Shown: positions 1 to 64,000 of the stretch, in pieces
Layout: every line of letters starts with the position of its first letter
Numbering within the stretch: position 1 is the stretch's first letter
Assembly (NCBI RefSeq): GCF_003015185.1
Contig: NZ_CP027860.1
Location: forward strand, 4,020,501 to 4,084,500
Direction: 5' to 3'
Length of the DNA stretch: 64,000 nt
From: Ahniella affigens
GTDB lineage: Bacteria > Pseudomonadota > Gammaproteobacteria > Xanthomonadales > Ahniellaceae
Program-made: the position numbers and the translations under genes
Notes under the pieces: generated by a model
The model's input: the letters and a program-made list of their open reading frames with translations, nothing else
Told to the model about the DNA's origin: nothing
Databases searched by the model: none

Positions 1-925
1 TGCGCGCCGCACCGACAAACACGGCATTACCAAGCCGGCGATTGCCGACTTCGTCCGCGTCGACGAGGTCAGCCAGCGCATTCCACGAGCCGATATCGCT
101 CCAGTCAAATGCCGCCGGCACGACCGCGCGATGCGTCGCACGCTCCATGATTGCGTAGTCGATCGAAATGTCAGGCACTTGCTTCAGCGCGTCCAGATTC
201 AACACCTGCGAGGCCGCATCGTGATCGGTTTGAATCGTGCCGCGCGTGGGCGCCAACACTTCGGGGCACACCTGGTTCGCGACATCCAGCAACGTCCCCG
301 CGCGAAAGCAGAACATGCCGGAGTTCCAGTAGAACCCACCACTGCTCAAGTATTTCTGTGCTGTCTGCAGATCGGGCTTCTCGACAAAGCGAGCCACTTC
401 GAATCCGGACTCGCGCAACGCCGGGCCGCGCTCGATATAGCCGTAACCCGTCTCTGGCCGCGTCGGCACCACACCGAACGTGCCGAGATAACCGTCAGCG
501 GCAAGGCGCTCCGCGCGCTGCACCGCCTCCTTGAACGCATCCAAGTCGCGGATCAGATGATCGGCGGGCAACACCAGAATCTGCGCGTCGTCTCCGTAGC
601 GCGCCTGCACCCAGAGCGCTGCCGCGAGAATGGCGGGCGCAGTATTGCGGGCAATCGGTTCGAGCAACATGACCTGCCGCTCGGGCGCAAAACCCGCGAT
701 GCCCGCATACGCATCACGCGTGATGAAGCCGTAGTCGCGCGCGGTCACCGTAATGATTGGAGCGGCGGCATCGGCCACTGCCAGTGCGCGCTTCGCAGTC
801 TTCTCAAGCAGCGTTTCGCCATCCGGCAGACTCATGAAGGGCTTTGGATACGAGCGCCTGGACACCGGCCACAAGCGCGTGCCGGCTCCGCCAGACAGAA
901 TTACGGGAATCATTGTTGCAGTCAT
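1..925 (-). CDS. manC: Mannose-1-phosphate guanylyltransferase (partial)
   Basis: The gene runs off the left edge, so only the N-terminal 308 codons are visible. The translation opens with MTATMIPVILSGGAGTRLWP, the nucleotide-binding signature of GDP-mannose pyrophosphorylases, followed by YPKPF and later a VEKPD motif typical of this family. The enzyme makes GDP-mannose from mannose-1-phosphate and GTP for surface polysaccharide. Many homologues carry a C-terminal phosphomannose isomerase domain, which cannot be checked here. The ATG at 925 overlaps the rmlD stop by 4 bp (ATGA), indicating translational coupling. Adjacency of a manC/xanB-type gene to rmlBACD is known in Xanthomonas. Confidence 0.93.
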   Translation of the reverse strand, partial: MTATMIPVILSGGAGTRLWPVSRRSYPKPFMSLPDGETLLEKTAKRALAVADAAAPIITVTARDYGFITRDAYAGIAGFAPERQVMLLEPIARNTAPAILAAALWVQARYGDDAQILVLPADHLIRDLDAFKEAVQRAERLAADGYLGTFGVVPTRPETGYGYIERGPALRESGFEVARFVEKPDLQTAQKYLSSGGFYWNSGMFCFRAGTLLDVANQVCPEVLAPTRGTIQTDHDAASQVLNLDALKQVPDISIDYAIMERATHRAVVPAAFDWSDIGSWNALADLVDADEVGNRRLGNAVFVGAAR

Positions 926-1818
926 GCAGTGTTCCGGTCCTTCAGTTCATCCAATACCAGTTCCATCGGCACTTGCCAGGCGGGCAACTGCAGACCGAAA
1001 TTCATTTCGAGCTTTTTGCAATCGAGCACGCTGTAATGCGGACGCTTGGCCTTGGTCGGAAACGCATCGCTTCGAATCGCCAGCACCTCTGGCATCCGGG
1101 CCATCAGCCCGCGGGCTACGGCGGCTTGCAGCAACGCGGTCGCGAATCCATGCCAGGTTGTTTGTCCGGCCGCAGTCACGTGATAGGCACCAAAGCGCAG
1201 ATCGTTCGCCGGCGCCGTGCGCAGGGCGGCGATCATCAGCGCCGACACCTGCGCAATCAACCGAGCCGATGTCGGTGTCCCGTGCTGGTCCGCCACGACG
1301 CGCAGTTGCTCTTGTTCAGCACCGAGACGCAACATGGTGCGGAGGAAATTCTTGCCACGCGCGGCAAAAACCCAGGCCGTACGCAAAATCAGATGCGGCG
1401 CGCCACTAACTTGCAGCGCGCGTTCGCCCGCGAGCTTGCTCGCGCCATACACACCAATCGGCGCGCACGCATCGCTGACTTGCCGCGCACCCGGCTCAGT
1501 GCCTGCAAACACATAGTCGGTCGAGTAGTGCAACACACGCGCACCAATCGCTTTCGCCGATGCGCCGATGACGCTGAGCGCCTCACCATTGATCTGGTGT
1601 GCCAATTCAGGCTGGTCTTCGGCGCGATCCACCGCCGTATAAGCAGCGGCGTTGATGATCCAGTCCGGGCGCTCTGCGGCAATTAACGCCGCCAAAGCGT
1701 CGTGCTGACTGAGATCGGCTTCGGTGCGCGTGCACGCACGCACATGGCCGAGACCGAGCAGACTGCGGCGCAGTTCAAAGCCCACTTGACCGTCCGCACC
1801 GAGCAGCAGCAATTTCAT
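922..1818 (-). CDS. rmlD: dTDP-4-dehydrorhamnose reductase
   Basis: This 298-residue protein is the last enzyme of dTDP-L-rhamnose synthesis and reduces dTDP-4-keto-rhamnose with NAD(P)H. The N-terminus [18 protein letters not shown] is the Rossmann dinucleotide site. NAAAYTAVDRAED and STDYVFAG are RmlD signatures, and the catalytic YGASK (Tyr-x-x-x-Lys) follows. Length is normal for the family. The start overlaps the rmlC stop by 4 bp and the stop overlaps manC by 4 bp, so it sits tightly inside the rmlBACD-manC operon. Confidence 0.96.
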   Translation of the reverse strand: MKLLLLGADGQVGFELRRSLLGLGHVRACTRTEADLSQHDALAALIAAERPDWIINAAAYTAVDRAEDQPELAHQINGEALSVIGASAKAIGARVLHYSTDYVFAGTEPGARQVSDACAPIGVYGASKLAGERALQVSGAPHLILRTAWVFAARGKNFLRTMLRLGAEQEQLRVVADQHGTPTSARLIAQVSALMIAALRTAPANDLRFGAYHVTAAGQTTWHGFATALLQAAVARGLMARMPEVLAIRSDAFPTKAKRPHYSVLDCKKLEMNFGLQLPAWQVPMELVLDELKDRNTA

Positions 1819-2372
1819 GGCGCGTAAACCGGTAGGCGGGCTTCAGGAATCTGGTCGAGAAAGGGTGCCTCGGCATCTTTTGCACTGAGACTCGGCGACG
1901 CAACGGGCCAGTTGATCGCAAAACGCGCATCGTTCCACCGCACACTCGCATCAGCCGCTTTGTCGTAAGGCGCGGTGACGCCGTAGTGAAACAAAGCCGT
2001 ATCACTCGTCACCGCAAATCCATGCGCAAATCCTTCCGGCACCCAAAGCTGGCGCTTGTTCTCGGCCGAAAGCACTGCGCCGACCCACTGCCCAAACGTC
2101 GGCGAGCCACGCCGAATATCGACGGCGACATCGAACACCTCGCCTTCGAGCACGCTGACCAACTTGCCTTGTGGGTTCGGCCATTGATAGTGCAGACCGC
2201 GGAGCACACCGCATGCTGATCGCGACAGATTGACTTGCACCAAATTGATGTCGATCCCGGCGTCGCGGTAGCGGCTCTGATTAAAGCTTTCGAAGAAAAA
2301 GCCGCGCGCGTCGCCGAACACCTGGGGCTCGATCAGCTTGACCTCGGGAATGGCGAGCGCGGTGACCTTCAT
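1815..2372 (-). CDS. rmlC: dTDP-4-dehydrorhamnose 3,5-epimerase
   Basis: This 185-residue cupin-fold epimerase is the third step of dTDP-rhamnose synthesis. The family signature is clear: [14 protein letters not shown] near the N-terminus, then GVLRGLHYQ with the catalytic histidine, [10 protein letters not shown] in the cupin barrel, and SVRWND near the C-terminus. It overlaps rmlA by 4 bp upstream and rmlD by 4 bp downstream, consistent with a single transcript and coupled translation. Confidence 0.96.
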
Positions 2373-3256
2373 CGCATACCCTCGCCGCGGGCAATGCGCA
2401 GCAGGTATTCGCCATAACCGCTTTTCTTCAGCGGCTCAGCGATGCGGGTCAGCTGCTCGGCATCGATCCAACCATTCTGGAACGCAATTTCCTCGGGGCA
2501 GCACACGCGAAGCCCCTGGCGCGCCTCAATCGTCTCAATATAGGTGCCCGCTTGAATCAACGACTCGTGCGTGCCGGTGTCGAGCCAGGCATAACCGCGC
2601 CCGAGCTTCTCGAGTCGCAAGCTGCCCTCGTTCAAATAGCACCGATTCAGATCGGTGATTTCGAGCTCGCCGCGGGGAGAGGGTTTCAACGCGGCGGCAA
2701 AGTCGCTGGCGCGACCATCGTAGAAATAAAGCCCCGTCACAGCGTAATTCGACCGCGGCTGTTTGGGCTTTTCTTCCAGTCCAACCACCGTACCGTTGCC
2801 ATCGAACTCCGCGACGCCGTAGCGTTCTGGGTCCTTCACCCAGTAACCAAACACCGTCGCGCCTTGATCGTGGCCAGCAGCACGCTTCAGCACGTCGGTC
2901 AGACCATGGCCATAGAAAATGTTGTCACCTAGGATCAGGCAGGATGGTTTGCCGGCGACGAACTCGCGGCCGATCAGGTAGGCCTGCGCAAGACCATCCG
3001 GACTCGGTTGCACGGCATACGTGATCGACATGCCCCACTGCGACCCATCGCCAAGCAGACGTCGGAATAACTCCTGCTCATGCGGCGTGTTGATGATCAG
3101 CACGTCGCGAATGCCCGCGAGCATCAGCACGGACAACGGGTAGTAGATCATCGGCTTGTCGTAGACCGGCAGCAGTTGCTTGCTGATCGACAAGGTGAGC
3201 GGATGCAGGCGCGTACCAGCCCCGCCGGCCAGAATGATGCCCTTTTGCGTACTCAT
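2369..3256 (-). CDS. rmlA: Glucose-1-phosphate thymidylyltransferase
   Basis: This enzyme makes dTDP-glucose, the first step towards dTDP-rhamnose. With the ATG at 3256 the protein is 295 residues, the usual RmlA length. It opens with [20 protein letters not shown], the nucleotidyltransferase P-loop. [18 protein letters not shown] and [10 protein letters not shown] are RmlA hallmarks. The frame stays open 27 codons further upstream into rmlB, but the 3256 start has a GGAG sequence inside the end of rmlB at suitable spacing and gives the family N-terminus. It begins 2 bp after the rmlB stop. Confidence 0.96.
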
Positions 3257-3258
3257 GA

Positions 3259-4311
3259 TCAGGCGACTCCCAATCGTTCGCCGCGATAACTGCCATCGCG
3301 GATGCGCGCGCACCAGTCCTGATTCGCGAGATACCAATCGACGGTACGGGCCAAGCCAGACTCGAACGACTCCTGCTGGACCCAGCCGAGCTCGGTGCGA
3401 ATCTTGCTCGTGTCGATCGCATAGCGACGATCATGGCCGGGACGATCCTTGACGTACGTGATCAGATCGTGGCGCGAGCTGCCATCGGCACGCGGACGGC
3501 GGGCATCGACGAGATCAATGATCGCGCGCACCACCGAAATATTCTCGCGCTCCGCTTCGCCCCCCACGTTGTAGACCTCGCCCGGCCGACCGCGCTCCAG
3601 CACGGTGCGGATCGCGCCGCAGTGATCGCCAACATACAGCCAGTCGCGAACATTGCGGCCATCGCCATAGACGGGCAACGACTCGTTGCTGAGCGCTTTC
3701 TGGATCATCAGCGGGATCAGTTTTTCAGGAAACTGGAACGGCCCGTAGTTGTTCGAGCAATTCGTGGTCAGCGTCGGCAAGCCATAGGTGTGATGAAACG
3801 CGCGCACCAAGTGGTCGGACGACGCTTTGCTCGCTGAGTAAGGCGAGTTCGGCGCGTATTGCGTCTGCTCAGTGAATTTGCCGTCGGCGCCCAGCGAGCC
3901 GTAAACCTCGTCGGTCGAGACATGCAGGAATCTTAAGCCGGCCTTGCCCGCATCATCCCGGCTGCGGAAATGCGCCAGGACGGCTTCGAGCAAGGTCAGC
4001 GTCCCAACCACATTGGTCTGGATGAACGCCGCCGGTCCATCGATCGAGCGGTCGACATGACTCTCGGCCGCAAAATTGATCACCGCATCCGGCTGATATT
4101 CCGCCAACACGCGGTCCAGCAACGCCCGATCGTTGATCGAGCCGTGCACAAAGATGTGCTGCGGATTGCCGTTCAGGGCAGCGAGCGTGTCCAGGTTGCC
4201 GGCATAGGTCAGCGCATCCAGATTGACGACGCGCGTCTCGGCGGACACGTTCGCCAGCACGAAATTGCCGCCAATAAATCCGGCTCCGCCGGTCACCAAC
4301 CAGGTTTTCAT
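3259..4311 (-). CDS. rmlB: dTDP-glucose 4,6-dehydratase
   Basis: This is the second enzyme of dTDP-rhamnose synthesis, an extended short-chain dehydrogenase. Visible motifs are [12 protein letters not shown] (NAD site), [20 protein letters not shown] (catalytic Thr-Asp-Glu) and YSASKASSD (Tyr-x-x-x-Lys). [11 protein letters not shown] near the C-terminus is a family signature. I start it at the ATG at 4311, which has AAGGA nine bases upstream, rather than the TTG one codon earlier. It is the first gene of the rmlBACD-manC operon. Confidence 0.96.
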
Positions 4312-4402
4312 CAATCCAAGTCCTTGTTTTGTTTACCAGAATCGATCCGCAGCACGTCATTAGACGGCCACCACCCGATCCCGGTCGCCAAGCCAGCCTG
4401 AC

Positions 4403-4408
4403 ATTGTA
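4403..4408 (-). promoter_or_regulatory. Possible -10 box of the rml operon
   Basis: On the minus strand TACAAT lies about 92 bases upstream of the rmlB ATG, a close match to the sigma-70 -10 consensus. No convincing -35 hexamer stands at 16-18 bp (TGCCGG at 17 bp), so the call is tentative. Apart from this I see nothing recognisable in 4312-4673. Confidence 0.3.
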
Positions 4409-4673
4409 CCTGCCCGCCCCGCCTCCCGGCATCCTGGGCTTCCCTGAGACCCGCGGATCAGACGCCCTTTGACGGTAGCCCAGCCAGAATGTTCCCCAGG
4501 CCAGTCAGACCCAACGAGTCCCCAGACATCGCAGGGGCCAAGCCGTATCGATCATCCAACCGAATTCGAATCGAAGCCATGGGATTCAGCTGATCGTCAG
4601 GGCTTGGCAGCTACTCCTGGGCCGAGAGTTCCCCTGAAATCGGTCAGAAGCCGCCGCACTCTGGAGTCCCATC

Positions 4674-5777
4674 GTGTATGGATTTCGAATCACACTGTTT
4701 GCCATTCTGACGTTGCCAGCACTCGCCTGTGGCACCGTACCCGTGACGCAGCCTGCAGCTTGCGAGAAGCTGGCGCCCTTCCGCGAACACGTTGATGACT
4801 ATGAGGACCTTTTTGCGTGGTCGCTCATGGGCTGCCTGGACTCAAGCATCGAACTCGCCGAGCAATTGGTTCAACGCGAATCGAAGCGGGTCGCTGTCCT
4901 GCAAGCGTGCAGCACGGGCAAGGAACCGTGCGACGAAGCGCTGACGGCAGACGATGATCCCGCTGAGCTCGCGGACGATTTGGCTGATGACTTGACCGAT
5001 CTGACATCCTTGCTCGCCGCTATGAAGGTCAAGCAGGCGATGCTAAGGGAACAGCCCGTATTGGCGCTAAAATCCCTCAATGACCTGCCGCCAGACGAAG
5101 ATCTGGTTGCTTCAAATGATCCATCGCAGTGCACCCAGGAACCGGCCGAAGATGACGGCGACGCGGCCATCAACCGATGCGCACTCGAGGCGATCTTGCA
5201 CGGCCAGCAATCAGAACGGGCCGAGCCTCCGATCAATGCGCCGCAACAACCGTGGATCGAGGCCAGGCGTTTGCGAGCGTGCGGCACAGGGGCGTACCTT
5301 TTCGCCGCGTACCAGGCCAGCTACCCAACCAATGCCGATGCATGGATTGCCGTTGGTGAACCTGAAGTCGCATTGTCAGAGCTGCTTCGCACCGAGTGGA
5401 CGGACTTCGCTCAGGCGCTCCTCTTGCCGTTTCAACTCCGGAGTGTGGCAGCGCGTGCCTACGGGCCGGCGCACGCAAACACGCGCTTTCAGTCCGCATT
5501 GAACACCATCGAAGTGGTGAGCAACCCTCTACATCGAAGCGCACGCATCAACCTGTTCGGCACTTGGCTACCCCTGCCCGTAGGTGAGGTGGTGGAGTCG
5601 CTCCAACGCCAGCAGGATTCGCTTGTAGGCGTGCCAGGCGAACCCCATTTCTACAGCAAATTAGAGATTCGACAGCAATTGGAGACGGCTTGGCAGCAGC
5701 AGGATCCGGATTGGATGATCGATCAGTTCATCAAAGATGTTTCAGACGAACTTGAGGCAGAAACGGCCGAAGAATGA
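4674..5777 (+). CDS. Secreted protein of unknown function (paralogue A)
   Basis: This 367-residue protein starts at a GTG with GGAG seven bases upstream. The N-terminus is a Sec signal peptide ending near ...LPALACGT; a lipid-modified Cys19 is possible but the lipobox is weak. An Asp/Glu-rich stretch with repeated DD pairs lies around residues 83-105. I do not recognise a family. The C-terminal ~200 residues resemble the next gene: APQQPWIEARR, EPEVALSELL, AARAYG and LFGTWLPLPV match APTAPWIIGRA, SPERALHQYL, AVRLYG and LFGLTLPLPV there. The two are therefore diverged tandem paralogues. Function unknown, probably periplasmic or surface. Confidence 0.75.
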   Translation: MYGFRITLFAILTLPALACGTVPVTQPAACEKLAPFREHVDDYEDLFAWSLMGCLDSSIELAEQLVQRESKRVAVLQACSTGKEPCDEALTADDDPAELADDLADDLTDLTSLLAAMKVKQAMLREQPVLALKSLNDLPPDEDLVASNDPSQCTQEPAEDDGDAAINRCALEAILHGQQSERAEPPINAPQQPWIEARRLRACGTGAYLFAAYQASYPTNADAWIAVGEPEVALSELLRTEWTDFAQALLLPFQLRSVAARAYGPAHANTRFQSALNTIEVVSNPLHRSARINLFGTWLPLPVGEVVESLQRQQDSLVGVPGEPHFYSKLEIRQQLETAWQQQDPDWMIDQFIKDVSDELEAETAEE

Positions 5778-5952
5778 TGGCTTGGATGGGGTACCGTTGC
5801 GCGCGCCACTATGATCAATCAAACCGGCACCGATACCCGTGCGATCGCGGCTTGGCCTAGTGTTCAAACGTTAGATTCGTGGCAGCGCTCCACTCCGCCA
5901 ACCTTTCTGCACTCCGATGTGACGTTCCCGTTTGCCTACCAGAGGCTTGTTC

Positions 5953-7173
5953 ATGGTCCATACGCTTGCACCCGCTGGGAACCCGCCTGATCGCTTGAAC
6001 CGCACAGTCAGCATCATTGTTTCCATGTTGCGAATGACCTCTGGGCAGAAACTTCGGAAGGCAACAATTTTGATGCTGCTGAGCGCATTGCCATTGCTGG
6101 CCGCGGCAGAAGACCATCGAACCACTCGGTTTGACCTGCGCGACGACCCAGGTTGCAGCGAACTGGCTGCTCGGCTGCCACAAGTGACGCAAGACCAGCA
6201 ATTAGAGGTTCTGTGGACGCCATGCTTGAGCGCTGTTTTGGCGCATCTGGAAATTCGAGAAGCGGCGCTTCGCAACGCAATCGCGCCGACGCCACCGACC
6301 ACGGAAGCGTTGGTCTCGGCGCCGCGATCTGAACTTGGAGTGACCAGGAGCCAATCTTCGGCAGGAGCGCCATTCCGTGTCCCTATAACTGATGACAAAG
6401 GCGAACCCGAAACACAGTTCTTGTTGAAGCGTTTGACTGCGCAAAAGCATCTTGCGCGACTTCGGCAATCACTACTTGCAGGTGACCAAGCAGTAGCGAA
6501 GCACTTGCTGGAAACGGTATCCAACGACTTGATTGCCGACGCGCGCTACAAATTGTCGCTGCCGGCTTTTCAGTTCAAGACCAGGATCATGAGCATTCTC
6601 GATCACCCCGATCAGGGCGTGCAAGGCGCGCCTGTTATCGCGCCCACCGCCCCCTGGATTATCGGTCGCGCATACCCAGAAACTCGTACTCATATTTACG
6701 ATGATAGCCTTTTGGCTGGCGGCACGCCTGATGTTTCGGACGCTTGGTTCGCGACTAAGTCTCCCGAGCGCGCATTGCATCAATACCTCACGGATCAATG
6801 GATCTATGAGCTTCAGTATCTGGACCGATTGCCATGGCGAATGCATGAACTCGCAGTCCGACTCTACGGCCATGAGACCGCGGAAACTCTGTTCGAGGCG
6901 TCACTCGACACGATCCACATTGATCGGGACTCAGGGCCAACACGGGCCAGCATTGAGTTGTTCGGACTGACGCTGCCACTACCCGTAGTCAAGCGGACAC
7001 CGATCTATTCGAGCGAACACGCGCCGCATCCGCCTGGGACTGATGGTAATTCGGAGACGTTTACCGACACAAATCTCGACGAGGCATGGCTTCGTAATCT
7101 TCTGACCACGCACTGGCAGAATACTGCTCCCGAGTTACAGATCAAGACGCTATTGTCACCGACCAGTCATTGA
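5953..7173 (+). CDS. Secreted protein of unknown function (paralogue B)
   Basis: This is the second member of a tandem pair with 4674-5777. The start is uncertain. ATG 5953 has AGAGG seven bases upstream, a TTG at 5932 is also in frame, and ATG 6034 gives the cleanest signal peptide (MTSGQKLRKATILMLLSALP then LLAAA). The mature protein has no domain I know. The C-terminal half aligns by eye with paralogue A, including PW-I--R, S/EPE-AL and the LFG---LPLPV motif, at low overall identity. A hairpin repeat element begins about 64 bases after the stop. Confidence 0.75.
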   Translation: MVHTLAPAGNPPDRLNRTVSIIVSMLRMTSGQKLRKATILMLLSALPLLAAAEDHRTTRFDLRDDPGCSELAARLPQVTQDQQLEVLWTPCLSAVLAHLEIREAALRNAIAPTPPTTEALVSAPRSELGVTRSQSSAGAPFRVPITDDKGEPETQFLLKRLTAQKHLARLRQSLLAGDQAVAKHLLETVSNDLIADARYKLSLPAFQFKTRIMSILDHPDQGVQGAPVIAPTAPWIIGRAYPETRTHIYDDSLLAGGTPDVSDAWFATKSPERALHQYLTDQWIYELQYLDRLPWRMHELAVRLYGHETAETLFEASLDTIHIDRDSGPTRASIELFGLTLPLPVVKRTPIYSSEHAPHPPGTDGNSETFTDTNLDEAWLRNLLTTHWQNTAPELQIKTLLSPTSH

Positions 7174-7236
7174 TTAAAGACGTCACGGAAATGCGCCTTG
7201 CGAGCACATGTGTCAGGAGTAGGGCTGGGACACTCT

Positions 7237-7388
7237 AGGGGGGGTCTGAATAAGTCCATCCTGGACTTACAGACCCGCACTGAGTCCGGCACATGTCCGG
7301 ACTCAGTGCACCAGAATCAAGCACTTGCGCGCTTGATTCTGGGCGGTCCATCCATGGCCCGCATCACCTTTGAACTTGTTCAGAGGCT
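7237..7388 (+). repeat. Multi-hairpin intergenic element, copy R1
   Basis: This is the best complete reference copy of a repeat family in this window. It contains consecutive inverted repeats: GTCTG...AAGTCCA/TGGACTT...CAGAC (7242-7273), GCACTGAGTCCGG/CCGGACTCAGTGC with a 7-nt loop (7276-7308), CAGAATCAAGC/GCTTGATTCTG with an 8-nt loop (7311-7340), and CCTTTGAAC/GTTCAGAGG with one mismatch near the right end. There is no coding capacity of its own. It follows the stop of the paralogue B gene. Confidence 0.85.
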
Positions 7389-7684
7389 CGCTAGGAATGC
7401 GACTAGCGCCGCTGCTCGGTCGATGTCTGAAGTTGACCGTTCATTCGGGAAAGCGAAGCGGAGATTCGCCGGAAGGTGGACGAAGCTTGCCCACGTCAAA
7501 ATCCAGCGAGTACCGTCGATCAAGTTGTCGGCGAGAGTTCGGACGAATTGAGAGCGAAATCCGCCTAGGGCTGACACTTTGATGCGATCCCAGCACCACC
7601 ACCCACTATGATTCTATGGCCCGCCGACGAACGCGCGATCAATTGGAGATCAAGCGACGACGCCGCCACATACGAGGAGCATCG
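7389..7684. other. Intergenic, nothing recognised
   Basis: Between repeat R1 and the HCCA isomerase gene I see no convincing gene, RNA or promoter. Short open frames on both strands lack a ribosome site and recognisable domains. Confidence 0.5.
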
Positions 7685-8314
7685 ATGCCGCCCGCCGTGT
7701 TGTACTTCGATGTCGTATCGCCGTTTGCCTATCTGCTTGACGCACTACTAAGGCGCGAGCCATTGCCTGTGGCGATCACGTATCGGCCAGTTCTGTTCGC
7801 AGGGCTATTGAACGCACACGGCCACAAAGGCCCCGCCGAAATTCCACGCAAACGGCAGTTCATGTACCAGTATTGTGTGTGGTGGGCTGAGCAACTCGGT
7901 GTGCCATTCAAGTTGCCGGCGGCGCATCCCTTCAACCCGTTGAAGTTTCTGCGCTTGATCATCGCGCTCGACAGCCGGCCGGATGTGGTGTCCACAGTAT
8001 TCGATGCATTGTTCACGACCGGCGCCGATCCGACCGATCCGGCACTTTGGCAGCAGATCTGCATTGATCTGAATTGCCCGGATGCCGAGCAAAGAATCGA
8101 GGCTCCCGAGGTCAAGTCCGCATTGCGCGAGAACACCGAATGTGCACTGCGGGATGGCGTGTTCGGTGTGCCGACGATTCTCGTCGACGGCCGCCTATTC
8201 TGGGGTGCCGATGCGCTGCCGATGTTGCGGGATTATTTGCGGACGCCTTCCTTACTCGACTCGCCTGCGATGATGCAGGCGATGCGGTTACCGATCAGCA
8301 AATCGAGGCTGTGA
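7685..8314 (+). CDS. 2-hydroxychromene-2-carboxylate isomerase family protein (DsbA-like, GST kappa-type)
   Basis: The protein has 209 residues from the ATG at 7685, which has GAGGAG five bases upstream; the frame opens earlier without a ribosome site. The N-terminus MPPAVLYFDVVSPFAYL is the thioredoxin-fold start of HCCA isomerases, with Ser12 replacing the DsbA CxxC and fitting the family's catalytic serine. GVFGVPTILVDGRLFWGAD is the conserved cis-Pro and C-terminal signature. The family performs glutathione-dependent isomerisation in naphthalene degradation, but most genomic members have unknown substrates and no aromatic-degradation genes are nearby. Confidence 0.88.
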   Translation: MPPAVLYFDVVSPFAYLLDALLRREPLPVAITYRPVLFAGLLNAHGHKGPAEIPRKRQFMYQYCVWWAEQLGVPFKLPAAHPFNPLKFLRLIIALDSRPDVVSTVFDALFTTGADPTDPALWQQICIDLNCPDAEQRIEAPEVKSALRENTECALRDGVFGVPTILVDGRLFWGADALPMLRDYLRTPSLLDSPAMMQAMRLPISKSRL

Positions 8315-8354
8315 GGTCAGCGCACTCACAAACACCGTGACGACCAAGAACGGA

Positions 8355-9962
8355 CTACGCAATCAGCCGATACCGCTGATCAACGATGCCGGTCTGCAAT
8401 GAGTTCTGCAGATTCAGAGGTGGCATGGGCTGACCGAGGAAAAAGCCCTGACCGGACCGACAGCCAATGGAACGTAGACACTGAATCTGCGCGGCCGACT
8501 CAACGCCTTCAGCAACGACTTCGATCTGCAGCGAATGGGCCATCGCGATGATCGCGTGGGTCAGCGCCAAATCATGCCGATCGGCGAGCAAGTCTTCGGT
8601 AAAACTGCGATCGATCTTGACGCCTTTCACTCGTACCTGGCGGAGATGCGAGAGACCCGAGAAGCCGGTGCCGAAATCGTCCAGCCACACTTCCACACCG
8701 AGCTCCGCAATTCCCGCGAGCACGGCACGAGCCGCGGCGCCACCATCCATCACCGCACTTTCAGTCAGCTCGAGATGCAGCTGGCTCGCGGGCAAACCCG
8801 TACGGGCAAGCACGCGCCGAACTTTTTCCGGGAAGCCGGCATCATGGAGCTGTTTCGGAGACACGTTGACCGCCACATACGGGCGACCACCAATCTGCGC
8901 CGGCCAGCGCCGCGCTTCCTGGCATGCACGTTCCAGCACGTAGACACCCAGCTGGTCAATCATGCCGACATCCTCGGCAATGCCAACGAAGATGTTTGGC
9001 GAGACCCAACCGCGCTTCTCGTGATGCCAGCGCAGCAATGCCTCGGCGCCGGAGATACAACCCGATTCCAGATCGATAATTGGCTGGAAATGCAACACAA
9101 GCTCGCCGCGATCGAGTGCGAGGCGGAGATCGTGCTCCAATTCGAGACGATCAGCTGCAACCTGGGTCAGGTAATTGGTGAAGTAACGATAGCAGTTGCG
9201 ACCCGACACTTTCGCCAGGTACATCGCAATGTCGCCGTTCTGCAACAGCTTGCGGGCATCGCAGCCGTCTTCCGGGCACGAACTTACGCCAATGCTGGCG
9301 CTGATGTGCAGCACATGCGGCCCATACAGAATCGGCCGCGTCAGCGCTTTTTGCATCGCTTCGGCCACCTGTCCGGCGCGTTTGCGCACCGCCTCGCCTT
9401 CGAGCAACACGACAAATTCGTCGCCACCAAAACGAGCGACCAGCGCGTCGGGCTCGGTCGGTTCGAGCACGGCCTGCAAGCGCCGACCGATTTCGGCCAG
9501 TACTTCATCGCCCACGTCATGTCCGAGTGTGTCGTTGATCCGCTTGAAATCGTCGAGATCCAAGAGCAGCAGTGCCAAGGATCCGGCCTGCTCACGCGTG
9601 CGCTCCTGCCAGTCGGCCAAGTATTGCCGTAGGGCCTGACGGTTGGGCAACCCGGTCAATGCATCCCGTTCGGACTGCAACCGCAGCGCCTCACTCTGCT
9701 GGTCAAATGCGGTGGTCAGACCAACCAGGGTGGTGGGCAAATCTTCCGGCGTGCGGAATTCGACTGCCGGCAGTTGCTCGATGGCTTCGGTCAAAGGCTT
9801 CAGGATGCGCCGTTCCTGCACCCATGCCAGCATCCCGGCGCCAGAAACGAGTAACAAGCCCTGCCAGGCGGCAACTGCGCCAATCGCGAACAGCCAAACG
9901 CCGAGCCCGGCAGCCAAGGCCACCAGCCCGAACAGTTCAAGCCGTAACAGCAACTTACGCAC
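8355..9962 (-). CDS. Membrane GGDEF-EAL protein (cyclic-di-GMP turnover)
   Basis: This 535-residue protein has two N-terminal membrane segments (about 10-28 and 33-48), a short linker, a GGDEF domain (RDALTGLPNR at 99-108, intact GGDEF at 179-183) and an EAL domain. The EAL part has EAL at 307-309, ELTES at 398-402, DDFGTG at 428-433, KIDRSF at 449-454, EGVE at 485-488 and QGFFLGQPMP. Both catalytic sets look complete, so it may make and hydrolyse c-di-GMP. The RxxD inhibitory site five residues before GGDEF is absent. The start is a GTG with GAGG six bases upstream. Confidence 0.95.
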   Translation of the reverse strand: MRKLLLRLELFGLVALAAGLGVWLFAIGAVAAWQGLLLVSGAGMLAWVQERRILKPLTEAIEQLPAVEFRTPEDLPTTLVGLTTAFDQQSEALRLQSERDALTGLPNRQALRQYLADWQERTREQAGSLALLLLDLDDFKRINDTLGHDVGDEVLAEIGRRLQAVLEPTEPDALVARFGGDEFVVLLEGEAVRKRAGQVAEAMQKALTRPILYGPHVLHISASIGVSSCPEDGCDARKLLQNGDIAMYLAKVSGRNCYRYFTNYLTQVAADRLELEHDLRLALDRGELVLHFQPIIDLESGCISGAEALLRWHHEKRGWVSPNIFVGIAEDVGMIDQLGVYVLERACQEARRWPAQIGGRPYVAVNVSPKQLHDAGFPEKVRRVLARTGLPASQLHLELTESAVMDGGAAARAVLAGIAELGVEVWLDDFGTGFSGLSHLRQVRVKGVKIDRSFTEDLLADRHDLALTHAIIAMAHSLQIEVVAEGVESAAQIQCLRSIGCRSGQGFFLGQPMPPLNLQNSLQTGIVDQRYRLIA

Positions 9963-10208
9963 GCATCACCTCACCCAAGTCATGTGTCAATGCGGCAGTA
10001 CGGACCAGACGTTCAATCATTCAGAACAAAGTTGGTGGACTGCCTAGGAGGTTACCTTACCGCCGTAGAATTCCAAACCTTGCAGCGCAGCGTGAAAGAT
10101 CGTCATATGGTGACGCAAGTCCGCAAAAAGATTGTTGCGCGCTGGACGTGAGGGCGGCGTTCTGCTTGTGTCCGGGCCGCATCACTCAGCGTGGGGCCAT
10201 TAATTCGC

Positions 10209-10274
10209 GGGAGTGCCTTCAGGCCCGAACCTATCTTGCGGCTAGCTCGGTTCGCGGCTGAAGCCGCTCCCACA
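10209..10274 (-). repeat. REP-like paired inverted unit (A1)
   Basis: The unit reads GGGAGTGCCTTCAGGCCCGA at one end and ends with GCGGCTGAAGCCGCTCCCAC, with TCTTGCGGC between. Both ends form the GGGAG...CTCCC fold. The same unit occurs at 14990 and 15104. It lies in the 413-base gap between the GGDEF-EAL gene and trmJ. The rest of that gap (9963-10208) shows nothing else recognisable. Confidence 0.7.
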
Positions 10275-10304
10275 AAAACCATCGCTCAAGACAATGCTTG
10301 CAAG

Positions 10305-10363
10305 AAGGTCTTCAGCCCGAATCAATCTCGACGCATCCGTTCGCGACTGGCGCCGCCCCCACA
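10305..10363 (-). repeat. Degenerate REP-like unit (A2)
   Basis: This decayed second copy lies in tandem 30 bases from unit A1, with TTCAGCCCGAATC, a diverged centre, TTCGCGACTGG and CGCCGCCCCCAC in the order of A1. It ends 13 bases from the trmJ stop, where it may influence transcript ends. Confidence 0.5.
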
Positions 10364-10375
10364 ATCTGGCGTTGA

Positions 10376-11191
10376 TCAGGCCCCTGGCCTTTCCCCGGTG
10401 CCTGTCTCCGCCCCAACCGCAAGCCCATTGCCATCGACCGTCTTCGGCGCCAGCCGAGCACTGCGTTCGGTCTCTGCCAGCACCCCGCGCAGCAACTGCA
10501 CTTCTTCGACGCCGAGTTGCGCCCGCTGGTACAAGCGGCGAAAGCGTTGCAACAAGCGGGTGTACTCCCGCCCCTTGTAGAAGTCGATCAACGCGAGCGT
10601 CGTTTCCAAATGTCCCATGAAGCCTTCGAACTCGGCCAAGGTCGCCAAGGGTCGTGGTTCGGTTTCGGGCACAGGATCGAACGCCATGCTGGCGAGCCGA
10701 AGCTCGTAGGCGATCAATTGCACCGCTTGGGCCAGGTTGAGTGACGAAAACTCTGGATTCGTCGGAATCCGCACGGCGTGCTGGCACCGACCCAGTTCGG
10801 TATTGGTCAGACCGGTTCGCTCGGTCCCAAACACCACAGCGACCTTCATCCCTTGCTGCACGGCACTCAACACCGCTGCGGCCGTCTCGCGCGGCGCCAG
10901 ACTCGGCGCCTCATTGAACCGCGGCCGGGCGGTCGTGCCGAACGCCAATTGGCAGTCGGCCAAGGCCGCGTCGAGGCTATCGACGACTCGGGCCGACGCC
11001 AGCACGTCATCAGCGCCCGCAGCCAGTGCATCCGCCTCGGCATGCGGAAATTCCTTCGGACTGACCAACACCAGTTCGGCCAATCCCATGTTTTTCATGG
11101 CTCGGGCGGTCGAGCCGATGTTGCCTGGGTGCGAGGTTTCGACCAGGACGACACGGATCTGGGGCAGCAACCGGGAAGATGAATCGGACAT
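10376..11191 (-). CDS. trmJ: tRNA (cytidine/uridine-2'-O-)-methyltransferase TrmJ
   Basis: This SPOUT-family enzyme 2'-O-methylates position 32 of tRNAs. The translation has IRVVLVETSHPGNIGSTARA near the N-terminus, GTERTGLTNTEL and IPTNPEFSSLNLAQAV, all TrmH/TrmJ signatures forming the trefoil-knot SAM site. I start at ATG 11191 (271 residues, MSDSSSRLLPQ); another ATG at 11221 is possible and neither has a clear ribosome site. It is divergent from suhB, the arrangement seen in many gammaproteobacteria. Confidence 0.93.
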   Translation of the reverse strand: MSDSSSRLLPQIRVVLVETSHPGNIGSTARAMKNMGLAELVLVSPKEFPHAEADALAAGADDVLASARVVDSLDAALADCQLAFGTTARPRFNEAPSLAPRETAAAVLSAVQQGMKVAVVFGTERTGLTNTELGRCQHAVRIPTNPEFSSLNLAQAVQLIAYELRLASMAFDPVPETEPRPLATLAEFEGFMGHLETTLALIDFYKGREYTRLLQRFRRLYQRAQLGVEEVQLLRGVLAETERSARLAPKTVDGNGLAVGAETGTGERPGA

Positions 11192-11295
11192 GGACGGATC
11201 GCCAGATTTTGGGGTCGCCATTCTGGCTGGATGCGGCCGGCACTGCTATCCTTTCCGGTCTTCTCGGCTTAGTCCGGTTCTTTTTCGAGTCCCCT

Positions 11296-12090
11296 ATGCA
11301 AAACGGAGCGATCAACATCGCGATCAAGGCCGCGCGCGGCGCCGGCCAGGTGATCATGCGCAGCCTGCCTAAACGGGACAGCCTGCCGATCATCGAAAAA
11401 GCGCAGAACGACTTCGCCACCGAAGTCGATCGCGCCGCCGAGATGACCATCTTGCGCGAGTTGAAGCGCGCGTTTCCGACCCACGCCTTTCTGGCCGAGG
11501 AAAGTGGCGCTGCAGGCAAGTCGCGTTATGTGTGGGTGATCGACCCGCTCGATGGCACCAGCAATTTCATTCGCGGGTTTCCGCACTTCTCGGTGTCGAT
11601 TGCCCTGACCTACGACAACGAGCCGCTGCTCGGCGTGATCTATGACCCGCTGCGCGACGAACTGTTCGCCGCCGAAAAGGGTCGTGGCGCCGTCCATAAC
11701 GATCGCAAGCTCCGGATCGGGACGCGCAAAGCGCTTGACGGCTGCTTGCTGACCACCGGGTTTCCGTTTCGCGAAAAGCGTCACCTGGACGCCCATATGG
11801 CGATGACCAAGTCACTGATGGGTCAGGCTGAGGACATCCGTCGTACGGGTTCGGCCGCGCTCGACCTGGCGTATGTCGCCTGCGGCCGCTTTGACGGCTA
11901 CTACGAACTCGGCCTGCGGCCCTGGGACATGGCCGCCGGCGTGCTGCTGGTCCGCGAAGCCGGTGGCAAGTGCTGGGATTTCCGCGGCGGCCAGAATTTC
12001 ATGGAAACCGGCAATATCATTGCGGGCAATCTGAAGGTCGGCGAAGACATGCTGAAGTTGATCGAGCCGCACCTCACCATCACTATGTGA
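11296..12090 (+). CDS. suhB: Inositol-1-monophosphatase SuhB
   Basis: This 264-residue inositol monophosphatase family protein also acts in rRNA antitermination in E. coli. The start MQNGAINIAIKAARGAGQV at ATG 11296 matches the family; the frame extends upstream into the trmJ start but that part is non-homologous. Metal and substrate motifs are EESG, WVIDPLDGTSNF and, near the C-terminus, PWDMAAG. It is divergent from trmJ and followed 2 bp later by hslR. Confidence 0.95.
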   Translation: MQNGAINIAIKAARGAGQVIMRSLPKRDSLPIIEKAQNDFATEVDRAAEMTILRELKRAFPTHAFLAEESGAAGKSRYVWVIDPLDGTSNFIRGFPHFSVSIALTYDNEPLLGVIYDPLRDELFAAEKGRGAVHNDRKLRIGTRKALDGCLLTTGFPFREKRHLDAHMAMTKSLMGQAEDIRRTGSAALDLAYVACGRFDGYYELGLRPWDMAAGVLLVREAGGKCWDFRGGQNFMETGNIIAGNLKVGEDMLKLIEPHLTITM

Positions 12091-12092
12091 GC

Positions 12093-12506
12093 ATGCGCGA
12101 GACGCATCCAAACACCCAACCTGATGGCTGCCGCCTGGACCTTTGGCTCTGGGCGGCACGGTTTTTCAAGACCCGGAGTCTTGCCAAGGCGGCGATCACT
12201 GGCGGCAAGATCCGCGTCAATAGGGAGCCCGTCAAGCCGGCAAAGTCAGTGCGCGTGAATGATACGTTGGAGATCCAGCGCTCTGGCGAAGTCTGGATGG
12301 TGCAGGTCACGAGTCTCAGTGATCAGCGTGGCAGTGCCGAACAGGCTGCACGGCTGTATCACGAAACACCCGACAGCACCGCCACGCGTCTGGCTGCGCG
12401 CGAGCAACGGCGACTCGAGGCGCTGGGCATGCAGCCACCCGACGGCAAGCCCGATAAACGCGCCCGCCGCCTGATTCGGGCACTGGGCGACATCGAAGCG
12501 TTCTAA
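12093..12506 (+). CDS. hslR: S4-domain heat-shock protein Hsp15
   Basis: The protein has 137 residues from ATG 12093, two bases after the suhB stop, so the pair is likely co-transcribed. RLDLWLWAARFFKTRSLA followed by GGKIRVNREPVKPAKSV is the S4 RNA-binding fold. The C-terminus is Arg/Lys-rich as in Hsp15, which binds 50S subunits carrying stalled nascent chains. Confidence 0.93.
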   Translation: MRETHPNTQPDGCRLDLWLWAARFFKTRSLAKAAITGGKIRVNREPVKPAKSVRVNDTLEIQRSGEVWMVQVTSLSDQRGSAEQAARLYHETPDSTATRLAAREQRRLEALGMQPPDGKPDKRARRLIRALGDIEAF

Positions 12507-12541
12507 GCAGCAGCGACAGACCGGCCTGGGGTAACCAGACC

Positions 12542-13261
12542 TCAGTACATCCCGGCCAACGAACTCGACCCTTCAATCGCAGCCCGGAAGCTGGCTTCGA
12601 TGCGATCAAACGCATCGCCATGTTCGGCCATCAGCACAAGCGTCCCGTGTCCGATGTTGCGGTGCCGGCCAACGATTTGCCGCTCGGCAAAATCGGCACT
12701 GCCTTGCTGATTGTTGGGCACATAGATCGCCGTGATCGGCTGCCCGCCATCGCGAATCACCATGTGGATGGTCTTTTGTCCGTACACGGGGCAGCGCGTC
12801 AAATACGTAATCGATTGCAGCGGGGCCTTCAAATAGACCCCCGATTCAGCAAACAACTGGCTCACCGTGGCTGCGGGGATCAGCTCCGTACGATTCAGCG
12901 CGAACGGTTCATGGCTCAGATGCGCCATCGACGCGGAGGCGAGCGACGCGCTCGTCCCGAAGGTAAGGTAACCCACGCCGACCATGCCCGCCGTCATCAT
13001 CAGTCCGGCAGCGAGGCGAATCCACGTTTGTCGGGCTGATTGGCGATGCACCCGGGAATCGGTCGTTTGTCGCAGCAAGATTCGGTCCGCCAAACCCATT
13101 GGCACCGGCACGGCCAGCACCGACTGGAGGCGCTGCTCGAACAACTGAGCGCGATGCCAGGCGTCAGCACAAGTGGAACAGTGGCCCCGGTGCTCGCGCG
13201 CGGCAGCACTCATGACCTGTGGGCTGGCCGCCAATTCGCGGCGAAACTCAAGGCAGTTCAT
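12542..13261 (-). CDS. DUF3379 family protein, probable anti-sigma partner
   Basis: This 239-residue single-pass membrane protein has an N-terminal cytosolic part with HCSTCADAW (His/Cys cluster like a zinc-binding anti-sigma domain), the family motif VPVPMGLADRILL, and one membrane segment at about residues 81-101. The C-terminal part is predicted to be outside. It overlaps the ECF sigma gene by 14 bp, the usual place for an anti-sigma factor. That role is inferred from context and the Cys/His cluster. Confidence 0.85.
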   Translation of the reverse strand: MNCLEFRRELAASPQVMSAAAREHRGHCSTCADAWHRAQLFEQRLQSVLAVPVPMGLADRILLRQTTDSRVHRQSARQTWIRLAAGLMMTAGMVGVGYLTFGTSASLASASMAHLSHEPFALNRTELIPAATVSQLFAESGVYLKAPLQSITYLTRCPVYGQKTIHMVIRDGGQPITAIYVPNNQQGSADFAERQIVGRHRNIGHGTLVLMAEHGDAFDRIEASFRAAIEGSSSLAGMY

Positions 13262-13769
13262 AAACCTTGCCCTCCAAACCTGGTCCCGCCAGTGCTGATT
13301 TCAGCTTCTGACGGGCTCGAAAACACTGAGTCATGACGGCCTGCGCGCTGATTCGTAGTTCATGCGCGATTTCCTCGCAGCTGAGCCCGCCCAGAACCTG
13401 CAACAGCAGGGGCTCGCGATACTTGGGTTCCAGACCAGCAATCGCCCGCCGGATGATCGCGTCCTCGCCCAATTGATCGGGGCTCGGACCGTCCTCATCG
13501 ATCAGGTCCAAGTCCTCAATGGGCTCCAGACCGGTCGGGCCCTTACGCTCATAAAGGCGGGCGTGCTCGCGCCTCAGGATCGTCGTCAACCAGGCTTTGG
13601 CAGCCTGGGTGTCGCGCAGATCATCCAGCGAGCGCCAGGCCCGCATGAAGGTTTCTTGCACGAGATCCTCAGCCAGAGCCTCCTGGCCGCACAGCCAGTA
13701 GGCAAAGCGATACAGGTCGCCGCTGGTCGCGCGCACGAGGGCATCAAATTGGGCTTGTTTACTGGCCAT
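13248..13769 (-). CDS. ECF-type RNA polymerase sigma factor
   Basis: This 173-residue two-domain sigma-70 factor has region 2 with DLYRFAYWLCG and AEDLVQETFMRAWRSLDDLR, and region 4 with YREPLLLQVLGGLSCEEIAHEL followed by an HTH. The linker is acidic. The partner gene downstream overlaps it by 14 bp, implying translational coupling with its likely anti-sigma. A palindrome just upstream may be its own promoter. Confidence 0.94.
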   Translation of the reverse strand: MASKQAQFDALVRATSGDLYRFAYWLCGQEALAEDLVQETFMRAWRSLDDLRDTQAAKAWLTTILRREHARLYERKGPTGLEPIEDLDLIDEDGPSPDQLGEDAIIRRAIAGLEPKYREPLLLQVLGGLSCEEIAHELRISAQAVMTQCFRARQKLKSALAGPGLEGKVYELP

Positions 13770-13778
13770 ATGCGAGCA

Positions 13779-13805
13779 AGACCGGCCTGGGTGAAAATCC
13801 TTTCA
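13779..13805 (-). promoter_or_regulatory. Possible ECF autoregulatory promoter
   Basis: On the minus strand TGAAAGGATTTTCA (13792-13805, palindromic TGAAA/TTTCA) is followed by CGGTCT (13779-13784), about 10 bases before the sigma gene ATG. The layout resembles an ECF -35/-10 pair, but I cannot match it to a known consensus. Tentative. Confidence 0.3.
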
Positions 13806-13852
13806 CGCCAAGAACCGATCTGCTGACAAAAACTGTTTCGGCGCGGCTTCGT

Positions 13853-14239
13853 TCAGAAAAACGACTTGAACGCCCCCATCAGGCACAGAACGAGCAGGCC
13901 GCCCGCTGCAAGCGAGCTGATCAAGAAGCCCATGGATCGCTTGCCGGCTTCCTGGATGTAGCCGATCAAGTACCACGTCCGACCGATCAGCCAGGCATAG
14001 CCAAAGTAGGCCGCCCAGGTCGAATAGCCGTAGGAATGAGCCACCCACAGCAACGGCAGGAAGATCAGCACCTGCTCGACCGTGTTGGCCTGAGCGCGAA
14101 ACGCGCGCTCAAACGTGGGGTGGCCACTCGTAGCCGGTGCGAGCACCTTGTACTTGCCACGACACATGCCGACGACCACCATCGCCGCCAACATGAGCAG
14201 ACAGGTCAGGATCGTAATCACGGGAATATGGGCGTGCAT
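13853..14239 (-). CDS. MAPEG family membrane protein
   Basis: The protein has 128 residues with four predicted membrane helices. I start at ATG 14239, which has AAAGGTG upstream. GHPTFERAFRAQANTVEQ is the MAPEG signature (glutathione- and eicosanoid-metabolising membrane proteins). Bacterial members are mostly of unknown substrate. It stands alone between the ECF sigma gene and the divergent hutD-like gene. Confidence 0.88.
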   Translation of the reverse strand: MHAHIPVITILTCLLMLAAMVVVGMCRGKYKVLAPATSGHPTFERAFRAQANTVEQVLIFLPLLWVAHSYGYSTWAAYFGYAWLIGRTWYLIGYIQEAGKRSMGFLISSLAAGGLLVLCLMGAFKSFF

Positions 14240-14367
14240 GAGACACCTTTGACAATTGGGGAATGGGTCGCCGATCAATACAACGGCCACCGCGCTTCTG
14301 CAATTGGCAGGGACGCCAACAACGCGGTCCTGCGCGTTGATAGGCAATCCCAATCGCTTCAGCGACA

Positions 14368-14973
14368 ATGCCTTATTCTCTGAACGTCCCCGATATGCGC
14401 CTGATCCCTTACGCCACACTGTCCCCCAGCCCCTGGAAGAACGGCCTCGGCCTGACGCGCGAAATCGCCGTACAGCCTGATCCACGCTTTGCGGTTGGTT
14501 TTTCCTGGCGCTTGTCGCGGGCGACGGTGCAGGATACATCGGCGTTTTCGCGCTTTGCCGGCGTGCGCCGCTGGCTCGGTTTGGCGCAAGGCCTCGCGTT
14601 CGAACTGCGCATCGCTGACCGCCCGCCGCATACGCTGGAGCGCGCCGGCGACGTGATCGCCTTTCCGGGTGATGTGGCGTGTGAGGGCGTGCCGCTGATG
14701 GGCCCGATCGAAGACCTGAACCTGATGGTCGCCGATCCGACGCTCGACGCCGAAATGACGGTGCGACCGATGGTCGGTTCCATGGTGTTGACGCGCGGTG
14801 ACAACGTCATGCTCGGTCTGCATTTGCTCGACGGGCATTTCGCCGTTCAGGGTCAGGGCGGCGCGCCGCTCGGGGCCGGCGACACGGTGTTGATGGATGC
14901 CGAGTCACCAAGCCTGATGCGCGGTGTTGGGGCGGGCCATGCGCTGTTCTTTCGAGTTTTTGCGACCGGCTGA
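14368..14973 (+). CDS. HutD/Ves family cupin protein
   Basis: The protein has 201 residues. PWKNGLGLTREIAVQP and FSWRLSRATV near the N-terminus and FPGDVACEG in the middle are the HutD/Ves pattern. HutD-like proteins accompany histidine utilisation in pseudomonads, but no hut genes are visible here. A later start at ATG 14395 would fit the family equally well, and neither start has a clear ribosome site. REP-like units follow. Confidence 0.88.
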   Translation: MPYSLNVPDMRLIPYATLSPSPWKNGLGLTREIAVQPDPRFAVGFSWRLSRATVQDTSAFSRFAGVRRWLGLAQGLAFELRIADRPPHTLERAGDVIAFPGDVACEGVPLMGPIEDLNLMVADPTLDAEMTVRPMVGSMVLTRGDNVMLGLHLLDGHFAVQGQGGAPLGAGDTVLMDAESPSLMRGVGAGHALFFRVFATG

Positions 14974-14989
14974 TCGAGCGTTCGCGAAG

Positions 14990-15056
14990 CGGGAGCGCCT
15001 TCAGTAGCGTATCGGACTTGCCGCAAGACTGGTTCGGGCCTGAAGGCCCTCCCACA
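14990..15056 (+). repeat. REP-like paired inverted unit (B1)
   Basis: GCGGGAGCGCCTTCAG at the left and TTCGGGCCTGAAGGCCCTCCCAC at the right pair with each other around TTGCCGC. It is the same family as the unit at 10209. Confidence 0.65.
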
Positions 15057-15103
15057 GAAACTAACGGACCTTGCCGCACTAGCGGGCGGGAGCAATGGTT
15101 TTT

Positions 15104-15165
15104 GTGGGAGCGGCTTCAGCCGCGAACCAATCTTGCCGCGAGATTGGTTCAGGCCCGACGGCGCG
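15104..15165 (+). repeat. REP-like paired inverted unit (B2)
   Basis: GTGGGAGCGGCTTCAGCCGC, then TCTTGCCGCGAG, then GGTTCAGGCCCGACGGCGC. It is in the opposite orientation to unit A1 at 10209 and 48 bases after B1, so B1 and B2 form a paired REP cluster between hutD and the adenine deaminase gene. Confidence 0.7.
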
Positions 15166-15248
15166 CTGACAAACGGCCCAGACGTCAATGAACGGCCTGC
15201 GGTGTACACTCAGACCGATATCAAACGACCCGAAAAACACGTCACGTC

Positions 15249-16277
15249 ATGACTCAAATCACTGCTCTCGAATCCTTTGTCCGTGGCCTCCCCAAGGCCG
15301 AACTGCACATCCACATCGAAGGCTCCCTGGAGCCCGAGCTGATTTTTCAGCTGGCCAAACGCAACGGCATCACGCTCAGCTACCCAAGTGTTGAAGCGCT
15401 GCGCGCCGCCTACGCGTTCACCGATCTGCAGAGCTTTCTGGATATCTACTACGCCGGCGCGAGCGTATTGATCACCGAGCAGGATTTCTACGACATGGCG
15501 ATGGCCTATTTCCGTCGCGCTGCCGCGGACCAGGTGATCCATGCCGAACTGTTTTTCGATCCGCAAACGCATACCGAGCGCGGCATTGCGATCGGCACCG
15601 TGATCAACGGGCTGGTGCGCGCACAAGCCGCAGCCAAGGCGGAATTGGGCGTCACTTCGGCGCTGATTCTGTGCTTCCTGCGCCATCTCAGCGAAGATGA
15701 CGCATTCAAGACTTTGGCCGAGGCCGAGCCATTCTTGCAACACATCGTTGGTGTCGGTCTCGACTCCTCCGAAGTCGGCCATCCACCTGAAAAGTTCGCC
15801 CGTGTGTTTGCCAAAGCCCGCGCACTCGGACTTCGCGCCGTGGCACATGCCGGCGAAGAGGGCCCACCTGCGTATGTCTGGGGCGCACTGGATGTCTTGC
15901 ACGTGCAGCGCATCGATCATGGCGTGCAGTCCATTCGCGACGAGCAACTGATGCAGCGCCTGATCGACACGCGCATGCCGCTGACCGTTTGCCCCTTGTC
16001 CAACGTCAAGCTCTGTGTCTACAAGCACCTTGCCGATCACAATCTCGGCCAAATGCTGGCACGCGGCGTGTGCGTCACGATCAATTCCGATGACCCCGCG
16101 TACTTCGGGGGTTACATGAATCAGAATTTCGTCGAGACCGTCATGGCATTGAACCTGACGGCCGCCGACGCGCGCCAACTTGCGGCAAACAGTTTCGAAG
16201 CCAGCTTTGTCGATGCCGACGCGCGCGCCGCCATGATGCAACGGCTGGCCGACTACTGCGCCGCACACGGAGTCTGA
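15249..16277 (+). CDS. Adenine/adenosine deaminase family protein, probably adenine deaminase
   Basis: This 342-residue metal-dependent amidohydrolase deaminates adenine to hypoxanthine. [17 protein letters not shown] gives the metal ligands His20 and His22, and the HIEGSLEPE form is typical of the adenine rather than adenosine deaminase branch. Later motifs are [28 protein letters not shown] and [11 protein letters not shown], with the last zinc-ligand Asp. It lies 2 bp upstream of the 5-hydroxyisourate hydrolase gene and starts a purine catabolism operon. Substrate preference is inferred from subfamily motifs. Confidence 0.93.
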
Positions 16278-16279
16278 AC

Positions 16280-16633
16280 ATGGCCGGCTTGACCACGCAC
16301 ATTCTCGATACGGCGCACGGCCGCCCGGCTGCGGGCGTGCGCATTCGGTTGTTTCAGCTGCAAGCAGACACGCGCCAATTGCTGACCGAGCGCACCAGCA
16401 ATCAGGATGGTCGCTGCGACCAGCCTTTGCTCGACGCGAATGCCATTGCGGTGGGCCAGTACGAACTGGAGTTTGCGATCGGCGATTACTTTGCTGGCCT
16501 GGGCGTGACATTGCCCGAGCCACGGTTTCTGGATGTCGTGCCGATCCGCTTTGGCATTGCGCAGCCGACGCAGCACTATCATGTTCCGTTGCTCGTCTCG
16601 CCGTTCTCGTTCAGCACGTACCGGGGCAGCTGA
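16280..16633 (+). CDS. uraH: 5-hydroxyisourate hydrolase
   Basis: This 117-residue transthyretin-like protein hydrolyses 5-hydroxyisourate, the product of urate oxidation. The N-terminal LTTHILDTAHGRPA and the C-terminal YRGS tetrapeptide are the family hallmarks. It sits between adenine deaminase and PuuD; its stop overlaps the puuD start by one base (TGATG). The gene downstream would supply its substrate. Confidence 0.96.
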   Translation: MAGLTTHILDTAHGRPAAGVRIRLFQLQADTRQLLTERTSNQDGRCDQPLLDANAIAVGQYELEFAIGDYFAGLGVTLPEPRFLDVVPIRFGIAQPTQHYHVPLLVSPFSFSTYRGS

Positions 16634-17847
16634 TGGGGTACTGGACTGAGGCGCTCGCGTTCGCGCTGCGTTGGCTGCATGTGGTGGCCGCAATCGCCTG
16701 GATCGGCGAATCGTTCTACTTTGTCGCACTGGATCGCGGCCTCGCCAAGCCCAAGAGCAAGGCGCCAGGTCTATTCGGCGAATCCTGGTCGGTGCATGGC
16801 GGCGGCTTCTACTTGAAGCAGAAGTTCATGCCGGCGCCGGCCGAATTGCCAGACGATCTGCATTGGTCCAAGTGGAAGTCGTACACCACCTGGATGAGCG
16901 GCTTCGCGCTGCTGTGCCTCGTTTATCTGACGGCACCGAACCTGTATCTCGTTGACCCGAAGGTACTGGCGCTCAGCAATTCCGAGGCGGTGCTCGCTGC
17001 GCTGTTGCTGCTGCTGGGCAGTTGGCTGATCTATGACCTGGCGTGCAAGGTGTTCGCCCACAACGAACAAGCGTTGAGCGTTGCGGTGCTCCTATTCGTG
17101 CTCGGGCTCTGTCTCGCCAGCACGCACGTGTTCTCCGGGCGTGCGGCCTTCCTGCTGACGGGCGCCGCGCTGGCCACGTGCATGTCCGCGAATGTGTTCT
17201 TCGTGATCATTCCCGGCCAGAAGCGGCTGGTGCAGGCCCTGGCTCAAGGCGGCGCCATCAATCCGGAGGACGGCCTGCGCGGCAAGCAACGCTCGGTGCA
17301 CAACACCTACTTTACGTTGCCGGTGGTGTTTACGATGCTATCCAGCCACTGGGGTCCGGCGTATGCTGATGCGCACCGGGGTTGGTTGCTGTTCGTGATT
17401 GTGCTCGGCGCGGCCATGATCCGCGAGTTCTTTGTACGGTGGCACAGTGGCCAGCGCACCTGGCCACTGCTCGCAAGCGGGTTTGCCCTGATGCTTGCGG
17501 TAGTGTGGTATCTGGCACCGCGACCGGTGGTGCCAGCACCTGCGGCACCCAATACCGCGTCCTCTGAACCCGGCACGGCGGCGATCGCGGCGACAAACAG
17601 CCCGCCGACTTTGGCGGAATTGGAGCCCGTATTTCAGAAGCATTGCCGGAATTGCCACAGCAGCGCACCGACGATCATGCCGGTCGCGCCGAAAGGCATG
17701 GTCCTGGACACGCCCGAGCAATGGCAGGCGCAGCGGGCCTTGATTCGGCAACAAGTAGTCGTCGCGCGCATCATGCCGCTCGGCAATCTGACGCAGATCA
17801 GCGAGGCCGAACGCGAACTGATCCAACGCTGGGCCGACGCGCCTTGA
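16633..17847 (+). CDS. puuD: Membrane urate hydroxylase PuuD with cytochrome c domain
   Basis: This 404-residue inner-membrane protein has eight or so hydrophobic helices (first at about 10-30), the family motif WIGESFYFVALDRGL, and SVHGGGFY/WFKWE-like motifs. The C-terminal ~85 residues form a periplasmic cytochrome c with heme motif CRNCH (338-342) and a likely axial Met381 in IMPLGN. PuuD oxidises urate to 5-hydroxyisourate using a cytochrome acceptor, matching the neighbouring uraH. OHCU decarboxylase and allantoinase are not in this window. Confidence 0.95.
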   Translation: MGYWTEALAFALRWLHVVAAIAWIGESFYFVALDRGLAKPKSKAPGLFGESWSVHGGGFYLKQKFMPAPAELPDDLHWSKWKSYTTWMSGFALLCLVYLTAPNLYLVDPKVLALSNSEAVLAALLLLLGSWLIYDLACKVFAHNEQALSVAVLLFVLGLCLASTHVFSGRAAFLLTGAALATCMSANVFFVIIPGQKRLVQALAQGGAINPEDGLRGKQRSVHNTYFTLPVVFTMLSSHWGPAYADAHRGWLLFVIVLGAAMIREFFVRWHSGQRTWPLLASGFALMLAVVWYLAPRPVVPAPAAPNTASSEPGTAAIAATNSPPTLAELEPVFQKHCRNCHSSAPTIMPVAPKGMVLDTPEQWQAQRALIRQQVVVARIMPLGNLTQISEAERELIQRWADAP

Positions 17848-17869
17848 TTGATGGATAAGGGCCTGGCAC

Positions 17870-20038
17870 ATGGATCTCGTCCGCGTCGCACTCGACTTGC
17901 CGTTACATGAACTGTTCGACTATCTGCCGCCGCGCGGTCGCAGTGCGGCGACGCTGCGCCCAGGCATGCGCGTGCGCGTGCCGTTTCGGGGCATCGAAAA
18001 GCTAGGCGTCGTCGTCGAGATCACGCGCGCCGAAACGCGCTCGGGCCGACGCGAATGGCGACCCATCACGGACGTGCTCGATGCCCAGTCGATCTACGGC
18101 GACGCGCTGTTTGCGACGCTGCTGCAAGCTGCGAACTACTACCAGCATCCCTTGGGCGAAGTGCTGGCTACCGCCCTGCCGCCCATGGCCGGCGACGGGC
18201 CGGATCGCCAGGCCGCCATGGAGCAGGTCTATCGGCGCGTTGCCGATACCATCGCGCTGAAGAAGCTGAAACCGGAGAGTCAGGCGTATCAGGTCTACGA
18301 CTTGCTGGCTGAGGGCCCGCAGTCCTGGCGTGAATTGAGCACGCGCACGGATGCCGATGCGCGCAGTCGAAAACGCCTGCTGGACCTCGGTCTGATTGAG
18401 GTCATCGATTTGAGCCACGCACCCAGGCAGGCGTTGGTACAGGGCCCGGAGCCCAACCCGGCGCAGCAGGCCGCGCTCGACGCCATCCTCGCCGCACGCG
18501 ATCACTATGCGTGCCTCGTGCTCGAAGGCGTGACTGGCAGTGGCAAGACCGAGGTCTACCTGCGCGCAATCGATGCGGTGTTGCGGGCCGGGCGACAGGC
18601 CCTGTTGCTGGTACCGGAGATCGGACTCACCCCACAATTGAGCGAGCGCTTTCGCGAGCGGCTCGGGTTCCCGGTGCTCCGCGTTCATTCCGGGTTGTCG
18701 GATCGCGAGCGCGCGCAGGTGTTTGAGCGTTGCCGACAAGCCGAGTCATTGGTTCTGGTCGGCACACGCTCCGCAGTCTTCGCGCCCTTTGCAGATTTAG
18801 GCCTAATCGTGGTCGACGAAGAACACGACGCCTCGTACAAGCAGCAGGAAGGCTTTCGCTACCATGCCCGCGATGTGGCCCTGATGCGGGCGCACCGACT
18901 CGGTATTCCGACCGTGCTTGGTTCCGCTACCCCGTCGTTCGAGACGCTGCACAATCTCGACCAGGGCCGCTACGACCGCCTCAGCCTGCCGAAGCGCGCG
19001 CAGCACGCGAAACCGCCGAGCGTGCGGCTGATCGATCTCAATGTGCAAAGGCCCCAGCATGGCCTCGCCCGGGAGGCCATCGATGCCATTCGCGCGGCGC
19101 TCGATCGGGGCGAGCAGGCGATGGTGTTTCGCAACCGGCGCGGCTATGCACCCGGCCTGCAATGCGAGCTGTGCGGCCATATGCCAAATTGCGAACGCTG
19201 CGAGCGGCCACTCACTTGGCACAAAACCGATGCGCGCCTGATATGTCATTACTGCCAGCGGGTGCAGAAGGCCCCGCCCGCATGCCCCAACGATCACAGC
19301 CCGTTGCAGCCGTTCGGGCATGGCACCGAGCGCATCGAGGAGGGCTTGCAGGAACTGTTTCCCGACATCGCGATTCAACGCTTTGACCGCGACAGCATTC
19401 GCGGCAGTCATGACTTTGAAGTCGCCATGCGGCGCGCACGCCACGGCGAGCGGATGATTCTGGTCGGGACGCAGATGCTGGCCAAGGGCCATGACTTGCC
19501 GCTGCTGACTGTCGTCATCGTGACCGATGCCGATCAAGGCCTGCTCTCGACCGACATCCGTGCCGGCGAGCGCGCTGCGCAGCTTCTGATTCAAGTCTCC
19601 GGTCGTGCCGGCCGCGCGCAACGGCCGGGGCTGGTGTTGGTCCAGACGCGCTATCCCGGCCATGCCTTTTTCAAGAGCCTGCTCAGTGGCGGTTATCGGG
19701 CCTTTGCAGCGGCCGAACTAGCGCTTCGACGCAGTCTGGATCTGCCGCCGTTCAGCGCGCAGGCATTGCTGCGCGCCGACAGCCCGGACGAGCAGCGGGC
19801 GATCGACTTTTTGGACGCAGCGAAGCAGCAGCTCGCAGAGCCTGGCAAGACACGCGGGCCGATGCCCGCGCCACACGCCAAACGGGCCAATCGCTATCGC
19901 GCTCAGCTCTGGCTCGACAGCCCGGATCGTCGCCTGCGGGCCGACACGATTCGCCGTTGGCAGACCAGTCTGCCCGAACTGGCCAGCCAGCATCGGGTAC
20001 GCTGGTCGCTGGAAATCGATCCAATCAGCGACGACTGA
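17870..20038 (+). CDS. priA: Primosomal replication protein N' (PriA helicase)
   Basis: This 722-residue replication-restart helicase has an N-terminal DNA-binding domain, Walker A GVTGSGKT (220-227), DEEHDASYKQQ, GSATPSFET and the C-terminal helicase motifs ending in QVSGRAGR. The zinc module has C432, C435, C441, C444, C459, C462 and C472, but the eighth ligand position is Asp475, followed by His476 (ACPNDH instead of the usual C-P-x-C). Length is normal. It starts 22 bases after puuD. Confidence 0.96.
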   Translation: MDLVRVALDLPLHELFDYLPPRGRSAATLRPGMRVRVPFRGIEKLGVVVEITRAETRSGRREWRPITDVLDAQSIYGDALFATLLQAANYYQHPLGEVLATALPPMAGDGPDRQAAMEQVYRRVADTIALKKLKPESQAYQVYDLLAEGPQSWRELSTRTDADARSRKRLLDLGLIEVIDLSHAPRQALVQGPEPNPAQQAALDAILAARDHYACLVLEGVTGSGKTEVYLRAIDAVLRAGRQALLLVPEIGLTPQLSERFRERLGFPVLRVHSGLSDRERAQVFERCRQAESLVLVGTRSAVFAPFADLGLIVVDEEHDASYKQQEGFRYHARDVALMRAHRLGIPTVLGSATPSFETLHNLDQGRYDRLSLPKRAQHAKPPSVRLIDLNVQRPQHGLAREAIDAIRAALDRGEQAMVFRNRRGYAPGLQCELCGHMPNCERCERPLTWHKTDARLICHYCQRVQKAPPACPNDHSPLQPFGHGTERIEEGLQELFPDIAIQRFDRDSIRGSHDFEVAMRRARHGERMILVGTQMLAKGHDLPLLTVVIVTDADQGLLSTDIRAGERAAQLLIQVSGRAGRAQRPGLVLVQTRYPGHAFFKSLLSGGYRAFAAAELALRRSLDLPPFSAQALLRADSPDEQRAIDFLDAAKQQLAEPGKTRGPMPAPHAKRANRYRAQLWLDSPDRRLRADTIRRWQTSLPELASQHRVRWSLEIDPISDD

Positions 20039-20194
20039 GCGGCCGTGTCCTGGTTCCGGGCAACGCACGAGCCATTCGCCGCACACTGGACTTGCCCGCT
20101 CCGGGCGCGCAAGATCGGCAACAGACTGCGATCGGGATGCTGCCAGCTCGCCCGCTGCAGCCAGGACGATCAAGGCCAGCATTGAGAGTTGAAC

Positions 20195-22198
20195 ATGGGA
20201 CCGGACGCGAACGAGCAGCGCCAGCACTTCAGCAGCCAGGACCCGCGCGTCCAGCGTGCGCTGCAGGTGGGCGGTGAGGAACTCTGGGAGATCAATGTCA
20301 CCCGCGGCATCTTCACCCGGCTGCTGAACTCCCTGCCCGTCGCCGGCGCCAAAGACGGTGATGCGATCAGTCTGGACGAATTGCAAGGCACCGCGCATCC
20401 GGACGACGCCCACAAGATTCGGGAAGGCATCGCGCATGCAGTCAGCCATCTGGGCCAGACCATCGAGGTGCTGTATCGCTCCCGCAATACCGAAGGCCGG
20501 TGGCTCTGGATTCTGGTGCGCGGGCAAGCGTTCCACGCCGACAATGGCGAATTGTTGATCGCCGGCGCATCGCGCGATGTGACGCGCATCCAGGAAGATA
20601 GTGCACGACTGAGTCTCGCCCTCCGAAGCGCGGGCGAAGAACTCTGGGAAGTGGACTTGGTCGCTGACCGACTCAGCCGCGATAACGTGCTGACCGATCT
20701 TGATCTCGCGACGATCGTCGAAACCGGTGGCCGCGAAGCCCTCCGAAACTTTCTGCACCCCGACGACCGGACGGTGTTGATCCAAGCGTTTCAGCGCGCC
20801 GTCGCGGCGCCGCAGGGCACCTTTCTTGCCACGTATCGGGCGCGCGCCAAAGACGGCAGCTATCGTTGGCTCAGTTCGCACGGCCTGGCGTTTGACCCCA
20901 CGGCCGAAGGCATTCCTACCCGGATCATCGGTACGACCCGCGATGTCACGGCGCATCACGAGCAGGAAACCCGCATGCGGCTCGCGCTCTGGGGCAGTGA
21001 GGCCGAACTATGGGACATCGATCTGGAACACCGCCAGGTGGAACGAGAGTTCCAGCTCACGCAGTTCGATCTGGAAAATGCCGGCGGTCGTCTCGATTTC
21101 GCCAATTTGCTGGCACAGGTGCACTTCGATGACCAGGAGGCGCTGGTGCAGCAGATTCGGGCCGGTTTGACGGCCCAGTCGGACGCGTTCGAGGCCGTGT
21201 TCCGACTGAAAAATCGCGATGGACAGTGGCGCTGGGTGGTCGGCCGCGCCCGCGTGGTGGAGCGTAACGAGGCAGGTCGCGCGCAGCGGATGATGGGGAC
21301 GCTGCTCGATATCACCGAGATCAAACGTGCCGAGCAACAGCTTCGCGATCTGAACGAAGTGCTGGAGGAGCGCGTCCGCTTGCGAACGCAGGAACTGTCG
21401 GTGAGCAATCAGGCACTGACGCAGTCGCTGCATGATCTCCGCACCGCGCAGAAGCGTATGGTGGAAACCGAAAAGATGGCCGCACTTGGCAGCCTGGTCG
21501 CAGGCATCGCGCACGAAATCAACACGCCAATTGGGGTGTCGGTGACAGCAGCGTCACATCTGAAGGCAGTGATGGACGGCTTGCTGAAACGCGTGTCAGC
21601 CAGCACCAACACGCAGGCTGTACGCGAATTTCAGCAGGCCGGCGAAGCCGCCGAACTCGTGCTGCGAAACTTGGCGCGTGCCGATCAGCTGATCAAGAGT
21701 TTCAAGCAGGTGGCCATTGACCAAACCGATGACCAACTGCGCGCCATCGATCTGGAGGAATACATCGGGGAAATTCTGATGGCGCTGCGCCCGGCGTTGA
21801 AACGTCGCGATCTGGAGCTCAGTGTGAATTGCCCATCGGGACTGGTTTTCAAAACGTATCCGGCGGCGATTTATCAGGTGTTGTCGAATCTCATCATGAA
21901 CTCGCTGACGCACGGGTTTCCGGATGGCCGCGGCGGTCGGATCGACATTGCCGCGACCCTGGAACAAGGCGTGTGCCACATTCACTATCAAGACAACGGT
22001 GTGGGCATCAACACCGAAACCAAGCGCCGCATCTTCGAGCCGTTTTTCACGACGCGGCGCAACAGCGGTGGCTCCGGACTCGGCATGCACATCTGCTACA
22101 ACCTGATCACCCAGCGACTACGCGGCGAGATCGAAGTGGACTCCGCGCCCAATCAAGGCATCCGGTTTGCGATCCATTTTCCGGTTGGGGTGGCGTGA
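20195..22198 (+). CDS. Soluble multi-PAS sensor histidine kinase
   Basis: The protein has about 667 residues from ATG 20195 (GAGAG upstream; a TTG two codons earlier is also in frame). Three PAS-type repeats each begin with a xxGEELWEx or SEAELWDx segment and end in G-x-x-x-DVT/DIT. A coiled-coil linker (about 385-425) precedes the phosphoacceptor box GIAHEINTP with His440 and the ATPase boxes N (LSNLIMNSLTHG), G1 (DNGVGI) and G2 (GGSGLGMHI). No membrane segment or receiver domain is present, and no response regulator lies beside it. The PAS cofactor is unknown. Confidence 0.93.
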   Translation: MGPDANEQRQHFSSQDPRVQRALQVGGEELWEINVTRGIFTRLLNSLPVAGAKDGDAISLDELQGTAHPDDAHKIREGIAHAVSHLGQTIEVLYRSRNTEGRWLWILVRGQAFHADNGELLIAGASRDVTRIQEDSARLSLALRSAGEELWEVDLVADRLSRDNVLTDLDLATIVETGGREALRNFLHPDDRTVLIQAFQRAVAAPQGTFLATYRARAKDGSYRWLSSHGLAFDPTAEGIPTRIIGTTRDVTAHHEQETRMRLALWGSEAELWDIDLEHRQVEREFQLTQFDLENAGGRLDFANLLAQVHFDDQEALVQQIRAGLTAQSDAFEAVFRLKNRDGQWRWVVGRARVVERNEAGRAQRMMGTLLDITEIKRAEQQLRDLNEVLEERVRLRTQELSVSNQALTQSLHDLRTAQKRMVETEKMAALGSLVAGIAHEINTPIGVSVTAASHLKAVMDGLLKRVSASTNTQAVREFQQAGEAAELVLRNLARADQLIKSFKQVAIDQTDDQLRAIDLEEYIGEILMALRPALKRRDLELSVNCPSGLVFKTYPAAIYQVLSNLIMNSLTHGFPDGRGGRIDIAATLEQGVCHIHYQDNGVGINTETKRRIFEPFFTTRRNSGGSGLGMHICYNLITQRLRGEIEVDSAPNQGIRFAIHFPVGVA

Positions 22199-22268
22199 TG
22201 TCGGCGGTGATGCCGCACCCACGCGCGTAGCAATCCTCAGCCACACGAGCCAATTTCGCCGCGATCCC

Positions 22269-22375
22269 GTAGGGGCAGACCCCTGTGTCTGCCCCAGCTA
22301 CACGAGCCTATTGCGCCGCATTCGTCTGGTGCGTGGGTTTCGCGAATCAAGAGCAGCCACAGGGGCTGACCCCGC
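22269..22375. repeat. Inverted repeats between convergent genes, possible terminator
   Basis: GGGGCAGAC (22272-22280) and GTCTGCCCC (22287-22295) form a perfect 9-bp stem with a 6-nt loop. A related partial motif, CACAGGGGCTGACCCC, lies near 22360. The position between the convergent histidine kinase and prmC genes suits a bidirectional terminator, but no T-run follows. Confidence 0.5.
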
Positions 22376-22377
22376 GA

Positions 22378-23223
22378 CTAAATTCGCCATTGGCCGACCG
22401 TTACGCGGTCGCGGCCTTCGATATCCTGAAGCGTTGACACATCGCTGTAGCCGGCATCGACGAACAGCGCGCGAATTGCATCGGCCTGGTCATAACCGTG
22501 CTCAAACAGCAGCCAGCCACCAGCATTCAGCCATTCCGGCGCCGCTTTGATCACGTGCCGGTACGATGCCAAGCCATCGCCGCCGGGCGTCAACGCCTGC
22601 AGGGGCTCAAAGCGCAAGTCGCCCTGTTGCAGGTGCGCATCGTGCTCGGCGATATAGGGCGGATTGCTGAGGATCAGATCGAAACGAAGACCGGGTTCGA
22701 TGCCCTGAAACCAGTCGCTCAAGTGAAAGCAGACCTGCGCCAATCCAAGCGCCTTCGCATTCTGTCGCGCAACATCCAGTGCCGCTGCCGACACATCGCC
22801 CGCGTGAACCGATGCCTCGGGCCGATTGGCCGCGATGGCCAGCGCGATGGCACCACTGCCCGTGCCCAGGTCGAGCACGTTGAGGGACTGCGTGTCGGGC
22901 AGGCGCGAGAGCGCCGCGTCGACAAGCAACTCGGTCTCGGGCCGCGGAATCAACACCGCGGGACTGACCGCCAACCTGAGACCATAGAACTCGCGCCAGC
23001 CCAACAAGTACGCGATTGGTTCGCCCTGCAGTCGACGCTGCCACAGGGCGGAGAATTGCGCGTGCTCGGCATCTGTCAGCGGTCGGTCGCCGTGACTGAT
23101 CAATCCAGCCCGGGACATACCCGTAACCGCCTGCAGCAGCAGCTCCGCCTCGCGTCTGGCCTCCGGGCCAGACGCGTCTTGCCGCGCGCCGCGCAATACC
23201 GCGGCTACTTGCAACGCCGTCAC
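22378..23223 (-). CDS. prmC: Release factor glutamine methyltransferase PrmC
   Basis: This 281-residue SAM-dependent enzyme methylates the GGQ glutamine of RF1/RF2. It has an N-terminal helical domain, then LIPRPETELLVDAAL, the SAM loop VLDLGTGSGAIALAI and the catalytic NPPYIAEHD, followed by EPLQALTPGGDGL. The ATG overlaps the stop of the upstream 1440-residue protein gene by 4 bp. Confidence 0.96.
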   Translation of the reverse strand: MTALQVAAVLRGARQDASGPEARREAELLLQAVTGMSRAGLISHGDRPLTDAEHAQFSALWQRRLQGEPIAYLLGWREFYGLRLAVSPAVLIPRPETELLVDAALSRLPDTQSLNVLDLGTGSGAIALAIAANRPEASVHAGDVSAAALDVARQNAKALGLAQVCFHLSDWFQGIEPGLRFDLILSNPPYIAEHDAHLQQGDLRFEPLQALTPGGDGLASYRHVIKAAPEWLNAGGWLLFEHGYDQADAIRALFVDAGYSDVSTLQDIEGRDRVTVGQWRI

Positions 23224-26200
23224 GAAGACTTCGGTGTGTCGCCCGAGTCGGGTTCCGATTCGAGCGGCAGTTCGCCCTGGCTCGTCTCGGGCAACGCCGG
23301 CGGCGCTTGCTCGGCATCACCCATCGCGGATGCATCCGGATCAGACGCTGGCAGGTCTGCTGGCTCACCGTTGGTTTCGGTCGCCGCGTTGGCGATTCCA
23401 TCCGGCGCGGTCGAGCCAGCGTCGGCTCCGGCCGGAGCCTGAGTTGCCGCCGCGATTGCTGCGGGCGCCTTCGGTGCGAACATCGGCTGCCACGCACCTT
23501 CGTGCAGGAACGCCGCCATCGCTGCCTTGCCCCAGCGAACCAGGGACCACGACATCCACAATGCCCAGGCCAGCATCAAGGTTCGGTACAACCAGATCGG
23601 CAGTGTCCAGGCGTAACCTTGCGGCAACAAGGTGTCGCTCAAGTCAGCAAACCACTTCAGATCGTTGGCGCCGTACCCACGGCTGATCACATGCAAGTCC
23701 GGCTGACCAATCAGACCCGTATTCAACGCCGCAAACAACGCAATCACCGCAAATAAAGTCAGCATCAACAGACCCAGCTGGATCAAATCGAACTTCCAGA
23801 ACCAGCCCGCCGGTTGGAGGCGTTTGCGCCAGTCAATCGCATACAACCATGCGGCAAACACAAACAGCGCAAACCACGACACGGTCGAAAAGCCCACGCC
23901 GAGCAAGATCCACTCGTGCAATTTGATCGACGTCCGTGCGAGCCGCGACAACGCATAGGCGAGCAGCAACATCACCAGCAATTCGCCCCAATAAAGCACA
24001 GCAGGCCCGAGCGCCGGACCGCGCGCGGCGATCAGCCAGCGGTCTTCCGGAATACTCATGCCGAGACTGAGGTTGGAAGCCGGCGCGCGCAGATCGACGA
24101 CCGGAGTCTGCATGCTCAATCCAGCGCCTTGATCCAAGTGTCGCCAGGTCACCGCAATCGTGCCATTGCCCGGGGTGATCGGCACCCGTAGCACACCCTT
24201 GTCAGGGCGCAGATTCAACAACGACCCATTGATCGTGACCGATAGGACCTCCGCCCCCTCGGGCAGCACGATGCCATGCTGACCACCCTGCGTCGCGCGC
24301 CACTGCAAGTTGAGATCGTGCTCAACCGAGCGCTTCGCGAAGCGCGATTGCACACTCACGTTGTCAAAGGCGATCGTCCCGCCCGGCACTGCTTCCGGTC
24401 GCGTCACTTGCACGTTCAGGCGCTCACCCGGCAGCGGGTAGTACTCGAACAGGCTCTCCGGATCGCCCGGGTACACCCCCGGCATGCCACCGACCAGCAC
24501 ATTCCACGTTGGGCTGGCGCTGATGACCCAAACCTCCGCACGCTCGTTCAACGACGGTGCATCGAGTTCGAGGCTCGGCACGGCATCGAGCCGCGATTCA
24601 AAGCTCACCGTGAACTGCCCATCGGCAAACGGCAACGTGATGATCCCGTCCTTGATCTGCACATTGGCATCGAGCACTCGTTCGCCAGCCAGCAACGGCA
24701 GCGTCACCGAAAACGCGCCCTCCTGAGGTGCGATGCGATCGACCGACGTGTAGACCGTCCAATCCAGATCGAAGTCGAGACGGCGCGTGACGCGCACGAA
24801 CGGATCAAACCGCTGCGCCACCCCAGCTTCCGCAACCGGCGCATCGCCAACGACCGTGCGGGTCAGATTCAAACTACCGGTGGTGAGTTGGCCTTCATTA
24901 ATGCCACTGACCTCCCAGCCGCCAAGTTCAGCATCGATCCATGCCGGAGCCATCGGGAACCCAATTTCGACGCTCGCCACATTGGCGATTCGCGCGTCCA
25001 CTTGTACGCGGTGCACCCCGCGATTCAGCACCGTCCAGTACCGGCCTTCGTCATCACGCACCAGGCGCTCGGTGACGACGCCATCAATGCTGACCGAGTC
25101 AATGCTGAGCTGCGATTCGTTACCGGGCAGCGGCACGGCGACACGACTGGCCGCTTCCAAGGTCAGCGCCAGACTCACCCGTTCGGCATCGCCGCGCACA
25201 TCCACTGTCGCAAGGCGCGCGCACCCAGTGTCCGCACATTCCGGTGCGGCCAACAAACGCGCTTCAAGCTGGTTGAGCACGTCCTGGCTCGGCACTGGCG
25301 GCTCATCCGCGTGGGCCACCGATCCCGCCATCAATAGAACCAGACCAAATCCGAGTTTGCGCGACGGCGGCGTTTGCTTGAAGTGCTTCAAGAGCATCGC
25401 GAGCAGCACCCACACCAGCGCGGCAACCATCACGAATCGGAAACCCGCAGTGAGCCAGGGGGGCGAGATGATCAGCCGCATGTTCTGGCTCGGATCGACC
25501 GGACCCTGGATCTGGAGGTTGTAGCCATGAAAGGTCCAACTCGGCTCAGCGTAGCCGTTCTGGACGACCACCGCGTTTGCCTCATAGCGCTTCATCTTCT
25601 TGGCCGGCCGACTGAGCGATTGCACCTTGTTCAGTTCAGAGTAGATGCTTGAGTCAGCATCCTGCACCACGTTCTGCTCCTCAGCTGCTTCGGGCTCTGG
25701 CGCGGCTGACGCCGGCATCGGTGCGGGCGGTGGGGGTGGCGGTGCTTCCGCATACCCTTGCTCTGCCATGCCGCCCAACATATTCATCCGACCATCAAAA
25801 TCGTTGACGCCGTAACTGCTGCTTAGCAGTTGCGGATAGAGGCCATAGCGAATCTGCTCAATCGCAAAGGGCACGCTGATGAACAACAACACCACGACGG
25901 CAATGCGCGCGACCCAGCGCGAGGCCACCGCAAACCAGCCCGCATTACTGAGCCCGCGCGCCACGGCCAATGCCACCAGCGCAACGATCAGAGCCGTGCG
26001 CGGCGCATCATACTCGTGCCAAGCAAACGCGACATAGACCAGCGGCACCAGGGCAGCGATCCGACCGAACAGCACCGAGAACAGGACGACCGTCAGTACA
26101 GCAAAGAACACGTCGAGCAAGTCCCACTTGTCGAGCCACGCATCGGGTGCACGGTCCATCCCGAGCGCTGCCCAGAGTTTGTATCCCGGGGGCAACTGCA

Positions 26201-27542
26201 AGTACGTGTCAACCGAGTCGAACGCCTGCGTCCAGCCGGTGACCGGCAGACTGCGGGCCCCGGACTCCTCGCGCGCGGTGGTATCGAGCGACAGGCTGCG
26301 ATGCCGCACTTCCACCCCCAGCGCCTTGTCGCCGACCGAACGCGTGATGAGCGAGGGTTCGCCATTCTCAACCGCACGCCCGATCTGAATCGGCTCACGG
26401 ACGTTCAAGCGCCAATCCTTTTTCAGTTCGCCGCGAATTTGATCCTTGATCGTCCACCCGCCGCCATCAAAATCGAGCCACAGCGAGCGCGCCAGACTGA
26501 GACGATTCGCATCGCCGGTCGCTAAGCCGCGGGAGTTCTCGGTAATGGCGAGCGCCGTATCGCCTTCGAGCATGTATGCCGGAAACTGCCGCCATTCCGA
26601 CGGCACTTCCGCGATGTTTGGATCGATCTGCGGCGGGCCGCCCGCTTCCGTCACGCGGAGCGCGCCATTGGCCTGATACGACCACACTTCCTGCGGCGGC
26701 CAGGGCGTCGAGCGAACGGTCTGCTTGATCTCGGCCAACGGGGTGATGGAACGCGCACCGAGCGTGACCGTAAACGTGCCCGGCCGGACTTGCACATGCA
26801 TGCTGCCATCGGCCTCCAGGCGCGCCGACAGATCGCCACGAATCCAGATGGGCTCAAAGCTTTCGGGCAACGGGGACGGCAGAATTTCCTCGCGACCCTT
26901 GCCGCTGATTTCGAATTGCAGACGCGTTTCGAGCGTGGCGGGAATCCCGTCCGTGACCAGGCGGAACACTTGCACGCTCAGCGCATCGGCCTCCACCGAC
27001 GTGCCTTCGGCCCGACCGAGCCAGAGCACACCATCCGCGCGATTCAACGGAAACACTGCACGACCATCGACCGTCAGCGCCACGCGCGCCACCGATTCCG
27101 GTACCGCGATCGATTCCGGGCGCTCGGCAAAACGCAGCCGACCGGTGATCGCGTAACTGCCCGCGTCCAGCCACAGCCCAGGTTGGTCGTCTTCGAACAC
27201 CACCGGTGCGGAATTGCCATCGACGTTGACATCGACCGGAGCCAGTTTCGAATTGCCGGGCAACGGCACAAAACTGCGATCGTAAAGCTCCCAAGTCTGA
27301 CTGAAGCTCGCGCTGTCGGTGCCCACATCGATCGTCAATCGGGAGGGCCAGCCGCACCAGAAGTCGTCGGCGTCAGTGTATTCGGCATCAAATTTGGCCG
27401 GGCATTGCCGATACGTCTTGTCGTAACGCACCCAGGCCTGCCAATCGCGCAGCACGGCGGGCAATTCGGCCTCAGTCGGCGGGGCCGCGGCCAAAGGCCA
27501 GGACAAGATGCACAACAAGCACGTCAACCAGTATCGCAGCAT
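23220..27542 (-). CDS. Large multidomain membrane protein of unknown function
   Basis: This 1440-residue protein has a signal peptide (1-20) and a periplasmic beta-rich region to about 470. Four or so helices follow (about 474-508, 515-530, 545-565), then a Pro-rich linker (about 600-612). A helix at 702-718 precedes a second signal-like segment (730-746, GFGLVLLMAGSVAHA) and another beta-rich region, with more helices towards the C-terminus (about 1170-1370) and a low-complexity acidic tail. The two beta regions share motifs: SFVPLPGNSKLAPVDVNVDG near 90-109 and VAVPLPGNESQLSIDSVSIDG near 801-821, so the protein looks internally duplicated or fused. I do not recognise the family. It is coupled to prmC by a 4-bp overlap. 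Confidence 0.85.
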   Translation of the reverse strand: MLRYWLTCLLCILSWPLAAAPPTEAELPAVLRDWQAWVRYDKTYRQCPAKFDAEYTDADDFWCGWPSRLTIDVGTDSASFSQTWELYDRSFVPLPGNSKLAPVDVNVDGNSAPVVFEDDQPGLWLDAGSYAITGRLRFAERPESIAVPESVARVALTVDGRAVFPLNRADGVLWLGRAEGTSVEADALSVQVFRLVTDGIPATLETRLQFEISGKGREEILPSPLPESFEPIWIRGDLSARLEADGSMHVQVRPGTFTVTLGARSITPLAEIKQTVRSTPWPPQEVWSYQANGALRVTEAGGPPQIDPNIAEVPSEWRQFPAYMLEGDTALAITENSRGLATGDANRLSLARSLWLDFDGGGWTIKDQIRGELKKDWRLNVREPIQIGRAVENGEPSLITRSVGDKALGVEVRHRSLSLDTTAREESGARSLPVTGWTQAFDSVDTYLQLPPGYKLWAALGMDRAPDAWLDKWDLLDVFFAVLTVVLFSVLFGRIAALVPLVYVAFAWHEYDAPRTALIVALVALAVARGLSNAGWFAVASRWVARIAVVVLLFISVPFAIEQIRYGLYPQLLSSSYGVNDFDGRMNMLGGMAEQGYAEAPPPPPPAPMPASAAPEPEAAEEQNVVQDADSSIYSELNKVQSLSRPAKKMKRYEANAVVVQNGYAEPSWTFHGYNLQIQGPVDPSQNMRLIISPPWLTAGFRFVMVAALVWVLLAMLLKHFKQTPPSRKLGFGLVLLMAGSVAHADEPPVPSQDVLNQLEARLLAAPECADTGCARLATVDVRGDAERVSLALTLEAASRVAVPLPGNESQLSIDSVSIDGVVTERLVRDDEGRYWTVLNRGVHRVQVDARIANVASVEIGFPMAPAWIDAELGGWEVSGINEGQLTTGSLNLTRTVVGDAPVAEAGVAQRFDPFVRVTRRLDFDLDWTVYTSVDRIAPQEGAFSVTLPLLAGERVLDANVQIKDGIITLPFADGQFTVSFESRLDAVPSLELDAPSLNERAEVWVISASPTWNVLVGGMPGVYPGDPESLFEYYPLPGERLNVQVTRPEAVPGGTIAFDNVSVQSRFAKRSVEHDLNLQWRATQGGQHGIVLPEGAEVLSVTINGSLLNLRPDKGVLRVPITPGNGTIAVTWRHLDQGAGLSMQTPVVDLRAPASNLSLGMSIPEDRWLIAARGPALGPAVLYWGELLVMLLLAYALSRLARTSIKLHEWILLGVGFSTVSWFALFVFAAWLYAIDWRKRLQPAGWFWKFDLIQLGLLMLTLFAVIALFAALNTGLIGQPDLHVISRGYGANDLKWFADLSDTLLPQGYAWTLPIWLYRTLMLAWALWMSWSLVRWGKAAMAAFLHEGAWQPMFAPKAPAAIAAATQAPAGADAGSTAPDGIANAATETNGEPADLPASDPDASAMGDAEQAPPALPETSQGELPLESEPDSGDTPKSS

Positions 27543-27771
27543 GTGGGTCTCCCAACAGTCTTGAGTGCGGCGCGCCCATCAGGTCGCACCGGCTAGCGTT
27601 TTTACTACAGCCTGCCCTGCAACGAGGATGGCACGAAATGGGGTTCCGACGAAATCAGTGGCGCAGTCGAAATTCAGTTTCCGAACTCCGATTCAAAGTG
27701 GCTGATGGCCGGCTGAATCGACCACGCTTTGGCCGCCTTCGGACCGACATGGATCCACTACACTAGCGTGC

Positions 27772-28449
27772 ATGCTGGTGGCTCTGAACAAACCCTATGG
27801 CGTGCTCTGCCAGTTCTCGGGCAATGACGGCCGGCCGACGTTGGCTGACGTCATCCAGAAGGCGCGCACCAACGCGTGGATTGACGCTGGCACCACAACC
27901 ACCCGACGCGACGATGACTTCGCGAATATCTACCCAGCCGGTCGACTGGATCTGGATAGCGAAGGCCTGCTGTTGCTGTCCGACGATGGCCCCTTGATCC
28001 ATCAAATCAGTGACCCCCGCGAAAAGTGGCCCAAGACCTATTGGGTGCAAGTCGAGCATCTCGCCACCGACGCCGAACTCGATGCACTGAGGCACGGTGT
28101 TGTGCTCAATGATGGCCCAACCTTGCCCGCCTCAGTGCGGTGCCTTGCGGATGCCGACGCCGAGTGGCTTTGGCCGCGCGATCCGCCGATCCGGGTGCGC
28201 GCGGCGATTCCCACTTGTTGGCTCGAAATCGTTCTCCGCGAAGGCCGCAATCGCCAGGTGCGCCGCATGACGGCAGCGGTCGGCTTGCCGACTTTGCGCC
28301 TGATTCGCACTGCGATTGGCCCGTATCGGCTCGATGGCCTCCTGCCGGGACATCTTCGTATTCTCGATGGCCAGCCGGCACCGGCGCGGATGCACGTACC
28401 CAGGCAGAAACCACTCCGACCACGTTTTCCCAAGCGACCTAAGCGATGA
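27772..28449 (+). CDS. rluE: RluE/RsuA-type rRNA pseudouridine synthase
   Basis: This 225-residue protein has NKPYGVLCQFS at the start and the catalytic motif AGRLDLDSEGLLLLSDDG with the nucleophilic Asp. Y-V-V-like strand KTYWVQVE and EGRNRQVRRM follow. It has no S4 domain, as in RluE, which modifies 23S rRNA U2457 in E. coli. The C-terminus is Arg/Pro-rich. TACACT lies only 7 bases before the ATG, so a short-leader transcript is possible. The 229-base gap upstream, shared with the divergent large membrane protein, shows nothing else clear. Confidence 0.92.
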   Translation: MLVALNKPYGVLCQFSGNDGRPTLADVIQKARTNAWIDAGTTTTRRDDDFANIYPAGRLDLDSEGLLLLSDDGPLIHQISDPREKWPKTYWVQVEHLATDAELDALRHGVVLNDGPTLPASVRCLADADAEWLWPRDPPIRVRAAIPTCWLEIVLREGRNRQVRRMTAAVGLPTLRLIRTAIGPYRLDGLLPGHLRILDGQPAPARMHVPRQKPLRPRFPKRPKR

Positions 28450-29195
28450 GCCAAACGCCGTTCAAAGACCACTTCTCTGGCCATGCCGACACGTATCGCC
28501 AGGCCCGCCCAATCTACCCGTCGGCGTTTCTGATGGCCCTGTGTCAATCGGCGCCCGGTCGGGACTGCTGCTGGGATGTCGGTTGCGGCAACGGCCAGGC
28601 CAGTGTCTTGCTCGCCGGCTGGTTCAGAACCGTCATTGCGACGGATCCGTCCAGCACCCAGATTGCCAACGCCGAAGCGATGCCAAACATCGACTATCGT
28701 GTTGAACCCGCCGAACAATCCAGCCTCGCCGATCGCAGCGTCGACTTCATCAGCGTGGCGCAGGCCTATCACTGGTTCGATCATGACCGCTTTGCCCGCG
28801 AAGTCCGCCGGGTTGCCAAGCCGGGGGGCGTCATTGCGGCTTACGGCTACCGGCACACGCAGATTGCACCCGACATCGACGCCTGGGTCGCCGAGCTCTA
28901 CGAGCCCGTGCTCGGCGCGGACTGGCCACCGGAACGTCGGCATGTGGATGCCGCGTTGCTCGATTTGCCGTTTCCGTTTCGACCAATCTCGGTGCCCGCA
29001 CATTCATTGACGCTGTCGTGGACGGTCGATCAGTTTCTCGGCTACCTGGAATCGTGGTCAGCCATGCAGCGCTATCGGAAACGAACTGGCACCGACCCGC
29101 TTGCGACGCGCGCGCCAGCACTCCGAGCCATGTGGGGCAATGGCCCCCGCGACGTGCAATGGGACTTGTTTGCGCGGGTCGGCGTGGTGGATTGA
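28446..29195 (+). CDS. Class I SAM-dependent methyltransferase
   Basis: This 249-residue methyltransferase has DHFSGHADTYRQARPIYP at the N-terminus and WDVGCGNGQASVLLA as the SAM motif. Motif II-like EQSSLADRSVDFISVAQAYHWFD follows. Proteins of this type are often annotated as trans-aconitate or ubiquinone-type methyltransferases, but the substrate is not known. The start overlaps the RluE-type gene by 4 bp, indicating an operon. Confidence 0.9.
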   Translation: MSQTPFKDHFSGHADTYRQARPIYPSAFLMALCQSAPGRDCCWDVGCGNGQASVLLAGWFRTVIATDPSSTQIANAEAMPNIDYRVEPAEQSSLADRSVDFISVAQAYHWFDHDRFAREVRRVAKPGGVIAAYGYRHTQIAPDIDAWVAELYEPVLGADWPPERRHVDAALLDLPFPFRPISVPAHSLTLSWTVDQFLGYLESWSAMQRYRKRTGTDPLATRAPALRAMWGNGPRDVQWDLFARVGVVD

Positions 29196-29227
29196 CGGCC
29201 TACCCGGCGTACGACGGACGCCGTCAA
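29192..29227. terminator. Inverted repeat between convergent genes
   Basis: TTGACGGC (29192-29199) pairs with GCCGTCAA (29220-29227) over a 20-base loop. It spans the ends of the methyltransferase gene and the convergent ABM-domain gene. There is no clear T-run, so it is a weak bidirectional terminator candidate. Confidence 0.35.
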
Positions 29228-29538
29228 CGCGGGTGCTGATACGCGCGCAGAATTTCGACGACTTCCACGTGATACCCCGAATACCAGCGGGTTCGTCCGA
29301 GTTCCTGTGCTTGCAGATGCGTTGCATCCTGTTGCCAGGTTCGAATCGCCTCGAGTGACGGCCAATACGACAGCGCAATCTCCTGATCACCTTCTGTCAA
29401 CGCATGAAAGGCCAGACAGCCGAAGTCTCGCAACGCGCGTTCGCGAAGCGCGGCCGCCGTGCGGCTGTATTCGTCGTCGAACGCTGCAACGGTTGCACGG
29501 AACACCACCACATAGCGGGCGTCGGACACATCAGACAT
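29224..29538 (-). CDS. Antibiotic biosynthesis monooxygenase (ABM) domain protein
   Basis: This 104-residue dimeric ferredoxin-like protein starts RYVVVFRATVAAFDDEYSRT, with GCLAFHALTEGDQEIALSYWPS and a W-Q-D-A-x-H-x-x-A region typical of ABM/YgiN-like proteins. Members include quinone-forming monooxygenases and heme oxygenases but many are uncharacterised. It lies 75 bases downstream of the LodB-type flavoprotein on the same strand and may be the last gene of the CTQ-oxidase cluster. Confidence 0.8.
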   Translation of the reverse strand: MSDVSDARYVVVFRATVAAFDDEYSRTAAALRERALRDFGCLAFHALTEGDQEIALSYWPSLEAIRTWQQDATHLQAQELGRTRWYSGYHVEVVEILRAYQHPR

Positions 29539-29613
29539 GTTGCAGGACTCCAGTCAGAACTTGGGCCGTCGCCCAACGCTTTCGACCCTTCACGACCGAG
29601 AGCCGTGAGGTGG

Positions 29614-30738
29614 TTACGCCGCTTGCCGTCGTTGCCAGAATGGCGACTCCGGCCAACGCTGCTCCAGTGCATAGAAATAGCGCCGCTGCTGCCAGTATTG
29701 AGCATAGCGCGTGCGCACCATCAGACCATACTGCAACAAGGCACTTGCGTCGCCCTGAAGCGCTGTGTTGATGGCGTCCGCTGCGGCCACACCCTGCACA
29801 AATGCCTTGTGGAGCCCTTGCGCTGAAATCGGATCGAAACTTGACGCTGCGTCGCCCACCGCCAACCAGTCCGCCCCGACACACGGCTCCAGCACACTGC
29901 TGGCGGCCAGCAACCGAATGGGTCGCTCGTGACGCCAACGCGCCGCGCGCGTCAGTTCGGCAATATGGCGCGTGGCCGCCGCTTTGGTCAGCCAGCCGCT
30001 GACTTGATCCATTCGCCGCGACCGGATGACATCCGCGTCACTACTAAAAGCCACGATCGCCCGACCGCTAGGCAGGCGCGCCGCATACCACCAGCCGTCG
30101 GCTTCCGCTTCGAGCAAGGTCAGCGAATCCAGCGCGACCGCATCCGCATCGACGTCCAAGAATGCGGCTGCGACCAGCATCTGATCATCGCACTGTCGGC
30201 GCGCGCCAAGACGGCTCGCCAGCAGGGCTTGAACGCCACCAGCGTCGACCACAAAATCGGCCTTGACCAAGATGGCTTGACCATCGCGTTCGAGACTCAG
30301 GATCCGACCCGAACCACGGTTCGGCGCCACGTCGCGAAAGCGTGTATTCGAACTGAGCAGCATCCCGCGTGCCCGAACCGAATCTGCTAACCACCGTTCG
30401 AACTCACTGCGGTCCAGATGCCAACCCGGGCCATGCGGATCAACGATGAAGTCGTTGTAGCCGAGCGTCTCGGTGCCCCATGCTGAGCGACTGCCGAGGC
30501 ATGTTGCATGGGCCTCGGACGGGAACGATTCGAGCAACCCGAGTGTCGCCAGCACGCGCCGGAAATCTGGCGGCACACTCTCGCCCACTCGCTCGCGTTG
30601 ATATTGGCCTGCCTCGATCACCAATACATCGGACACGCCCAGCTGGTGCAAGCGCAGCGCCGTGGCGCAGCCCGCCGGGCCACCACCAATGATGACTACC
30701 CGCACGTGCAGAGGCAGTGGGCGATCGGTGGGCGTCAT
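29614..30738 (-). CDS. LodB-type FAD-dependent oxidoreductase
   Basis: This 374-residue flavoprotein has the FAD site VVIIGGGPAGCATALRLHQLG near the N-terminus, GESVPPDFRRVLATLG (halogenase-like GESxxP motif) and the second FAD motif WLAVGDAASSFDPISAQGLHKA. In Marinomonas the flavoprotein LodB is required to build the cysteine-tryptophylquinone of LodA. This gene lies next to a LodA-like gene on the same strand, so I infer the same maturation role. A tryptophan halogenase-like activity is the alternative. The gap to lodA is 143 bases and contains a strong hairpin. Confidence 0.87.
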   Translation of the reverse strand: MTPTDRPLPLHVRVVIIGGGPAGCATALRLHQLGVSDVLVIEAGQYQRERVGESVPPDFRRVLATLGLLESFPSEAHATCLGSRSAWGTETLGYNDFIVDPHGPGWHLDRSEFERWLADSVRARGMLLSSNTRFRDVAPNRGSGRILSLERDGQAILVKADFVVDAGGVQALLASRLGARRQCDDQMLVAAAFLDVDADAVALDSLTLLEAEADGWWYAARLPSGRAIVAFSSDADVIRSRRMDQVSGWLTKAAATRHIAELTRAARWRHERPIRLLAASSVLEPCVGADWLAVGDAASSFDPISAQGLHKAFVQGVAAADAINTALQGDASALLQYGLMVRTRYAQYWQQRRYFYALEQRWPESPFWQRRQAA

Positions 30739-30775
30739 GCGGCACTCATGATTGGTCAGGGCGCTTGTTTATGCC

Positions 30776-30801
30776 CCCGCTCCCACGCGAATGGGAGCGG
30801 G
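30776..30801. terminator. Strong hairpin between the oxidase and flavoprotein genes
   Basis: CCCGCTCCCA and TGGGAGCGGG form a perfect 10-bp stem with a 6-base loop (CGCGAA). It lies between the LodA-like stop and the LodB-like start on the minus strand. There is no T-run, so it may be an attenuator or an mRNA-stabilising structure that sets a lower level of the maturase. Confidence 0.5.
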
Positions 30802-30881
30802 TCGTCGAGAGGGCGACTTGCGACACAATAGCCCGACCTTCAGCCAGCCAAGAATCGATAGACCATAACCCCCTCATCCGG

Positions 30882-32933
30882 TCAGTTCGGCGATGGCGTC
30901 AGACCGTTGATCGGCCAAGGCTGCACCTCAGAATTGCTATCGTCAAACTGGCTTTGCACTTCCAGATACCAGTCATCCTGAAACGACCCGCTGACCGTAT
31001 CGATCTGCGTCGCTTGCAGAATCGTACCGACCTCCGGCCAGTGCCGCATGAAGTCGATGTATTGCTGAAAGCGACCTTGGTTGGACGGATCACCAGACGC
31101 CGTTCCAAAACCGCGGATCGACAGCCGCTGCGTGTTGAGATCGCCGTGGCGCGCGTCGTCGGCGGTGTACACCGCGAACGGCCGCTGTGCGGGCCAAGAC
31201 CAATACAGCGTGGTCTGCGCGGGCTGCGTGTTGTCCGCTGGGTTCGGGGCAGTCTGGTGCGTTCCGCAGGAGTTGTAGTCGGTATGCCACGGCACGGACA
31301 TGAACTTCGAGGCATCGCCTGGCTCCAGGCCGTCCGACTCCCGGTGCAATGGCACCCAACCCTCGCCAAGGAATGGTTGTTTGTCGCTCGCCTTCGCGTA
31401 GTCCAATGCCGCTTTGTGAATCCGAAACGGACCGCTTCCGCGCGCCCGCCAGTCCACTTCATACAAGCCTGGCTGGCGAATGATGAACGTCATGTCGATA
31501 CCAGGACTGAAGCGGCCACCCAGACAGTTGATCAAGGTGTCGCGGTCCAATTGATCACCAGCCCCCATCGGCCGCGCGTCGCCATGAAAACAACCGCGCT
31601 CCCATTGTTCGAGCAGGAAGTACTGCGTGTGCCTGGGTGACAGGAACGCCCGGCCGTTGTCGCCCAGGGACAAAGGCATGAACGGCGCGCCTTGGTAGTT
31701 GCTCTGCGGCAGATTCGGATCGCGCACAAATGCGAGCCCCGACATGATCGTTTCTTTCGGGTTGTCGGTCGCTTGGATTTGCCCCACCGCCTCATGCGCG
31801 CGAATCGCGAATTTCGGCAAATTGGTGTTCCAGCGCTGCGTCGCCGCAGCAACGAAGAACGGCAGCACCTGATCCGGGAACCACGCCCGGTAGTCGCGGT
31901 TGTACACACCGTTTTCGTAGAGATCGGGCTCCAGATTCAACTTGCGCACCCACGTGTCGTAGATGTCGTCCCACAGCGACACGGCGTTTTGCGTTTGCGG
32001 CGCAAACGACGGATCGGTGACATTCAGCCAGGCACCGTGCACGGCCACGCAGCTCCCATCATCAAACACGAGAGTCGCGTCTACCGGGCCATCCGAACAA
32101 TCATCAAACCAGCCATCGTTATCGACCGCATCCTCAAGCGGCGCGGGTTCGAGGCCGCCACCTGGCGTCGGGGTTTGAATGGCCGACGCGCGCCCATACC
32201 CACCCGGCACGATCAACCGGCCGGCGTCGTCCGTCAGCATCTCGCCCAGTGTATCGATCTCACCCCATGGGTTGTAGAGCGAGAAGCTGTCGCGCGGGAA
32301 CGACTTTGGATAGTGCTTGATCTCAACGATCTGGTTCTGGATCGGGTCGTAGTAGCTCGCTTTGTCGCTGACATTGAACTGGCGAACGGACTTTTCGCTC
32401 GCCTTCAAGGCGCGCGGACCGGGATCGATGACCAGCTTCCGAAGGCGCAACACGTCATTGCCATCAATGCCTTGATCGAGGTTGCGAAGCGGTGGCAAGT
32501 TGCCTTGCTCATAGCCCTGAATCAGCAAATCGCGATCACCTACATCGGGATTCTCCAGCACAAATTGATTGGCTTTTTTGTTGGCAAGATGCACCTGCCA
32601 AATGATGTCGACCACCGTGCGACCTGCGACTTTCGAACCAATTGTGATTTCGAAAGATTCGGGCGCGGGATACGTTCCCGCCTGTGACGGCGCATAGGCA
32701 TAAATCCGAAACCGCTGCGCATGGCGAACCAACCGACCGTCGGCGTCGCGCAGCTCCGAGCTCTTGATCGGCTCATTGGTCTTGGCATTGATTGGGATAC
32801 CACCGTTGTAGCGCTTGCCCGCAATTGGCATCCCAGCGGCGGTTTCTGGCGCCAGATAATAGTCCGGACTATTGCCGACGCGCGAGAAGCCGATCGCCGG
32901 ATGCACTCGGAATGAGTAGGCTTGATGAGACAT
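30882..32933 (-). CDS. LodA/GoxA family CTQ-dependent amino acid oxidase
   Basis: This 683-residue quinoprotein oxidase belongs to the L-lysine epsilon-oxidase/glycine oxidase family. The N-terminus HPAIGFSRVGNSPDYY is characteristic, as are CLGGRFSPGIDMTF (470-483) and SVPWHTDYNSC. In LodA the cofactor is built from a Cys and a downstream Trp, with an essential Asp four residues before the Cys. Here Asp552/Cys556 keep that spacing, and Trp578 or Trp580 (YWSWPAQRP) are the candidate partners. The Cys-Trp spacing is 22-24 residues, shorter than in LodA. The family releases ammonia and H2O2 and can be antibacterial. No Sec signal is visible. GGAGG stands eight bases before the ATG. Confidence 0.93.
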   Translation of the reverse strand: MSHQAYSFRVHPAIGFSRVGNSPDYYLAPETAAGMPIAGKRYNGGIPINAKTNEPIKSSELRDADGRLVRHAQRFRIYAYAPSQAGTYPAPESFEITIGSKVAGRTVVDIIWQVHLANKKANQFVLENPDVGDRDLLIQGYEQGNLPPLRNLDQGIDGNDVLRLRKLVIDPGPRALKASEKSVRQFNVSDKASYYDPIQNQIVEIKHYPKSFPRDSFSLYNPWGEIDTLGEMLTDDAGRLIVPGGYGRASAIQTPTPGGGLEPAPLEDAVDNDGWFDDCSDGPVDATLVFDDGSCVAVHGAWLNVTDPSFAPQTQNAVSLWDDIYDTWVRKLNLEPDLYENGVYNRDYRAWFPDQVLPFFVAAATQRWNTNLPKFAIRAHEAVGQIQATDNPKETIMSGLAFVRDPNLPQSNYQGAPFMPLSLGDNGRAFLSPRHTQYFLLEQWERGCFHGDARPMGAGDQLDRDTLINCLGGRFSPGIDMTFIIRQPGLYEVDWRARGSGPFRIHKAALDYAKASDKQPFLGEGWVPLHRESDGLEPGDASKFMSVPWHTDYNSCGTHQTAPNPADNTQPAQTTLYWSWPAQRPFAVYTADDARHGDLNTQRLSIRGFGTASGDPSNQGRFQQYIDFMRHWPEVGTILQATQIDTVSGSFQDDWYLEVQSQFDDSNSEVQPWPINGLTPSPN

Positions 32934-32951
32934 GACGAAGTCCTCCGAGGC

Positions 32952-33962
32952 TCAAGAAAAACGCGGGATGGCGCCTTGGCGCCAGCAATCCAGAATGTTG
33001 CCGCCCAGGGTGACCATGTTCGGCCCGAAGTTGGCCGGGCTGCCACCGTTGAACAGGCTGACCATGTCGCCGCGGAAGCGATTGAAATTGCGGACCAGAA
33101 TGGCCTGAGCCGCAGCCCCCGCTGAGCCCGGGGGCGGATTCGCGACGCCTTCGTAGCACGCTTCCCGGCGTTTGATGTCCTTGATCAGGTTGAACCGCGC
33201 AAAGTGATCCATGGGTTCGTTGAAGCCATCGGCGGTGTTACGGAATCGATTCGGCACCGTGTTCGTGCGCCGCACGCCCTCACCCTGATCGGTAATCGCC
33301 GAGATCAGATCGATCACTTGCTGCAGGCCGGTCACGCCCGCACTGCTGACCGTTTGATCTGGGAATCCACGATAGTAGTTCTTGAAAATGTCGACCTGAT
33401 TGACGTTTGGGCGTATCGCTTCGACATGCTGCGTAGCGCCGAATTGCACGGCCCGATAGAACTCGCCGATCGTGCTGTATTCGCTGACGCGCTGATTGAG
33501 CTTCGGCGGTTCGGCCACATCGTCTTCAGGGTACTCGATCAAACACATGGCATTGATCCGAAGCTCATCGAGCGGACCAATTTCGGCGCTGTAGGGCCGA
33601 TAGTTCTGTCTGGGATCAAGCGGATCGTCGTCAACCTCGCCGTCCGTAAATTGCAGATGCGGAACGTTTTGGCCCTGGTACTCGGGGACAATGAACGCCT
33701 GTTCGAGATCGATCGTCGTACCGAATGCGTTGGCCACATTGCACGCCAGTTGTACGTGCAACATTTCCTGATTGACCACCGCCTGAACCAATTTGAACGC
33801 GTTGCTGGTCGGGTCTTTCACTGAGTACATGGCGGCCATGTAAAACGGAATCGTCCAGTATTCAAGCTGGATCGCAAACTGCAGGTGTTGCCTCAGGTGT
33901 CGAATATTCCAGTGGGTTCCAATCGTCGTGGCGGAAATCGCCGGGTCAGCACTGACATTCAT
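32952..33962 (-). CDS. VioB-type ferritin-like protein
   Basis: The protein has 336 residues from ATG 33962, which has GGAGG eight bases upstream. The N-terminal part IRHLRQHLQFAIQLEYWTIP with E34, E66-M-L-H69, E143 and E167 fits the di-metal four-helix bundle of the ferritin-like domain found in VioB/RebD iminophenyl-pyruvate dimer synthases. Here the domain stands alone. The gene lies 18 bases upstream of the LodA-like gene and 123 bases downstream of the heme-binding-family gene, so it is probably part of one operon. Its role with the CTQ oxidase is unknown. Confidence 0.88.
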   Translation of the reverse strand: MNVSADPAISATTIGTHWNIRHLRQHLQFAIQLEYWTIPFYMAAMYSVKDPTSNAFKLVQAVVNQEMLHVQLACNVANAFGTTIDLEQAFIVPEYQGQNVPHLQFTDGEVDDDPLDPRQNYRPYSAEIGPLDELRINAMCLIEYPEDDVAEPPKLNQRVSEYSTIGEFYRAVQFGATQHVEAIRPNVNQVDIFKNYYRGFPDQTVSSAGVTGLQQVIDLISAITDQGEGVRRTNTVPNRFRNTADGFNEPMDHFARFNLIKDIKRREACYEGVANPPPGSAGAAAQAILVRNFNRFRGDMVSLFNGGSPANFGPNMVTLGGNILDCWRQGAIPRFS

Positions 33963-34085
33963 GAACAAGCCCTCCAAGTGATCGTAAGCGGATGGCCCCC
34001 AAGCCATCCGCTCGTTCCCAGTGTTCAGTTCGCGGCGGGCACATCCATGCCGCCGCACATCCTGGTTGTTCGCAATTCCAATCCG

Positions 34086-34991
34086 TTATTGCTTAACCAG
34101 CGTCGCCACCGAAATATGCGGCCAGTGAATGCCATCGAAGTCGAGCATCACGCGCTGCACGTACTGCAATTGCTGGAAGCTCGTACCATCGGGCAACGCA
34201 ACCGTTTCAATCCAGAAGATGGCATCCATCTGAATGGTGTCGGCGTTCTTGACCACGAAGGGAATATTGACAATACCGCCCGGGCTGGCCGTGGTCACTT
34301 CAATCACAACGGTACGGGTGATTGTCTGATTGGCGATCGCTTCCTGCAGCAGAATCACCGGGTTCCGCACGACATCGGCCGGATCGGCACTCGTGATCAC
34401 GCCTTTAGGCAATGTCGGCCGCTCATAGGGGCCTTTGTAGCCAAGTGGCGCCTTCAAAGGCGGATTCGGCACTTGGTTCAATTTGGGCAGCGGATCGCCC
34501 GTGATGGTGAACGGGATGGAGTCGACCGGCAACAATGTGGGTCCACCAGGATGATCCGCGCAGCGCACGCTCTGCGCGAACAATGAATCGCCATGCGGAA
34601 TGGTCGACAGACGCGCGTAAGTTTCGTCCTGAGGCGGCGCGGTCGTCTTCGGAATCCGGAGCCAAAAGCCGGGCTCGATATGCAGCGCCGCATGCGTGTC
34701 AAGGTCACTGACACGCTGCAAGTAGCTCAGGCCATGAATGAAGATGTCGTCCTGCAGCGAGCCACGATTGGGCACAGCACCCCCAATCGGCGTGAACTCC
34801 AAGGTCTCGATCATGCCGTTCAGCATCAGGAAAAAGATGTGCCCGTTTTGCTTGTCCGGGCGCGCGATCAGGTTGAACCCGGTGCCTACCCAGGTGCCGG
34901 CAAATTCGGACAGAAGACCGAGGTCATTCGATACCGCCGCACTGCCCGGTGCAATGCGCTTCAACATCTGCAGCTGCCTACTCTCAATCAT
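34086..34991 (-). CDS. Heme-binding family protein (nitrobindin/FABP-like fold)
   Basis: The protein has 301 residues from ATG 34991, with AGGAG eight bases upstream; an open frame further upstream is non-coding. NDLGLLSEFAGTWVGTGFNLIARPD resembles bacterial proteins annotated as heme-binding, a lipocalin-like G-x-W motif. ALHIEPGFWLRIP, ARLSTIPHGDSLFAQ and WPHISVATLVKQ are also conserved in that group as I remember it. No heme ligand can be assigned with certainty. It is the first gene of the minus-strand cluster leading to the CTQ oxidase. Confidence 0.7.
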   Translation of the reverse strand: MIESRQLQMLKRIAPGSAAVSNDLGLLSEFAGTWVGTGFNLIARPDKQNGHIFFLMLNGMIETLEFTPIGGAVPNRGSLQDDIFIHGLSYLQRVSDLDTHAALHIEPGFWLRIPKTTAPPQDETYARLSTIPHGDSLFAQSVRCADHPGGPTLLPVDSIPFTITGDPLPKLNQVPNPPLKAPLGYKGPYERPTLPKGVITSADPADVVRNPVILLQEAIANQTITRTVVIEVTTASPGGIVNIPFVVKNADTIQMDAIFWIETVALPDGTSFQQLQYVQRVMLDFDGIHWPHISVATLVKQ

Positions 34992-35218
34992 GGTTTGATC
35001 TCCTGGACGTGACGGAACAAACGGCAACGACGTGCCGTGCAAGCAACCTTTCTGGGAGTGGGGCAGATCGCGGCAATCGCCATGGCAACACCATTGCCGT
35101 CTGCATCGAATGCCAAGACAGCGGCGCCAGATAGCGCAATGCACGTGTGCTCATCGAATCCACCCAAGAATCTGGCTTCGGCTCCGACACCGGTCGGCGT
35201 CGGCGGAAGCGCCAAAAG

Positions 35219-35264
35219 ACTATAGTCCTACCAGATGACGATTGCCAGTCAGCGCAACTGGTAG
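35219..35264 (-). promoter_or_regulatory. Putative promoter and dyad of the CTQ-oxidase cluster
   Basis: On the minus strand TATAGT (35219-35224) is a good -10 box; CTGGCA, 18 bases upstream of it, is a 4/6 -35. The dyad CTACCAG (35228-35234) / CTGGTAG (35258-35264) spans the -35 region and could be an operator. The implied leader to the ATG at 34991 is long, about 220 bases. Confidence 0.4.
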
Positions 35265-35300
35265 TCGCAAGAGTCCGCGCGATCCGGCTGATCAGTCGCT

Positions 35301-35336
35301 GTGCGATTTCGCACGAGCGTTGTCCGGAACCGGACA
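35301..35336. promoter_or_regulatory. Two adjacent palindromes, probable activator sites
   Basis: GTGCGATTTCGCAC (6-bp arms, 35301-35314) and TGTCCGGAACCGGACA (7-bp arms, 35321-35336) lie six bases apart. They lie about 85-120 bases upstream of a -24/-12 element facing the permease gene, the normal distance for enhancer-binding proteins. They also lie about 80-110 bases upstream of the divergent cluster promoter. Confidence 0.55.
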
Positions 35337-35420
35337 CGCCGGTCTGAATCCAACCACTCTGAACGGCAAAACTGGCGCTGAACCCGCCATTTCTGGCGCC
35401 GTTGCGGTAGCGGTTTGCGA

Positions 35421-35435
35421 TGGCATGGGATTTGC
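35421..35435 (+). promoter_or_regulatory. Sigma-54 type -24/-12 promoter
   Basis: TGGCATGGGATTTGC matches the RpoN pattern TGGCAC-N5-TTGC with the invariant GG and GC exactly ten bases apart. It lies 74 bases before the permease ATG and faces it. Together with the upstream palindromes it suggests RpoN-dependent, activator-driven transcription. Confidence 0.6.
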
Positions 35436-35508
35436 GCTGACGTAGATGCGTCGGCGTCGGCGCGTCGGCGTTGTTGGCGCCGCTTTCCAAGACAAGGAGT
35501 CCGAAGTC

Positions 35509-37938
35509 ATGCGCGAGTTTCAGTTTGCATTGCGCCGCCTGTTGCGTCATCCATGGTCCAGCGCGGCCATGTTGATCGGCATGGGCCTGAGCTTCGCCAT
35601 GGTCATCACGACCGGCGCCTTGAGCCGCGCCTTGCTCGCTGTACCCGATGCCTTACCGACGGCCGATCGCGTTCAACTCGTGACACTGGCGCCAGAAGGC
35701 AGCGCCGGCGACCCAAGCCGACGGACGGTCTGGTCGTATCCGGCCTACCAAGCCTTGCAGGCGGCGATGGGTCCGACCCAGTCCGTTGAGGCAGTGACGT
35801 TGAAACCGATTTCATTGACCGTGGCAACCCCAGGTGGCAGCGTGCGCGCGCCGGTTGAAATCGTGTCGCCCGGCTATTTTCAGGCGTTGTCAGTCGCGCC
35901 AGAACGCGGCCCGGGATTCAGCACGTCCGCGGCCATTGGCACCCAGGAACTCGTGATTTCGGCACTGGAATGGCAGCGTCGCTTTGCCGGCAATCCCAAC
36001 ATCATCGGGCAGTCGGTCCTCGTGCAGGGTGTGCCGTTCATCGTGGTTGGCGTGCTGCCGGCGGGGTTTCGCGGGCTGTCGGAGCAGGCGGACTACTGGC
36101 TGCCCATGGCCGCTGCGCCCGCTGTCACGTTTCCGTCCCGATTGAAGGGCGCACAGAGCTTCTGGCATTCCGTGTTCATCGTTGATGACCAGACATCACC
36201 GCACGCCGCGCAATGGCAGGCGCCAGCCAAAGCGGTGGGCGCAGCCATCAATCTGCAGCAAGCGGGTCGACCGGTTGGCGTTCAGATCGCGACCGTTTCT
36301 TGGCGCCAGTGGCGCCTGGACCCGAGCCTGCACTCGGCACTTCGGGCACTCAAGCTGTGCAGCCAGATCATGTTGGCGATTGTCACGCTGAATCTTGGCA
36401 TGGTGGGACTCGCCCGCCTGAGCAGCCGACGCCGCGAGTTGGGCATCCTTGCCGCCGTAGGTGCGACCGCATGGCGCTTGATGCTCGCCACGACCGGCGA
36501 GCTGTTGCTACTTCTTTGTGCCGGCCTGTTGTTGGCCTGGACCATCGCAGGCATTGTGCTTGCCCAACTACCTGTGTGGTTCGGCAATTTGCTCGGCAGT
36601 AGCGTGACGCCCGCTAGCCTGGCCTTGGATCTGCCCCAACTCCTGAACGTCGGCCTGATCGGTCTGCTCGTCGCCGCGCTCCTGATTGCGCTTGCCGGTG
36701 GCCTGGGCCAATTGGCGCGCACCGCCGAGTTGGTTCGCGGCGGCGACAACCGACCGGTGCAGCGTTGGCACAGCTGGATCGCCGGCATCCAGTTTGCGCT
36801 GGCCAGCGCACTCACGCTGGCGGCCGTATTGGCTGCTGGCCTGGCGTGGCGCTCGGTGCAAACGCCTTTGGGCTTTGATCCCGAAAACGTGTTAAGCGCG
36901 CAGATTTCGGTCCCGGCTGCGTTGCGGCCCGCTGACGGTACGGCCGGCGCGATGATGCGCATCGAGTCAGCGTTTCAACAGGCACCGGGCGCGAAGGCAA
37001 TTGGCGCGGCCGGCTGCCTGCCGGTTCAGGGCGGCTGCGACTTCGTGAACGTCACGCCTGCGGGTTCTGGTCAAACGACGGAATGGCCTGCAGGATTGAA
37101 TCAGATCGACGGTGCGTATCTCGATGCGATGGGCATCCGTGTGTTCAGTGGTCGCAGCTTCAACACCGCCGACCGCGCCGACAGCCAACCCGTTGCAATA
37201 GTTAATCGCAGTTTTGTCGACCGCTATCTGCCGGCCGCCAATGCCTTGGGGCAGCAAGTCAGCGTCAGTGTTGGCTGGCCGGAATCTGGCAGCGCGGAAA
37301 TCGTCGGCGTCGTCGACGATACCTTGGGCACCGACCTGGATGCAGATCCCGAGCCGATGATCTACCTGCCGATGGCGCAGATGGCCTACGACGACAACTT
37401 TGTCGTCATCAAACTCGAACCTGGTACGGATGTGCTCACGGTCAGCACCAGCCTTGAAAAGCTTCTGGCCCGGACCGAACCGAACCTCGCACTGTTTGAC
37501 GTGACGACGATGAGTCAGCGCTTTGCGAATCTGACCGAGCGGCGCCGCATCGCGGCGTTACTCGTGCTGACCATCACGGTACTTGCCGTGCTGTTGGCCG
37601 CGGTCGGCGTATTCGCCACGTTTAGTTTGAATATGGCGCAGCGCCGGAAGGAACTGGCCGTGCGCTTTGCGCTGGGCGCCCGCGTGCGCGACCTGCGGCA
37701 GTTGATCGTGCGCCAAGTACTGCGCTTTGCCAGCGTCTCGGCGCTGCTCGGGCTGGGGCTTGGGGCGCTGTTCGCCAATCGTCTCGCCGCGCAGTTGCCG
37801 ATGTTGGATCAGCAGGTGCCGACCCCTTACTTGCTGGTCTTGCTGATCATGACGGTGACGACCGTGCTGGCAGTCTGGGTGCCTACCCGCCAGGCGCTTC
37901 GCGCCGAGCCGACTGAGGCGCTGAAGGCCGGCGGCTGA
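35509..37938 (+). CDS. Orphan FtsX/MacB-like ABC transporter permease
   Basis: The protein has about 809 residues from ATG 35509, with AAGGAG nine bases upstream; the frame opens earlier without a ribosome site. MREFQFALRRLLRHPWSS starts the first helix. A MacB-like periplasmic domain follows (SPGYFQALSVAPERGPGF, a G-x-F pattern), then an FtsX block (residues about 290-410), a second periplasmic domain (NRSFVDRYLP, VGVVDDT) and a second FtsX block ending ALRAEPTEALKAGG. No ATP-binding subunit is adjacent. The preceding RpoN-type element suggests inducible expression. Confidence 0.9.
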   Translation: MREFQFALRRLLRHPWSSAAMLIGMGLSFAMVITTGALSRALLAVPDALPTADRVQLVTLAPEGSAGDPSRRTVWSYPAYQALQAAMGPTQSVEAVTLKPISLTVATPGGSVRAPVEIVSPGYFQALSVAPERGPGFSTSAAIGTQELVISALEWQRRFAGNPNIIGQSVLVQGVPFIVVGVLPAGFRGLSEQADYWLPMAAAPAVTFPSRLKGAQSFWHSVFIVDDQTSPHAAQWQAPAKAVGAAINLQQAGRPVGVQIATVSWRQWRLDPSLHSALRALKLCSQIMLAIVTLNLGMVGLARLSSRRRELGILAAVGATAWRLMLATTGELLLLLCAGLLLAWTIAGIVLAQLPVWFGNLLGSSVTPASLALDLPQLLNVGLIGLLVAALLIALAGGLGQLARTAELVRGGDNRPVQRWHSWIAGIQFALASALTLAAVLAAGLAWRSVQTPLGFDPENVLSAQISVPAALRPADGTAGAMMRIESAFQQAPGAKAIGAAGCLPVQGGCDFVNVTPAGSGQTTEWPAGLNQIDGAYLDAMGIRVFSGRSFNTADRADSQPVAIVNRSFVDRYLPAANALGQQVSVSVGWPESGSAEIVGVVDDTLGTDLDADPEPMIYLPMAQMAYDDNFVVIKLEPGTDVLTVSTSLEKLLARTEPNLALFDVTTMSQRFANLTERRRIAALLVLTITVLAVLLAAVGVFATFSLNMAQRRKELAVRFALGARVRDLRQLIVRQVLRFASVSALLGLGLGALFANRLAAQLPMLDQQVPTPYLLVLLIMTVTTVLAVWVPTRQALRAEPTEALKAGG

Positions 37939-38113
37939 ACGCATTGCGGTCGCGGCAATCAGACGAGTCGGCCCGGTCGGCAATAGCATGGGTTCGACGG
38001 CAGGTGGCTAAGCGTAGGTTCCCCACGCCGCACGTTTGGCACACCCGTGCTGCCATTAATTCAAGCACGCGATTTGTTCGCAAACGTGCAACGTGCTGAG
38101 GTATCGATCCGGA

Positions 38114-39679
38114 CTATTCAAAACTGTCGCGAAACAACAGTCCTTCGGCGCCGAACTCGAAGGCGCCGCGATCACGGGCGGCGTCTCGCGGGTAGCCTCG
38201 CTGATCAAGGCTTGGCACCGAGGCGGTGTTGACGCCCGTGTCGCGGGCGGGACTATTGCTCGCCATCGCCAGCGTGGGCGTCGGCCCGCCATTGTTGGCG
38301 ACCGCGCCGAGCATCGCGTCGGCAAAACTCGCACTGGCGGTCACCGGCGTTTCGTTGCCGCCGCCACCGGAGCGCACTTGCGGCCATTGCATATTGCCGC
38401 CGCCATCAAACTGCGCGGGATTGTTCATCGCCCAATTGACGAACACATTGCCGCCGGAGTTATTGGCAAAAATCGTGTTGGTCAGGGTCAGTTGATTCGG
38501 CGCATTGATCGAGATGCCCGCCGCGAATGCCGCGGTGGCGACATTATTCGCGATCGTGCTGTTGACGATCTGGATCGGCGCGGTGTTGGTCAACGCCATC
38601 GCGGCGCCGAGCCCCTGGCGGGCGACATTGCCGGCAAACGTGGCGTTTCGGATCATGCCGCTCGCGCTGCCGGCCACAAACAATCCGCCAAAACCATTGG
38701 CCTCGTTGTTGATAAACGCGACGCGCTCCAGCGCGAACGGGCCGTCTTGAATATAGGCGCCGCCGGTATGCTGCGTACTCGATAGCTGCCGATTGCCCTG
38801 AAACAGCACATCCTCGAAGCGACTGCGGCTTTGCGTGTCGTACATCACCGAAAAGAAGCCAGCGCCAAAAGCGTTGCTGGTGTTATCGACAAAGCGGGTG
38901 CGGCAGACGTCGAGCAAACGTGCGGCGCCATCAACACCAAGCCCGCCTGCATTGCCGCCGTTACCTGGGTTGCCACCCGTTCCAATTGCCTGATTACCGA
39001 TGAACGCACTGTCGACGATGTTCACCGCCAGTGTGCCAAGCGAATAGACCGCACCACCGTTACTGCCGGTGTTGTTCTGAAAGCGCGAGTCGGCGATATC
39101 GATCCGATTCAGCAACAGAGCGTACAGGGCGCCGCCGCCATCATCCTGGCTGCTGCCATCAAGCGGTGCATCACTGTTCACGATGTCCACATCGACGAGG
39201 CTGAGATTGATCTTGTGCGGAAACGTCTGATTGAAGTCGGCAAAAATCGCCGCGCCGCGGCCATCGCTGACGCGTGCGTCAAGCAGGTTCAGATGCTGCA
39301 ACGTGACCGTGAACACCGGCGCATTGGCATTGGGATTCGTATTGATGATGCGCAGAATACGCCGCGCGTCGCCACCAGACAGCGTGACCAAACCACCGCC
39401 GTCGAGCACCACGTCGCGGCTCACGGTCAGCGTGCTCGTCAACACGATCGTGCTGGGATTCGAACCCAGGTTGAACGTGATCGCGCCGCCCGCATCAAGG
39501 GCTGCCTGGATCATCGCCGTCGTGACGCTGCCGGGGCTGCCGTTCCCCAGTACCGTACCGCCGGCCGTGGCCTGTGCCGCAACCGGCGTACAGAAACTTT
39601 GCGCGGCCAGGGGCCCTGCAGCCAGCAGGGCCAGCAGCAGCACCAAGAGGCTGCGGAGCAATTGGAATGCGCGAATCAT
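38114..39679 (-). CDS. Secreted right-handed beta-helix protein with DxFE tail
   Basis: The protein has 521 residues with a signal peptide (1-26, LLVLLLALLAAGPLAAQ). The body is a series of short repeats such as NRIDIADSRFQNNTGSNGG and IVNSTIANNVATA, typical of parallel beta-helix/choice-of-anchor-Q proteins. SPARDTGVN and DQRGYPRDAARDRGAFEFG are the C-terminal module of that group. The last residues are LFRDSFE, one of four proteins in this window sharing this tail. Function is unknown; it is probably outer surface or extracellular. Confidence 0.85.
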   Translation of the reverse strand: MIRAFQLLRSLLVLLLALLAAGPLAAQSFCTPVAAQATAGGTVLGNGSPGSVTTAMIQAALDAGGAITFNLGSNPSTIVLTSTLTVSRDVVLDGGGLVTLSGGDARRILRIINTNPNANAPVFTVTLQHLNLLDARVSDGRGAAIFADFNQTFPHKINLSLVDVDIVNSDAPLDGSSQDDGGGALYALLLNRIDIADSRFQNNTGSNGGAVYSLGTLAVNIVDSAFIGNQAIGTGGNPGNGGNAGGLGVDGAARLLDVCRTRFVDNTSNAFGAGFFSVMYDTQSRSRFEDVLFQGNRQLSSTQHTGGAYIQDGPFALERVAFINNEANGFGGLFVAGSASGMIRNATFAGNVARQGLGAAMALTNTAPIQIVNSTIANNVATAAFAAGISINAPNQLTLTNTIFANNSGGNVFVNWAMNNPAQFDGGGNMQWPQVRSGGGGNETPVTASASFADAMLGAVANNGGPTPTLAMASNSPARDTGVNTASVPSLDQRGYPRDAARDRGAFEFGAEGLLFRDSFE

Positions 39680-39900
39680 GGATCGAGCATAGCCCGATCA
39701 TCGCGATCGGAACCGCCGACTCGTCACGGATTTTCGCGATCGCGCCGCAGATGTCCGGTCGGATTCAGATCATTCTGGGCGTCCCGACCCACACGGAGCC
39801 CGGTATCAGTCCGGGTTCATTGACAGGACACGGCACGCATCGACGCTGACTTGCTTCCGAGCTGTCCTGAATCGTTTGCCACCGCTCTGTCCGGCCGCAA

Positions 39901-41358
39901 CTATTCGAAATCGTTCGCGTACATGGGCTCGATGAACGCATATTGGCGCGCCGTACCAGCGGTAATGTCGGCGGGCGCCGTACCTGTCGTTGCGCGCGGG
40001 CGGCGCACGGCGGGGGCATCGATCCAGACGATCGCACCGGCCAGCAACGACTGCTGCGCCGCGTTGTAGACCGCGGCACTGGCGTCCACCATCTGACCAA
40101 CTTGCACGCCGGCAAAGAACTGTTCTGCCGTCAGCGGCGCGCCAAACTCGTCGGCAAACGTCGCGCCGGTGGTGTCCACTTGCAGTCCTTGAATCGTGAC
40201 CCGTGGCGGCGTAATGGCCTGCACCGGGCCACGGACGGCGACATCGCTGGCATCGGGATTGCCACGATCGCGGACCAAGGTGGCAAAAGCGCGATTTTGC
40301 CGATCCACATAACCGCGGACCTGCACCTGGCGCGACTGCGTCAGGCCTTGGGCCAGAATATCGTCCCGATCACGAACTTGCGCAGACCATCGCACGGGAA
40401 TTCCAAGCACCGTGATTTGCGTCCCGGGCAGCACCGCAGCCGGTGCCACCGGGCCTTCAAAGCGGACCACCTGGTAGACGAACTCGATATCGGCTGCATC
40501 AAAGTGCGTGGCATCCACATAACTGCCGTGCAAAATCACGCCGACACCCGGATCAAGATCCTCGATCGAGCCGAGCGCAAACGTCGTTTCCGGCAGAATA
40601 TTGATGGTCAGATCGCCCATCAGGAACTGGGTCGCACTCGTGACCTCGGTAACGAGCCCCTCCAGGAACCCGGTTGCGGCGGGCGTGCCAACGGGTACCA
40701 GATCAACGCAGCGGGCATCGGTGACGCCACCGAGCGTCGCGCCAGGCGGCAGCGACGCTGTGCCCGTCGCCCGGATTTCGAGAAACTCGCCCACCTGTGG
40801 GGCGGCTGCCACGCAATCGGCGACGGCCAGTCCGGCCAGATCCACCCATTGCGCACCTACCTGCACCAAACTTGCTGGCGCGCCGATTGCGGTCACCGGC
40901 CCGGTCAATAGGAATCGGGGCGGCAACGCACCGCGCCGTTCCACCAAGCTTGCGAGCACACTGCCATTGGCATCAACCAAGCCTGAAACGACGACGGGCG
41001 TACCAAGCGGCAGCGTCAAGCTCGGTCCGACGCCCAGCAGATTGGTGTCCGCCGTGATCGTGAGTGGCTGCCCGAGCACCGCCAGTGGCGAACTCTGTGT
41101 CACGAGCCCAATCAGGGTGTAACTGAAAATGGGCGTTGCCAGCCCCTCCATTGCCGCATTCGCATGCCAACGTGCATGCAGCCCATCCCGGTGATAGCGG
41201 AGATCATTGAGCGTCGCCGGCTGGTCGTCGAGAATAATCGGCGTGTCCAGCGGCAACGTAACGGGCTCGCCACTGATGACGAGGTCCAAGGACTGAGCCG
41301 AACCCCCGAAACTGAGGCACATCAGTCCTGCCGAAAAATAATGTTTCATGCCGCGCAT
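39901..41358 (-). CDS. Secreted DUF5666-like protein with DxFE tail
   Basis: The protein has 485 residues with a signal peptide (MKHYFSAGLMCLSFGGSAQ). The body has repeated small beta-barrel units with alternating G-x-V and L-x-G-x-V-x-A patterns (e.g. LLTGPVTAIGAP, FEGPVAPAAVLPGTQITVLG), matching the DUF5666 repeat style. It ends MYANDFE, the same tail class as the neighbouring beta-helix and CotH proteins. Function is unknown. Confidence 0.8.
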   Translation of the reverse strand: MRGMKHYFSAGLMCLSFGGSAQSLDLVISGEPVTLPLDTPIILDDQPATLNDLRYHRDGLHARWHANAAMEGLATPIFSYTLIGLVTQSSPLAVLGQPLTITADTNLLGVGPSLTLPLGTPVVVSGLVDANGSVLASLVERRGALPPRFLLTGPVTAIGAPASLVQVGAQWVDLAGLAVADCVAAAPQVGEFLEIRATGTASLPPGATLGGVTDARCVDLVPVGTPAATGFLEGLVTEVTSATQFLMGDLTINILPETTFALGSIEDLDPGVGVILHGSYVDATHFDAADIEFVYQVVRFEGPVAPAAVLPGTQITVLGIPVRWSAQVRDRDDILAQGLTQSRQVQVRGYVDRQNRAFATLVRDRGNPDASDVAVRGPVQAITPPRVTIQGLQVDTTGATFADEFGAPLTAEQFFAGVQVGQMVDASAAVYNAAQQSLLAGAIVWIDAPAVRRPRATTGTAPADITAGTARQYAFIEPMYANDFE

Positions 41359-41475
41359 CGCCGTTCATCCTGAATCTGTGTCGATGAAGATAGTAAGCAA
41401 AGCGTGCGCCAGTTCACATCCGGTGAATCACCCACGCAAACGTGAGGGGCCATTCACATTGTGCCGATCGGGTTG

Positions 41476-41507
41476 GGGCGCCAGTCCAGGTTTGGCTGAT
41501 GGCGCCC
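41476..41507 (-). terminator. Hairpin downstream of the CotH gene
   Basis: GGGCGCCA (41476-41483) and TGGCGCCC (41500-41507) form an 8-bp GC-rich stem nine bases beyond the CotH-gene stop on the minus strand. No T-run follows, so terminator function is tentative. Confidence 0.4.
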
Positions 41508-41515
41508 AAGCGCTC

Positions 41516-43726
41516 TTACTCGAAACTATTGCCGAACAAATTTTCAGCAGTGCAGTTGCTGGCGACAAACACCCCGGGCGATCCGATATCGGTGAGGTTC
41601 GACCCGTTCGGGTTGGACAGGACAGCGCCATGGACGTCCCCCACGGTCGATAGCACCCAACTGGCGATCGTGTCCTGACCCAGCGCTGCACATGGCACCT
41701 GACCACTCGCATTCTGCGTTCGGATGGTCCCCGGGAACGTTTGATCGCCATAGGTCAGACGGTCGATCAACACCCCACCGGAGTCGTACACGTTGATCTG
41801 ATCGCTGCGACCATAGTTGGCGCCACCCACTGCGACCGACCCCAGTTCGCCCAGGATTTTCGCAGACGGTGGCAAGTTCCAGGCAGTGCGAAAGGTTTCG
41901 GCAACCACATCGGTGATCACCACACTCTGATCGGCCGCCAGGATGCCCGCCGGCGACAAGCTGAATCCTGGCAAGCCCACCTGATCGTCTTTCAATACCC
42001 AACCCGTCAGATCAATAGACTGGCCACTCCGATTGGTGATTTCGACAAACTCACCCTGATTGCCCGAGTACATGTACTCCGTGATCTGCAGCGGCTGTGC
42101 CGCACCCAGGTTGTACTCGATGCTCATGGGCCCGCGCTCGGCGAGCACTGGCAGAAAACTAAGTGACCCAAACCCGTTTCCGGCCGTGCCCATGACGTAG
42201 TAGTCCACACGCTGACCCGGTGCGCCCGGCAACGGCATCGCCACACCATAACGACCATCGCCCGCCGCGCCGTCACCCGAAAGGCCATCGTCCAACATCG
42301 TCACGCGATAATAAATGTCGTTGGGATTGGGCCGGTAGAACAGCTCGATTCGCGTGATGCCGCCAACGCCGGCAACAGCATTGGCTGTCACATAGACCGT
42401 CGCGCCAGGGCTTGGCGTACTGTTACTGGCAGCGACGTTGCTCAACGTCGGACCGGTCACCGCAAGCTCAGGATTCGTCGTGGCATTGGCCAAATAGGCC
42501 GCACGGCCGTCAATGAATTGGCGAACGCCCGGCACGGTGCCGCCTGCCAATCCCGATACCGGCTGCCCGTTCAAACCATTGGTCAACGTAATCGTCGTGG
42601 TGCCAAAGCCGTCGGTAAAATTCTGCGTGGTGTAGATTTTCTTGGTATCTGCCGCAACGGCGGTCGCAATCAGATCGCGGCGGGTTTCAAAGCGGGTTTG
42701 AAAATAGCTCGCCCAATTCACATTGGCCATCACCGTCCGGTAATGCGCCATATAGCGCTGACGAAGCTCAGGCAGGCCCAGGACGCGATTCAGAAATGGC
42801 TTGTTGGTCTGACTGAAATTGCGATTGATGGTCCACGTTGTCTGGGTCCACGTTTCGTTCGCATCGCGCTGAATGATGTGCGTCCGGTTGTCGACCGTGT
42901 CGCGATAGGTCATGAAATCGCAACCCTTGTTGATGTACGAATCATCATCGGTCAGCAGGTTCTCCAGTGCGACGGTCCAGATCGATGGATCAATGGCAAT
43001 GGTGCGATCCATCGCATCAATCTGTGTCTGATTGGTGAGCGGCTCCTGTGTCAGGATACGCGTCATCTCGATGAATTCAGCGGTGGCCTCGGCCAAAGTC
43101 AAGCCAGCAGTCTCCTGAATCTCATAGCTCGCGTTCAGCGTCGGACTATAGGTCAGCCCTGGGCCGCTCGGATTATTGGCACATCGCACCCTGAGCCCAT
43201 CGCCATTGCTGAAATAGCGTCGCAGAAGCGCTTTGTCAGTCTGCTGCACATTGTTGTAGACCCCCCAGTTCGCGCCATTGATACGCACGATCACGTTGTT
43301 GGCGCGCGCGTTGGGCACAAACAAGGCGAGGTAGTTGTTGAACTCGACTTCGCGCGTAAACGTTGGGTCACGCCAGCCGTTGTTCAGATTGATCGTGTCA
43401 TACCCCATCAGCTCCTGCGCCAAATCAACGGCATCCATTTGCAACTTCAATGAGAACTTCTGCGAGCCGCTAGGCAAGCCCGTGAACGACGTATTGCCGC
43501 GAATCCGAATGCCCACATTGGGATACGTCGTGCCGTCTACCGTCACCGAACCAATGAGGTCGGTCTCCGATGCATAGTTCTGGCGCAGCAGCGTCTCCCA
43601 ATTGGATTGGGTGAAGGTGATGTCAATCGTACGAAGGACATTCGGATCATAGAAATCCTGCGCACGGAGCGCAGGCGCCAAGACCAGACCAAAGAGTGCC
43701 AGCGCCAGTACCTTCAGACCTCGCAT
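41516..43726 (-). CDS. Secreted CotH-kinase/lamin-tail protein with DxFE tail
   Basis: The protein has 736 residues with a signal peptide (LALALFGLVLAPALRA). The N-terminal domain is CotH-like (GIRIRGNTSF, KFSLKLQMD, NNGWRDPTF, NWGVYNNVQQTDK, DANETW). A short beta-sandwich follows (about 440-540), then a lamin-tail domain around residues 570-700 (ITEYMYSGNQGEFVEITNRSG, LTGWVLKDD). It ends ENLFGNSFE. CotH members can be protein kinases, but which residues are active here is not certain. A large surface protein of unknown target. Confidence 0.88.
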   Translation of the reverse strand: MRGLKVLALALFGLVLAPALRAQDFYDPNVLRTIDITFTQSNWETLLRQNYASETDLIGSVTVDGTTYPNVGIRIRGNTSFTGLPSGSQKFSLKLQMDAVDLAQELMGYDTINLNNGWRDPTFTREVEFNNYLALFVPNARANNVIVRINGANWGVYNNVQQTDKALLRRYFSNGDGLRVRCANNPSGPGLTYSPTLNASYEIQETAGLTLAEATAEFIEMTRILTQEPLTNQTQIDAMDRTIAIDPSIWTVALENLLTDDDSYINKGCDFMTYRDTVDNRTHIIQRDANETWTQTTWTINRNFSQTNKPFLNRVLGLPELRQRYMAHYRTVMANVNWASYFQTRFETRRDLIATAVAADTKKIYTTQNFTDGFGTTTITLTNGLNGQPVSGLAGGTVPGVRQFIDGRAAYLANATTNPELAVTGPTLSNVAASNSTPSPGATVYVTANAVAGVGGITRIELFYRPNPNDIYYRVTMLDDGLSGDGAAGDGRYGVAMPLPGAPGQRVDYYVMGTAGNGFGSLSFLPVLAERGPMSIEYNLGAAQPLQITEYMYSGNQGEFVEITNRSGQSIDLTGWVLKDDQVGLPGFSLSPAGILAADQSVVITDVVAETFRTAWNLPPSAKILGELGSVAVGGANYGRSDQINVYDSGGVLIDRLTYGDQTFPGTIRTQNASGQVPCAALGQDTIASWVLSTVGDVHGAVLSNPNGSNLTDIGSPGVFVASNCTAENLFGNSFE

Positions 43727-43879
43727 CGCACGTTCTCCGCATCAAAAGATGTCGGCGATAGTACCGCTGGAGCTGGGCACGCACGCTCGAATCGCCCACA
43801 AAATCAGGCTGCGTGGCCAAAATCCTAGATTTGTACACAATTCGGACGAGCGCGCTTTTCGGTCAGGCCGCTTCCGCTC

Positions 43880-44254
43880 TCACCCCAGCGGCCGCAACTG
43901 ATCAGCCACGCTTCGCGTTTGCAGCGTGACGACATCACCCGTGTGTTTGGTCGACTTCCGCTCGATCAACATGAGGTGGCATTCATCCTCAGCGATCGGG
44001 TTGTGACGCACGCCTTTCGGCACCACGAACAGATCGCCCGCATGAAGCACCACGGTGCGGTCTTCCATTTCGATTTTCAGGGTGCCTTGGAGAATGTAAA
44101 AGAGCTCGTCCTCGTGGTCGTGACAGTGCCACGTCAGCGTCCCGTGAACCTTAGCCACTTTGACGAACGATTCGTCCAGATCGGCTATGACCCGCGGCGA
44201 CCAAAGCTCGGTCAAATTGGCGGCGATCGACAGAGGCGATACAGGGTCGGACAT
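43880..44254 (-). CDS. Cupin domain protein
   Basis: The protein has 124 residues from ATG 44254, which has GAGGA upstream; an upstream extension of the frame is non-coding. WHCHDHEDELFYILQGTL and FVVPKGVRHNPIAEDE carry the His/Glu metal-binding cupin motifs. No enzymatic role is assignable. It stands alone between the CotH gene and the divergent tricorn-like protease. Confidence 0.85.
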   Translation of the reverse strand: MSDPVSPLSIAANLTELWSPRVIADLDESFVKVAKVHGTLTWHCHDHEDELFYILQGTLKIEMEDRTVVLHAGDLFVVPKGVRHNPIAEDECHLMLIERKSTKHTGDVVTLQTRSVADQLRPLG

Positions 44255-44510
44255 TTGGCATTCCTCGTTGGCATCAATACCCCATGGTAGCGCCGAGCGA
44301 TGCAATCTGGCCCGGCGTGGTCGACGGCTACGCCCGCCCGCCATTGCTTTAGATGGCGAGCATGCCAACTGGATACACCTTGCGACGACCCCAGACGCGC
44401 TGATCTCATCCCGCAACGCGGTGTGAGGCGCCGGGCCAATCCGACACTGAATCCTTGGACGTCGTGTGATCGATGCACGGCGTGGGAGCCGCGGCCACAG
44501 CCAATTTCGC

Positions 44511-44532
44511 TTGCTCTTTTGGCATAGAGCAA
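44511..44532. promoter_or_regulatory. Dyad upstream of the tricorn-like gene
   Basis: TTGCTC (44511-44516) and GAGCAA (44527-44532) are separated by ten bases and lie 52 bases before the ATG at 44584. It may be an operator. Otherwise 44255-44583 shows nothing clear. Confidence 0.3.
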
Positions 44533-44583
44533 TTTGCCAGGGGTCCGGTTACGCTCGACGAGTCACTACAAAACATACCGCCC

Positions 44584-47500
44584 ATGAAGAAGCTGCTGAC
44601 GCGCCACGCTGCTGTACTGTTTGCACTGACTATTATTGGACAAGCCGAAGCCGAGACCGGCTTCTACCGGTTCCCAAACGCTTGGCACGACACGGTGGTG
44701 TTTACCGCAGAAGGCGACCTTTGGAAGGTTGCCCGGTCAGGCGGATCCGCCCAGCGACTGACGACGCACCCGGCGGAAGAGAGCGATGCGCGGGTGTCTC
44801 CAGACGGGCAGTGGATCGCCTTCATGGCCAGCTATGACAGCGCCGCCGAAGCCTATGTCATGCCGATTGCAGGCGGCAGTCCGAAGCGGCTCAGCTTTGA
44901 TGGAGCCCGCATCTGGTTGCAGGGCTGGACCCCAAACGGCGAGGTCCTGTATGCGTCGGAGAACGTGTCGGGACCGTTCCGTCGGCGCGTGCTGCGCGCG
45001 GTCGATCCCAACACGTTACAAACTCGTACGCTGCCATTGCATGACGCGCATGAGGCGGCCTATAGCGCCGACGGCAAGACGCTGTTTTTTGTGCGCTTTG
45101 GCCTGCAGATGACAGGCGACAACGCGCGCGACTATCGTGGTGGCGCGATGGCCCAGCTCTGGAAGTTCCAAACTGGCGCCTCGACCGAAGCGACGCGCGT
45201 CAGTGCCGATCTCAACGCGTCGATTTCGCGCCCGATGGTACGTGGCGACCGGGTGTACTTTGTCAGTGATGCCGATGGCACGCAAAATCTCTGGTCGATG
45301 CGATTCGATGGCAGCGACCGCCAGCAGCACACTACGCATCAAACGTTTGATGTCCGCGGGGCAAGCATCGGTGGCGATGTCATCGTCTATCAGAATGGCG
45401 CTGATCTTTGGCAGTTCGACATTGCGACCGGTGCGAGTTCCGCCATCAATATTGAACTCGTGTCGGACTTCGAGCAACGGCGACAACGCTGGCTAAAGAC
45501 CGGCAGCAGCTTCGTGACAGATGCGGCCCTGGCGGCCGATGGCAGCAGTGTCACATTGACCGCCCGCGGCAAGGTCGTTGTGGCAGCACCCGGCCAGTTG
45601 CGCCGGCGCGACATCGCAATCCCCGATGCGCATCGCGCGCGTGCTGCCGTGCTGAGCGTCGATGGCAAGTCGGTATTTGCGATCAGTGACCTGAGTGGCA
45701 ACAACGAGATCTGGCGTTTCGCTGCGGATGGGTCCGGCGCTCCAAAGCAGCTGACGCATGATGGCAGCACGCACCGGTGGCGACTGTATCCGTCGCCCGA
45801 CGGGCACTGGCTCGCGCATGACGACAAGCGCGGCCAGCTGTGGCTGCTGAACCTTGATACGGGCGAGAATCGGAAGATCGATCAAGGCCCGAAGGTCGGC
45901 GATGATGTGTATGGCAATATCCGCTGGTCAGCGGACAGCCGTTATCTCGCATTGACACGCTCGAACAGCAGCCGGGCACTCAACCAGATCCATCTCTATG
46001 CGCTCGCCAATCAGCAACTGACGACGCTGACCAGTGATCGCTACGATTCCTACGAGCCCAATTTCTCACCCGATGGCCGTTGGTTGTATTTCTTGTCGGA
46101 TCGCAACTTCGCCGCCACTCCGAGCGCGCCCTGGGGCGACCGCAACATGGGCCCGATGTTTGACCAGCGGACCAAGGTCTACGCGTACGCGCTGCAGGCG
46201 GATCAGCGGTTTCCGTTCTTGCCGAAGGATGAATTGACGCAGTCTGAAAGCGCGGACGCGGGCAAGTCGCCCGCATCAACCGAGGACGCCAAAGCGAAGC
46301 CAAGTACCTCGACGCCTGCCAATCCGGCGGTGCAATGGGCGGGACTGACCGACCGCCTGTTCGAAGTACCTTTGCCGCCTGGCAATTATTCGCGCCTGGC
46401 GGTCGACAAGAAGCGCCTCTATGTTCTCGATCGCGGGGTCGGTGCCAACGCGCATCCGCAACTGCGGACGCTCACGATTGGCAATCAACCACCAAAGCCT
46501 GAAGTATTTGCGGCAGAGTTGAGCGATTTCCGACTGTCTGCTGACGGCTCAAAAGTCCTATTGATCACCTGGCGCGATACGGGCTTCGGCGATCTGTTCA
46601 TTGTCGATGCGGGCGACAAGGCCCCTTCGGACATGAGTTCGATGCAAGTTCGGCTTGCCGACTGGATTCTGCCGATCACGCCGCATCAGGAATGGCAACA
46701 GATGTTTGCCGACGCGTGGCGCATGCATCGTGATTTCTCGTTCGACCCGAACATGCGCGGTGTGGATTGGAACGCCGTGCGTCAGCGCTACGAAGTCCTG
46801 CTGCCGCGGGTCACCGATCGCGCCGAGTTGGACGATCTGCTCGGACAAATGACGAGTGAACTCGGGATTCTCCATTCCCAAGTCCGTGGCGCAGAATTCC
46901 GCAAGGACCCGGACGCCGCCGTGACCGCAAGCCTGGGTGCCGCGCTGGAGCCTGCCTCGGGCGGCATGCTGATTCGGCACATCTATCGCACCGAACCGGA
47001 ACTTCCCAGCGAGCGCGGCCCATTGCAGCAGCCGGGAACGGATGTCCGCGAGGGAGATGTCATCGCCGCGATCAACGGTGTGCCGGTTCGAACTGCAGGC
47101 GATGTTGCCGAACAACTGCACAATCAGGCCGGCCAGCAAGTCTTGCTGGACCTTCGGCGGGGTCAGGCACCACGCAAGCAGATCGTGACTCCAGTTGCGG
47201 CAGATCGCGACGCCACGCTCCGCTACAGCGACTGGGTGCAGGACACGCGCACCGCCGTTGAGCGCGTTGGTCAGGGACGCATTGGCTATCTGCATCTGCG
47301 CGCAATGGGCCCCAATGACATTGCCAGTTTCGCGCGCGATTTCTACGCCAACTACGACCGCGACGGCCTGATCATTGATGTCCGCCGCAACCGCGGTGGC
47401 AATATCGATAGCTGGATCATCGAGAAGCTGTTGCGCCGAACCTGGGCGTTCTGGCAGACCGATTTGTCGACGCCCTACTGGAACATGCAGCAGTCGTTCC

Positions 47501-47913
47501 GCGGCCACCTGGTCGTGCTGATCGATCCGTTCACCTATTCAGATGGCGAAACATTCGCGGCCGGCATCAAATCTCTGGGTCTCGGGCCGTTGATCGGACA
47601 ACGCACGGCTGGTGCCGGAATCTGGTTGTCGGATCGGAATGTGCTCGCTGACAACGGCGTGGCGCGTGTCGCCGAGAGCGGCCAGTTTCGTGCCGATGGG
47701 CAATGGCTGATCGAAGGCACTGGCGTCAGTCCGGACATGCCGGTCGAGAATCTGCCTTTCGAAAGTTTCAACGGCCGTGACCGTCAGTTGGAAGCAGCGC
47801 TGGACTACCTTGATCGCAAGCTCAAGGCCGAGCCGATCGCGAAACCCGAAGCGTTGCCGATTCCGAAGCGCGGTACCCCGGCATCCGATGCGATACGACT
47901 GGATCAGCGCTGA
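44584..47913 (+). CDS. Exported tricorn-like S41 protease
   Basis: The protein has about 1109 residues from ATG 44584; the upstream open frame lacks family sequence. Signal peptide MKKLLTRHAAVLFALTIIGQ. Beta-propeller segments follow with repeated SPDGxWIAF and FSPDGRWLYFLSD motifs (TolB/WD40-like). Then come a PDZ domain (DVREGDVIAAINGVPVRT) and the S41 serine protease core with LGILHSQVRG, DVRRNRGGNID, the nucleophile Ser986 in TYSDGETFA, and LIEGTGVSPDMPVENLP. The layout matches bacterial tricorn protease homologues of about 1100 residues. Probably periplasmic, degrading peptides. Confidence 0.94.
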   Translation: MKKLLTRHAAVLFALTIIGQAEAETGFYRFPNAWHDTVVFTAEGDLWKVARSGGSAQRLTTHPAEESDARVSPDGQWIAFMASYDSAAEAYVMPIAGGSPKRLSFDGARIWLQGWTPNGEVLYASENVSGPFRRRVLRAVDPNTLQTRTLPLHDAHEAAYSADGKTLFFVRFGLQMTGDNARDYRGGAMAQLWKFQTGASTEATRVSADLNASISRPMVRGDRVYFVSDADGTQNLWSMRFDGSDRQQHTTHQTFDVRGASIGGDVIVYQNGADLWQFDIATGASSAINIELVSDFEQRRQRWLKTGSSFVTDAALAADGSSVTLTARGKVVVAAPGQLRRRDIAIPDAHRARAAVLSVDGKSVFAISDLSGNNEIWRFAADGSGAPKQLTHDGSTHRWRLYPSPDGHWLAHDDKRGQLWLLNLDTGENRKIDQGPKVGDDVYGNIRWSADSRYLALTRSNSSRALNQIHLYALANQQLTTLTSDRYDSYEPNFSPDGRWLYFLSDRNFAATPSAPWGDRNMGPMFDQRTKVYAYALQADQRFPFLPKDELTQSESADAGKSPASTEDAKAKPSTSTPANPAVQWAGLTDRLFEVPLPPGNYSRLAVDKKRLYVLDRGVGANAHPQLRTLTIGNQPPKPEVFAAELSDFRLSADGSKVLLITWRDTGFGDLFIVDAGDKAPSDMSSMQVRLADWILPITPHQEWQQMFADAWRMHRDFSFDPNMRGVDWNAVRQRYEVLLPRVTDRAELDDLLGQMTSELGILHSQVRGAEFRKDPDAAVTASLGAALEPASGGMLIRHIYRTEPELPSERGPLQQPGTDVREGDVIAAINGVPVRTAGDVAEQLHNQAGQQVLLDLRRGQAPRKQIVTPVAADRDATLRYSDWVQDTRTAVERVGQGRIGYLHLRAMGPNDIASFARDFYANYDRDGLIIDVRRNRGGNIDSWIIEKLLRRTWAFWQTDLSTPYWNMQQSFRGHLVVLIDPFTYSDGETFAAGIKSLGLGPLIGQRTAGAGIWLSDRNVLADNGVARVAESGQFRADGQWLIEGTGVSPDMPVENLPFESFNGRDRQLEAALDYLDRKLKAEPIAKPEALPIPKRGTPASDAIRLDQR

Positions 47914-47981
47914 GCCTTCCCCAACGCAAGGCTACGAGCATCTGCGTAATCCGCATCAAGCTGTGACCCCAGGCGCTCGCA

Positions 47982-48156
47982 TCACTGCCGCGCGCCATGG
48001 GGCACGCGTTCCAACTCGCCGCCGGCGTACCCTGCGCCCACCGGCAAGTCTTCGCGATGCACGTAGCCGATGAAACAGTCGCAAGCCGTGTTGGGGCAAG
48101 GCTTGGGCCCCAGGTGCAGTTCAAAACATTGGTCGTACAGGTTGCCCATTTGCAGC
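47982..48156 (-). pseudogene. C-terminal remnant of a radical SAM protein (STM4011-like)
   Basis: The translation contains LGPKPCPNTACDCFIGYVHR and GGELERVP, which resemble the extreme C-terminus of STM4011-type radical SAM proteins. Only about 55 codons remain, and no radical SAM core (CxxxCxxC) is found upstream. The frame continues into a truncated copy of the multi-hairpin repeat (48157-48212), so the break coincides with the repeat. Family assignment is from the cysteine cluster and tail motif and needs a search. Confidence 0.55.
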
Positions 48157-48212
48157 GTGCCGGACTTCGCACGAGCCTGAAAGTCCAGGATGGACATATT
48201 CAGGCCCGCCCG
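48157..48212 (-). repeat. Multi-hairpin intergenic element, truncated copy R5
   Basis: In reverse orientation it reads GTGCCGGACTTCG then CCTGAAAGTCCAGGATGGAC, matching hairpin 1 and the left arm of hairpin 2 of R1. It stops at the loop of hairpin 2, exactly where the radical SAM remnant begins. Confidence 0.7.
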
Positions 48213-48370
48213 AGTGTCGTGTTCCGCAAACAACCAGAATAGATTTCTCGCTGTTCAAGGCAATGCAGCAGAACTCGTCGTCGCCTGAGTCGCCACGACG
48301 TCGCCTCCTAGCGCGCTGCCTTGAATCGAGATGCTGCCAAATTTTGCCAAGGTCCTTGCGGGGCAAGTCA

Positions 48371-49324
48371 CTAGTCGCCTGGCGACCAGATCATGTAGAC
48401 ATTCGAGCGCTGGTAGTGCGAATCAGGTTTGCCCGTTGGTTGTATGACAAAGCCGCTACGCAGGTACAACTGGATTGCTGACTCCAGTTTCGAGTGCGTT
48501 TCCAGAAACAACGTCTGCCCACCAAGCTGCCGAAACGTTTCGATCGCGGCATCAATCAGCTTGCGGCCGGCACCGAGCCCCTGATAGCGCTCGGTCACTG
48601 CCATCTTGGTGAGTTCGTACGTCCCGGGTGCATCCTTCTTCAGTGCGCACGTACCGATGATGTCGGACCCAAGGCGCGCATAGAGAATCGTCCCACCGGA
48701 ATCCAGGATTTCTGACTCGGGGTTGTTGAGGACACGGTGATCGATTTCTTCGAGATAGAAATAGCGCTCTAACCACTCCGCATTGAGTCGATAGAAATGC
48801 TGTCGATCTGCCTCGCTGAATGGGATGATCTCGACGGTTCGGCGTTGCATTTGGCGAACGCGCGCCCCGACCTCTCCTGCCAGCGTTTCCGACAGCATCG
48901 ACTCAATCTGCGCGAGATCTCGTAGCAACTGAATCCCTTGTTTGGCACAGTTTTCCGACAGCACCGCATCGATTGCCTGCCACGCAGGTTTTGCCTGGGC
49001 CAAAGCCTGTTCACAGGACGGCGTCAGCCCGAGCTTTCGCACGCGTCGATCTTTTCGGTCGGAGCGGTCGCGAATCATGTTCGCGGCGCGCAATCGATCG
49101 GCCGCCTGACTCACCGCAGCATGCGTCTGACCAATGGCCAGAGCGATCTCGCCCACTGACTGCGGCCCCCGATCCTGAAGTAGCCGCAAGATCGGAAACC
49201 AACGCGCCTGTAGCCCGATGTCGTGGTCTGCATAGACCTGGTCGGCCAATGCGAACAACCGATCACTGATTGCCTTCAAGCGGCTACCCAGAGCCAGATA
49301 GCCCAAACTGCTGACGAACTCCAT
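48371..49324 (-). CDS. MarR family regulator fused to a GNAT acetyltransferase
   Basis: The protein has 317 residues from ATG 49324, with GAGGTG five bases upstream. The N-terminal half is a MarR winged helix (RWFPILRLLQDRGPQSVGEIA, QTHAAVSQAADRLRAANMI, DRKDRRVRKLGLT). The C-terminal half is a GNAT domain with the acetyl-CoA loop RYQGLGAGRKLIDAAI and TLFLETHSKLESAIQLY. Such MarR-GNAT fusions are known; substrates are usually undetermined. A palindrome upstream of its start may be its operator. Confidence 0.93.
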   Translation of the reverse strand: MEFVSSLGYLALGSRLKAISDRLFALADQVYADHDIGLQARWFPILRLLQDRGPQSVGEIALAIGQTHAAVSQAADRLRAANMIRDRSDRKDRRVRKLGLTPSCEQALAQAKPAWQAIDAVLSENCAKQGIQLLRDLAQIESMLSETLAGEVGARVRQMQRRTVEIIPFSEADRQHFYRLNAEWLERYFYLEEIDHRVLNNPESEILDSGGTILYARLGSDIIGTCALKKDAPGTYELTKMAVTERYQGLGAGRKLIDAAIETFRQLGGQTLFLETHSKLESAIQLYLRSGFVIQPTGKPDSHYQRSNVYMIWSPGD

Positions 49325-49352
49325 CGACGCACCTCGATCGCTTCCGATACTA

Positions 49353-49362
49353 ATTACGTAAT
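49353..49362. promoter_or_regulatory. Palindrome upstream of the MarR-GNAT gene
   Basis: ATTACGTAAT is a perfect 10-bp palindrome 29 bases upstream of the MarR-GNAT ATG. It lies in an AT-rich tract with TTACATATAT nearby, unlike the GC-rich surroundings. Autoregulation by MarR proteins through such sites is common. Confidence 0.4.
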
Positions 49363-49550
49363 GCCTTACATATATCGCTTCATGCCGGCGTTGGCAAGGG
49401 CAGAACGGGGAATCGGCCGCCGGATGGTTCAGGGCTGAATGGGCCACCCAGGAGCACGCCACCGAGAGTTCAGACACGCGCAAATTCGACCGGTATTCAA
49501 AAGTCTTGGATGGATTGATTCTGAATCTCCTGAGCAAGGGGCGTCTGGCA

Positions 49551-49775
49551 ATGTTTCGAATCCGAAACTGGTACCTCCTGGTGGCGCTCGCCGCGTGCGC
49601 GGGCTGTGCCTACACTTCGACAGTTCCGAAACCGGCGCATTTCAGCTGGGACGGCTACTGCTATGACGGCTTTTCGAAGGACGCCGTCATGCTCGCCGGA
49701 ACGGACGCCGAAGACTGCGGCGTACCGATTCAGAACCAATCGTTCAATTCAACGATCCCCCTAAGGAGGGTCTGA
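49551..49775 (+). CDS. Small lipoprotein of unknown function
   Basis: The protein has 74 residues from ATG 49551, with AAGGGG upstream. The N-terminus MFRIRNWYLLVALAAC has a lipobox L-A-A-C at Cys16, so it is a predicted lipoprotein. The mature part has CYDGFSKDA and three further Cys. The last codons and the stop (agg agg gtc tga) come from the left end of repeat R2a, so the natural C-terminus may have been replaced by the insertion. Confidence 0.6.
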   Translation: MFRIRNWYLLVALAACAGCAYTSTVPKPAHFSWDGYCYDGFSKDAVMLAGTDAEDCGVPIQNQSFNSTIPLRRV

Positions 49776-49911
49776 ATAAATCCATCCTGGACTTTCAGAC
49801 CCGCACTGAGTCCGGCACTCAAGCCTGCCCCGGCGAAGGCCGGGGTCCGGACTCAGTGCTCCAGAATCAAGCACTTCCGTGCTCGATTCTGGGCGGGCCA
49901 TCCATGGCCAG
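49765..49911 (+). repeat. Multi-hairpin intergenic element, copy R2a
   Basis: It starts inside the last codons of the lipoprotein gene. Hairpin 2 (arms 49803-49815 and 49847-49859) has a 31-base loop instead of 7. That loop contains a nested stem CCCCGGC/GCCGGGG (49828-49845) not seen in R1. The right end is truncated at CCATGGCCAG and joined to R2b. Confidence 0.85.
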
Positions 49912-49918
49912 TATTTGC

Positions 49919-50065
49919 CGGTCTGAAGAAGTCCATCCTGGACTTTCAGACCCGCACTGAGTCCGGCACATGTCCGGACTCAGTGCTCCAGAATCAACCA
50001 CTTGCGTGCTTGATTCTGGGCGGGCCATCCATGGCCAGCATCGCCTCTGAACTTGTTCAGAGGCG
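49919..50065 (+). repeat. Multi-hairpin intergenic element, copy R2b
   Basis: A full copy in tandem with R2a. It has hairpin 2 with the CACATGT loop as in R1, and a perfect right-end hairpin CGCCTCTGAAC/GTTCAGAGGCG (50042-50065, 2-base loop). Confidence 0.85.
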
Positions 50066-50405
50066 CCCTAAAGACTGGCTCGCCAACGTTTTGGTGGAGG
50101 ACCTGCCTTTTCGTGCTGCACTCTCGAGCTTTGGCTATGACTCACGCTATCGCGAAGCAGCTGTTCGCAATCGTGCCGGCGAACTGTTCCACATTTGGCT
50201 GGACTTCGATGTCACGGGTCAATTTGGCGCAGACGGCAGCAACGCGGCACTAACGGCATTGCGCTGCAACCGAATTACGTTGGGAGCGGGCTCCATGGGG
50301 CCCGGCAGCCACTTCAATCTCGAAGGCTGCGACGTCGACGACATTCTGTCGCCGAACTTGATCGGACGCGGTGGACCAGGCTGGGCGTCATCGCATCAAC
50401 AATAG
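50031..50405 (+). CDS. Possible small hypothetical protein starting inside a repeat
   Basis: An open frame of about 124 codons begins at an ATG within repeat R2b and runs past it. The part after the repeat (about 50066 on) has GC-rich third positions and contains NRAGELFHIWLDFDVTGQFG and GPGSHFNLEGCDVDD, but no known domain. There is no convincing ribosome site. It could be a remnant whose start was replaced by the repeat. Confidence 0.3.
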   Translation: MASIASELVQRRPKDWLANVLVEDLPFRAALSSFGYDSRYREAAVRNRAGELFHIWLDFDVTGQFGADGSNAALTALRCNRITLGAGSMGPGSHFNLEGCDVDDILSPNLIGRGGPGWASSHQQ

Positions 50406-50639
50406 GCCATTCAATTCCGATCGCCCGTGCCAATCCCGCGTCGCCAATGATGCGGACGATGCCGCCAAAGCGCGCCCTAGAAAAATTTGATCGACTTTGG
50501 CCAGCGGTTCCGTATTCCATTGCTGACGGGTGCAGCAATCCTTTGCAGTCACCTATATCAATTGTCCAGCCCGCCTGGCCGCATCCGTCACATCAAGTCA
50601 CTGCGAAGGGCGGTTGGGGGTTGGACTATGGAGAACGTG

Positions 50640-50894
50640 ATGAAAGCAATGAAACTGGTTCTGGCTGCTGCGCTCGCAGTGGGTTCCGCCTCAGCATTGG
50701 CCTCGAGCTTCACTGAGGGTGGCGGTTACGAAATCGGCTATCCGGCAGCCTATCAGGCGGCCGTAAACGATGCCGGTGACCTGTGCAGCCTCCTTGGCGG
50801 TCGCCCAGGCCCAACCGTGATTGTCATCGACTCAACGTACATGGGCGGCGGCTACTACTCGGTGCTGGTACAACGCGTTTGCTTCGGCATTTGA
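50640..50894 (+). CDS. Small secreted protein of unknown function
   Basis: The protein has 84 residues from ATG 50640, with GGAG ten bases upstream. The signal peptide MKAMKLVLAAALAVGSASA is clear and cleaves before ...LASSFTEGGG. The mature ~60 residues hold two Cys (CSLLGG and RVCFGI). No family recognised. The 234 bases before it (50406-50639) hold nothing I recognise. Confidence 0.65.
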   Translation: MKAMKLVLAAALAVGSASALASSFTEGGGYEIGYPAAYQAAVNDAGDLCSLLGGRPGPTVIVIDSTYMGGGYYSVLVQRVCFGI

Positions 50895-51072
50895 TCGCGC
50901 CTTGCAGCGAGCACTGATGCGCAGGCGAATGGCCCGCGCAACAGTGCGCGCGGCGGCGACGCGTGCCAATCGACACAAGATGCAGACTGAGCGAGTCCGG
51001 CCAAGCGCCGGACTCGAAGATCAGCAGTACTGCTCCCCTTCGATGGCTCAGATTGCCGCAGCCGGCTGCGCG

Positions 51073-51453
51073 TCAAGTCGCCGTTCGGCACACGGCTTCG
51101 ATGACGTGCCCATCGGGGTCTTTGACATAAGCCGCGAAATAGTTCGGGCCATAGCGTTCGCGCAATCCGGGCGGCCCATGACAGATCCCGCCTGCGGCTA
51201 TGGCGGCGCGATGGAATGCTTCGACCGCCGGTCGCGATGGCGCCTGCAACGCGAGATGAAGGCGACCGGCCACCGGCGGGCCACCGCCGATGAACAGACA
51301 ACCAACTCCATCCCGACCAAAGCCTACGCCGATTCGGCCCTCGCCTTCGTCAAAGGCGACCACAGGCACGAGGCCCAATGGCAATAGTGCCGCCTCGTAG
51401 AACAACCGGCTGCGCCCGAAATCGCACACCGCGAAATCCACATGATCCAGCAT
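51073..51453 (-). CDS. VOC (glyoxalase/bleomycin resistance) family protein
   Basis: The protein has 126 residues from ATG 51453, with AGGAG seven bases upstream; the longer open frame upstream is non-coding. MLDHVDFAVCDFGRSRLFYE starts the first beta-alpha-beta module and YAAYVKDPDGHVIEAVC ends the second. Metal residues His4 and a C-terminal Glu fit VOC proteins. Substrate unknown. Like many VOC proteins it stands alone. Confidence 0.9.
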   Translation of the reverse strand: MLDHVDFAVCDFGRSRLFYEAALLPLGLVPVVAFDEGEGRIGVGFGRDGVGCLFIGGGPPVAGRLHLALQAPSRPAVEAFHRAAIAAGGICHGPPGLRERYGPNYFAAYVKDPDGHVIEAVCRTAT

Positions 51454-51664
51454 CAAGGCACTCCTGGCGATGTTGACCACTTTGCCACAAGCCACGGTTG
51501 GCACAACAGGCGTTGCGCTGGTTGCCGCCGTTTGCGAGCGACTGCAAAAGCGCTTTCGACCGGCGATCTGGACTCGCTGCCGAATCCATAGCGCCTGTCG
51601 ACTCTGATTTGCGACCGCGCCATCACCAACGCTCAGCGCTGCCAACCATTCGAGCACGTACGAA

Positions 51665-52489
51665 TCAAGGCAGCATCGCCCGCAGCAATTGCGAAGGCTG
51701 ATTTCGATCGTCGGCGTCACTGACCAGCCAGACATTCGCGCCATCCACCGCAATGCCCTCAATCTTGTTGGCAGTGTCGAGCCTTTGATGCCAGCGTAAT
51801 GCACCGTCGGCGCCCAATCGCGCCAGCGACGATCCGAGGCAAGCGCCATCTTGATACGCATCGCCCGTGTCCTCCAGTACCGCACTGACCAGAAGGTCGC
51901 CGTCGGCAAGCACCGTCAAGTCCGTGCACGACCAGGGAATCTCGCCCTGCTGACCGAGATCAACTACGACGACGCGCGGCGCCCGCAAGACTTCGAAGGA
52001 GCGCGACGCCAGCGCCTGGCGCAAATCCTCAAGCGCAAGGAAGATCAGCGCATTGCGTCGGTCGCCTCGATTGCCGCGCTGTAGCAGCACCAATTCATCG
52101 CCCAGCACCGTCGCGCCCTCCAGATTCAATGCGGGAAACGTCGTGGTTAAAGCGGCGCAGAGCGGTTTTGTGTCGATCACAAAGCATGACTCGTTGTGAT
52201 CGACTAGCACCGCCTGCATGCGAGTGACACGCGAGCCCGACCCCATCACCAGGAGACCGGTTCCCGGCAGCATGCACAGAACTTCGAAATCCGGCTTCAC
52301 GGCCTTGCGATCGGCATGTGCGCTGGGCAACTCGCCGGGCAACAACGGGATACGCCGCGAATCACCGTCGCGCCCAAATACGAACAACGCATTTTCGTCA
52401 TCCGCAACAACCCAAAACGATCGGTCGTGCCACACCAGACCACTGGCGGCACTCACATCGAGTGATCGGATCAGTTGCGTCGCGATCAT
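51665..52489 (-). CDS. DUF6929-like beta-propeller protein
   Basis: The protein has about 274 residues if started at ATG 52489; the frame extends to 52567 and no start has a clear ribosome site. Repeats such as SGLVWHDRSFWVVADDENALF, LNLEGATVLGDELVLLQRGN and KIEGIAVDGANVWLVSDADD suggest a six-bladed propeller-like fold. The resemblance to the DUF6929 family is from memory of its pattern. No signal peptide. Function unknown. Confidence 0.7.
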   Translation of the reverse strand: MIATQLIRSLDVSAASGLVWHDRSFWVVADDENALFVFGRDGDSRRIPLLPGELPSAHADRKAVKPDFEVLCMLPGTGLLVMGSGSRVTRMQAVLVDHNESCFVIDTKPLCAALTTTFPALNLEGATVLGDELVLLQRGNRGDRRNALIFLALEDLRQALASRSFEVLRAPRVVVVDLGQQGEIPWSCTDLTVLADGDLLVSAVLEDTGDAYQDGACLGSSLARLGADGALRWHQRLDTANKIEGIAVDGANVWLVSDADDRNQPSQLLRAMLP

Positions 52490-52882
52490 GGGCTGGTTCG
52501 GGCGTTGTTGCGATTCCCACAGGCGGTTTGCATCGTCTCTGTCCATTCGGCAGCGCTGATAACGCACCGATGGTATCCGAAGCGCCCGCCCGCACTCGAA
52601 GTCGAGACGAGCCTTCTCGTTGAATCGCCACAGGAATCAAGAGCGGGTATACGGCTTCCAACTCGCGCCACGTCCCGAAACTCGCGATGGCCAAACGGAT
52701 GTGGCCGCCAGAACCGTCGGCAATCCGACCCGATCAAGATCGCCGTCGGTTGCGACATTCCCCACCCGGCGCTAATCTGGACCGGAAGCCGTTGTGCCGG
52801 GGGCCAGTGAGTTCGCTGACAGGCCGGAAGGCTACTTAATTCGGATCCTGTCGGCCTTTGGGATGGAGCTCAGAAACCAATC
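52490..52882. other. Intergenic, nothing recognised
   Basis: Between the DUF6929-like gene and the divergent kinase gene I see no gene, hairpin or convincing promoter. Part of it may encode a longer N-terminus of the minus-strand gene. Confidence 0.4.
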
Positions 52883-54394
52883 GTGCAGAGCCTCAGTCGC
52901 TATGAGATTCTCGGTGTGCTCGGTGAGGGCGCGATGGGGGTCGTTTATGCAGCGGTTGACCCGAGGCTCGCGCGTCGCGTCGCCATCAAGACCATCAAGA
53001 CCACTTACAGTGATCCGACCGTTGCTGCGGATCTGGAGCGACGCTTTCTGACCGAGGCACGCTCAGTGGCTCGGCTCAAGCATCCAGGCATTGTCAGCCT
53101 GTATGACGCGGGTCAGCAGGACGACACCCAGTTTCTCGTCATGGAGTTTGTCGAAGGCGTCAATTTGCAGTCATGCCTGAAGCATGGCGTTCAGTTCACA
53201 ACCGCAGCATCGGTGCAGATTGCGATCGATGTTCTGGCAGCACTCGAACATGCGCATCAGCATCGGATTGTCCATCGCGACATCAAGCCCGGCAATATTC
53301 TGCTCGATGTCGATGGCACGATCAGGCTCGCCGATTTTGGAATCGCCAAAGTGCAAGAATTCGGCGCCGACAATGGGACGCTGGTGCAAGGCTTGGCGAT
53401 TGGCACCCCGCGCTACATGTCGCCTGAGCAAGCAACCGGCCAGGAGGTCGATGGTCGTTCGGACCTGTTCTCGACCGCCGTGATGCTGTTTGAATTGCTG
53501 ACGGGCACCTGGCCTTTCGATCAAGGCGGGCCATTTTCGCCGCAGGAGATTGTGCTGTTTCAAGAGGCGCCGCCGGTTTCGACCCGCATGCGCCCCCCGC
53601 AACCCGCGTTGGACCCAGTCTTGCAGCGTGCGCTCGCAAAGGCTCCTGATCAACGGTATCAGAGCGCGGGCGAATTCATGCGTGCGCTGCAGGCCGTGAA
53701 TTTGGAACCAACCCCGGACACCAACGATCCCATCCGGGGATCACCGTCGAGTCTGGTCACTGAAGCGACCGCTCCCATTCTGCGGCGATTGCTGGACAAC
53801 GGCAGAACGCGCTTCGAGCACCGGCCGGCACCAACGCCTGCGCTCGGATCACGCCCGGCCGTAACGCCTGCATCGGGCGCTCGGGCGATCCAGCTTGCAG
53901 CGGACGCATCACCGGCGCCTACTCCTGATGAACGCATCAGGTGGGCCGCAACAAATAGGCGTTGGCTCATCGCGTTATTCATCGCACTGGTGTCTGGTAC
54001 CGCCCTGGCCTGGCTCGCCGGTGTGGCCTGGCGCGAGCCGACCCCGTCTGACGCGCACCAGCTGACGCCGATCACACCGGCACGGCTCCATCCAGAACAA
54101 CAGGCTGCCATCGGGCCCAACACCGAGAGGATTGCCGCACCCACTGTGCCAGTCGCCGTACCGGCGACTCAGGCGTCGGTACCAGATCCACACGCAACGC
54201 CCGTGACCGAAGCCTCTGAGCCACCTTCGAGCCTGCCAGATGCGCCCAAGGTAAGCAGCCCGAAGCCTGCGTCAACGATCAAGCGCCCGACGCAAATCGC
54301 GTCGGCACGCTGTTCGCTCCTGCTGGAGCGCGCGAGCTCAGGCGAGCCCCTGACCGCTGCCGAGCGAACAGAGTTGCAAACCGCATGTCGATGA
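52883..54394 (+). CDS. Transmembrane Ser/Thr protein kinase
   Basis: This 503-residue Hanks-type kinase has a glycine loop LGEGAMGVVYAAVD (13-26), catalytic Lys36, HRDIKPGN (132-139), DFG (152-154) and SPEQATG. A Pro/Ala-rich juxtamembrane region leads to one membrane helix at 362-384 and a Pro/Thr-rich outer part of about 115 residues with a short C-terminal Cys-containing helix. Start is GTG 52883 with no good ribosome site. The next gene encodes an OmpA-type lipoprotein; the two may act together. Confidence 0.92.
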   Translation: MQSLSRYEILGVLGEGAMGVVYAAVDPRLARRVAIKTIKTTYSDPTVAADLERRFLTEARSVARLKHPGIVSLYDAGQQDDTQFLVMEFVEGVNLQSCLKHGVQFTTAASVQIAIDVLAALEHAHQHRIVHRDIKPGNILLDVDGTIRLADFGIAKVQEFGADNGTLVQGLAIGTPRYMSPEQATGQEVDGRSDLFSTAVMLFELLTGTWPFDQGGPFSPQEIVLFQEAPPVSTRMRPPQPALDPVLQRALAKAPDQRYQSAGEFMRALQAVNLEPTPDTNDPIRGSPSSLVTEATAPILRRLLDNGRTRFEHRPAPTPALGSRPAVTPASGARAIQLAADASPAPTPDERIRWAATNRRWLIALFIALVSGTALAWLAGVAWREPTPSDAHQLTPITPARLHPEQQAAIGPNTERIAAPTVPVAVPATQASVPDPHATPVTEASEPPSSLPDAPKVSSPKPASTIKRPTQIASARCSLLLERASSGEPLTAAERTELQTACR

Positions 54395-54485
54395 CGCTTG
54401 ACGTTTCAGGTTCCGCCCAGGCGCGAGAAATGCCAGTTCGCGTGCCATTCACACCTAGTTCCATGTCGGCAGGAGTCCAGATGCC

Positions 54486-55775
54486 ATGTTCCAGAGTCAA
54501 CGCCGTGCAGGATTGAAGGTCAACGGGCCAGCCATGGCGCTAACTGGCGCTGGTGGGTGTCGCCGTCTTTGTCGCGCGTGCTCGCTCATGCTCGTTGCGC
54601 TCATGATGGGCATCCTGCTGGGCTGTGCCAGCCAATCGCAACGGCCGGACACGCTCAATGATGGGGCGAACTTCGATACTGCCATCGATCACGCGGCGGA
54701 TGATCTCCTGGTTCAGTTGCAGCGATTACCTGAATTTCAGTCACTCGTGCAGCGCGCGCTCCAAACCGTGTCGAAAGTGAAGATCGTCGTCGATCCCGCA
54801 GTTGATGCCGCAAGCGGCCAAGTGACGGCGGCGACTCAGTCATTGGACACCCGATTGCTGGTTCGCGCGGCGGCCAAGTTTCCGCAGTTTGACGTGTTGC
54901 CCAAATCGGCCGAAGCACTGGCTTCAGCGCGCTACATCTTGGTGGCGACCATGACGTTACTGCCCAACACCGACTCGAGGTTAGTCCGCTATCGCATCAA
55001 CCTGTCGCTCACCGATCAGCGGACGTCATTGGTCGTGGCGCAAGCCGCCGCGATGTCGACCGCAGCGGGCGTCGACACAACACCAACGCCGTTCTATCGG
55101 GATAGCCCGGCACTGACTCGAGATCGCGCGGTCGAAGGGCAGATCAAGACATCACAGGCGCCAGTGGGCACCGATGCCGATGGGGTCTATCTTGCCAACC
55201 TCACCGTCAGCCTGCTGATTGATCGTGGCGTCCAACTCTATGCCGAGGGTAAGTATCGCGACGCACTTCAGGTCTACGAGGTTGCGCTGGCGCGCCCCGA
55301 CGGCAAACAGGGGCGCGTATTCAATGGGCTCTACCTGACCCACACCCAACTCGGCAACGCCGACGCTGCACAACAAGCGTTCGCGCAGATCGTCAGGCTA
55401 GGCCTCGGCACGAACGCACTCGCGATTCGCTTTCTGTTCGAGGCGGGCTCCACCACCTTTCTCAAGGACGCCAAGGTCAGCGCCCCCTATCCCATGTGGC
55501 TTGCCGTTCTGGCCGAGGAGATTGGCAAGAGCGAACACTGCCTGAACGTCATTGGCCACTCCAGCCGCACAGGTTCCGCGTCGTTCAATGAACAACTGTC
55601 GTTGCAACGCGCAGAATCCATTCAATTGCGCCTGCAGGCACTCGGCGCTGTTGGCGCCCGACTGCAATCAACTGGCATGGGTTTTCGCGACAATCTGATC
55701 GGCACAGGCACCGATGATCTGAGCGATGCTTTGGACCGTCGCGTGGAGTTCAAGGTGATTCCCTGCCCATCCTGA
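54486..55775 (+). CDS. Lipoprotein with OmpA-type peptidoglycan-binding domain
   Basis: The protein has 429 residues. The N-terminus ends in the lipobox L-L-G-C with Cys47 after LMLVALMMGI; later starts (54534) would shorten the signal peptide to normal length. The middle contains a CsgG/LpoB-like part (residues ~60-210) and a TPR-like segment at about 250-310. The C-terminus CLNVIGHSSRTGSASFN...LSLQRAESI, then ALDRRVEFKVIPC, is the OmpA-like domain. It lies 91 bases after the kinase gene, so it is a candidate partner or substrate. Confidence 0.82.
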   Translation: MFQSQRRAGLKVNGPAMALTGAGGCRRLCRACSLMLVALMMGILLGCASQSQRPDTLNDGANFDTAIDHAADDLLVQLQRLPEFQSLVQRALQTVSKVKIVVDPAVDAASGQVTAATQSLDTRLLVRAAAKFPQFDVLPKSAEALASARYILVATMTLLPNTDSRLVRYRINLSLTDQRTSLVVAQAAAMSTAAGVDTTPTPFYRDSPALTRDRAVEGQIKTSQAPVGTDADGVYLANLTVSLLIDRGVQLYAEGKYRDALQVYEVALARPDGKQGRVFNGLYLTHTQLGNADAAQQAFAQIVRLGLGTNALAIRFLFEAGSTTFLKDAKVSAPYPMWLAVLAEEIGKSEHCLNVIGHSSRTGSASFNEQLSLQRAESIQLRLQALGAVGARLQSTGMGFRDNLIGTGTDDLSDALDRRVEFKVIPCPS

Positions 55776-56016
55776 CCAGGAGCGGTCCGGGCCGCGCATC
55801 AATTCGCGACCGCGCGGCAGGCTCCCGGCTCCGGCGTTGGATCTCGATCACAACGATGGGGCGTGGCCAATCTTGAACGCACGTCAGCGTCATCACCTTG
55901 CGCGTGATTTTTCCGCCTTTCTTCCAAGTCGTGTCGTTTTCCAAATCGCACTACGTATTCCCAGACAATCGCGCTCATGTCGGGCGCGAGGACACAAACC
56001 CAATATGAGGAATACG

Positions 56017-56361
56017 ATGAAGACGATGTTGAAGTTGGCTGCTGCACTGACGCTGTCCCTGGTTGCCCTGGCGAGCCAAGCCGCGACGATCTACTCGAAC
56101 CAGACGATCACCCAGGTCGCCGTCGGTGGCGCCTATGGCGGCGATGTGGTGCTGCGCATCAGTGGTCACAACAGTATGACCAAGCCTGTTTGCGCGACCG
56201 ATACCAGTTGGTCGCTGCGTTTTGACGGCACCACCGAAGTTGGCAAACAGATGTTGTCGATGGCCGTGCTGGCGCAGAGCACGGGCGTAGAGATTGATCT
56301 CTCCGGTGAAGACTTCTGCAACGACAGCGCGACTGCCTTGCGCTGGATTCGGCTGAAGTAA
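56017..56361 (+). CDS. Small secreted protein of unknown function
   Basis: The protein has 114 residues from ATG 56017, with GAGGA five bases upstream. Signal peptide MKTMLKLAAALTLSLVALAS. The mature part AATIYSNQTITQVAVGGAYGG has two Cys (CATDTSW and DFCNDS) that could form a disulfide. Some similarity to small beta-sandwich exported proteins, but I do not recognise the family. A textbook terminator follows. Confidence 0.75.
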   Translation: MKTMLKLAAALTLSLVALASQAATIYSNQTITQVAVGGAYGGDVVLRISGHNSMTKPVCATDTSWSLRFDGTTEVGKQMLSMAVLAQSTGVEIDLSGEDFCNDSATALRWIRLK

Positions 56362-56369
56362 GCGCCGCT

Positions 56370-56396
56370 GCCGCAGCGTTCGCGCTGCGGCCTTTT
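56370..56396 (+). terminator. Intrinsic terminator with UUCG tetraloop
   Basis: GCCGCAGCG (56370-56378), TTCG, CGCTGCGGC (56383-56391) followed by CTTTT. A 9-bp perfect GC stem with a UUCG loop and a T-run is a strong Rho-independent terminator for the gene ending at 56361. The next gene starts at 56419. Confidence 0.8.
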
Positions 56397-56418
56397 CCCA
56401 TTTCAGGAGTTCACACAC

Positions 56419-57705
56419 ATGAGACGTTTCAGGCGGTCGCACGCGACCGCACTTGCATCACTATGCCTGGTCGCCAGCGCACCGGGCTGGGCGTTGCCAT
56501 GCAACGCCGTACCGTTCAATCCGACGATCACAACCGCCGCCGAAGCGGGTATCGACACCGCCCTCTATGCCGAACTCGTCGCCGGCGCCATGGGCGAAGG
56601 CCACAACAAAGGCTGGACCTCAACGCTGTCTGATGCGAAGGGCAACGTCGTTGCCAGTATCAGCCAGGGCTTGGCCCGCACGACCTGCGATCCAGGCGGC
56701 GAACGGACGTTCAACACGGCCACCGAAACGCCCTGGGGCAGCGTCAGCAAGATTCTGACGACCGCAGCCGCGCTGCGCGTCATCGAAAACGGCGGCGCCA
56801 ATCTGGACTCGGCCTTGATCAACTTTCTGCCCGAACGTTGGCGCAACCAGGTCCATAACCGCTTTGTGCTCGGTGAGAACGGCAGCGGTCCGGTCACCTT
56901 ACGGATGATGCTCTCGCATCGCGGCGGTTTTCAGCATTCGAGCTGCCAGGGCCGAACGATCAAAGAGCGCTTGATTGATGGGGATCTCGTCAATTGCGGC
57001 ACCGAGCAGGAACCGGAACTCGCCCCTGCCGTCGGCACGCGCTCTTATGCAAACATGTCGCAGGCCATTTTCCAGATTGCGCTGGCCTACATGGAAGAGC
57101 CGGCGATGATGCAGTCGGCCGAGAGCTTTGCTGATGATTTCAGCACCGAGGACTACGACTTCTACATTCAGAACGTGACCAACAATCACTATCGGAACTA
57201 CGTGAAGAACGACATCCTGAACCCGAATGGCATCAGCGCGGTGTGCAGCATGGCCGAAAACCAGCAGGCCAATCCGAGCGGCAACTACACGCTCTGGTTT
57301 GACAGCGATGCCGACAGCCTGGGCACCCTGCCCTCGGACGACAATGATTCCTGCGCCGCTGGCGCCTGGATGATGAGCAGCTTGGAAATGGCCAAATTCC
57401 TACGTCTGCTGCAAGACGGTGAGAGCATCCTGTCGGCCGACAGCTATGCCTTGATGGAGCAATCGTGGACCGAGAGCCTCGGCTGGTGGCGCTCGGATTG
57501 GCAACTCGGCACGGTCTATGCCCACAACGGCGGCTGGAGTGGCACCAGTTCGTCAGTGCGATTGCTGCCAGGCGGCTACATCAGCACCGCTGTTTACAAC
57601 TCGGGCGGCTATGAGGACTGGCGCGAGTTTTTTGACGATGCTTATCGGGTAGCGCGCGGAAAACGGATCCGCGAATTGCACCAGATCGTGTATCGGCCAG
57701 GGTGA
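56419..57705 (+). CDS. Exported serine hydrolase of the beta-lactamase/class C family
   Basis: The protein has 428 residues with a signal peptide (1-25, ...VASAPGWA). Active-site motifs are S108-V-S-K111 in WGSVSK, Y210-A-N212 in SYANM and H369-N-G371 in YAHNGGWSG. Length and motifs fit class C/EstB-like enzymes, but substrate (beta-lactam, D-Ala peptide or ester) cannot be told. AGGAG stands nine bases before the ATG, and repeat R3 follows eight bases after the stop. Confidence 0.93.
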   Translation: MRRFRRSHATALASLCLVASAPGWALPCNAVPFNPTITTAAEAGIDTALYAELVAGAMGEGHNKGWTSTLSDAKGNVVASISQGLARTTCDPGGERTFNTATETPWGSVSKILTTAAALRVIENGGANLDSALINFLPERWRNQVHNRFVLGENGSGPVTLRMMLSHRGGFQHSSCQGRTIKERLIDGDLVNCGTEQEPELAPAVGTRSYANMSQAIFQIALAYMEEPAMMQSAESFADDFSTEDYDFYIQNVTNNHYRNYVKNDILNPNGISAVCSMAENQQANPSGNYTLWFDSDADSLGTLPSDDNDSCAAGAWMMSSLEMAKFLRLLQDGESILSADSYALMEQSWTESLGWWRSDWQLGTVYAHNGGWSGTSSSVRLLPGGYISTAVYNSGGYEDWREFFDDAYRVARGKRIRELHQIVYRPG

Positions 57706-57712
57706 TCGACCT

Positions 57713-57812
57713 GGGAGGGTCTGAATAGGTCCATTCCGGACTTTCAGACCGGCACGGAGTCCGGCGCGGGTCCGGACTCCGTGCTCCGGCGCCAAGCACG
57801 TGTTCAGAGGCT
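57713..57812 (+). repeat. Multi-hairpin intergenic element, partial copy R3
   Basis: It has hairpin 1 (GTCTGAATAGGTCCATTCC...) and hairpin 2 with arms GCACGGAGTCCGG/CCGGACTCCGTGC. The two changed bases pair with each other, so the stem is conserved by compensation. Hairpin 3 is missing; the right-end GTTCAGAGG remains. The sequence from 57813 to 58063 contains nothing else recognised. Confidence 0.85.
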
Positions 57813-58063
57813 CCTGGAAGCGCCGACCGGTTCGATATATGTCGGCTACAGACCTGTCTAGGCACGGAGCGTTGCCCATTCAGGGGACTCTCGTCATCGG
57901 ATAGCTTCGTGCGCACTTCGGCGCCAATGCAACGCAATGTGTCTCCGTTGGCGGGCCGAAAAGCGCCAGGACTTGAGCAACGGCGCTGAAACATCGAAGA
58001 TGCGGCCATGCTTGCTGCCCTGCCTTACTCTGCCCCGGCCTTCAGCGCCGGCGGTGCCCCGCT

Positions 58064-58636
58064 ATGAGCGCGCCTGACGAATCCGGTGCGGCAAAGACGC
58101 CTTTATCGGCACGTGATGAGGCGCTGTGGTCTGAGCACATCCATGGCGTGCTGCGCGACATTGCCGAGCGGCATCTCCGTCGGGAATCGCCGACGATCAC
58201 CTTCACGCCCACCGATCTCGTGCACGAGGCGTACCTGCGACTCAGCAGCCTGCACATGGGCTTTGCCGACCGCCAGCATTTTGTTCGATTGGCATCGACC
58301 CAAATGCGCCGCCTGCTGGTCGAGCACGCGCGTCGCAAGCACAGCCAGAAGCGCGGCGAAGGCCCGATAGTGGTCACACTGAGTCATGCCGATGCCTCGG
58401 CCGATACGGGCGGGCTCAGAGTGATCGAACTCGACCTGCTGCTGACTGACTTGGCCCGGGCTGATGAGCGCAAAGCGCGCATTGCCGAGCTGCATTACTT
58501 CGGCGGCTTTTCGCAAGCCGAGACGGCCGAGGCGCTGGATATCTCGGAAGCTACCGTCGTCCGCGATCTGCGTTTTCTTCGCGGCTGGCTGGCCATGCAA
58601 CTCGATGCCCGCGTTGATCCGGCCGCCCCCGCATGA
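58064..58636 (+). CDS. ECF-family sigma factor linked to a Ser/Thr kinase
   Basis: This 190-residue sigma factor has region 2 as FTPTDLVHEAYLRLSS and region 4 with YFGGFSQAETAEALDISEAT. This is the SigZ/ECF-like type often found beside protein kinases. No ribosome site stands out before the ATG at 58064. The stop overlaps the kinase start by 4 bp (ATGA), so the two are translated together. Regulation by the kinase is likely but inferred. Confidence 0.93.
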   Translation: MSAPDESGAAKTPLSARDEALWSEHIHGVLRDIAERHLRRESPTITFTPTDLVHEAYLRLSSLHMGFADRQHFVRLASTQMRRLLVEHARRKHSQKRGEGPIVVTLSHADASADTGGLRVIELDLLLTDLARADERKARIAELHYFGGFSQAETAEALDISEATVVRDLRFLRGWLAMQLDARVDPAAPA

Positions 58637-61386
58637 GCGCAATTGAACCGGGCAGTACGCGCTTTGTGCGGCTGGAGCAGTTGTTTCATGAAGCGCTGGC
58701 GCTGCCAGTGGCCAATCGTGCAGCGTTTGTTGCGGTGGCCACGGCGGGCGATCCGGACTTGGCGACAGCGCTTGACGAGATGCTGTCCTATGAGCAAACG
58801 AATGAGACCGGCCTTAGCAGCAGTATCAGTGACGTCGCTTCCACGTTGGCGGTGCCGGCGGATCGGTCCGGCGAGCGGATCGGCCCGTACGTACTGAGCG
58901 CGCGCATTCGCTTTGGCGGCATGGCCGAAATTTATGCGGCGGAGCGCGCCGATGGCCAGTTCGCGCAGCAGGTGGCGATCAAGATCGTTCGCGCCGATCG
59001 CCCGCTGGCCGGGATGGCAGCTTTGTTCCAGGTCGAGCGCGAACTGCTGGCACGGCTGCGGCATCCGCATATCTGTCAGTTCTTTGACGGCGGCAGTACC
59101 AGTTCTGGTGAGCCGTATTTCGTCATGGAGCGTTTGGTCGGTACCACCCTGACCAAGGCTTGCGTAGAACAACATTTACCCTGGCGCGTGGTCACGCGGC
59201 ACGTTCTTGATCTGTGCAGCGCGGTCGCGCATATCCATGGGCTTTTGATCGTGCATCGGGATATCAAGCCCGACAATGTGCTGATCGCCGACGGGCCGAC
59301 CGGGCCCGTGGTCAAGCTGCTCGACTTCGGCATTGCCGGGGCCTTGAAGGAAGACAGTCAGCTGTCCAACACCCCGGGACAAAGCTGGTATTCGCAACAC
59401 TATGCCGCGCCGGAAGTGGTCGCCGGGCAGGCGGCGGGTGTGGCGGCGGATGTGTTTTCGCTGGGCCGGGTGCTGCAAGATCTGGCGCCGTTGTTTCCGG
59501 CGGATCGTCGTGCCGAAGTGGTACTGATCGCCGACAAGGCCTGCGCGGAACAAGCCAGCGAGCGTTACCTGAGTGTGGCGGCCTTGGCCGATGATTTGGC
59601 ACGCATTCGGGATCGTCTGCCGATATCGATCAAGCCCCGGCAAGCCTGGTATGTGGGCTGGCGTTTCGTCCAGCGGCATGCGCTGGCGCTCAGTGTTGGC
59701 ACGATGATGGCGTTGCTGGTCGGGCTCGCCTTGGTGCGTGAGGTCACGCTTCGGCGTTCCGCGCAGGCCGCAACGGTTCTCGCATTGGACGAGCGCGACA
59801 AGGCCGAGGCCATACGCGACTTCTTGCTGCAGGCCTACGAGGCCGCTAGCCCGGAAACCAATCAAGGCCGCGATCTACCCGTATCGGAATTGCTCGACCA
59901 ACAAGTCGAGGCGCTGCAACGCCCGGATTCCGCGCTGGCGCCCAGTGTGCGCAGCGATCTGCTCGCCACGTTGGGCGCGACCCTGATGAACCTGGGCCGA
60001 TTCGAGCGCGCCGAACAGTCGATGGCCGAAGCCGCCAGCGTGCTCGACGAGATGGGCGAACAAGGCAGCCTGCGTTGGGCGCGTTTGATGCTCGTGCGTG
60101 CCCAGAATGCGCAGCGACGCGATCAATTCGAACGGGCCGAGACTTGGTTCAAGGACGTTGAACAGGCTCAAGGCTGGCAAGGCCGCGGATCGGATTCGCT
60201 CGACGTCGAATCGACGCTGTATTCGTCCTGGGCCGTGGTGGCCCAACGAGCAAGCCGGCAAGATGAGGCCGAAGCGCTGATCCAACGCGCGTTGAACGCC
60301 CGCCGCCAGCGCGATTTAGCGCGTGGCGGCCCACCCGAGACCGCGACCTATCTGGTGACGCTCGGCGCGATCCAAAGCGCCCGCGGCAACTTCGATACCG
60401 CGCTCAGCACGTTTGAAAGCGCTTATCAAGAAAATCAGAGGCAACATCGCGACCGAACCCTGGAGCACCTTGCCCTGCTCGGCTGGATTGGCATCACACT
60501 GGACCGCCTCGCGCAACCCGAGCGCGCCGAGCCCTATCTGCGCGAGGCGATTGTCGTGGCCGAGTTGCTGTTCAAAAAGCCGCACCCGAAATTGAGCAGC
60601 GCCTATGGCAATCTCGGCACGATGTTCCTCGTCAATGGGCGATACGCCGAAGCGGCCCCGCTGCTGGAACGGGGCCTCGAAGTCATGCAAGAACTCGGTG
60701 ACTCTTCATCGGCGGTCTATCAAACCCGAATCAACAATTTGAGCCGACTCGCGCTGGAGCGCGAAGACCTTGCAACGGCCGAACCATTGCTTGCAGAACT
60801 CTTGAGCTTGCGCCGAAAAACATTTGGCGACCACAGTGATCGGGCAGCACTGGCCTTGCTCGCCAAAGCGCGCCTGGCGTTGTTGCAATCGAACCCAAAC
60901 CGCGCCGCCGACTGCCTTGCCGAAGTGAGATCCATCCTGGATAAATTGCCACCGAGTCTGGCCGCGACATTGCTGCCGGATCTCCTGCTGACGGATGCCG
61001 AGACGGAAGCAGCACTGGGGCACCAGGTGGCCGCGCAAGCCAAGCTGGCCGCCTTTGACCAAGGGCCGTATCTGGAAACCAGCCAGAACGAACGCGATCG
61101 CAGCCTCTGGCAATTCCAACGTGGCCGCATTCTCGTTGCCCTGAGCCAACCGAAAGCAGCCAACACTGCTCTGCAGCAAGCACTGGCAGGTTTTGGCGGT
61201 CCCGCAGCGCATTGCGCGCATCCTATCTGCGCGCAGATTCAAGTCCGTCTGGCGGCATTGGCTATTCAGGATGATCGCCAGGTGGAAGCCGCGACGCGCC
61301 TCAAACTGGCGCTACCTATATTGGAAGCAAACATGGCACCCCATTCCCAGAGCCTGAAGGAAGCCCGAGCCTTCGCCAAGCGCTAA
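58633..61386 (+). CDS. Ser/Thr protein kinase with C-terminal TPR region
   Basis: The protein has 917 residues. The kinase part has a degenerate glycine loop (RFGGMAEIYAAE, 93-104), Lys117, HRDIKPDN (208-215), DFG (231-233) and AAPEVVAG. One membrane segment lies at 350-369. The rest (about 385-900) is a series of TPR-like repeats such as LATLGATLMNLGRFERAEQSM and LGTMFLVNGRYAEAAPLLER. It overlaps the ECF sigma gene by 4 bp, matching kinase-linked ECF systems. The signal sensed by the TPR part is unknown. Confidence 0.92.
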   Translation: MSAIEPGSTRFVRLEQLFHEALALPVANRAAFVAVATAGDPDLATALDEMLSYEQTNETGLSSSISDVASTLAVPADRSGERIGPYVLSARIRFGGMAEIYAAERADGQFAQQVAIKIVRADRPLAGMAALFQVERELLARLRHPHICQFFDGGSTSSGEPYFVMERLVGTTLTKACVEQHLPWRVVTRHVLDLCSAVAHIHGLLIVHRDIKPDNVLIADGPTGPVVKLLDFGIAGALKEDSQLSNTPGQSWYSQHYAAPEVVAGQAAGVAADVFSLGRVLQDLAPLFPADRRAEVVLIADKACAEQASERYLSVAALADDLARIRDRLPISIKPRQAWYVGWRFVQRHALALSVGTMMALLVGLALVREVTLRRSAQAATVLALDERDKAEAIRDFLLQAYEAASPETNQGRDLPVSELLDQQVEALQRPDSALAPSVRSDLLATLGATLMNLGRFERAEQSMAEAASVLDEMGEQGSLRWARLMLVRAQNAQRRDQFERAETWFKDVEQAQGWQGRGSDSLDVESTLYSSWAVVAQRASRQDEAEALIQRALNARRQRDLARGGPPETATYLVTLGAIQSARGNFDTALSTFESAYQENQRQHRDRTLEHLALLGWIGITLDRLAQPERAEPYLREAIVVAELLFKKPHPKLSSAYGNLGTMFLVNGRYAEAAPLLERGLEVMQELGDSSSAVYQTRINNLSRLALEREDLATAEPLLAELLSLRRKTFGDHSDRAALALLAKARLALLQSNPNRAADCLAEVRSILDKLPPSLAATLLPDLLLTDAETEAALGHQVAAQAKLAAFDQGPYLETSQNERDRSLWQFQRGRILVALSQPKAANTALQQALAGFGGPAAHCAHPICAQIQVRLAALAIQDDRQVEAATRLKLALPILEANMAPHSQSLKEARAFAKR

Positions 61387-61501
61387 GGCGCCTATGGTCA
61401 AGTTCAGAATCTCTTTGGATCTGCCACGAGCGCAAGGCGAGGCCAGCGGCGAGACGGGTAGGGTTCCCGATACTATGATCAGGTGAACCCAATGGACGCT
61501 T

Positions 61502-61915
61502 ATGAAGTCGGTTTTGATTCTATGCTGCGCAACGCTGTCGGGCTGTATGTCCAATCTAGTATTGACTTACGGGTCAGTGGAAGATGCCATCGCTGACGCG
61601 GATGCCATTGATGGCCAAATGATCCAAGTCTGCGGCAACCTTGAACTTCATTTTGAGGGAAACACCCTATGCGAACCAGACCCAAAGTTCCCCTTACGGC
61701 TCGAAGACTACTGTATTGAAGTCGCGATTGGAGGCGATTGGACGCACCAGTACCAACAGTACCGAGCCCTGGAACACCGCACGGCCTGTGCGTTTGGCAC
61801 GTTCGAAAAGACCGTGTTCGCACCGTCGGACAAACAAGTCGTGGAAGGCTTGCAACCGATCCAGATCGGCGCCAACTTTCACGTGCTTCGCGCCAGGACG
61901 TTAAAGAGACTTTGA
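61502..61915 (+). CDS. Small lipoprotein of unknown function
   Basis: The protein has 137 residues with N-terminus MKSVLILCCATLSGC, lipobox L-S-G-C at Cys15. DGQMIQVCGNLELHFEGNTL hints at a small beta-barrel (OB-like), but no family is recognised. The TGA stop is embedded in the right end of repeat R4, so the gene's last codons abut or overlap the repeat. Confidence 0.7.
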   Translation: MKSVLILCCATLSGCMSNLVLTYGSVEDAIADADAIDGQMIQVCGNLELHFEGNTLCEPDPKFPLRLEDYCIEVAIGGDWTHQYQQYRALEHRTACAFGTFEKTVFAPSDKQVVEGLQPIQIGANFHVLRARTLKRL

Positions 61916-62050
61916 ACGAGTTCAGAGGCGATGCGGGCCGTGGATGGCTTGCCCAGGATTGCGCAGACAGGTGCTCGATTCTGAAGCAATGAGTCCGGAA
62001 TCGTGCCAGACTCATTGCGGGCCTGAAATTCCAGCTCGAAGGTGTTCATA
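61910..62050 (-). repeat. Multi-hairpin intergenic element, inverted copy R4
   Basis: It runs in the opposite direction to R1. It begins CTTTGAACGAGTTCAGAGGC, continues ATGCGGGCCGTGGATGG, then a decayed hairpin 3 (CAGGTGCTCGATTCTG), hairpin 2 (AATGAGTCCGGAATCGTGCC) and a decayed hairpin 1 (GCGGGCCTGAAATTCCAG). The stop of the upstream lipoprotein lies within it. The rest of the interval to 62209 shows nothing else. Confidence 0.75.
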
Positions 62051-62209
62051 CCATCCCTGGAAATCTCCGGTCCCGCACGTCTCCGCTCACATCTCGCCGA
62101 GTCAGTATGCGTCCGCCACGTTCCCCGCGAAGGATGCTTGGCCGACAGGGCTCAGGCGCGCGCCGTCAAGGCCTGGATCTGGACGCGCTCGACAACCGAG
62201 GACCGATTG

Positions 62210-63445
62210 ATGCGTTTACTCGTCAGTGGATTCAGCGCCGATCCGACTCAGCGGCTCACGCCGCCTCGGCCGAACCAAGCCTTGCGATGGATCGCGTTGG
62301 CGTTTGCATTCGCTTCTTGCTGCGCCAATTCAGGCACGTGGGACAAAGCGTGGCCCAATGAGCCGGCCATTGAACACCGCGACTTCGAACTTCGACATCG
62401 ATGGCTCCAAGCCCAAGACGCTGAGTTTCAGAATCAAGTATGGCAACTGGATACGAAACAGTCGCCGACGACTTTTGCGCCCAATCCATTGCCAACACAG
62501 TCAGCCGTTGACGCAAGAGAACCCGAAGCCGCAATCTTTCGAATCCCGGTCGTCGTGCATGTCATTCACACCGGTCAAAGCGTCGGCACTGGCGTCAACA
62601 TCAGCGACGCACAGATTCACAGCGCCATTGATAACTTGAACGCAGCGTATTCGAATTCCGATACAGCTTGGTCCGATTACACTGGCGTAAACACCCTGGT
62701 GCAATTCTGTTTGGCGCAGCGAGATGACTTGAACAATCCGAGCCCAGGCATTGTGCGCGTGGATGGCAGCGCCGTGTTTCAGTACACCGCACAGGGAATT
62801 TGCAATGCGACTGGCAGCTGCGGGGTCGACAACGAACTGGCAGTCAAGTCGCTGAGCGCTTGGGACAGTACCCGCTACTTGAACGTGTGGGTTGTCAACG
62901 AGATCAACGGCAATGATGGTGGCGCGGGCACCCAAGGCTATGCCTATTTTCCGGGTGCACCAGCGGCTCAAGATGGTTTGGCGGTGCTCTACAACGCGTT
63001 TGGATACGATCCCGATGGGTCGCTTGGCTTTAATCTGAAGCCCTTTACAAGCCGCAATGCCACGAGCATTCACGAGATTGCCCATTTCCTCGGCGTGTAT
63101 CACACGTATGAGGGAGATGGGTTCGGTTCCACCTGTCCGACCGACGCCATTTGTGGCGCATCGGGCGACTGTGTGGCGGATACGCCCAGGCATCGGCGCA
63201 GTGCGATGGGATGTATTGACGATGCCACCCCAAATGTCTGCCAAGTGGGAACGACCGCTGGCGACTTTCAGCACAACTTCATGGACAGTTCCTCTGAGGT
63301 ATGCCAATCCGAATTCACGAGCGGGCAAGCGCAGCGAATGGTGAGTACGTTGCTAAATGTCGGCTCGCGGATCCTTCTTGGCGCATCCCCGGGCTGCGAG
63401 CCCGTTGCGTTACCCGATCCGATACTGGTCGATGGTTTCGAGTAG
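62210..63445 (+). CDS. Secreted M43-type metalloprotease with DGFE tail
   Basis: The protein has 411 residues from ATG 62210, with GAGGA seven bases upstream; the frame upstream is repeat and intergenic sequence. A hydrophobic segment (IALAFAFASCC) acts as signal peptide. The zinc motif HEIAHFLGVYH (288-298) fits the metzincin pattern HExxHxxGxxH, and NFMDSSSE is the Met-turn, as in pappalysin-like M43 proteases. Cys pairs (CPTDAICGASGDC and others) suit an extracellular enzyme. It ends ILVDGFE, the tail shared by three proteins at 38-44 kb. Confidence 0.92.
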   Translation: MRLLVSGFSADPTQRLTPPRPNQALRWIALAFAFASCCANSGTWDKAWPNEPAIEHRDFELRHRWLQAQDAEFQNQVWQLDTKQSPTTFAPNPLPTQSAVDAREPEAAIFRIPVVVHVIHTGQSVGTGVNISDAQIHSAIDNLNAAYSNSDTAWSDYTGVNTLVQFCLAQRDDLNNPSPGIVRVDGSAVFQYTAQGICNATGSCGVDNELAVKSLSAWDSTRYLNVWVVNEINGNDGGAGTQGYAYFPGAPAAQDGLAVLYNAFGYDPDGSLGFNLKPFTSRNATSIHEIAHFLGVYHTYEGDGFGSTCPTDAICGASGDCVADTPRHRRSAMGCIDDATPNVCQVGTTAGDFQHNFMDSSSEVCQSEFTSGQAQRMVSTLLNVGSRILLGASPGCEPVALPDPILVDGFE

Positions 63446-63483
63446 CAGTGCCTCAACGTCATTTGGAAGGGCGCTGTCCAGGG

Positions 63484-63507
63484 AGAGTCGCCGTATGAGG
63501 CGACTCT
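63484..63507. terminator. Hairpin between convergent genes
   Basis: AGAGTCGCC (63484-63492), loop GTATGA, GGCGACTCT (63499-63507). A 9-bp perfect stem 38 bases after the protease stop and 27 bases from the convergent gene's stop. No T-run; probable bidirectional terminator. Confidence 0.55.
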
Positions 63508-63534
63508 GAGTTCGTGCGCGCCCTGAGTCTCGAT

Positions 63535-63843
63535 TCAGTCTTTGCCACGGTAAAGCGGCGGGTACCGGAGACCAAGCCCCATGACCGCCAGCGCTGCCAC
63601 GACTGCGGCCACACCAACCCACATTGGTAATTCATTTGAAGAGGCAATCAGGTTGAGGACGCCCAACGCCACAAGAAACATGCCCATGCCGATTCCGCTA
63701 AGTTGGCTCGCCGGTGGGCCCTGAAAGCCCCACCAGCGCGGACACCGCCAGCGATTTTGGAAAAATGTTGGCGCGAGCGCCAGCCCAGAAGCGTATGACG
63801 TGCCCGCAGCAATCAGGAATATGCTGATGTTCCACCTGTCCAT
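63535..63843 (-). CDS. Small membrane protein of unknown function
   Basis: The protein has 102 residues from ATG 63843 with three predicted helices (about 5-22, 48-65, 70-90). No ribosome site is obvious. No family recognised. It ends convergently with the metalloprotease. Nothing recognisable lies in 63844-64000. Confidence 0.6.
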   Translation of the reverse strand: MDRWNISIFLIAAGTSYASGLALAPTFFQNRWRCPRWWGFQGPPASQLSGIGMGMFLVALGVLNLIASSNELPMWVGVAAVVAALAVMGLGLRYPPLYRGKD

Positions 63844-64000
63844 GTGTGGATCGTAACACTTTGGGACTTGTGACGAAGTGCCCCGCACAACCCGGCTTGG
63901 GTATCTCCTTGCGCGCGTCGACTGCTTCGCTCTCGCTTGGCCCCATTTCTGACCGTGTCGATATACAAAGGCGCATCGTTGACTTAGACGGTGTCCCTCG

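Follow-up and report, generated by a model that had tools for sequence, protein, structure and literature searches.

The closest described relatives of the genes studied here are lodA-lodB and goxA-goxB of Marinomonas mediterranea, with which they share an oxidase carrying a cysteine tryptophylquinone (CTQ), the Cys and Trp that form it, and a FAD-containing maturase. The Marinomonas genes are described as a two-gene operon, and the parts of the descriptions drawn on here mention no ferritin-like gene. Such a gene was linked to lodA in fungi in 2015 (PMC4417212): in group V of that work a PF12902 protein lies beside lodA and lodB, as it does here, but the fungal set comprises five lodA-like genes, with lodB reversed, whereas the arrangement reported below is a collinear bacterial operon found in seven phyla. 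The group ID operons of the same source also place a metal oxidase gene with lodA, but they use a copper tyrosinase and a multicopper oxidase instead of a ferritin-like protein. In violacein biosynthesis, an amino-acid oxidase is likewise followed by a PF12902-like part and heme is involved: heme-containing VioB dimerises the imine made by VioA (PMC9705886). That oxidase is a flavin enzyme rather than a CTQ enzyme, and VioB is a single long chain (its model spans 1003 positions), whereas our locus encodes a free-standing ferritin-like protein and, apart from it, a heme protein with a different fold.

The window, a 64,000-nucleotide stretch of the Ahniella affigens genome, carries five genes between 29224 and 34991, exactly where the original prediction had placed them and all on the minus strand:

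34086..34991, minus strand: heme-binding protein (NF040572), an accessory, 301 aa, first in transcription order
32952..33962, minus strand: Fer, a stand-alone ferritin-like protein (PF12902), 336 aa counted from ATG
30882..32933, minus strand: LodA-type CTQ amine/amino-acid oxidase, 683 aa
29614..30738, minus strand: LodB-type FAD protein, 374 aa, presumed to mature the CTQ of the LodA encoded upstream
29224..29538, minus strand: small ABM-like protein, 104 aa, its gene separated from the end of lodB by 75 bp
35219..35248, minus strand: sigma-70-like promoter match upstream of the heme gene, no more than chance would give

The promoter match is the only one of its kind between 28900 and 35600, where 1.9 are expected, and a terminator scan gave four terminator-like sites against 6.3 expected. 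A gap of 123 bp separates the heme gene from Fer. LodB lies downstream of lodA across a 143 bp spacer, which holds a 26-base palindrome (30776-30801). We rejected the resulting hairpin as a dedicated regulatory element: the palindrome is repeated genome-wide (68 forward and 66 reverse matches; control 0 and 0) and folding of the spacer shows no unusual stability (z -0.90).

The predicted pairing of a quinoprotein with its flavoprotein is borne out by domain matches and by the presence of LodB in 83 of 86 LodA loci. The window LodA matches LodA_N (167.5 bits, Pfam cut-off 26.3), LodA_C (121.5 bits, cut-off 25) and the solved structures 3weu/2ymw. Its CTQ residues, C556 and W580, align with C516 and W581 of LodA and are kept in all 86 aligned LodAs, as is the nearby D552. 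Because its scores fall far below the equivalog cut-offs for lysine oxidase (NF038172, 229.5 of 600 bits) and glycine oxidase (NF038173, 123.5 of 750 bits), neither lysine nor glycine should be named as the substrate. LodB matches FAD_binding_3 and Trp_halogenase in Pfam, and NF038171 maturase_LodB (261.3 bits) and NF038174 (259.7 bits), both under the equivalog cut-off of 400. A scan of viral_contigs with LodA returned one pattern match and no relative.

Fer is a clear PF12902 protein (126.6 bits, cut-off 22.3), a family that extends to part of VioB, and is a relative of the solved structure 3hl1 (E 1.4e-86). Residues E34, E66, H69, E143 and H253 are kept in 19/19 Fer rows and E228 in 18/19; from this conservation, the six are predicted to form a di-metal site. 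The same set is found in all nine Fers compared, including those linked to GMC flavoproteins. The window Fer had no NCBIfam match at E 0.01, the VioB equivalog TIGR04492 included, and the Fer of a second Fer-lodA pair in this genome (L070) gives a weak, partial match to the VioB model (40.8 of 1250 bits). We know of no substrate, product or metal for members of the Fer clade.

Within one clade of LodA, the genes Fer, lodA and lodB make up a conserved operon, so the VioB-type di-metal protein does belong with the oxidase and maturase. We took the best 80 of 303 relatives, and the 80 loci therefore represent the window's own LodA subfamily. In 25 of these, spread over seven phyla, the gene immediately upstream of lodA, in the same orientation, is Fer (24 by filter, plus L092, in which the LodA start is mis-called). 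The gap has a median of 16.5 bp over 28 loci; values down to -220 appear in the data, some of them start errors, since gene starts were called mechanically. In the LodA tree, which was built by a quick method with no mixture model, the Fer-linked sequences (29/86 rows) make up one side of a single branch (SH-aLRT 98), a distribution that needs one change; 0/500 shuffles gave a count as low. The tree was built without L061, L062 and L063 (same places as L128, L113 and L137) and without ten more distant loci (L024, L064-L071, L076); L090, which counts as a Fer locus because a partial Fer of 66 aa lies at the end of its contig, and L129, at a contig edge, were labelled by hand. Every examined member of the window's LodA branch adjoins a ferritin-like gene, which suggests a working pair rather than an accident, and one C. 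vibrioides genome has a single LodA gene and a single PF12902 gene, adjacent to each other. Protein distances agree: r is 0.75 for LodA and Fer over 19 loci (a far clade of three and four near-copies dropped), 0.74 for LodA and LodB and 0.43 for Fer and LodB, each with 0/5000 permutations; the r of 0.93 for a larger set of 26 loci is inflated by the far clade. The linkage of Fer to LodA is thus far beyond chance, and gives the 3hl1 structure a likely working context.

In the rest of these best 80 of 303 relatives, the slot upstream of lodA is filled differently: a CXXCH heme protein in 40/80, a tyrosinase in 7/80 and a fused PF14518 iron domain in 5/80, with no partner in 2/80 and the slot cut off in 1/80. 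These catalysts and the ferritin-like di-metal protein are unrelated to each other. The CXXCH motif is invariant in 28/28 aligned slot proteins, and because it accompanies a hydrophobic N-terminus (judged by eye), this commonest partner is probably exported. Its fold offers a lead towards cytochrome P460/c'-beta at most: the structural match is weak (best Z 5.9), one member has a sub-threshold Pfam P460 match (20.2 of 27 bits), Foldseek found nothing under E 0.001, and the best hit of a PDB sequence search (E 0.042) was unrelated. With 85% required in both groups, we found no residue that sets Fer-linked LodAs apart from CXXCH-linked ones. We did not find the rule of partner by clade in the literature searched; the ferritin-like/lodA link had already appeared in the fungal work.

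The heme protein matches NF040572 heme_bind_FMP (278.6 bits, cut-off 150), a name under which our literature search found no paper. Its predicted model (pLDDT 78.5) has a nitrobindin fold, with 2fr2 as the best match (Z 17.3, rmsd 2.0 over 158 residues) and 3ia8 close behind (Z 16.0); PDB searches by sequence gave no match at E 1, and by profile a best hit at E 0.12, unrelated. His292, in a C-terminal WPH motif, is invariant in 9/9 rows; nitrobindins bind heme through a C-terminal His. The predicted association of this protein with the oxidase is real but sporadic: it is an accessory found in 5/29 Fer loci and 1/57 others (Fisher p 0.015), not a constant member. The ABM protein is a borderline match to PF03992 (22.5 bits, cut-off 23.1) and probably a bystander; a search of the remaining 85 LodA loci gave no relative, with a profile that could miss distant genes, being built on one sequence. 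Gene neighbourhoods across the five families thus keep Fer-lodA-lodB together and leave the ABM gene to the window, and the five-gene unit of the original prediction was discarded.

We tentatively favour, at somewhat under an even chance, a two-enzyme oxidative cassette of LodB, LodA and Fer with an optional heme accessory. LodB, with its FAD, would complete the CTQ cofactor of LodA, which would then use O2 to convert a primary amine or amino acid into an imine or aldehyde, releasing H2O2 and ammonia. Fer, with a di-metal centre that is probably di-iron, would act next, on the imine or aldehyde, the peroxide, or both; this order is suggested by analogy with VioB, which acts on the imine from the flavo-oxidase VioA. 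The nitrobindin-fold protein may, in the simplest case, serve as a peroxidase or mop up peroxide or reactive nitrogen, and the ABM gene would be a mere neighbour. Counting against this reading are the lack of a VioB equivalog match for the window Fer and the PF12902 genes, described below, that have no recognised oxidase beside them. Between the tailoring and defence roles first proposed, oxidative tailoring is the better supported; PADLOC models match 0/5 proteins at E 0.01, and we set aside an anti-phage defence system.

A possible, if doubtful, alternative is that Fer takes part in maturation alongside LodB: as a di-iron oxygenase it would add the first oxygen to the tryptophan of CTQ, or it would deliver metal for that step, before LodB finishes the cofactor. 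The correlation of Fer with LodA is as tight as that of LodB, a co-inheritance that would fit maturation equally well, and a single slot occupied by interchangeable metal proteins is what one would see if the tyrosinase, PF14518 domain and heme protein did the same job in other clades. Yet LodB alone is reportedly sufficient for recombinant LodA, the Marinomonas lod operon has no third gene in the descriptions cited above, and the third LodA of the window genome (L071) has a LodB and no Fer. The probable export of the commonest slot protein and the PF12902 genes that accompany flavoproteins needing no quinone also speak against it. On the side of maturation, the di-heme enzyme MauG has a comparable role for TTQ, and the initial hydroxylation in LodA/GoxA is believed to proceed autocatalytically, with a dependence on copper in LodA (PMC7876137).

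It is unlikely that Fer and the heme protein are purely protective, with Fer consuming peroxide or storing iron and the heme protein a sink for peroxide or peroxynitrite. The nitrobindin fold would suit such a role, as would the di-heme oxidoreductases (Pfam DHOR, 'putative peroxidase') whose genes immediately precede Fer in three loci and lie upstream in divergent orientation in one more, and Caulobacter CC0556-57, called catalase and ferritin-like, drop under iron limitation or fur mutation (PMC3751524). However, a general protective protein need not follow one LodA clade exactly, and other LodA clades, presumably peroxide-forming by family, use other partners. As an aside, CC_0557 of Caulobacter may be the gene of 3hl1, the one C. 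vibrioides genome searched having a single PF12902 gene, but CC_0556, which two papers name a catalase, has no obvious fit with the gene order in L089.

Quinohemoprotein amine dehydrogenase passes electrons to a neighbouring metal or heme protein, and the CTQ enzyme here could do the same rather than act mainly as an oxidase. The many CXXCH slot proteins and the presence of heme proteins of some kind in 11/29 Fer loci are in its favour, but none of the three searched heme families was found near the other 18/29, LodA and GoxA are oxidases, and a Caulobacter LodA-like protein forms H2O2 in biofilms (PMC4417212, PMC4699246); we regard this reading as improbable. A chance neighbourhood of unrelated redox genes is hardly credible, being excluded for Fer-lodA-lodB by the locus counts and the LodA branch and unlikely for the heme protein by its Fisher test, although for the ABM gene the tests made do support it.

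A broader and quite speculative proposal, which we think has a small chance of being right, is that the LodA-type CTQ enzyme is half of a modular two-enzyme system with a swapped metal-catalyst slot, in which the partner sets the fate of the imine or nitrogen. Since the folds of two heme partners, nitrobindin and (by weak match only) cytochrome P460/c'-beta, are tied to NO and hydroxylamine chemistry, some pairs may run oxidative nitrogen chemistry such as N-oxygenation or N-N/C-N coupling, which we have not seen described for any tryptophylquinone enzyme. Many LodA-like proteins lack a known substrate, and the clade-partner rule offers a direct handle on function, since it calls for co-expression and joint assay of the oxidase with its partner. 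We would guess that an absent partner may explain failed simple lysine-oxidase assays, for example in Caulobacter, where, in the work cited above, no lysine oxidase activity was found.

PF12902 genes also occur in other settings. Eighteen examined in Pseudomonadota comprise four beside LodA, six beside a GMC flavoprotein and one beside a flavin amine oxidase; for the other seven, no oxidase of these kinds was recognised alongside in a Pfam check covering some of the neighbours. Away from LodA, Fer-family genes often adjoin flavin oxidoreductases. Peroxide from the GMC flavoproteins is only assumed, because these can be dehydrogenases. On plasmids of Agrobacterium larrymoorei, Pararhizobium sp. 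A13 and Rhizobium sp. CB3171, clusters of a GMC flavoprotein, a PF12902 protein, a small protein and a heme protein share the Fer family and the heme-protein family with the window, with the GMC flavoprotein replacing LodA/LodB.

The original prediction had grouped five genes of the window as a possible oxidative module, and its family assignments for them agree with their Pfam and NCBIfam placement, the ABM match falling slightly below its Pfam cut-off.

29224-34991, minus strand: in order of transcription, heme protein (NF040572, heme_bind_FMP family), stand-alone ferritin-like protein (Fer, PF12902), CTQ (cysteine tryptophylquinone) oxidase LodA, FAD maturase-type protein LodB, small ABM-like protein

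Because the gene at 35446, similar to ADOP permeases, is divergent to them and the gene at 28446, a methyltransferase, is convergent (both by Pfam and NCBIfam), the five genes form one directional group. Its intergenic gaps, taken from coordinates, are 123 bp (heme-Fer), 18 bp (Fer-LodA), 143 bp (LodA-LodB) and 75 bp (LodB-ABM). The lodA-lodB spacer holds a 26-base palindrome (30776-30801), a copy of a dispersed repeat with 68 forward and 66 reverse matches in the genome at two mismatches or fewer (control, 0 and 0). Beyond the group, 23220-27542 is a 1440-aa ORF with a sub-threshold Pfam match only and no NCBIfam match.

Fer belongs to a conserved operon. From 303 LodA relatives in named genomes the 80 best were taken, and profiles of all five families were run against each locus. 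In 25 of the 80, lodA is immediately preceded by Fer on the same strand; these loci come from Pseudomonadota, Acidobacteriota, Cyanobacteriota, Planctomycetota, Bacteroidota, Myxococcota and Actinomycetota, several being metagenome bins. With the window, two further genomes and an Azospirillum plasmid this makes 29 Fer loci, and the median Fer-LodA gap in the 28 that could be measured is 16.5 bp. Of 299 evenly sampled Pseudomonadota genomes, nine carry LodA, the window's own included; of the other eight, Fer adjoins LodA in two (G001, G006), a tyrosinase does in two (G102, G111), Fer was not found beside LodA in G154 and G196, and G186 and G200 were left out of this neighbourhood check.

Where Fer is missing from the slot directly upstream of lodA, other metal proteins mostly occupy it in the same 80 loci. 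A 420-652 aa protein does so in 40, with a CXXCH motif invariant in all 28 aligned members, and a tyrosinase family protein in seven (the single member checked scored 90.6 bits to PF00264); in five more, LodA itself carries a fused PF14518 iron-redox domain (65.9 bits in the single member checked). Two Xanthobacter loci have no slot partner, and the contig of L129 stops too early. The partner follows the LodA clade: when 86 LodAs are placed on a tree, those linked to Fer make up one whole side of a single branch with an SH-aLRT support of 98, which takes one change (0/500 shuffles were as low), and all six partner labels take five changes in total, the minimum possible. The CXXCH family (for example L128:5498-6979) has no Pfam match in its L061 and L062 members and no NCBIfam match in L128, and its fold match to cytochrome P460/c'-beta is weak (Z 5.9).

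The window LodA has both LodA domains and aligns to solved lysine 6-oxidases, its C556 and W580 falling on the CTQ-forming C516 and W581 of LodA; these two residues and D552 are kept in 86/86 aligned LodAs. Its scores as a lysine oxidase or glycine oxidase proper are far under both NCBIfam cut-offs. LodB is an FAD protein of the maturase family (Pfam, NCBIfam), detected by profile in 83 of 86 LodA loci; the three exceptions are loci whose sequence stops at LodA (L141, L156) or whose LodB lies past the 8 kb limit (L082). Fer has 336 residues, of which 18-336 align with the solved ferritin-like protein 3hl1, whose sequence in the alignment is almost identical to the Fer of Caulobacter vibrioides (L089). 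E34, E66, H69, E143, Q226, E228 and H253 are identical across nine Fers, LodA-linked and GMC-linked; E228 is absent from one of 19 LodA-linked Fers.

Among 398 Pseudomonadota genomes, 17 carry PF12902 genes, and the genome of the window is one of them. Of 18 such genes (three weak partial matches left out), four adjoin LodA, six a GMC flavoprotein and one a flavin amine oxidase; for seven no such neighbour was recognised in a Pfam check covering part of the neighbours. The window's genome encodes three LodAs and five PF12902 proteins. At its second locus (L070:6102-9969) LodA is short (469 aa) and retains the CTQ residues; it is accompanied by a divergent Fer of its own and by a weakly matching, very divergent LodB; the third is a LodA-LodB pair without Fer, and the remaining PF12902 genes are one GMC-Fer pair and two without a recognised oxidase. 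Elsewhere, one fusion protein (L187:5991-7973) combines a PF12902 domain with CDGSH and divergent 4Fe-4S domains, and a 648-aa protein without family matches stands directly upstream of a PF12902 gene (L184:4064-6010), its start presumably resembling that of VioB.

From their family membership (PMC4417212, PMC7876137), LodB would complete CTQ in LodA, which would then yield an imine or aldehyde and H2O2. Across 19 loci, distances correlate between LodA and Fer (r 0.75), LodA and LodB (0.74) and Fer and LodB (0.43), each with 0/5000 permutations; Fer thus tracks LodA about as tightly as the maturase does, and the main rival reading is that it assists CTQ construction. A third is that it purely protects against peroxide. 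We favour Fer as a putative enzyme acting on the LodA product or on peroxide, given that its predicted two-metal ligand set is intact, that it is co-inherited with the oxidase and that it recurs next to unrelated oxidoreductases, the VioA-VioB pair included. PMC9705886 describes VioB as heme-containing and coupling the imine produced by VioA, with 3hl1 as its best modelling template (19.85% identity). The 2015 survey (PMC4417212) describes five fungal lodA genes with ferritin-like genes nearby, genes for tyrosinase and multicopper oxidase in group ID, and PF14518 and catalase-fold fusions; it assigns the Caulobacter LodA-like protein to group IB. Searches of open-licence papers found no statement of the bacterial Fer-lodA-lodB operon or of a partner-by-clade rule.

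The heme protein has no relevant relative among solved structures by sequence. A model built from nine relatives (pLDDT 78.5, pTM 0.80) forms a barrel of some ten strands, and its top fold matches are nitrobindins: 2fr2 (Z 17.3, rmsd 2.0 over 158 residues), human and plant nitrobindins (Z 16.0 to 14.8) and Rv0813 (14.0), after which entries drop to Z 11.8; a Foldseek search agrees. H292, near the C-terminus, is invariant in 9/9 relatives and sits at roughly the position where nitrobindins have their heme ligand, with which the aligned ends of the fold match are consistent. From these matches and H292, it is a nitrobindin-fold protein bearing long insertions.

Co-occurrence of the predicted five families held for Fer, LodA and LodB, extended to the heme protein in part and broke down for ABM. 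The heme protein lies within 8 kb of 5/29 Fer loci versus 1/57 others (Fisher p 0.015): in the window and in Lentzea it immediately precedes Fer (the Lentzea protein is a weaker member by our own profile; NCBIfam 205.5 bits), in G001 it is divergent, and in Anammoxibacter and Okeania it lies downstream. A profile search of 86 LodA loci turned up the ABM gene in the window alone; the closest relative, L079 (LodA 70% identical), has none on its short contig. A di-heme oxidoreductase accompanies four of the 29 Fer loci and a CXXCH protein three; taken together, 11 have a heme protein of one of the three kinds and none was detected in 18. GMC-Fer pairs with the same heme-protein family occur on Agrobacterium, Pararhizobium and Rhizobium plasmids, three of five plasmid heme loci opened out of 14 records with a match. 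A GMC flavoprotein, PF12902, a small protein of ~160-180 aa and a nitrobindin-like heme protein recur together without LodA or LodB in L025, L026, L030 and L156, and in L156 this cluster adjoins a CXXCH-LodA pair. The Okeania locus (L082, 2335-13085) brings together in one cluster Fer, LodA, a CXXCH protein, a second LodA, a nitrobindin-like heme protein and a LodB truncated by the end of the stretch.
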